Source: a virus
DNA: 20,627 nucleotides
IMG/VR virus record: IMGVR_UViG_3300013004_000227
Location: 1 to 20,627 of that record
Reading direction: 5' to 3' (one strand)
A program made the translations under genes and the position numbers. The notes under the pieces were generated by a model, which made no database searches, had not been told where the DNA came from, and worked only from the letters and a program-made list of their open reading frames with translations. Positions within the stretch are counted from its first letter, which is position 1, and the number at the start of each line of letters is the position of its first letter. Shown piece by piece: positions 1 to 20,627 of the stretch.

Positions 1-1
1 A

Positions 2-3000
2 TTTGACAATCTTTTAGGTTCATATGAAGGGCAAAAAGCTTGTATAAAAGAAATATCTCCTTCTAGACGAGAGTTAAGAGTTCAGCTATCACAATCAAGT
101 CCAGAGCTTGTTAAGCAATTAAATTCATTTAAGAATAGATGGGAAGAATTAAAGCGTGATGATATCTTTGATTCATTCGTTATTAACTTTGGATTTAATG
201 AAACTTATCAAGTTATTAATCTAAGATTTGATATAGATTCAGACATACCTGAGATAATTGTAAAACTTTACGCCCCGCTACCTTCTAAGCACGGAGAAAA
301 ATCAAAAATTTGGTTCTCTGAAGAAATTATAGTTCCAATAGTAGAGTCTGTATCGATTGTACCTAAACATATTGGAGACCCAGTTAATACATTAGCCGCT
401 CCTAATTTTGAATTAGAAGGAACTGACGGAGCATCTATTGCTACTAATTTTAAATCTTGGAATGATTTATTATCTGAGAATATGTCTACTTCTCAGCAAT
501 TAATAGACAATTATTTTTCAGGTTCATTATCAGGAATTAAATTAAATATAAATTATAGAGATTTTTCTAATTTTGTACATTATGGTTCAGCAGTAGAAAG
601 AGTCAAAAATTTCAAATATAAATTAGAATTAATTGAATATTTTACAAGCCAGCTAACTACATTATCTGCAGTAACAGATTCTACGACAGTTAACATTAAT
701 ATTCAAGATACATATAATAAGCGAAACAAAATAGTTTCAGGATTTGATGATTTTGAAAAATATTTATTCTTTGAAAACACCGGAAGTGCGCTATATTCGC
801 ATGTAGATAATACATCAGGTTCTATTAATCCATGGCCTAAAAAAGGATTAACTGGTACAACATATACATGGGCAACAGCTTATGAATATTGGGACAAAGC
901 CGCTACTACATGGAACACTTATCAATCTGGATATGATCCTTATAGTTATTTTGCAGATTTATATCCAATTCAAAGTATATCTGGTCAGGCATATTATTAC
1001 GATTTGTTAGAGCAAGCAGAAATTTATGATAAATTCAATGTGCATGCTCTGACAAATACAGTACCGATGCAAATTCAAAATTCATCCGACGGTGAAGATT
1101 ATGCATTGTTCGTAAACATGATATCACAGCACTTTGATATTTTATGGACTTACATTAACAATTTAACTTCTATAAAATATAGGGAAGAGCATCCTAAAGA
1201 TGGTATGCCCGACGATTTACTTTATCACGTTGCTGACTCAATGGGATTCAGTTTATTAAACGGAAAGTCATCTTCTGAATTATGGAAATACTCATTAGGT
1301 ACAAATTCTGACGGTACTATTAATTCAGATGCTATTCCATTAATTAGTACGTTATCTGACGAATCTAATACTAAAGAAGTTTGGAGAAGAATTGTAAATA
1401 ATTTACCTTACATTTTAAAAACAAAAGGAACATCTAGAGCAATTAAAGCGTTAGTAACTTGTTTTGGTATACCGCAATCCGTATTAACCATTAAAGAATA
1501 TGGAGGGCCTTCTACATTCACAGATAATGATCATTTTCCGGAATATGTGCACGATGTGTATCATAAAGCTTGGTTAGCAGAAGGCATATCTTCAGTTTCT
1601 ATACATAATGTAAATAATTTAGAAGGGGCGTCTTCTGCTCCTGATACATTAGAATTTAGATTTAAAACTGATAATAATTTTACATATAATTACGGAGAAA
1701 ATTATTTAATTGCGGAAGGAGTTAATTTAGGTTCTCCTAATTGGCAATTATTATTAACTAGAGAAAATACCTATAATAATTTAGGTAAAATTATATTTAG
1801 AGATGTATCTAATGCTAGTGATACTGAAGTTGGAAATTTAGAAATATTTGATAATAGCTGGCACACTGTAACTCTAGAAGACAAAGTCAGTTCCACTGAT
1901 ACTATATTAAAGGTTGCAAAATCACTTTATGGAAAATCTATATATATTAATTCTGGATCTGCCGGTACATATGCATCTAATTTATTTACAAGCACGACTG
2001 ATGTAAAATTCGGAGCTGCTGCTTCAATACCTGCTACAGCTCCAGCATTTATATTCAAAGGTCATATTCACGAACTTCGTTTATGGTCAGGTTCATTAAA
2101 TGACGATACTTTAATAGAGCATACTCAATCTCCAGCATCTTATACATATGATGTTAATAGAAGTGTTAGAGCAACAGGTGAAGAAGCATTAAAACCGTAC
2201 AGTCATTTATTAGCTAGATATCCATTAAATAATTCTGAATTTGATGTAAACAATACTAATAGGCAATATTCAGCACATCCTAATCAAACAATTAATGTAA
2301 GTGGGTCCGCCTCTTCTACATATTTAAGCGTTACAAGTGTTGATAATTTTGTTTTAGAAGGATTTGAAGAAACTTATTATACACCATCTCCTTCGCTAGG
2401 AGGTTCAAGTTTATATACAAATAAAGTAAGAATAGAATCTTCTTCATTAGATAGAAATAAAAGATTAAATACTAAAACAAGGGTAGAAAAATCTTCATTT
2501 GATAGATATTCAATTGATTCAAATAGAGTTGGAGTTTATTTTTCTCCTCAAACTGCAATTAATGAAGATATATTTAATCAGTTAGGATATTTTGAAATTG
2601 ACGATTATATTGGAGATCCTGGAGATACTTATAATGAGTCTTATTCTGCACTAACTTCTTTTGCTAAAAATTATTGGTTAAAATATGAAAATCGAAATGA
2701 TTTTGAAGCTTATTTCCGAGCTTTAGAAATTTATGATTTCACTTTGTTTAAGTATATTAAAAAATTACTTCCTCAAAGATCAAATGCAATAGTAGGATTA
2801 GTAGTAGAACCAAATGTTTTAGAACGAAGTAGAGTAAGATTAAATAGAAAACCTACTATAGAAGATTTAACTAATGAGACAGTTATCGCTCAATTCGATC
2901 TTCCATTAGGAATGGAGTATGAAGATTTAGAAGGTGCTGTTGAAGAGACAATATTACCTCCTAATATTGATTTCGATGCTGACAAACAAGCAGAATTAGA

Positions 3001-3664
3001 CGGAGTTCAAATAAATACCAATATTGATTATGATGCTGAAAAGCAGGCTATGCTAAATTATATTCAAATTCAACCTAATATTGACTATGATAATTTAGGG
3101 GAAGGGTATTTATCTGGAATTTCATTAGATACTTCTATAATCTATGATGCTAATAAACAAGGAGATTTAGAAAGTACAAATCCTTCATTAGAAGATTCAA
3201 GTGTTATTAAATCAAAAGATGGGACTGTATTAACTAAAATAGATACTGTTAATAAAACAGGTAATTCATGGATTCAAAATAGATATATCGGAATTTATAA
3301 ATTAACTCAGTCAGGTTCATATGCGCCAATACAAAGACAAGTTTCTAGTTCTAGAGAATCTACGACTTTACAAAAAATAAATTTATTTTATAGCAGTCCC
3401 GCTTCAGCATCAGCTCAACTGCCATACTCATCTAGTTATTCATTTGCAGATGTCAATAGAGAAACTTCAGCAGGTTGGAGAAACGCTAGATATGCAGGAT
3501 GTAAACTTTCTGCTACGGCTGTAAATGTAAATTCAGCACAAACTGTCGACGGAGGTCCAGTAGTTAAAGTAACTAAAGTTAATCCAAATAAAATTGTATT
3601 TGCAAACGGTCAATTGACGACTATAAATGAAGCAACTACAGGAATCAAAAAGAAATCAATTTAA
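2..3664 (+). CDS. Large baseplate/tail structural protein with LamG-like domain (5' end outside window)
   Basis: The frame is open from base 2 without a stop, so the ATG at 482 is internal and the true start lies upstream; at least 1220 residues are visible. The first 160 visible codons read as ordinary protein (KACIKEISPSRRELRVQLSQ). Around 1405-1510 is a segment with LKTKGTSRAIKAL and a GIP...EYGG ending, which I associate with phage baseplate/tail proteins. About 1630-2140 looks like a concanavalin A/laminin G-like beta-sandwich (LEFRFKT near its start, GHIHELRLWSGSL near its end), suggesting glycan binding or a structural role. Bases 2963-3190 encode tandem 19-residue repeats starting NID(F/Y)DA. 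The C terminus is Ser/Asn-rich. I infer a baseplate or tail-tip component from these domains and from the downstream virion genes; the exact role is unknown. The TAA at 3662-3664 is followed by a 55-base gap. Confidence 0.8.
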   Translation, partial: FDNLLGSYEGQKACIKEISPSRRELRVQLSQSSPELVKQLNSFKNRWEELKRDDIFDSFVINFGFNETYQVINLRFDIDSDIPEIIVKLYAPLPSKHGEKSKIWFSEEIIVPIVESVSIVPKHIGDPVNTLAAPNFELEGTDGASIATNFKSWNDLLSENMSTSQQLIDNYFSGSLSGIKLNINYRDFSNFVHYGSAVERVKNFKYKLELIEYFTSQLTTLSAVTDSTTVNINIQDTYNKRNKIVSGFDDFEKYLFFENTGSALYSHVDNTSGSINPWPKKGLTGTTYTWATAYEYWDKAATTWNTYQSGYDPYSYFADLYPIQSISGQAYYYDLLEQAEIYDKFNVHALTNTVPMQIQNSSDGEDYALFVNMISQHFDILWTYINNLTSIKYREEHPKDGMPDDLLYHVADSMGFSLLNGKSSSELWKYSLGTNSDGTINSDAIPLISTLSDESNTKEVWRRIVNNLPYILKTKGTSRAIKALVTCFGIPQSVLTIKEYGGPSTFTDNDHFPEYVHDVYHKAWLAEGISSVSIHNVNNLEGASSAPDTLEFRFKTDNNFTYNYGENYLIAEGVNLGSPNWQLLLTRENTYNNLGKIIFRDVSNASDTEVGNLEIFDNSWHTVTLEDKVSSTDTILKVAKSLYGKSIYINSGSAGTYASNLFTSTTDVKFGAAASIPATAPAFIFKGHIHELRLWSGSLNDDTLIEHTQSPASYTYDVNRSVRATGEEALKPYSHLLARYPLNNSEFDVNNTNRQYSAHPNQTINVSGSASSTYLSVTSVDNFVLEGFEETYYTPSPSLGGSSLYTNKVRIESSSLDRNKRLNTKTRVEKSSFDRYSIDSNRVGVYFSPQTAINEDIFNQLGYFEIDDYIGDPGDTYNESYSALTSFAKNYWLKYENRNDFEAYFRALEIYDFTLFKYIKKLLPQRSNAIVGLVVEPNVLERSRVRLNRKPTIEDLTNETVIAQFDLPLGMEYEDLEGAVEETILPPNIDFDADKQAELDGVQINTNIDYDAEKQAMLNYIQIQPNIDYDNLGEGYLSGISLDTSIIYDANKQGDLESTNPSLEDSSVIKSKDGTVLTKIDTVNKTGNSWIQNRYIGIYKLTQSGSYAPIQRQVSSSRESTTLQKINLFYSSPASASAQLPYSSSYSFADVNRETSAGWRNARYAGCKLSATAVNVNSAQTVDGGPVVKVTKVNPNKIVFANGQLTTINEATTGIKKKSI
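2963..3190 (+). repeat. Tandem 19-residue (57-base) repeats in the large tail protein
   Basis: Three full 19-codon units start at 2963, 3020 and 3077, and a fourth, partial one starts at 3134. Each begins NIDFDA, NIDYDA, NIDYDN or SIIYDA and continues with KQ(A/G)-x-L in three of the four. The DNA copies are diverged, so this is an old protein-level repeat. It probably forms a linker or small solenoid near the C terminus. Confidence 0.75.
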
Positions 3665-3692
3665 AATAAAAACTTAGATTTTTAAACATTAC

Positions 3693-3706
3693 ATATTTAT
3701 TTAAAA
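3693..3706 (+). promoter_or_regulatory. Candidate phage late promoter, copy 1
   Basis: ATATTTATTTAAAA lies in the 55-base gap before the gene at 3720, ending 13 bases before its ATG. Near-identical 14-mers precede the starts at 7511 and 13883 at nearly the same distance. The motif is A/T-only in an A/T-rich genome, so position and recurrence are the evidence. A phage-specific late promoter is an inference, by analogy with the single A/T-rich octamer (TATAAATA) of T4 late promoters. Confidence 0.4.
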
Positions 3707-3719
3707 GAAATTATATATT

Positions 3720-4397
3720 ATGGGATACTTAAATAATAGCACAATCACTGTTGACGCAATCTTAACAAAGAAGGGTAGAGAATTGCTAGCTCGTGGTAAA
3801 GACGAATTTAAAATTACTCAATTTGCATTAGCTGATGACGAAATTGATTATGATTTGTGGAACCCTGCACATCCATTAGGAACTAACTATTATGGAATCA
3901 TCATTGAAAATATGCCATTGGTAGAAGCGACAGCTGATGAGTCTAATATTATGCGTTATAAATTGGTAACATTACCAAAGAAAACTGCGAGAATACCAGT
4001 TATCTCTGTATCACAAACGACAGCAACTCTTACCTCTCCAGGTCAAGTATTTACAATTGTTCCAACAACAACAAACTTTACTTCAGGTAACGCAACTTTA
4101 GGATATACTGCAATTTTATCTAATTCAGATGTATGTTCATTACAAGTTGTTAGTCCAGTATTAGCAGGTGTTAGCCCAACCGTTCCTAGATTTATTGGGG
4201 ATGCAGAAGCTGCGACTTCAGTATCAGCAGTTGGATTTAGCTTTAATATTATTGCAAAGCAACAATTGGTTTCAGATGTAAGTGCTACGGTAACAATTAT
4301 TGGAAACGAAACAGGAGGAAGAACGACAGTAACAGTAACAGTTAAGAAAACATCATTAGCAACTTCAACGGGTACTCCGATTACTAATGCTAGATAA
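3720..4397 (+). CDS. Virion structural protein with conserved N-terminal phage domain and beta-rich C terminus
   Basis: This is a 225-residue protein. Residues 1-95 carry a pattern I recognise from many marine and T4-like phages: an N-terminal STITVDAILTKKGRELLA, then FALADDEIDYDLWNPAHP, then a YYG...MPLVEA segment. It is usually annotated only as a structural or hypothetical protein. Residues 105-215 are rich in Val, Thr and Ser in alternating patterns, consistent with an Ig-like beta-sandwich often seen on phage surfaces. There is no signal peptide or membrane segment. The ATG at 3720 follows an A/T-rich leader without Shine-Dalgarno, 13 bases after the candidate promoter. It lies between the large baseplate-like gene and three related virion genes, which supports a tail or baseplate role. 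The specific function is not known. Confidence 0.75.
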   Translation: MGYLNNSTITVDAILTKKGRELLARGKDEFKITQFALADDEIDYDLWNPAHPLGTNYYGIIIENMPLVEATADESNIMRYKLVTLPKKTARIPVISVSQTTATLTSPGQVFTIVPTTTNFTSGNATLGYTAILSNSDVCSLQVVSPVLAGVSPTVPRFIGDAEAATSVSAVGFSFNIIAKQQLVSDVSATVTIIGNETGGRTTVTVTVKKTSLATSTGTPITNAR

Positions 4398-4429
4398 GAT
4401 AACAATTTTTAATAAAATAAAATACTAGT

Positions 4430-5869
4430 ATGGCTATAGGAACGAAAACCGATATGATGCAAGCTAATATAGCTGCAAAGTTCGAAGGCCAAGCGATTAA
4501 AACGGCACAGACTGATGCAGTTTGGTTAATACAAAACGGTAGAAAATTAATATTTAATAGTCAACTTGCATATGATACATATGCAAAACTAAACCCATCA
4601 TTTAATGTTGCATTTACAATTGTTACTGCACAAGAGGCTGCAGCAGTGCCTGATGGAGGATTCGTTAATGATAGCGGTATACCAGTACCTAATCCTGCCG
4701 CAGCTGCGTCATCAGCAATGATGGAAGAAACGATTGAATTAAAAGCTCGATCATTAGCTAATGAATTTGTTAAGCAAATTAGAAACCAAACTCAACAAGC
4801 AGCATCTGGAAGAGTATTTACTAGATTTGAGCCAGTATCTGACATATTAGAAAATCAACAAGTTCAAGTAACTGCAGGATTATTTACTAATAATGCAGCT
4901 ACAATGTCAGCCGCGTTTACATCATCAGCTCAATCAACAACTTCTAAACAATATTATTACGAAGCTTGGAATGGAGCAGCAGCGACATCAGAAGCACAAT
5001 TTTCTGTAGCATATGGAAATAGAAAAGGCTCAGGTTCGTCAGCAGCGGGTACATTAAACGACTCTCCTTCTAGAGCAGTATATTCTCAATATAGATTGTT
5101 GCTATTGAATCCAGGAGATACTACATTTACCTTTGGTGATGGTACATCTTCAGATTCTATATACGCTATTAATTATAACAGAGCTAGATTAAAAGATAAA
5201 TTAGACCCAGGTAACTGGCAATTGACATTAGCTCAATTATCTGGTTCAGCAGTTCCAAACGCATCGCACACAGGATCAAATGTTAAGCTAGCAGATAATC
5301 CTAATTTTATTACATTAATTGACGATTCAGGAGATGTATTTAATACAGGTACTCTGGGTACCGGAAATGTTTATAATATAGTATCAGGATCATTGACAAA
5401 CGGAATTTTCAACCCGTCAGCTCCTAAATATTATGGATTGATGTATCCTAGCTTAGGTGTAGTTATTCTTAATGATGCTATACTAAATGCGTCAGCTTCA
5501 TTTAATACAGTATCAGGTTCAAATATAGCAGGTGATAATGCATGGAAGTTATTTACTTCAATTTCAGGAGCCATGGCATCAAGTGTTAATTACTCGATGC
5601 AGGCTAGGAATATTGAAACTATTACATCAACTCATTATTTTGTTCGTGTAAAAAATGGAGAATATAACTTTTCAAATAACCCAACGTTTATAACTGGATC
5701 TGTAGGAGAATTTTCTCAGCCAACGTTTATTGGAGATCCTAAAACATATTTAACAACAATTGGTATGTATAACGATAGACAAGAGCTGTTAGCAGTTGCT
5801 AAATTGTCCCAACCAATACAAAAATCATTTTCAATTGAAACCTTAATAAAGGTTAAATTGGATTTCTAA
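4430..5869 (+). CDS. Tail/baseplate structural protein, paralogue 1 of 3
   Basis: This is a 479-residue protein. Residues 30-77 (VWLIQNGRKLIFNSQLAYDT followed by AVPDGG) resemble a short beta-domain found in various phage and surface proteins, recalled from memory. Residues 105-479 align end to end with residues 129-515 of the next gene: F-TRFEP, SKQYYYEAWN, the GSGSSAAGTLNDSPSRAVYS block, DPGNWQLTLAQLSGS, YYGLMYP and a C terminus ending IKVKLDF. The C-terminal module (E-YNFSNNPT, then TTIGMYNDRQELLA, then KLSQPIQKSF) also recurs in the third protein. I infer a virion component, probably tail or baseplate, from its neighbours and its beta-rich Ser/Gly/Asn composition. It starts 32 bases after the previous stop with no Shine-Dalgarno. 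No enzymatic motif is visible. Confidence 0.75.
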   Translation: MAIGTKTDMMQANIAAKFEGQAIKTAQTDAVWLIQNGRKLIFNSQLAYDTYAKLNPSFNVAFTIVTAQEAAAVPDGGFVNDSGIPVPNPAAAASSAMMEETIELKARSLANEFVKQIRNQTQQAASGRVFTRFEPVSDILENQQVQVTAGLFTNNAATMSAAFTSSAQSTTSKQYYYEAWNGAAATSEAQFSVAYGNRKGSGSSAAGTLNDSPSRAVYSQYRLLLLNPGDTTFTFGDGTSSDSIYAINYNRARLKDKLDPGNWQLTLAQLSGSAVPNASHTGSNVKLADNPNFITLIDDSGDVFNTGTLGTGNVYNIVSGSLTNGIFNPSAPKYYGLMYPSLGVVILNDAILNASASFNTVSGSNIAGDNAWKLFTSISGAMASSVNYSMQARNIETITSTHYFVRVKNGEYNFSNNPTFITGSVGEFSQPTFIGDPKTYLTTIGMYNDRQELLAVAKLSQPIQKSFSIETLIKVKLDF

Positions 5870-5895
5870 TAACAATTAATTAATACAATATCAAT

Positions 5896-7443
5896 ATGAT
5901 AAGGTTCATAGATAATTCATTCGATTCTGGAAATAATTACGGAGGAGGATTCAACGATAATCAATTCGGCGGAGGATTTGGCGGTGGCCGTGGCTTCAAT
6001 GACTTCGGAGGATTTAATTTTCCAAATTTCGGTGGCGGAGGCGGAGGCGGTGGCTTCGGAGGGGGTCTAGGCCTTCCTTCTTTTACTAACGGAGCAATTG
6101 GTAGTGGAGTTAGCACAGGAGCATTAATAACTCCTCCTAGGCCAATACGAACAGAGCCTGTGATAATTCAGCCTGAGCCTACACCAGCTAACCCAATACC
6201 AGCACCAGTCTTAGTTGAAGTACCGGTTAGAACACCTCCTGCAGATCCTACTCCAACGCCAATTCAAACACAAATTGATGCGGCCGCTTCGACATTAGCT
6301 AATGATATAGTTAAGCAATTAGTAGATCAAGGTAACCCGACAGTTGGAGGTAGAATATTTACTAGATTTGAACCTATTAATGATATAGTCGAAAATCAAA
6401 AAGTATTTTTAACGACTGGTTTATTTTCAAACACTACTAATGGTGTCTCTACAAATCAAGCTACAATGTCTGTATTATATACAGGATCAATTCAAAGTGC
6501 AGCGTCTAAACAATATTATTACGAGGCTTGGAATAAAAATCCTGCTACAAGTGCAGATGCTGAACCACAATTCTCAATTGCTTATGGACATAGAAGAGGG
6601 TCCGGATCTTCAGCTGCTGGTACATTAAATGATTCGCCATCAAGAGCTGTATATTCTCAATATAGATTGTTATTACTAAACCCTGAAGATACTCAATTTA
6701 CTTTTAAAGATGGTACTTCAACAGATTCGATATATGCAATTAACTTTAATCGAGCTAGAATTTTAGAAAAAGTAGATCCAGGTAACTGGCAATTAACATT
6801 AGCACAACTTTCAGGTTCGGCAGTTGCAAATAATGTACATACTGGTTCAAATGTTAAGTTAGCAGTAAACCCAAGCTTTATTTCTTTAATCGACGATTCA
6901 GGAGACACAACTCAAGACAATGTAACCACTGTAGGTAGAGTAGTTAATGTCGTTTCAGGTTCTATTACAGCAGGTATTCATAATCCAAACGCACCTCATT
7001 ATTATGGTTTAATGTATCCAGATATGGGTATTATTATTTTAGATGGCGAAAAGTTAAATACTTCAGCTTCATTTAATACCGTAACAGGTTCAAATGTTGC
7101 TGGAGATAATGCTTGGAAGTTATTAACATCAATATCTGGTGCATTCGCTACCGACCAAGTTAATTATTCTTTCCAATCGAGAAATTCGATAGTTAGAACA
7201 TCAGCTCATTATTTTGTTCGTGTAAAAAATACGGAATATAATTTCTCAAATAATCCTACATATGTAACCGGTTCAGAAGGAGAATTTTCACAACCGACAT
7301 TCTTAAACGACCCTACAGTGTATATCACTACAGTAGGTATGTATAATGACAGACAAGAATTGCTAGCAGTAGGTAAGCTATCTCAGCCAATTCAAAAGTC
7401 ATTCTCAAAAGAATCTTTAATAAAAGTTAGACTAGATTTCTAA
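5896..7443 (+). CDS. Tail/baseplate structural protein, paralogue 2 of 3, with Gly-rich and Pro-rich N terminus
   Basis: This is a 515-residue protein. Residues 16-60 are glycine-rich, with repeated GGGF and GGFGG units broken by Asn and Phe. Residues 78-125 are a Pro/Thr-rich linker (PEPTPANPIPAPV). Residues 129-515 are clearly homologous to residues 105-479 of the preceding gene, so the pair arose by tandem duplication with exchange of the N-terminal region. The underlying DNA at about 5940-6075 is unusually G-rich for this genome. The Gly/Phe stretch could be a flexible or self-associating tether and the Pro region a stiff spacer, displaying the shared body away from the particle; that is inference. 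The gene starts 26 bases after paralogue 1 without a Shine-Dalgarno and is followed by a strong hairpin at 7468-7499. Confidence 0.75.
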   Translation: MIRFIDNSFDSGNNYGGGFNDNQFGGGFGGGRGFNDFGGFNFPNFGGGGGGGGFGGGLGLPSFTNGAIGSGVSTGALITPPRPIRTEPVIIQPEPTPANPIPAPVLVEVPVRTPPADPTPTPIQTQIDAAASTLANDIVKQLVDQGNPTVGGRIFTRFEPINDIVENQKVFLTTGLFSNTTNGVSTNQATMSVLYTGSIQSAASKQYYYEAWNKNPATSADAEPQFSIAYGHRRGSGSSAAGTLNDSPSRAVYSQYRLLLLNPEDTQFTFKDGTSTDSIYAINFNRARILEKVDPGNWQLTLAQLSGSAVANNVHTGSNVKLAVNPSFISLIDDSGDTTQDNVTTVGRVVNVVSGSITAGIHNPNAPHYYGLMYPDMGIIILDGEKLNTSASFNTVTGSNVAGDNAWKLLTSISGAFATDQVNYSFQSRNSIVRTSAHYFVRVKNTEYNFSNNPTYVTGSEGEFSQPTFLNDPTVYITTVGMYNDRQELLAVGKLSQPIQKSFSKESLIKVRLDF

Positions 7444-7467
7444 AATTTTATAAAATATACCATTAAG

Positions 7468-7503
7468 TAGACTCTTTGATATTTATATTAAAGAGTCTAT
7501 TTT
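7468..7503 (+). terminator. Rho-independent-type hairpin between paralogues 2 and 3
   Basis: TAGACTCTTT at 7468-7477 pairs perfectly with AAAGAGTCTA at 7490-7499. The stem can extend inward by four more pairs (one G-T) to a four-base loop. TTTT follows at 7500-7503. This is the clearest terminator-like structure in the window. It ends only 11 bases before the ATG at 7511 and carries the candidate late promoter motif at its tip, so it may end the upstream transcript just where a new one begins. Confidence 0.6.
7479..7492 (+). promoter_or_regulatory. Candidate phage late promoter, copy 2
   Basis: ATATTTATATTAAA is the same motif as before 3720 and 13883. It ends 18 bases before the ATG at 7511 and is preceded by G, as in copy 3. 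It overlaps the apex and right arm of the hairpin at 7468-7499, so it may simply be part of that hairpin; the match to the two other copies argues for a separate role. Confidence 0.35.
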
Positions 7504-7510
7504 ACTATAT

Positions 7511-9277
7511 ATGGGAAAACCAGGAGTATTCAAAAAAATAAATGATCAAGATAAATCGATCACGCCATTCAAGGTATACAGATCTTGGAGTTATACTACT
7601 ACAGCATCTTTAGAAATTGATGGTATTAGAAGGCTAGCAGCTATTAAACCTAATCCTGCAACTTATTCTGGAAATAAAGTTACGTTAGATTCATGGCAAA
7701 CTCAAGCTGATTCAGCATCGCTATTAATTAATACTACTTTAGATTCAGAGGCTTCAATGGTTTGGTATAGCTTAAATCATTTATATTATAAAAGAGCAGG
7801 AAGGCCGTTTGAAACATTTGGATATTCAGATCCAGCAGCAATAGAAAGAACTATATTTGACGAAGCTTCTGTGATTTCAATACCACAATCAAAATTTGGA
7901 GAGTCAATTCAACCTGGGTCTGTTATTTTAAATTTCTATAATAATGTGTCTAATACATCAATGTCATTTGTAGATGACGGAAAGGGAAATTTAATTGACA
8001 CTGAATTAAGTAGTTCTATATCTAATGAATTGTTATATTTAGGATTTAACGCAATGACATATTCTCCATTTTGGGAAGCAAATCCAACAATTCAATGGTG
8101 GTATAGAACGACATACGCAACTGGATCAATTCAAAATGACACTACTATTCAGGATTTAGAAGTTACAGGTCATAATATTCTAATTGTACCTGCAGACAAA
8201 GGTTATGGAGTTATAGGTAAAACAGCTGCATACCCTTATGGAAATACAGTATTATTTAATTCAGGTTCATATATACGAATTCCAAATAACGATACTTTAA
8301 ATTTTAAAAGAAGTGAAGATTTTGCAATTGGAATGTGGGTTGGACATGATAGTACTATCGGAGCTCCTGCTACGTCTAGTATATTAACTAAACGTACTAC
8401 TGCTAAGAAAAATATAACTACTAGAAAAGGAGTAAATCAATTAGTTGATTATAATTTACCTATAAGTCAATATCCATATGATATTAGAATATTAAACGGT
8501 ACTACATTAGAATGTAGAACATCAGACGGGTCAACAACAACTTCTATAATCAGCGAATTACCTCCATATACTGTTAATCATATTTTGTTACAAAAAACGG
8601 GGTCTGCATTTGAGTTGTATGTTAATGGAACTTTACAAAGTGCAGAATTAATACCTAATGAAAACTTTCACAATGAAGCTGATATATTTATAGGATCATC
8701 TGGATTAACAAATAATGGTTATACAAGTGAAGGATTTAACGGTTCTATCGATGAAGTTATAATGTTTAGTAAAGGATTAAATCAATCTGAAATTAATCAA
8801 TTATCATCTATGAATTCTTTAAATTTAATGACTACTAATACAAATGCAGTTGGTAATGTATTTTATGAACATGGTATGGTAGTTCTTTCAGATCCTAGAA
8901 CTAAATATACTTCAGGATCATTTAGATTATTCAATGATGCTTTATATAATTATAAGACATTGGAACAACAACCAGGGTGTATACAAGATTTTTATTTTGA
9001 ATATAATTCAACGGTTACTTTATATGAACATGAATATATATGTAGAGCAAAAGAGGATGAATTTAACTTTACTTCTAATTCTACTATACGACAAAATAAT
9101 GATGAAAATTCTGAAGTTCCAAAAGATTTTGTAGCTAACCAACATTTTGCTCCTTATATAACGACAGTAGGATTATATGACAAATATGGAAGATTATTAG
9201 CAATAGGAAAATTAGGAACTCCAATTCACAAACGAGACGATGTTGACCTTAACTTAATTGTTAAGTTTGATATGTAA
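7511..9277 (+). CDS. Tail/baseplate structural protein, paralogue 3 of 3, with LamG/ConA-like domain
   Basis: This is a 588-residue protein. The N-terminal 235 residues include DKSITPFKVYRSWSYTT and SVILNFYNN...VDDGKGNLID, a style I associate with T4-like marine phage tail proteins. Residues 250-440 look like a laminin G/concanavalin A-like beta-sandwich: YIRIPNNDTLNF, FAIGMWVG, FELYVNGTLQ and GSIDEVIMFSKGLNQSEI are its typical strand signatures. Residues 448-588 match the C-terminal module of the two preceding proteins (EFNFTSNSTI, TTVGLYDKYGRLLAIGKLG-PI, ending VKFDM). The shared module is probably the particle-docking or assembly part, and the LamG-like domain a candidate glycan binder; both are inferences. 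The ATG follows the hairpin by 11 bases, with no Shine-Dalgarno. The next gene starts 13 bases after the stop. Confidence 0.75.
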   Translation: MGKPGVFKKINDQDKSITPFKVYRSWSYTTTASLEIDGIRRLAAIKPNPATYSGNKVTLDSWQTQADSASLLINTTLDSEASMVWYSLNHLYYKRAGRPFETFGYSDPAAIERTIFDEASVISIPQSKFGESIQPGSVILNFYNNVSNTSMSFVDDGKGNLIDTELSSSISNELLYLGFNAMTYSPFWEANPTIQWWYRTTYATGSIQNDTTIQDLEVTGHNILIVPADKGYGVIGKTAAYPYGNTVLFNSGSYIRIPNNDTLNFKRSEDFAIGMWVGHDSTIGAPATSSILTKRTTAKKNITTRKGVNQLVDYNLPISQYPYDIRILNGTTLECRTSDGSTTTSIISELPPYTVNHILLQKTGSAFELYVNGTLQSAELIPNENFHNEADIFIGSSGLTNNGYTSEGFNGSIDEVIMFSKGLNQSEINQLSSMNSLNLMTTNTNAVGNVFYEHGMVVLSDPRTKYTSGSFRLFNDALYNYKTLEQQPGCIQDFYFEYNSTVTLYEHEYICRAKEDEFNFTSNSTIRQNNDENSEVPKDFVANQHFAPYITTVGLYDKYGRLLAIGKLGTPIHKRDDVDLNLIVKFDM

Positions 9278-9290
9278 TTAAATAAATGTT

Positions 9291-9698
9291 ATGGCAAAAA
9301 AAAGAGCACCATACAGCGTTAAAGCTGTGGCAGCAAAATATGGATTCAGAAGTGGTTTAGAAATGACTATTGACGAATCTTTGAAATCTAGGGGTATAGA
9401 CGGAGAATATGAAAAGCATATTATTCAATATACTAAACCTGAAACACATCACAAATATCATCCCGACTTTAAATTGCCAAATGGCATTTTTGTTGAAACA
9501 AAGGGTAGGTTCTTAACTGACGATAGAAAGAAGCATTTACTTATCAAAGCACAGAATCCAAATTTAGATATTAGGTTTTTATTTCAAAATTCTAAAACTA
9601 AAATATCCAAAGCTTCAAAAACTACTTATGCCGATTGGTGCATTAAACATGGGTTTAAATTCGCAGATAAAGAAATTCCAGATGATTGGTTAATTTAA
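9291..9698 (+). CDS. Endonuclease I-type Holliday junction resolvase (T7 gp3-like)
   Basis: This is a 135-residue protein, close to the 149 residues of T7 endonuclease I. The PD-(D/E)XK-type catalytic pattern is visible: Glu24 in FRSGLE, Asp59 in YHPDFKL, Glu69 and Lys71 in VETKG. The spacing (35, 10 and 2 residues) equals that of T7 endonuclease I Glu20, Asp55, Glu65 and Lys67. The family resolves four-way junctions and debranches replicating phage DNA before packaging, working as a dimer. The N terminus is Lys/Arg-rich, fitting DNA binding. It opens the DNA-processing cassette, followed 37 bases later by the primase. No Shine-Dalgarno precedes the ATG. The family call is strong; cleavage specificity cannot be read from sequence. 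Confidence 0.88.
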   Translation: MAKKRAPYSVKAVAAKYGFRSGLEMTIDESLKSRGIDGEYEKHIIQYTKPETHHKYHPDFKLPNGIFVETKGRFLTDDRKKHLLIKAQNPNLDIRFLFQNSKTKISKASKTTYADWCIKHGFKFADKEIPDDWLI

Positions 9699-9700
9699 TT

Positions 9701-9728
9701 TTGATTTTGCGAAAGATTATTATATATT
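9701..9728 (+). promoter_or_regulatory. Weak sigma70-like promoter candidate before the primase
   Basis: TTGATT at 9701-9706 and TATATT at 9723-9728 are separated by 16 bases in the short gap before the primase. Transcription would begin close to the ATG at 9736, giving a nearly leaderless message. In such A/T-rich DNA this pattern arises easily by chance, so it is only a possibility. Confidence 0.2.
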
Positions 9729-9735
9729 AGTCTTG

Positions 9736-10680
9736 ATGGTAAATACAAAGTTAATTCATTTAATAGATTCGGTCTTAGGAAAGGGTAAAGTTACTAATAA
9801 AGGTAACCAAGCTCACTCTTGCCCGTTTTGTCACTCTACTAGAAAAAAATTAGAAGTGCAAACGGTGACTAATGACAAAGGAGAAAATCCATGGCATTGT
9901 TGGGTTTGTAATAAGTCTGGTAAAAAGATATCTACACTGTTTAAAGCGCTAAATGTGAGTCGTGATAGGATAGCAGAATTGTATAAGCTACTTAACACCC
10001 AACCCAAATATAGCTCATCTACGAACTCCGCTTATACAGCATCTACGGTACCTCTAGACCTGCCTAAAGAGTATATTCCTTTATATAAACATTCCGAGAC
10101 AACAGAGTATAAAAATGCTATACATTATTTAAGAGCTAAAAGAAAAATAACTCTTTCTGAAATAGTAAAGTATGGTATTGGGTATTGTGAGACTGGAGAA
10201 TATGCTAAAAAGATAATTATTCCTTCTTACGATACTGAAGGTAAATTAAATTATTTTGTAGGAAGAGCTTATTATGATGTAGACTTTAAACATAAGAATC
10301 CAGACGTATCTAAAGATTGTGTTGGATTTGAATTATTTATAAATTGGGCACTTCCTTTAGTTTTAGTAGAAGGCTCATTTGATGCAATTGCAGTTAGAAG
10401 AAATGCAATACCATTATTTGGAAAGACAATATCAGAAGACTTACGTAAGAAAATTATTGAAAATAAAGTAAGTCAATTGTATATTTGTTTAGATAAAGAT
10501 GCCCAAAAACAAGCATTGCAGCATGCAGAATATTTCATGAATAATGGAGTTCAAGTTTATTTTGTAGATTTGCAAGAAAAAGATCCTGCTGAAATAGGAT
10601 TTGAAAAAATGTGTAGTTTAATAAAACAGACACCGCCTTTAACCTTTGAAAAATTCATTGAATATAAATTATTCGGATAA
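9736..10680 (+). CDS. DnaG-type DNA primase (zinc finger plus Toprim)
   Basis: This is a 314-residue protein if the ATG at 9736 is used; a TTG just upstream at 9733 would add one residue and is less likely. The zinc-binding domain has Cys29, Cys32, Cys55 and Cys58 (CPFCH and HCWVC). Residues 125-180 match the primase core (IHYLRAKRKI, IGY, KIIIPSYDTEGKLNYFVGR). The Toprim domain has Glu212 in VLVEGSFDAI, the Asp253-Lys-Asp255 pair in CLDKDA, and Asp283 in EKDPAE. It would make RNA primers for lagging-strand synthesis. At 314 residues it is much shorter than bacterial DnaG and lacks a helicase domain, so a separate phage helicase, not in this window, is expected. Its stop codon directly abuts the ATG of the nuclease-ATPase gene, suggesting coupled translation. 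Confidence 0.88.
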   Translation: MVNTKLIHLIDSVLGKGKVTNKGNQAHSCPFCHSTRKKLEVQTVTNDKGENPWHCWVCNKSGKKISTLFKALNVSRDRIAELYKLLNTQPKYSSSTNSAYTASTVPLDLPKEYIPLYKHSETTEYKNAIHYLRAKRKITLSEIVKYGIGYCETGEYAKKIIIPSYDTEGKLNYFVGRAYYDVDFKHKNPDVSKDCVGFELFINWALPLVLVEGSFDAIAVRRNAIPLFGKTISEDLRKKIIENKVSQLYICLDKDAQKQALQHAEYFMNNGVQVYFVDLQEKDPAEIGFEKMCSLIKQTPPLTFEKFIEYKLFG

Positions 10681-13600
10681 ATGTATATAGAAAATTTAGT
10701 TACTAGCATAGATAAGATAGATAAAATATATCACATAGCTGATATACACATTAGAAATCTTAAACGACATGAAGAATACACTACAGTATTTAATAGAACT
10801 GTAGACGAAATTAAAAAGACCATAGGACCAAATGATATTATCTTTTTAGGAGGAGATATTGTGCATGCAAAAACAGATATGACACCTGAACTAGTTCAGT
10901 CAGTTCAAGAGTTTCTTAAGATGTTTGCTGATTTAGGACCTACAATATTAATTACAGGAAATCACGACTGTAACTTAAATAATAAATCTAGATTAGATGC
11001 GCTTACTCCTATTGTAAATGCACTAAATCATCCAAATTTATATTATTTAAAAGAGTCAGGAGTCTATAAATTAGCTGATAAACATTTTACAGTAATGTCA
11101 GTATTTGATAAACCTAAAGATTTTATTAAAGCAGATGAATTTGAAGGCGATTATAAAATTGCACTACATCATGGAGCAGTAAATAATGCTTTAACTGATA
11201 TAGGTTTTAGATTGGTAAATGACCACGTTGATATTGATACATTTAAAGGGTATAATTTAACACTTTTAGGAGATATACACAAACCTAATCAATTCTTAAA
11301 CGAAGAAAAAACTATTGCATATCCAGGGTCACTTATTCAACAAAATTATGCAGAAGCTTTAATTCACGGAATGTTAGTTTGGGATACAAATACATCTCAA
11401 GCAGAATTTATAGAAATTGACAATGATATTTGTTATTATACTTTAGAAGTTAATGACAGTAAATACGACCCAATTCCAAATTCATTATCCGATAAATCTA
11501 TCAGATTAAGAATTAAGTCTCAAAACACAGAGCCTGCCGATTTGAAATCTATAATAGGAAGTATAAAATCTAAATTTAATATTGAAGAATATACAGTACA
11601 AAAAATTAATGATTTAACTCAAAACAAAACTAGAGTACAAAAAATTAATATTGGCGACGTAAGAGATGTTGAATATCAAAATGCGTTAATTACTAAATAT
11701 TTAGAAAATAAATTTACTTTAGAAGATGATGTTTTAGACGGAGTTCGTCATGTTAATAGAACTGTAAATTCAGGATTGCCTACATTAGAAATAAATCGTA
11801 ATGTATCTTGGATTCCTAAAAGCTTTGAGTTTGCTAATATGTTTAGTTATGGAAAAAACAACTCTATAGATTTTACTAACATGAAAGGAGTGTATGGATT
11901 ATTTGCTCCAAACGCTGCTGGAAAGTCTACATTATTAGATGCTATTACATATTGTATATTTGACAAATGTGGAAGAACTTCAAAGGCAGTTGCTGTATTA
12001 AATAATAGAGCTGCTTCATTTACATGTAAGTTCAATTTTGAATTAGATGGTAAAAATTACTTTATTGAAAAAGTAGGAACAAGAGGAAGGGGTAACCATG
12101 TTAGAGTCGATGTTAATTTTTATTCTGTAGATGATTTAGGTCAAATAACTTCATTAAACGGAAAAGAACGAAGTGAAACTAACGACCACATCAGAGGCTT
12201 ATTAGGTACTTACGAAGATTTTGTATTAACTGCATTATCAGTACAAAATAACAATTCAGGGTTTATTGATATGGCTCAGAAAGATAGAAAAGATTTGTTA
12301 GCTCAATTTTTAGATATTAATATCTTTGAAGATTTATATAGAATTGCTAACGATGACATTAAAGAAGTTGCGACTTTAGTAAAGGAATATCAGCGTCAAG
12401 ACTTTGGTTCGCAGCTAGCACAGGCTGTTAATGACATTGAGGCATATGCAAAAGAGCATAAAGATTATCAAATTGATAAAAGTGAATTAGAAGATAAAAT
12501 AGATACATTAAATCAAGAAATTTTATCTTTAACTTCTAAATTAGTTCCTGTCGATACTTCAATTGCAAATAAAGACAGGTTAGATGATTTGAAATTTCAA
12601 GCTACTTCATTTCTAACTCAATTAGAAAAAGATGCTATGAAAAAGCAATCTGAATTAAGTGAGTGTAAAGAGTCATTAAGTGAGTTGCGAGAAAGTATAA
12701 AGTTGTTTAATATCTCTAAAATTCAAGCTCGAATTGATGTTTTAGATGGATTACATAACACAGAAAAAAATCTTCATGGAAATGTAGAAAAACTTAAGGC
12801 TGAAGTTAGCTATAAGTTAGACAAAATGAAGAAACTTGACGATTTGAAATATGATGAAAATTGTTCGTTTTGTATGGATAATGTTTTTGTTAAAGATGCA
12901 ATTGCTACGAAAGCCTCAATTGAAGAAGATAAAAAACATGCTCAAGCTATTATAAATGATTTGCAAGGTATTAAAGATAAAATAGCTCAGCTAAAACCTT
13001 CTATACAAGAAAAAGAAGATTATAATAAATTAAACCAAGATATTCATAAAAAGGAATCGTTAAAATCGTCAATTGAATCTGAGTTACATCAAATTGAATC
13101 TAAACATCATCAAGGAGTTTCTAGATTAAGTGAAGTTGAGACTAAAATTGCTGAATATTTTAAACAAGAGGCAGTTATCAAAGAAAACATGACTATAAAT
13201 GGTCAGATAGATTCTTTAAACAAAAAAGTATCTGATTTAAAAGATGAATTAAGTATACTTAATGATGATATTTTAACGTGTCATTCAAAATTATTACTGT
13301 CTGAAAAATTAAAAGAGAAAGCTGAAGAGTCTATTGCTAAATTAAAAGACTTAGCGCAACAGTATAAATTTTATCAATACTATTTAGAGGCTGTTAATAG
13401 AGACGGAATACCTTATGATTTAATTACTTCAGCAGTTCCATACATCGAGCAAGAAATAAATAATATTTTAAGTCAATTAGTTGAATTTAGTTTGATGCTT
13501 GAAATGGATGGTAAAAATATTAATTGTTATATTGTATATGATGAAGACAACTTCTGGCCAATTGAATTAACTTCTGGAATGGAAAAGTTTGTTTCTTCAT

Positions 13601-13845
13601 TAGCAATTAGAACTGCATTGATAAATGTATCTTCGTTACCTAGACCAAATTTCCTAGCTATTGATGAAGGATTCGGAGTTTTAGATTCTGATAATTTAAA
13701 CTCAATGTTCAATTTATTCGATTATTTAAAAACTCAATTCTCATTTATGTTAGTAATATCACATATTGATTCTATGAGAGATGTAGTAGACAAATTAATT
13801 GAAATTACTAAAACAAACGGAAGCTCAAAAATATCTTACAATTAA
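10681..13845 (+). CDS. Fused Mre11/SbcD-Rad50/SbcC (gp47-gp46-like) recombination nuclease-ATPase
   Basis: This is a 1054-residue single chain. Residues 1-250 are a metallophosphatase nuclease: Asp21/His23 (ADIHI), Asp59 (GGDI), Asn94-His95 (TGNHD), His163-His164 (ALHHG) and Asp198/His200 (LGDIHKPNQF). From about 375 onwards it is an SMC/Rad50-type ATPase: Walker A 406-417 (GLFAPNAAGKST), first coiled-coil arm about 565-725, zinc hook Cys728/Cys731 (NCSFC), second arm about 735-905, signature motif 964-968 (TSGME), Walker B 991-997 (FLAIDEG) and the His switch 1027-1028 (ISH). In T4, gp47 and gp46 are separate subunits that resect DNA ends for recombination-dependent replication; here their combined length is in one frame without a stop or start between. 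It begins directly after the primase stop. Families are certain; whether the chain is processed is unknown. Confidence 0.93.
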   Translation: MYIENLVTSIDKIDKIYHIADIHIRNLKRHEEYTTVFNRTVDEIKKTIGPNDIIFLGGDIVHAKTDMTPELVQSVQEFLKMFADLGPTILITGNHDCNLNNKSRLDALTPIVNALNHPNLYYLKESGVYKLADKHFTVMSVFDKPKDFIKADEFEGDYKIALHHGAVNNALTDIGFRLVNDHVDIDTFKGYNLTLLGDIHKPNQFLNEEKTIAYPGSLIQQNYAEALIHGMLVWDTNTSQAEFIEIDNDICYYTLEVNDSKYDPIPNSLSDKSIRLRIKSQNTEPADLKSIIGSIKSKFNIEEYTVQKINDLTQNKTRVQKINIGDVRDVEYQNALITKYLENKFTLEDDVLDGVRHVNRTVNSGLPTLEINRNVSWIPKSFEFANMFSYGKNNSIDFTNMKGVYGLFAPNAAGKSTLLDAITYCIFDKCGRTSKAVAVLNNRAASFTCKFNFELDGKNYFIEKVGTRGRGNHVRVDVNFYSVDDLGQITSLNGKERSETNDHIRGLLGTYEDFVLTALSVQNNNSGFIDMAQKDRKDLLAQFLDINIFEDLYRIANDDIKEVATLVKEYQRQDFGSQLAQAVNDIEAYAKEHKDYQIDKSELEDKIDTLNQEILSLTSKLVPVDTSIANKDRLDDLKFQATSFLTQLEKDAMKKQSELSECKESLSELRESIKLFNISKIQARIDVLDGLHNTEKNLHGNVEKLKAEVSYKLDKMKKLDDLKYDENCSFCMDNVFVKDAIATKASIEEDKKHAQAIINDLQGIKDKIAQLKPSIQEKEDYNKLNQDIHKKESLKSSIESELHQIESKHHQGVSRLSEVETKIAEYFKQEAVIKENMTINGQIDSLNKKVSDLKDELSILNDDILTCHSKLLLSEKLKEKAEESIAKLKDLAQQYKFYQYYLEAVNRDGIPYDLITSAVPYIEQEINNILSQLVEFSLMLEMDGKNINCYIVYDEDNFWPIELTSGMEKFVSSLAIRTALINVSSLPRPNFLAIDEGFGVLDSDNLNSMFNLFDYLKTQFSFMLVISHIDSMRDVVDKLIEITKTNGSSKISYN

Positions 13846-13851
13846 CTATTT

Positions 13852-13878
13852 TAGATATTTATTTTAAATAGATATCTA
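13852..13878 (+). other. A/T-rich hairpin just before the long tail fibre gene
   Basis: TAGATAT at 13852-13858 pairs with ATATCTA at 13872-13878. The stem extends inward to 12 pairs including one G-T, with a three-base loop. No T-run follows, so termination would be weak. It contains the third candidate promoter motif and ends four bases before the ATG at 13883. It could equally be chance pairing in A/T-rich DNA. Confidence 0.35.
13855..13868 (+). promoter_or_regulatory. Candidate phage late promoter, copy 3
   Basis: ATATTTATTTTAAA, preceded by G, ends 14 bases before the ATG at 13883. From 13854 onwards, 16 of 18 bases match the copy starting at 7478. It lies in the only gap between the DNA-processing cassette and the fibre genes, where a late promoter would be expected. 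Confidence 0.4.
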
Positions 13879-13882
13879 CAAA

Positions 13883-16800
13883 ATGGCTAAAAACGAAGTT
13901 ATATATCAAGGCCTTAGCGACCTTAATGTATTAATAGACGATACAACAGCAAATTCTCCTGACTACTTTAGAATAACTAATTTACCAGGAGAATTTACTG
14001 CGGGTATTAATATTTTTAAATTTAAAGGAAATGCATCTTTATTTCCTGAAAATTCTCCGTTATATATTGAAGTTTTAGATGCAAATGGACTTCCAGTTTA
14101 TTATGAAGTTGGATTAGATTTAGAGTCTCAAGAGCAATCTGCTATTATCTCAGTTTACATTAATGAAGATACAGTTCCTGGTAACGGGTCTATTACAATT
14201 TGCGGTCAAGCAAATCAATCTTCTGAAGGTCAAATATTAGATGCCTCTGAAATCAACGTAAGATGGTCAACGCCAGTTTACATTGACATTTCAAAACGAA
14301 ATGTAGACGAAATAATATTTGACGAATTGCCTATAGTTACTATTACTGCAACAACAGGTTCATATACTAATTTAGGATACCCAAGTAATACTAGAACGGA
14401 AACAGACACTTGGAGCAATGTTTCATATATTTATAGAAACGGAGAAGCGACTTTATATACAAGTTCATTATCATTCCCTGCATTTCCATCTACTGCTACT
14501 AATACTAGATTAACAATATATTACGGAGATATTGCAGATTCTAATCAACGAACTGATGAAGAAATTTATACAACTGCGGAGTTCACTTCAAGTATATTAA
14601 CATATTCAGGAAGTGGAATAGCATATTTAGCTGATCCGATTATATTTTCAGTAAATAATAGTTCAGAGCAACATATCGTACAATATGGAGTAATTAATAC
14701 CATGGATGTTGTATATGAACAATCAGCTTCGCTAGCTTCTCAGTCTACCGAAAACACACATAACGTAGCAGTTGTTCAATTTTCAGGATTACAGCCTCAG
14801 GCAGGAGAAATTGCTAAAATTAGATCTTACTATAAATCTGCAGGTGTACAAGAATACATTTTTTCTAATGAAACGGATATATCTGATTTAGCAGATGAAT
14901 TTGGATTTACTGCAAATGTAGTAACTGCTTCTTTTGCATTACCAACTATACATAGAAATGATAGGTTTGACTTTAAATTTGAATTTATTAATTCATCTGG
15001 TTATATTTCAAAACAAGTACTTGAATATAGAGATGTTTTATTTCAAGGAGGAAATACATACATAGGAGGTGATGATAATTTAATTACTGGCTCACTTTAC
15101 GTTGCAGGTGCGACAGGTACGGGAGTACATATTTCAGGAAAAAACAGTGCTGCGATGATTCGCAGTATAGGATATGAAGGATTTCAAAAAGCTAGTGCAC
15201 CAGGCGGAAAAGGAGGATTTGTAATTTACTCAGGTTCTGTTCAGCCATTATTAAATGCGTCTGAGCAATATACCGGAGTAGGTCTTGAATTATTTGCAAA
15301 CACATCATCATATTTCAAATATACAACTTCTGGTTCAGGTTTATTAGATGTAAGGACAGATCAATTCTTTTTAGGTAGTACAAGTCAGTTTATATCTGGA
15401 GCAAATGGTAATATTGAAATATCATCTTCGAATTTTCATTTGAATGCCAATGGCGAAGTCAGTCTGACAGGTAATATTAATATTTCATCTGGTACTGGAT
15501 TTGCCACACCTGCATTTGTTACATCGTCAATTGGTACAGCAACTAGCTCATTATCATCATCAATTAATTCGACAATATCATCAGTGTCATCGTCGCTGAA
15601 CTCATCAGTTTCATCCGTATCGTCATCATTTAATTCAACGATATCGACAGTATCGTCGTCATTAAATTCATCGATATCATCAGTATCATCATCAATATCA
15701 TCATCAGTATCGTCAGTTTCGTCATCGTTAACTTCAACAATAACCTCAGTATCGTCGTCATTAAATTCATCGATATCGTCAGTGTCATCATCGATATCAT
15801 CATCAGTGTCGTCAGTGTCGGCATCACTGAACTCGTCAATATTGTCAGTTTCATCTTCAATATCATCGTCAGTATCATCAGTTTCATCATCATTAACTTC
15901 GACAATAACCTCAGTATCATCATCACTGAATTCATCGATATCATCATCGGTATCTTCAGTATCATCATCACTGACTTCGACAATATCGACAGTTTCATCA
16001 TCGCTTAATTCATCGATATCATCATCGGTTTCATCGGTTTCGTCGTCACTGACTTCGACAATATCTTCAGTATCATCATCACTGACTTCAACGATAATCT
16101 CAGTGTCATCATCACTGAATTCATCGATATTAGCTGCTTCGTCATCTGCTGCGGCTGCTTCATCATCAGCAGCAATTGCAATTGATAGAATTGTAACAGA
16201 TTCTAATAATTTAATAGTTAAACCAAACAATACACCAAACGCTGGTGCAGGACTATATTTATCACAAAATTATTTAGGATATTATTCAGGTAGTGCATGG
16301 AATGCGTATATAAGTTCATCTGGTGAATTTTTATTTAAAAAGGATAATGACAATCAAATGTCATTTGGTAACGACGCATTTATATTAAAAATTTCAGATA
16401 CTGCTACAATATCAGGTTCGAATATTAATTTACTAACACCTAATTTCTTTTTAGGTAGTAACGCTCAATACATATCAGGTTCCGGCGGTAATATTGAAAT
16501 ATCATCTTCAAATTTCCATTTAAGTCCTACCGGAGATGTTGAAATGGCAGGTGATGTTAATGCAGTAAATGGAGTTTTTGAAAATGTATCGATTACTGGA
16601 AATGTTATAACAGGTTCAGGAACTGCTTTTTCAAAATTTACAGGAAGCAACTCATTTTTATTAGAATCTTGGTTTACTTCTTCGTTTGTAAGAAACCGAG
16701 CTTCAGGAGGTTCTGTCGCAGCATTAGCAACTAAATTTGCAACAGGCAATACATTTAATTATGGAATTTTTGGATGGACAGCATCATTAAGTTTACAAAA

Positions 16801-18505
16801 TGCAGCTTCAGGATACAGTAATGCACAAAACCCGCTAAGTATTGGATATAATGTTGCAGCTGCAAACTATTTAGGCGGTGACGGTGGATGGGAAAGTATA
16901 TATGTTAATCCTGGTCCGCCACCGGAATTTAAAAACTGGAAAGAGGCAACATCATTTGGTGAATATAGTATTACCTATGGGCCAGAATATAATGGATATG
17001 GTAACGAAGTAACAACTAGCTTCTTAGGAGGTACCTTTCAATGTGCGCGCCCTGTCGATCAAATTATATTTTTATCGCCTTTAGTTGGTGCTAGCCCATT
17101 TAGTATAACTAGTAGTTTAATTCAAATTCCATCATCTTCGCTAGGATATGCATACATGCCTGGTATTGGCCAAACATGGAATGCTAATCCTATAGGATTG
17201 CAATTCGCAATAAGAATGCAGTCAGGTTCGAACGGAGGTACAGCCCCGTCAAATGTAGATAAATGGTCAGCAACTGCAGTATATGACACGTACTATGTTC
17301 AGTGTGAAATCTTAAATAAAAACGGAGTTGTTATTATCAAAGAAAAGCGATATGTATATGGAGCTGATGATTGGCAAATATTTAACATACCATTAACTCC
17401 TGCTCTAGTAAAAGTTGGTAAGGATCAAACATATGATATAGATAATGAATTTAAAATTATTATTTCCTGGAAACATAGTGATGTTCGGACAACTTTAGGA
17501 AGGACAATTGCAACAACAAATACTAATTTAGTAGCTATATCTGAATTGCGATTAGTGCAATATCCAAGAACTCTAGGACTACGAACAGACTCTATAAATT
17601 TTTCAGATAGTTTCTTTACTAATGGAAATGCCGGTACGCAACATTTCGGTTCTATATATCCAATGACTTCTGATACATTTGATTTAGGTACTGAATTTAA
17701 TTATTGGAAATCTTTATATGCAAATACTTCTAGTTTAGGTTTAGTAGAAATTAACAATGGAATTAGAAATCCTTCAAAAAGTCCTTTAGGATATGATAAT
17801 TTTGATTCGCTAGTAGTATATGACGGTCGAAGTGATGTAATAGCCGAAGAATATTATCCTGCTCTTGTTGTAGATTATGACGGTAATACTAAACATGCAA
17901 GTGTAGTAACTGTAGGAACTGTCGACGGTAGTATATTTGGAACGGCATCCCAACAGCAGTTAGGTAAATTATATGTATCAGGTACTATTGGGTTTTCATT
18001 ACCTTCTGAAGGTAAAATAAACGAATTTTCGGGAGAAGAAACAAGAATTGGCGCTGAAGGTTCAGGATTTGGTCTTATTCCAGGCGAAATATATTTTTTA
18101 AAATATACTAGCCCATTTGGTCCTCCTAATCCTGATTATGCACAATGGGAAAAAGCTTCTGCAAATGTAACTTCTGGTTCTGGTATGTTAGGAATATATA
18201 CTAATGATTTTGTATATGGAATAAGACCGAATTCTTTAGGTTCAGCAGGATATGGAATAGGCTTACGAGGTATCGCTAGGTATACTGGAAGTGCTTATCA
18301 ACAACTAACAGCTTCTATTGTACATCCCGGAGATAAATTATATTTATCAACGACACCTGGAAAATTTCAAACTTGGCCTCCTTCCGGATCAGGGGAAGTA
18401 ATTAGAATTATAGGATATTGCTTTAATGATGCGGGTAATGTCACAGACATAGATAATAATACTATGTATTTTGCGCCTGAAACATCATGGATTGAAAATG
18501 TATAA
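13883..18505 (+). CDS. Long tail fibre protein with serine-rich hendecad array
   Basis: This is a 1540-residue protein. Residues 1-390 are beta-rich with sandwich-like segments, probably the particle-proximal part. A beta module at about 495-533 (FFLGS-x-x-QFISG, then GNIEISSSNFHL) recurs at 855-893. Between the copies, residues 558-752 are about 17 serine-rich units, mostly 11 residues, with hydrophobics spaced 4-3-4. Residues 900-1300 are globular. About 1255-1300 contain a GSIYPMTSDTFDLG-type fibre motif, and the last 200 residues form a conserved-looking beta domain ending with IRIIGYC and TSWIENV. No S74 chaperone is present. This architecture of N-terminal anchor, shaft and distal head is typical of a receptor-recognising fibre, probably a trimer (inference). 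It starts after a candidate late promoter without Shine-Dalgarno; the next gene follows three bases after its stop. Confidence 0.85.
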   Translation: MAKNEVIYQGLSDLNVLIDDTTANSPDYFRITNLPGEFTAGINIFKFKGNASLFPENSPLYIEVLDANGLPVYYEVGLDLESQEQSAIISVYINEDTVPGNGSITICGQANQSSEGQILDASEINVRWSTPVYIDISKRNVDEIIFDELPIVTITATTGSYTNLGYPSNTRTETDTWSNVSYIYRNGEATLYTSSLSFPAFPSTATNTRLTIYYGDIADSNQRTDEEIYTTAEFTSSILTYSGSGIAYLADPIIFSVNNSSEQHIVQYGVINTMDVVYEQSASLASQSTENTHNVAVVQFSGLQPQAGEIAKIRSYYKSAGVQEYIFSNETDISDLADEFGFTANVVTASFALPTIHRNDRFDFKFEFINSSGYISKQVLEYRDVLFQGGNTYIGGDDNLITGSLYVAGATGTGVHISGKNSAAMIRSIGYEGFQKASAPGGKGGFVIYSGSVQPLLNASEQYTGVGLELFANTSSYFKYTTSGSGLLDVRTDQFFLGSTSQFISGANGNIEISSSNFHLNANGEVSLTGNINISSGTGFATPAFVTSSIGTATSSLSSSINSTISSVSSSLNSSVSSVSSSFNSTISTVSSSLNSSISSVSSSISSSVSSVSSSLTSTITSVSSSLNSSISSVSSSISSSVSSVSASLNSSILSVSSSISSSVSSVSSSLTSTITSVSSSLNSSISSSVSSVSSSLTSTISTVSSSLNSSISSSVSSVSSSLTSTISSVSSSLTSTIISVSSSLNSSILAASSSAAAASSSAAIAIDRIVTDSNNLIVKPNNTPNAGAGLYLSQNYLGYYSGSAWNAYISSSGEFLFKKDNDNQMSFGNDAFILKISDTATISGSNINLLTPNFFLGSNAQYISGSGGNIEISSSNFHLSPTGDVEMAGDVNAVNGVFENVSITGNVITGSGTAFSKFTGSNSFLLESWFTSSFVRNRASGGSVAALATKFATGNTFNYGIFGWTASLSLQNAASGYSNAQNPLSIGYNVAAANYLGGDGGWESIYVNPGPPPEFKNWKEATSFGEYSITYGPEYNGYGNEVTTSFLGGTFQCARPVDQIIFLSPLVGASPFSITSSLIQIPSSSLGYAYMPGIGQTWNANPIGLQFAIRMQSGSNGGTAPSNVDKWSATAVYDTYYVQCEILNKNGVVIIKEKRYVYGADDWQIFNIPLTPALVKVGKDQTYDIDNEFKIIISWKHSDVRTTLGRTIATTNTNLVAISELRLVQYPRTLGLRTDSINFSDSFFTNGNAGTQHFGSIYPMTSDTFDLGTEFNYWKSLYANTSSLGLVEINNGIRNPSKSPLGYDNFDSLVVYDGRSDVIAEEYYPALVVDYDGNTKHASVVTVGTVDGSIFGTASQQQLGKLYVSGTIGFSLPSEGKINEFSGEETRIGAEGSGFGLIPGEIYFLKYTSPFGPPNPDYAQWEKASANVTSGSGMLGIYTNDFVYGIRPNSLGSAGYGIGLRGIARYTGSAYQQLTASIVHPGDKLYLSTTPGKFQTWPPSGSGEVIRIIGYCFNDAGNVTDIDNNTMYFAPETSWIENV
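15365..15480 (+). repeat. Fibre beta-module repeat, copy 1
   Basis: This segment aligns without gaps to 16445-16560, exactly 1080 bases downstream. Both encode FFLGS...ISG..GNIEISSSNFHL and then a short G(E/D)V-containing tail. DNA identity is high around GGTAATATTGAAATATCATC and lower elsewhere. It sits just before the serine-rich array. Confidence 0.8.
15554..16138 (+). repeat. Serine-rich tandem array, 33-base units (17 units)
   Basis: Seventeen consecutive units encode 11 residues each, of the type SSSLNSSISSV, SSSISSSVSSV or SSSLTSTITSV. Two of them (the 12th and 14th) are 15-residue units, SSSLNSSISSSVSSV. Leu, Ile or Val recur at spacings 4-3-4. Serine is encoded almost only by TCA and TCG, with no AGC or AGT that I can find inside the array. 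Units 5-7 and 10-12 are diverged copies of one another 165 bases apart, so groups of units have been duplicated. The array lies inside the long fibre gene. Confidence 0.9.
16445..16560 (+). repeat. Fibre beta-module repeat, copy 2
   Basis: This is the partner of 15365-15480 on the other side of the serine-rich array, in the same frame of the same gene. Its protein reads FFLGSNAQYISG, GNIEISSSNFHL and GDVEMAGDVN. Confidence 0.8.
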
Positions 18506-18508
18506 ACT

Positions 18509-19123
18509 ATGAGAGAATATAAAGATTTAACTGAAATATTTCCAAGTAATTTTAAATTTGGAAATTACGTAATTCGAAATATATTTGCGGACAATATTAT
18601 AGATAGTAGCGTTGCAGCATTTTATAACTGTAGCTCTGATTTAGAAAAAGACCATACAATATTTCTATCGACAAAAATAAATGATACTGTTCAATGTGTA
18701 ATGTCTAACAATTTATTTGAAAAGTTAACAAATCAAAATTTTATTGACACTGCGAGAGGAGATGTAATTGTTTTTGGGTTAGGCTTAGGATTGATTTTAT
18801 TTCCATTATTAGAAGATGACGAAATTAGTAGCATTACTGTAATTGATAACAGTATAGATATTATCGACAATATAGGACCGATAATTAAAAATTACGATGT
18901 TAATAATAAATTAACAATTATTCAAGGAGATGTATTTACACATTATCAGCAATTAAACGAAATGAAATTTGATGTAATGTATTTCGATTATTGGAATATT
19001 GTAGACAGCACAATACAAACTGATATGGAAATGCTAAAAGAATTGTATAAAAATAATATTAAAGAAACAGGTCAAATCATGTATTGGTGTGAAGATCTTT
19101 TTACTAACGGAATAATTAATTAA
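18509..19123 (+). CDS. Rossmann-fold, SAM-methyltransferase/spermidine synthase-like protein
   Basis: This is a 204-residue protein. Residues 86-95 (VIVFGLGLGL) form a glycine-rich loop after a beta strand, as in motif I of class I methyltransferases. Asp113 in TVIDNS would contact the SAM ribose. Gly140-Asp141 (IIQGDVF) fits the next motif, and 154-163 (FDVMYFDYWN) the motif at the active-site strand. The order and spacing suit a small spermidine synthase-like or SAM-dependent methyltransferase fold. The N-terminal 80 residues are beta-rich and contain no recognised domain. The substrate cannot be read from the sequence. It starts three bases after the fibre stop and ends six bases before the next fibre gene, so it is co-transcribed with them; a role in modifying a fibre protein, a host surface molecule or a small metabolite is possible but unproven. 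Confidence 0.6.
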   Translation: MREYKDLTEIFPSNFKFGNYVIRNIFADNIIDSSVAAFYNCSSDLEKDHTIFLSTKINDTVQCVMSNNLFEKLTNQNFIDTARGDVIVFGLGLGLILFPLLEDDEISSITVIDNSIDIIDNIGPIIKNYDVNNKLTIIQGDVFTHYQQLNEMKFDVMYFDYWNIVDSTIQTDMEMLKELYKNNIKETGQIMYWCEDLFTNGIIN

Positions 19124-19129
19124 TAAAAT

Positions 19130-20002
19130 ATGCCAGTATATTCATATAAATTCTCAGGAAGAGAAGTTTTAGGTGCTAGTTCCGGAAGTGTAATTATTCC
19201 AGGTACGCTACGAGTTTCAGGTAGTACCGCCGCGGCAAGTGTAGGATTTGTAAATATAACAGGAACTCCTAGTTCAGGCCCAACCTTAGGATCAGGAACA
19301 GTAGGGTCTCAAGCTTTACTAGCATCAAACGGTTTGTATGGTATGTACTCTGGCGTTTCAAATAGTGGAGATGTTTGGCATCAAGTTCAAAGAAATGATG
19401 CTAATGGTACACCATATGGTATACTACTAAACCCAAACGGAGGAGGTGTAGCAATAGGAAAAGGAACAACAAGCCCAGCACATGTATTAGATGTAACTGG
19501 AACTGGTAATGCAACTTCTGATTTTAGAGCACCAATATTCTATGATTCAGATTCAACAGCATATTATGTAAATCCAGCATCTACGTCTAGATTAAATACA
19601 TTAGAAACTGTAGGTAGAGTAGGTATTAATCAAACAAGCCCATCATATCCGTTACATGTAAATGCAAATGTAAGTGGAACTTCAATTTATGCATCTGCAG
19701 ATATCGTTGCCTATTCAGATGTATCTGTAAAAGAAAATATAAGATCGATTGAAAATGTTATAGAAAGAATACTGCAATCAAGAGGTGTATTATACGACCG
19801 TATAGATAGCGGTGAAAAAGATAATATAGGATTTATAGCTCAAGAATTAGAAGTTACATTCCCTGAATTAGTCGTAACTAATGAAGATGGAACAAAAGCT
19901 GTAAAATACCAAAATACTGTAGCAGTTCTTTTTGAAGCGATAAAAGCGCAACAAAAACAAATTGACGAATTAAAACAAATTGTTGATGGCATTAACAGGT
20001 AG
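19130..20002 (+). CDS. Tail fibre/spike with C-terminal S74 intramolecular chaperone
   Basis: This is a 290-residue protein. Residues 1-195 are Gly/Ser/Val-rich and beta-rich, with phage fibre signatures: GTLRVSG, GVAIGKGTTSP, then FYDSDSTAYYVNPASTSRLN at 137-156 and VGINQTSPSYPLHV. Residues 196-290 are a peptidase S74 domain: Ser196-Asp197 and Lys201 (YSDVSVKENI), GFIAQELE-x-x-FPELV at 234-247, VKYQNTVAVLFEAIKAQ, and a short C-terminal helix. In this family the domain helps the trimer fold and then cleaves itself off using a Ser-Lys pair, here predicted between Tyr195 and Ser196. The gene starts six bases after the methyltransferase-like gene, and its last 17 bases overlap the next gene. It is probably a short fibre or a distal attachment to the long one. 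Confidence 0.85.
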   Translation: MPVYSYKFSGREVLGASSGSVIIPGTLRVSGSTAAASVGFVNITGTPSSGPTLGSGTVGSQALLASNGLYGMYSGVSNSGDVWHQVQRNDANGTPYGILLNPNGGGVAIGKGTTSPAHVLDVTGTGNATSDFRAPIFYDSDSTAYYVNPASTSRLNTLETVGRVGINQTSPSYPLHVNANVSGTSIYASADIVAYSDVSVKENIRSIENVIERILQSRGVLYDRIDSGEKDNIGFIAQELEVTFPELVVTNEDGTKAVKYQNTVAVLFEAIKAQQKQIDELKQIVDGINR

Positions 20003-20513
20003 TGGCGAAATTAGATTTTCATCAATTGCTACAGAATTAGGAGTAGCTCTTAGTAATGTTTCATTGCGAAGTATGTCTTTAGCAGCTGGAAAATCTTCTC
20101 CAGACGGCATGACTGAGTTTTATGGATATAGCGCAATCACGCCAATATCAGCTTCTTACAGTTATGGTGCTAGTACATGTACTGGAGATAGCTTTACAAT
20201 ATACGTAAATTCTTCTATAGTAGTAGGACCAACTTCAGTAGCTACTTCAGGAGCAATTATGGTTACGGATAATGATGTTATTGAAGTGTATGTAACTGCA
20301 GGAACTAAAGGAACGTTGTGTCAAGGTTCATCTGCAAACCTTGCCATTTACCAAAACGACGAATTTTATGACGGGACTTCCGATCTCCAATACGGCTCAA
20401 GTGCTACATCATACATTTCATATACTGTACCAAATGGATTCTCCGGCACTAATACCTATATAGATATTACAGGAGCTATAGGGTTTGTAGATCCTGGAGA
20501 ATTTGAACCATAA
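19986..20513 (+). CDS. Small tail protein with conserved phage N-terminal motif
   Basis: This is a 175-residue protein from the ATG at 19986; TTG codons at 19980 and 19983 are in frame but less likely starts. The N terminus (MALTGSGEIRFSSIATELGV, then SLRSMSLAAGKSSPDGMTEFYGYS) matches a motif common at the start of many phage tail and fibre-associated proteins: small, with a G-x-I-x-F/L-S-x-I segment and a terminal FYG. The remaining 120 residues are beta-rich, with two cysteines (STCTGD and TLCQGS) and Tyr/Ser/Gly-rich strands, consistent with an Ig-like or adhesin-like domain. The 17-base overlap with the S74 fibre gene suggests translational coupling and matched expression. The exact role is unknown; a fibre-tip or adaptor protein is the likeliest reading. 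Confidence 0.65.
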   Translation: MALTGSGEIRFSSIATELGVALSNVSLRSMSLAAGKSSPDGMTEFYGYSAITPISASYSYGASTCTGDSFTIYVNSSIVVGPTSVATSGAIMVTDNDVIEVYVTAGTKGTLCQGSSANLAIYQNDEFYDGTSDLQYGSSATSYISYTVPNGFSGTNTYIDITGAIGFVDPGEFEP

Positions 20514-20532
20514 AATAATTCATAATATAAAA

Positions 20533-20627
20533 ATGATTGATAAAGAATTAATTCAAAGTAAAATGTCAAATAATTTAATAGGATTATTTGATATAGAACT
20601 TACGCAAGATATTATATTAAATGGATA
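20533..20627 (+). CDS. Start of an unidentified gene (cut by right edge)
   Basis: The ATG at 20533 opens a frame with no stop through the last full codon; 31 codons are visible (beginning MIDKELIQSKMSNNLIGLFD). The start lies 20 bases after the previous stop, with an A/T-rich leader like its neighbours. Too little is present to assign a family, though the position suggests another tail-region protein. Confidence 0.5.
   Translation, partial: MIDKELIQSKMSNNLIGLFDIELTQDIILNG

Follow-up and report, generated by a model that had tools for sequence, protein, structure and literature searches.

The gene at positions 10681 to 13845 of the window, the 20,627-base stretch of phage DNA analysed here, very probably encodes a single-chain Mre11–Rad50 (SbcD–SbcC) complex of the R555-type 'MR fusion' kind, which would pair into a 2:2 assembly and function in end resection in the phage. 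We infer its activity, polarity, dimer geometry, docking in cis and role in replication. The window is its IMG/VR record as a whole, and the wider context was drawn from relatives. The frame opens with an ATG at 10681, closes with a stop codon at 13843–13845 and has zero internal stops over 1054 amino acids. Pfam places Metallophos at residues 15–201 (E 4e-10) and AAA_23 at residues 386–620 (E 7e-16), the C-terminus matches SMC_N and SbcC_Walker_B (both below the Pfam curated cut-off), and the SbcC-like family PHROG_77 aligns to residues 278–1053 (E 1e-53). Together with the fold matches and cysteines Cys728 and Cys731 described below, the frame and the Pfam domains bear out the initial annotation of a nuclease and an ATPase in one uninterrupted frame with an intact zinc hook. 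The features of the gene and its immediate neighbours are:

9291..9698, plus strand: T7-type endonuclease I, of the Holliday-junction resolvase family (Phage_endo_I, E 2e-57).
9733..10680, plus strand: DnaG-like primase, its stop codon directly before the fusion's ATG (phrog_47, Toprim_2).
10681..13845, plus strand: complete gene for a single-chain Mre11–Rad50 fusion, 1054 amino acids plus stop (Pfam, PHROG, one frame kept in relatives, dN/dS 0.08–0.14).
10720..11430, plus strand: Mre11/SbcD-like calcineurin-type nuclease domain, residues 14–250 (Metallophos, conservation, fold match to 7dog); metal-site residues D21, H23, D59, N94, H95, H164, D198 and H200.
11431..11607, plus strand: Mre11 capping domain, residues 251–309 (secondary structure of the model; 7dog nuclease and capping aligned over model residues 14–309).
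11668..11772, plus strand: helix-loop-helix, residues 330–364, at the position of the Mre11 Rad50-binding domain (helices in the model, alignment near the T4 gp47 C-terminus), a putative docking element.
11773..11808, plus strand: tether, residues 365–376, the sole segment added by the fusion (length constancy; the Rad50 fold starts at 377).
11809..12360, plus strand: Rad50/SbcC N-lobe, residues 377–560, with Walker A at 406–416 (nucleotides 11896–11928) and Q-loop Q522 (AAA_23, conservation, match to 7yzo).
12361..13395, plus strand: coiled coil, residues 561–905, with the zinc hook C728-x-x-C731 at nucleotides 12862–12873 (long helices in the model; hook cysteines in 95 of 95 sequences).
13396..13842, plus strand: Rad50/SbcC C-lobe, residues 906–1054, with signature SGME (965–968), Walker B DE (995–996), D-loop D1002 and H1028 (conservation; phmmer match to E. 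coli SbcC 962–1048).

Motif conservation was scored over an alignment of 95 sequences. The nuclease half conserves D21, D59, N94, H95, H164 and H200, and in the ATPase half conservation is complete or nearly so for Walker A, Q-loop, signature, Walker B, D-loop and H-switch. The claim of the initial annotation that all catalytic motifs are present is a little overstated. Motif V is GDIH (G-D198-I-H200) instead of GHxH, with D198 in 95/95; motif II is GDxxH instead of GDxxD, with H62 in 93/95; and Gln replaces His23 of motif I in 12/95 homologues. This Gln subgroup, which has DIQI in motif I and keeps all other metal-site residues, consists of L060, L067, L070, L072, L074, L075, L083, L090, L094, L097, L099 and L101.

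These changes at the metal site (His to Asp at 198, Asp to His at 62 and, in some relatives, Gln23) could indicate an unconventional nuclease half, inactive or with a changed substrate, in a protein whose main role would be to tether or clamp DNA ends. The near-universal presence of D198 and H62, and the Gln of the subgroup, favour this reading, which we nevertheless consider unlikely. The remaining metal-site positions are all conserved, Asp should itself be able to bind metal, and the departures are also seen in split SbcD-like proteins: those of Providencia phage PSTCR5 and Vibrio phage D51 have GDxH, and those of Herelleviridae, Twort and A511 among them, have GDxxH. Because GDxxH and GDxH occur in split proteins too, neither alone marks a fusion. 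The ATPase signature, read here as SGME, has SGGE as its textbook form; SGME is common to the window protein and the distant fused proteins of phage pT24 and a 735-kb phage.

Two AlphaFold2 models of the fusion, the second from 60 sequences (mean pLDDT 84, pTM 0.46), concur on the middle of the chain: strands at residues 250–258 and 273–281, a helix at 285–298, a strand at 300–309, a low-confidence loop, and helices at 330–344 and 349–364. By VIA-align, residues 14–309 correspond to the nuclease and capping domains of S. aureus SbcD (7dog, Z 24.6, rmsd 3.7, 274 residues) and residues 377–1054 to the E. coli SbcC head (7yzo, Z 31.3, rmsd 3.2, 349 residues), with residue 377 of the fusion standing opposite SbcC residue 1. 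Among viral proteins, the best fold matches are to Tenacibaculum phage proteins and to full-length proteins of giant viruses of the Mimivirus kind, the latter at 20–26% identity across the whole chain. The VIA-align rows are mostly Rad50/SMC heads, and among them the helix-loop-helix by itself had no solved Rad50-binding domain as a counterpart. The position of the helix-loop-helix and its alignment with the T4 gp47 C-terminus suggest, at the level of the model, that residues 330–364 correspond to the Rad50-binding helix-loop-helix of Mre11.

The tether between the helix-loop-helix and the start of Rad50 is exactly 12 residues long in 93 of the 95 homologues, inside the 9–12 residues calculated for a linker that fits the T. 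maritima complex (PMC3175470). The order of the fusion and the length of its tether fit canonical docking, itself a model-level proposal. A clade-wide fusion with a near-invariant 12-residue tether could also be taken as a sign of a distinct mechanism, for example forced trans docking (a domain swap) or cutting of the chain after assembly, with assembly or nuclease regulation unlike that of any two-subunit MR complex. We regard this as improbable, and nothing found points to a new mechanism.

Still less probable is the proposal of the initial annotation that residues 250–375 form a new linker, one that replaces the docking contact between nuclease and ATPase. Conservation is lower here than in the flanking domains (mean entropy about 2.0 versus 1.2–1.5), but residues 251–309 align to the capping domain of solved SbcD, the two helices that follow lie where Mre11 has its Rad50-binding helix-loop-helix, and Rad50 begins at 377. 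The region thus consists of a normal capping domain and helix-loop-helix, to which just the tether has been added.

With the whole protein as query, an initial IMG/VR search recovered 15 contigs, and from an alignment-based search the best 80 of at least 584 relatives were kept; at that stage 97 loci (a few contigs counted twice) had the nuclease and both ATPase lobes in one frame. The search was repeated with the nuclease half alone because a full-protein ranking favours fused copies, and again the best 80 loci were kept. Of these, 73 are fused, 7 end at a contig edge and none is split. Seventy-seven were new (70 fused, 7 cut by the contig end, none split), and the three already known, L035, L041 and L054, are also fused. 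Fusion is therefore the normal state among the best 80 loci by nuclease half, and it is the rule in a large group of aquatic phages known from uncultured material. By the yardstick of the initial annotation itself, a search showing fusion to be the usual state in a large phage group, this count speaks against novelty, as does the description of such fusions in 2011 (PMC3175470).

The single frame is retained in independent contigs at 40–94% identity to the window protein. Four pairwise comparisons gave dN/dS of 0.08–0.14 for the whole protein and 0.07–0.17 for residues 251–375, values that point to purifying selection across the nuclease–ATPase junction. That adjacent SbcD and SbcC genes were joined by a missed stop or an assembly frameshift, a concern raised in the initial annotation, is an explanation we dismiss: accidental joins exist in databases, and a Listeria phage LMTA-57 entry appears to be one, but the intact independent copies and the low dN/dS over the junction exclude it here. 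The LMTA-57 entry (KJ591605.1, 59521–62550), listed in the fold library as a 'recombination exonuclease' of 1009 aa, looks like the join of two genes. A511 has the two apart, annotated as a pair, and the LMTA-57 DNA is 1 base shorter than that pair, perhaps through a sequencing error or a recent mutation. Loci L007 and L016, which resemble a broken copy, are two stretches of one contig flanking a 10-base interval, probably a scaffold gap.

A scan of GTDB genome contigs gave one weak match and a single relative that is fused and full-length; the latter lies on a short contig, probably of phage origin and mis-binned, in a Nitrosopelagicus MAG; a search of the plasmid collection found no full-length relative. 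Among deposited phages, fused relatives occur in Mel-JY01, LR756508 (interrupted), LR756501/LR756503 and Tenacibaculum phages. The other deposited-phage records listed match just one of the halves, and all that were inspected proved to be split pairs. A tree was built from 16 fused and 9 split proteins, with split pairs concatenated and the two pieces of L019 joined. The two sets separate in it with 100/100 support, albeit with long-branch warnings and a small sample; the tree leaves room for several fusion events that may have occurred elsewhere.

The interrupted copy, L019 (LR756508.1, a 484-kb metagenomic phage), carries at 6612–7670 a 305-aa ORF just past the GDIHK motif of the fusion gene. 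This ORF contains Cys-rich motifs, weakly matches a TnsA-like nuclease and probably encodes a homing-type endonuclease. Rfam gave nothing significant in the interrupted L019 copy or in the window; as no known intron RNA family was found in L019, its fusion protein may be made as two pieces.

The window gene is a well-conserved fusion, ordinary for its group. A search of the open literature on Mre11, Rad50, SbcC and gp46/gp47 fusions returned PMC3175470 as the sole paper directly on the subject. There, Yoshida, Claverie and Ogata described Mimivirus R555 as an Mre11/Rad50 fusion in 2011 and found twelve further fusions, one of them in Bacillus phage 0305phi8-36 (PMC3175470). They reported R555-like scaffolds as abundant in aquatic metagenomes, enriched in viral fractions and associated with phage primases and T7-like endonucleases, and themselves pointed out that only a few long environmental sequences bore out the fusion as such (PMC3175470). 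In R555, His replaces the third Asp of motif II, and Asp replaces the residue equivalent to P. furiosus His206 (PMC3175470).

The window protein resembles the R555 type in its uninterrupted chain of N-terminal Mre11 and C-terminal Rad50, in both motif departures (H62 in motif II and D198 in motif V, compared with the text of PMC3175470), in a capping segment plus a segment of helix-loop-helix length followed by a short tether of the predicted length, and in its primase and T7-type endonuclease neighbours. R555 differs in having 1351 amino acids and cell-length coiled coils and in belonging to a giant virus of amoebae, whereas the window protein has 1054 and comes from a tailed phage. The kinship with R555 rests on the shared motif changes, the fold search and the synteny reported in PMC3175470, as opposed to the R555 sequence itself.

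Closer at hand is WWT39521.1 of Microcystis phage Mel-JY01, a fused protein with 41% identity over 99% of the length that also lies downstream of a DnaG-like primase; a small ORF separates the two genes, and the protein is annotated as 'AAA domain containing protein' with the nuclease half unmentioned. The 'metallo-phosphoesterase / DNA repair exonuclease' (phrog_35725) of Tenacibaculum phages pT24 and PTm1 is likewise fused, with GDIH and SGME, but is very divergent, at 1310 aa, with DxQ in motif I and no primase annotated within the fetched flanks. T4 gp47/gp46 and the SbcD/SbcC-like pairs of Herelleviridae share the domain content, the folds and a presumed role in DNA-end processing, but are encoded by two genes. 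Separate subunits, the trait of T4 gp46/gp47 and bacterial SbcC/SbcD, contrast with the single frame in the window, and T4 gp47 has canonical GDxxD and GHxH where the window nuclease departs from motif V with GDIH.

Of the 161 fused loci whose upstream DNA is long enough, 158 have a primase next to the fusion; endonuclease I occurs no more than 2.6 kb upstream in 105 fused loci. Mel-JY01, a complete relative, and six large contigs each gave a single AAA_23 (Rad50-type) protein, the fusion; the 735-kb phage apart, no second Rad50-type ATPase turned up in the large relatives that were searched. RecA-family genes are present in 6/8 large relatives. In Flavobacterium phage immuto, the surroundings of the primase were examined for an MR pair, but the adjoining 'exonuclease' is PD-(D/E)XK/Cas4-like and has no bearing on the fusion.

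Several observations concern other genes. Large proteins that start like nucleotidyltransferases are encoded outside the window, downstream of the fusion or a related primase, at L104 14686–17409 (phage immuto, annotated as NadR), L008 6747–9383 and L009 12821–15013; the start reads IYPGRFQPFGKHH in L008 and L009. Within the window, the neighbouring structural proteins at 4430–5869 and 5896–7443 are tandem paralogues (67% identity over 407 residues). The structural gene of 1540 aa contains imperfect 33/66/78/99-base repeats at 15548–16146; their product is a Ser/Val-rich repeat, SVSSSLNSSI, and the long minus-strand frames there are by-products. A small protein at 18509–19123, among tail genes, matches the phage methyltransferase family phrog_15480, and 19130–20002 encodes a tail-fibre-like protein with an S74 intramolecular chaperone domain.

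We propose that the chain, ordered as nuclease, capping domain, helix-loop-helix, 12-residue tether, Rad50 N-lobe, coiled coil with zinc hook and Rad50 C-lobe, would pair with a second chain into an ordinary 2:2 assembly joined through nuclease domains, ATP-bound heads and zinc hook, each helix-loop-helix docking in cis on the base of the coiled coil. A 1:1 ratio follows from covalent fusion, as the initial annotation claimed in saying that it fixes stoichiometry, but the two-gene complex is already 2:2. DNA ends would be resected to 3' single strands for a RecA/UvsX-type recombinase, much as T4 gp46/gp47 is held to resect ends for UvsX. With the adjoining primase and endonuclease I, the fusion could act in recombination-dependent replication and the resolution of branched DNA. 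Most likely it would be the phage's only MR complex, feeding RecA/UvsX-dependent recombination and replication.

Nuclease–ATPase fusions have been known since 2011, when their place in aquatic phages could only be suggested from short sequences; there the arrangement is now confirmed on many long phage contigs. Annotations such as 'AAA domain' or 'metallo-phosphoesterase' overlook half of such proteins. A one-gene MR complex of 1054 residues would be convenient for single-molecule and structural studies. Across a large group of phages from aquatic habitats, Mre11–Rad50 is one protein beside a primase and often endonuclease I.
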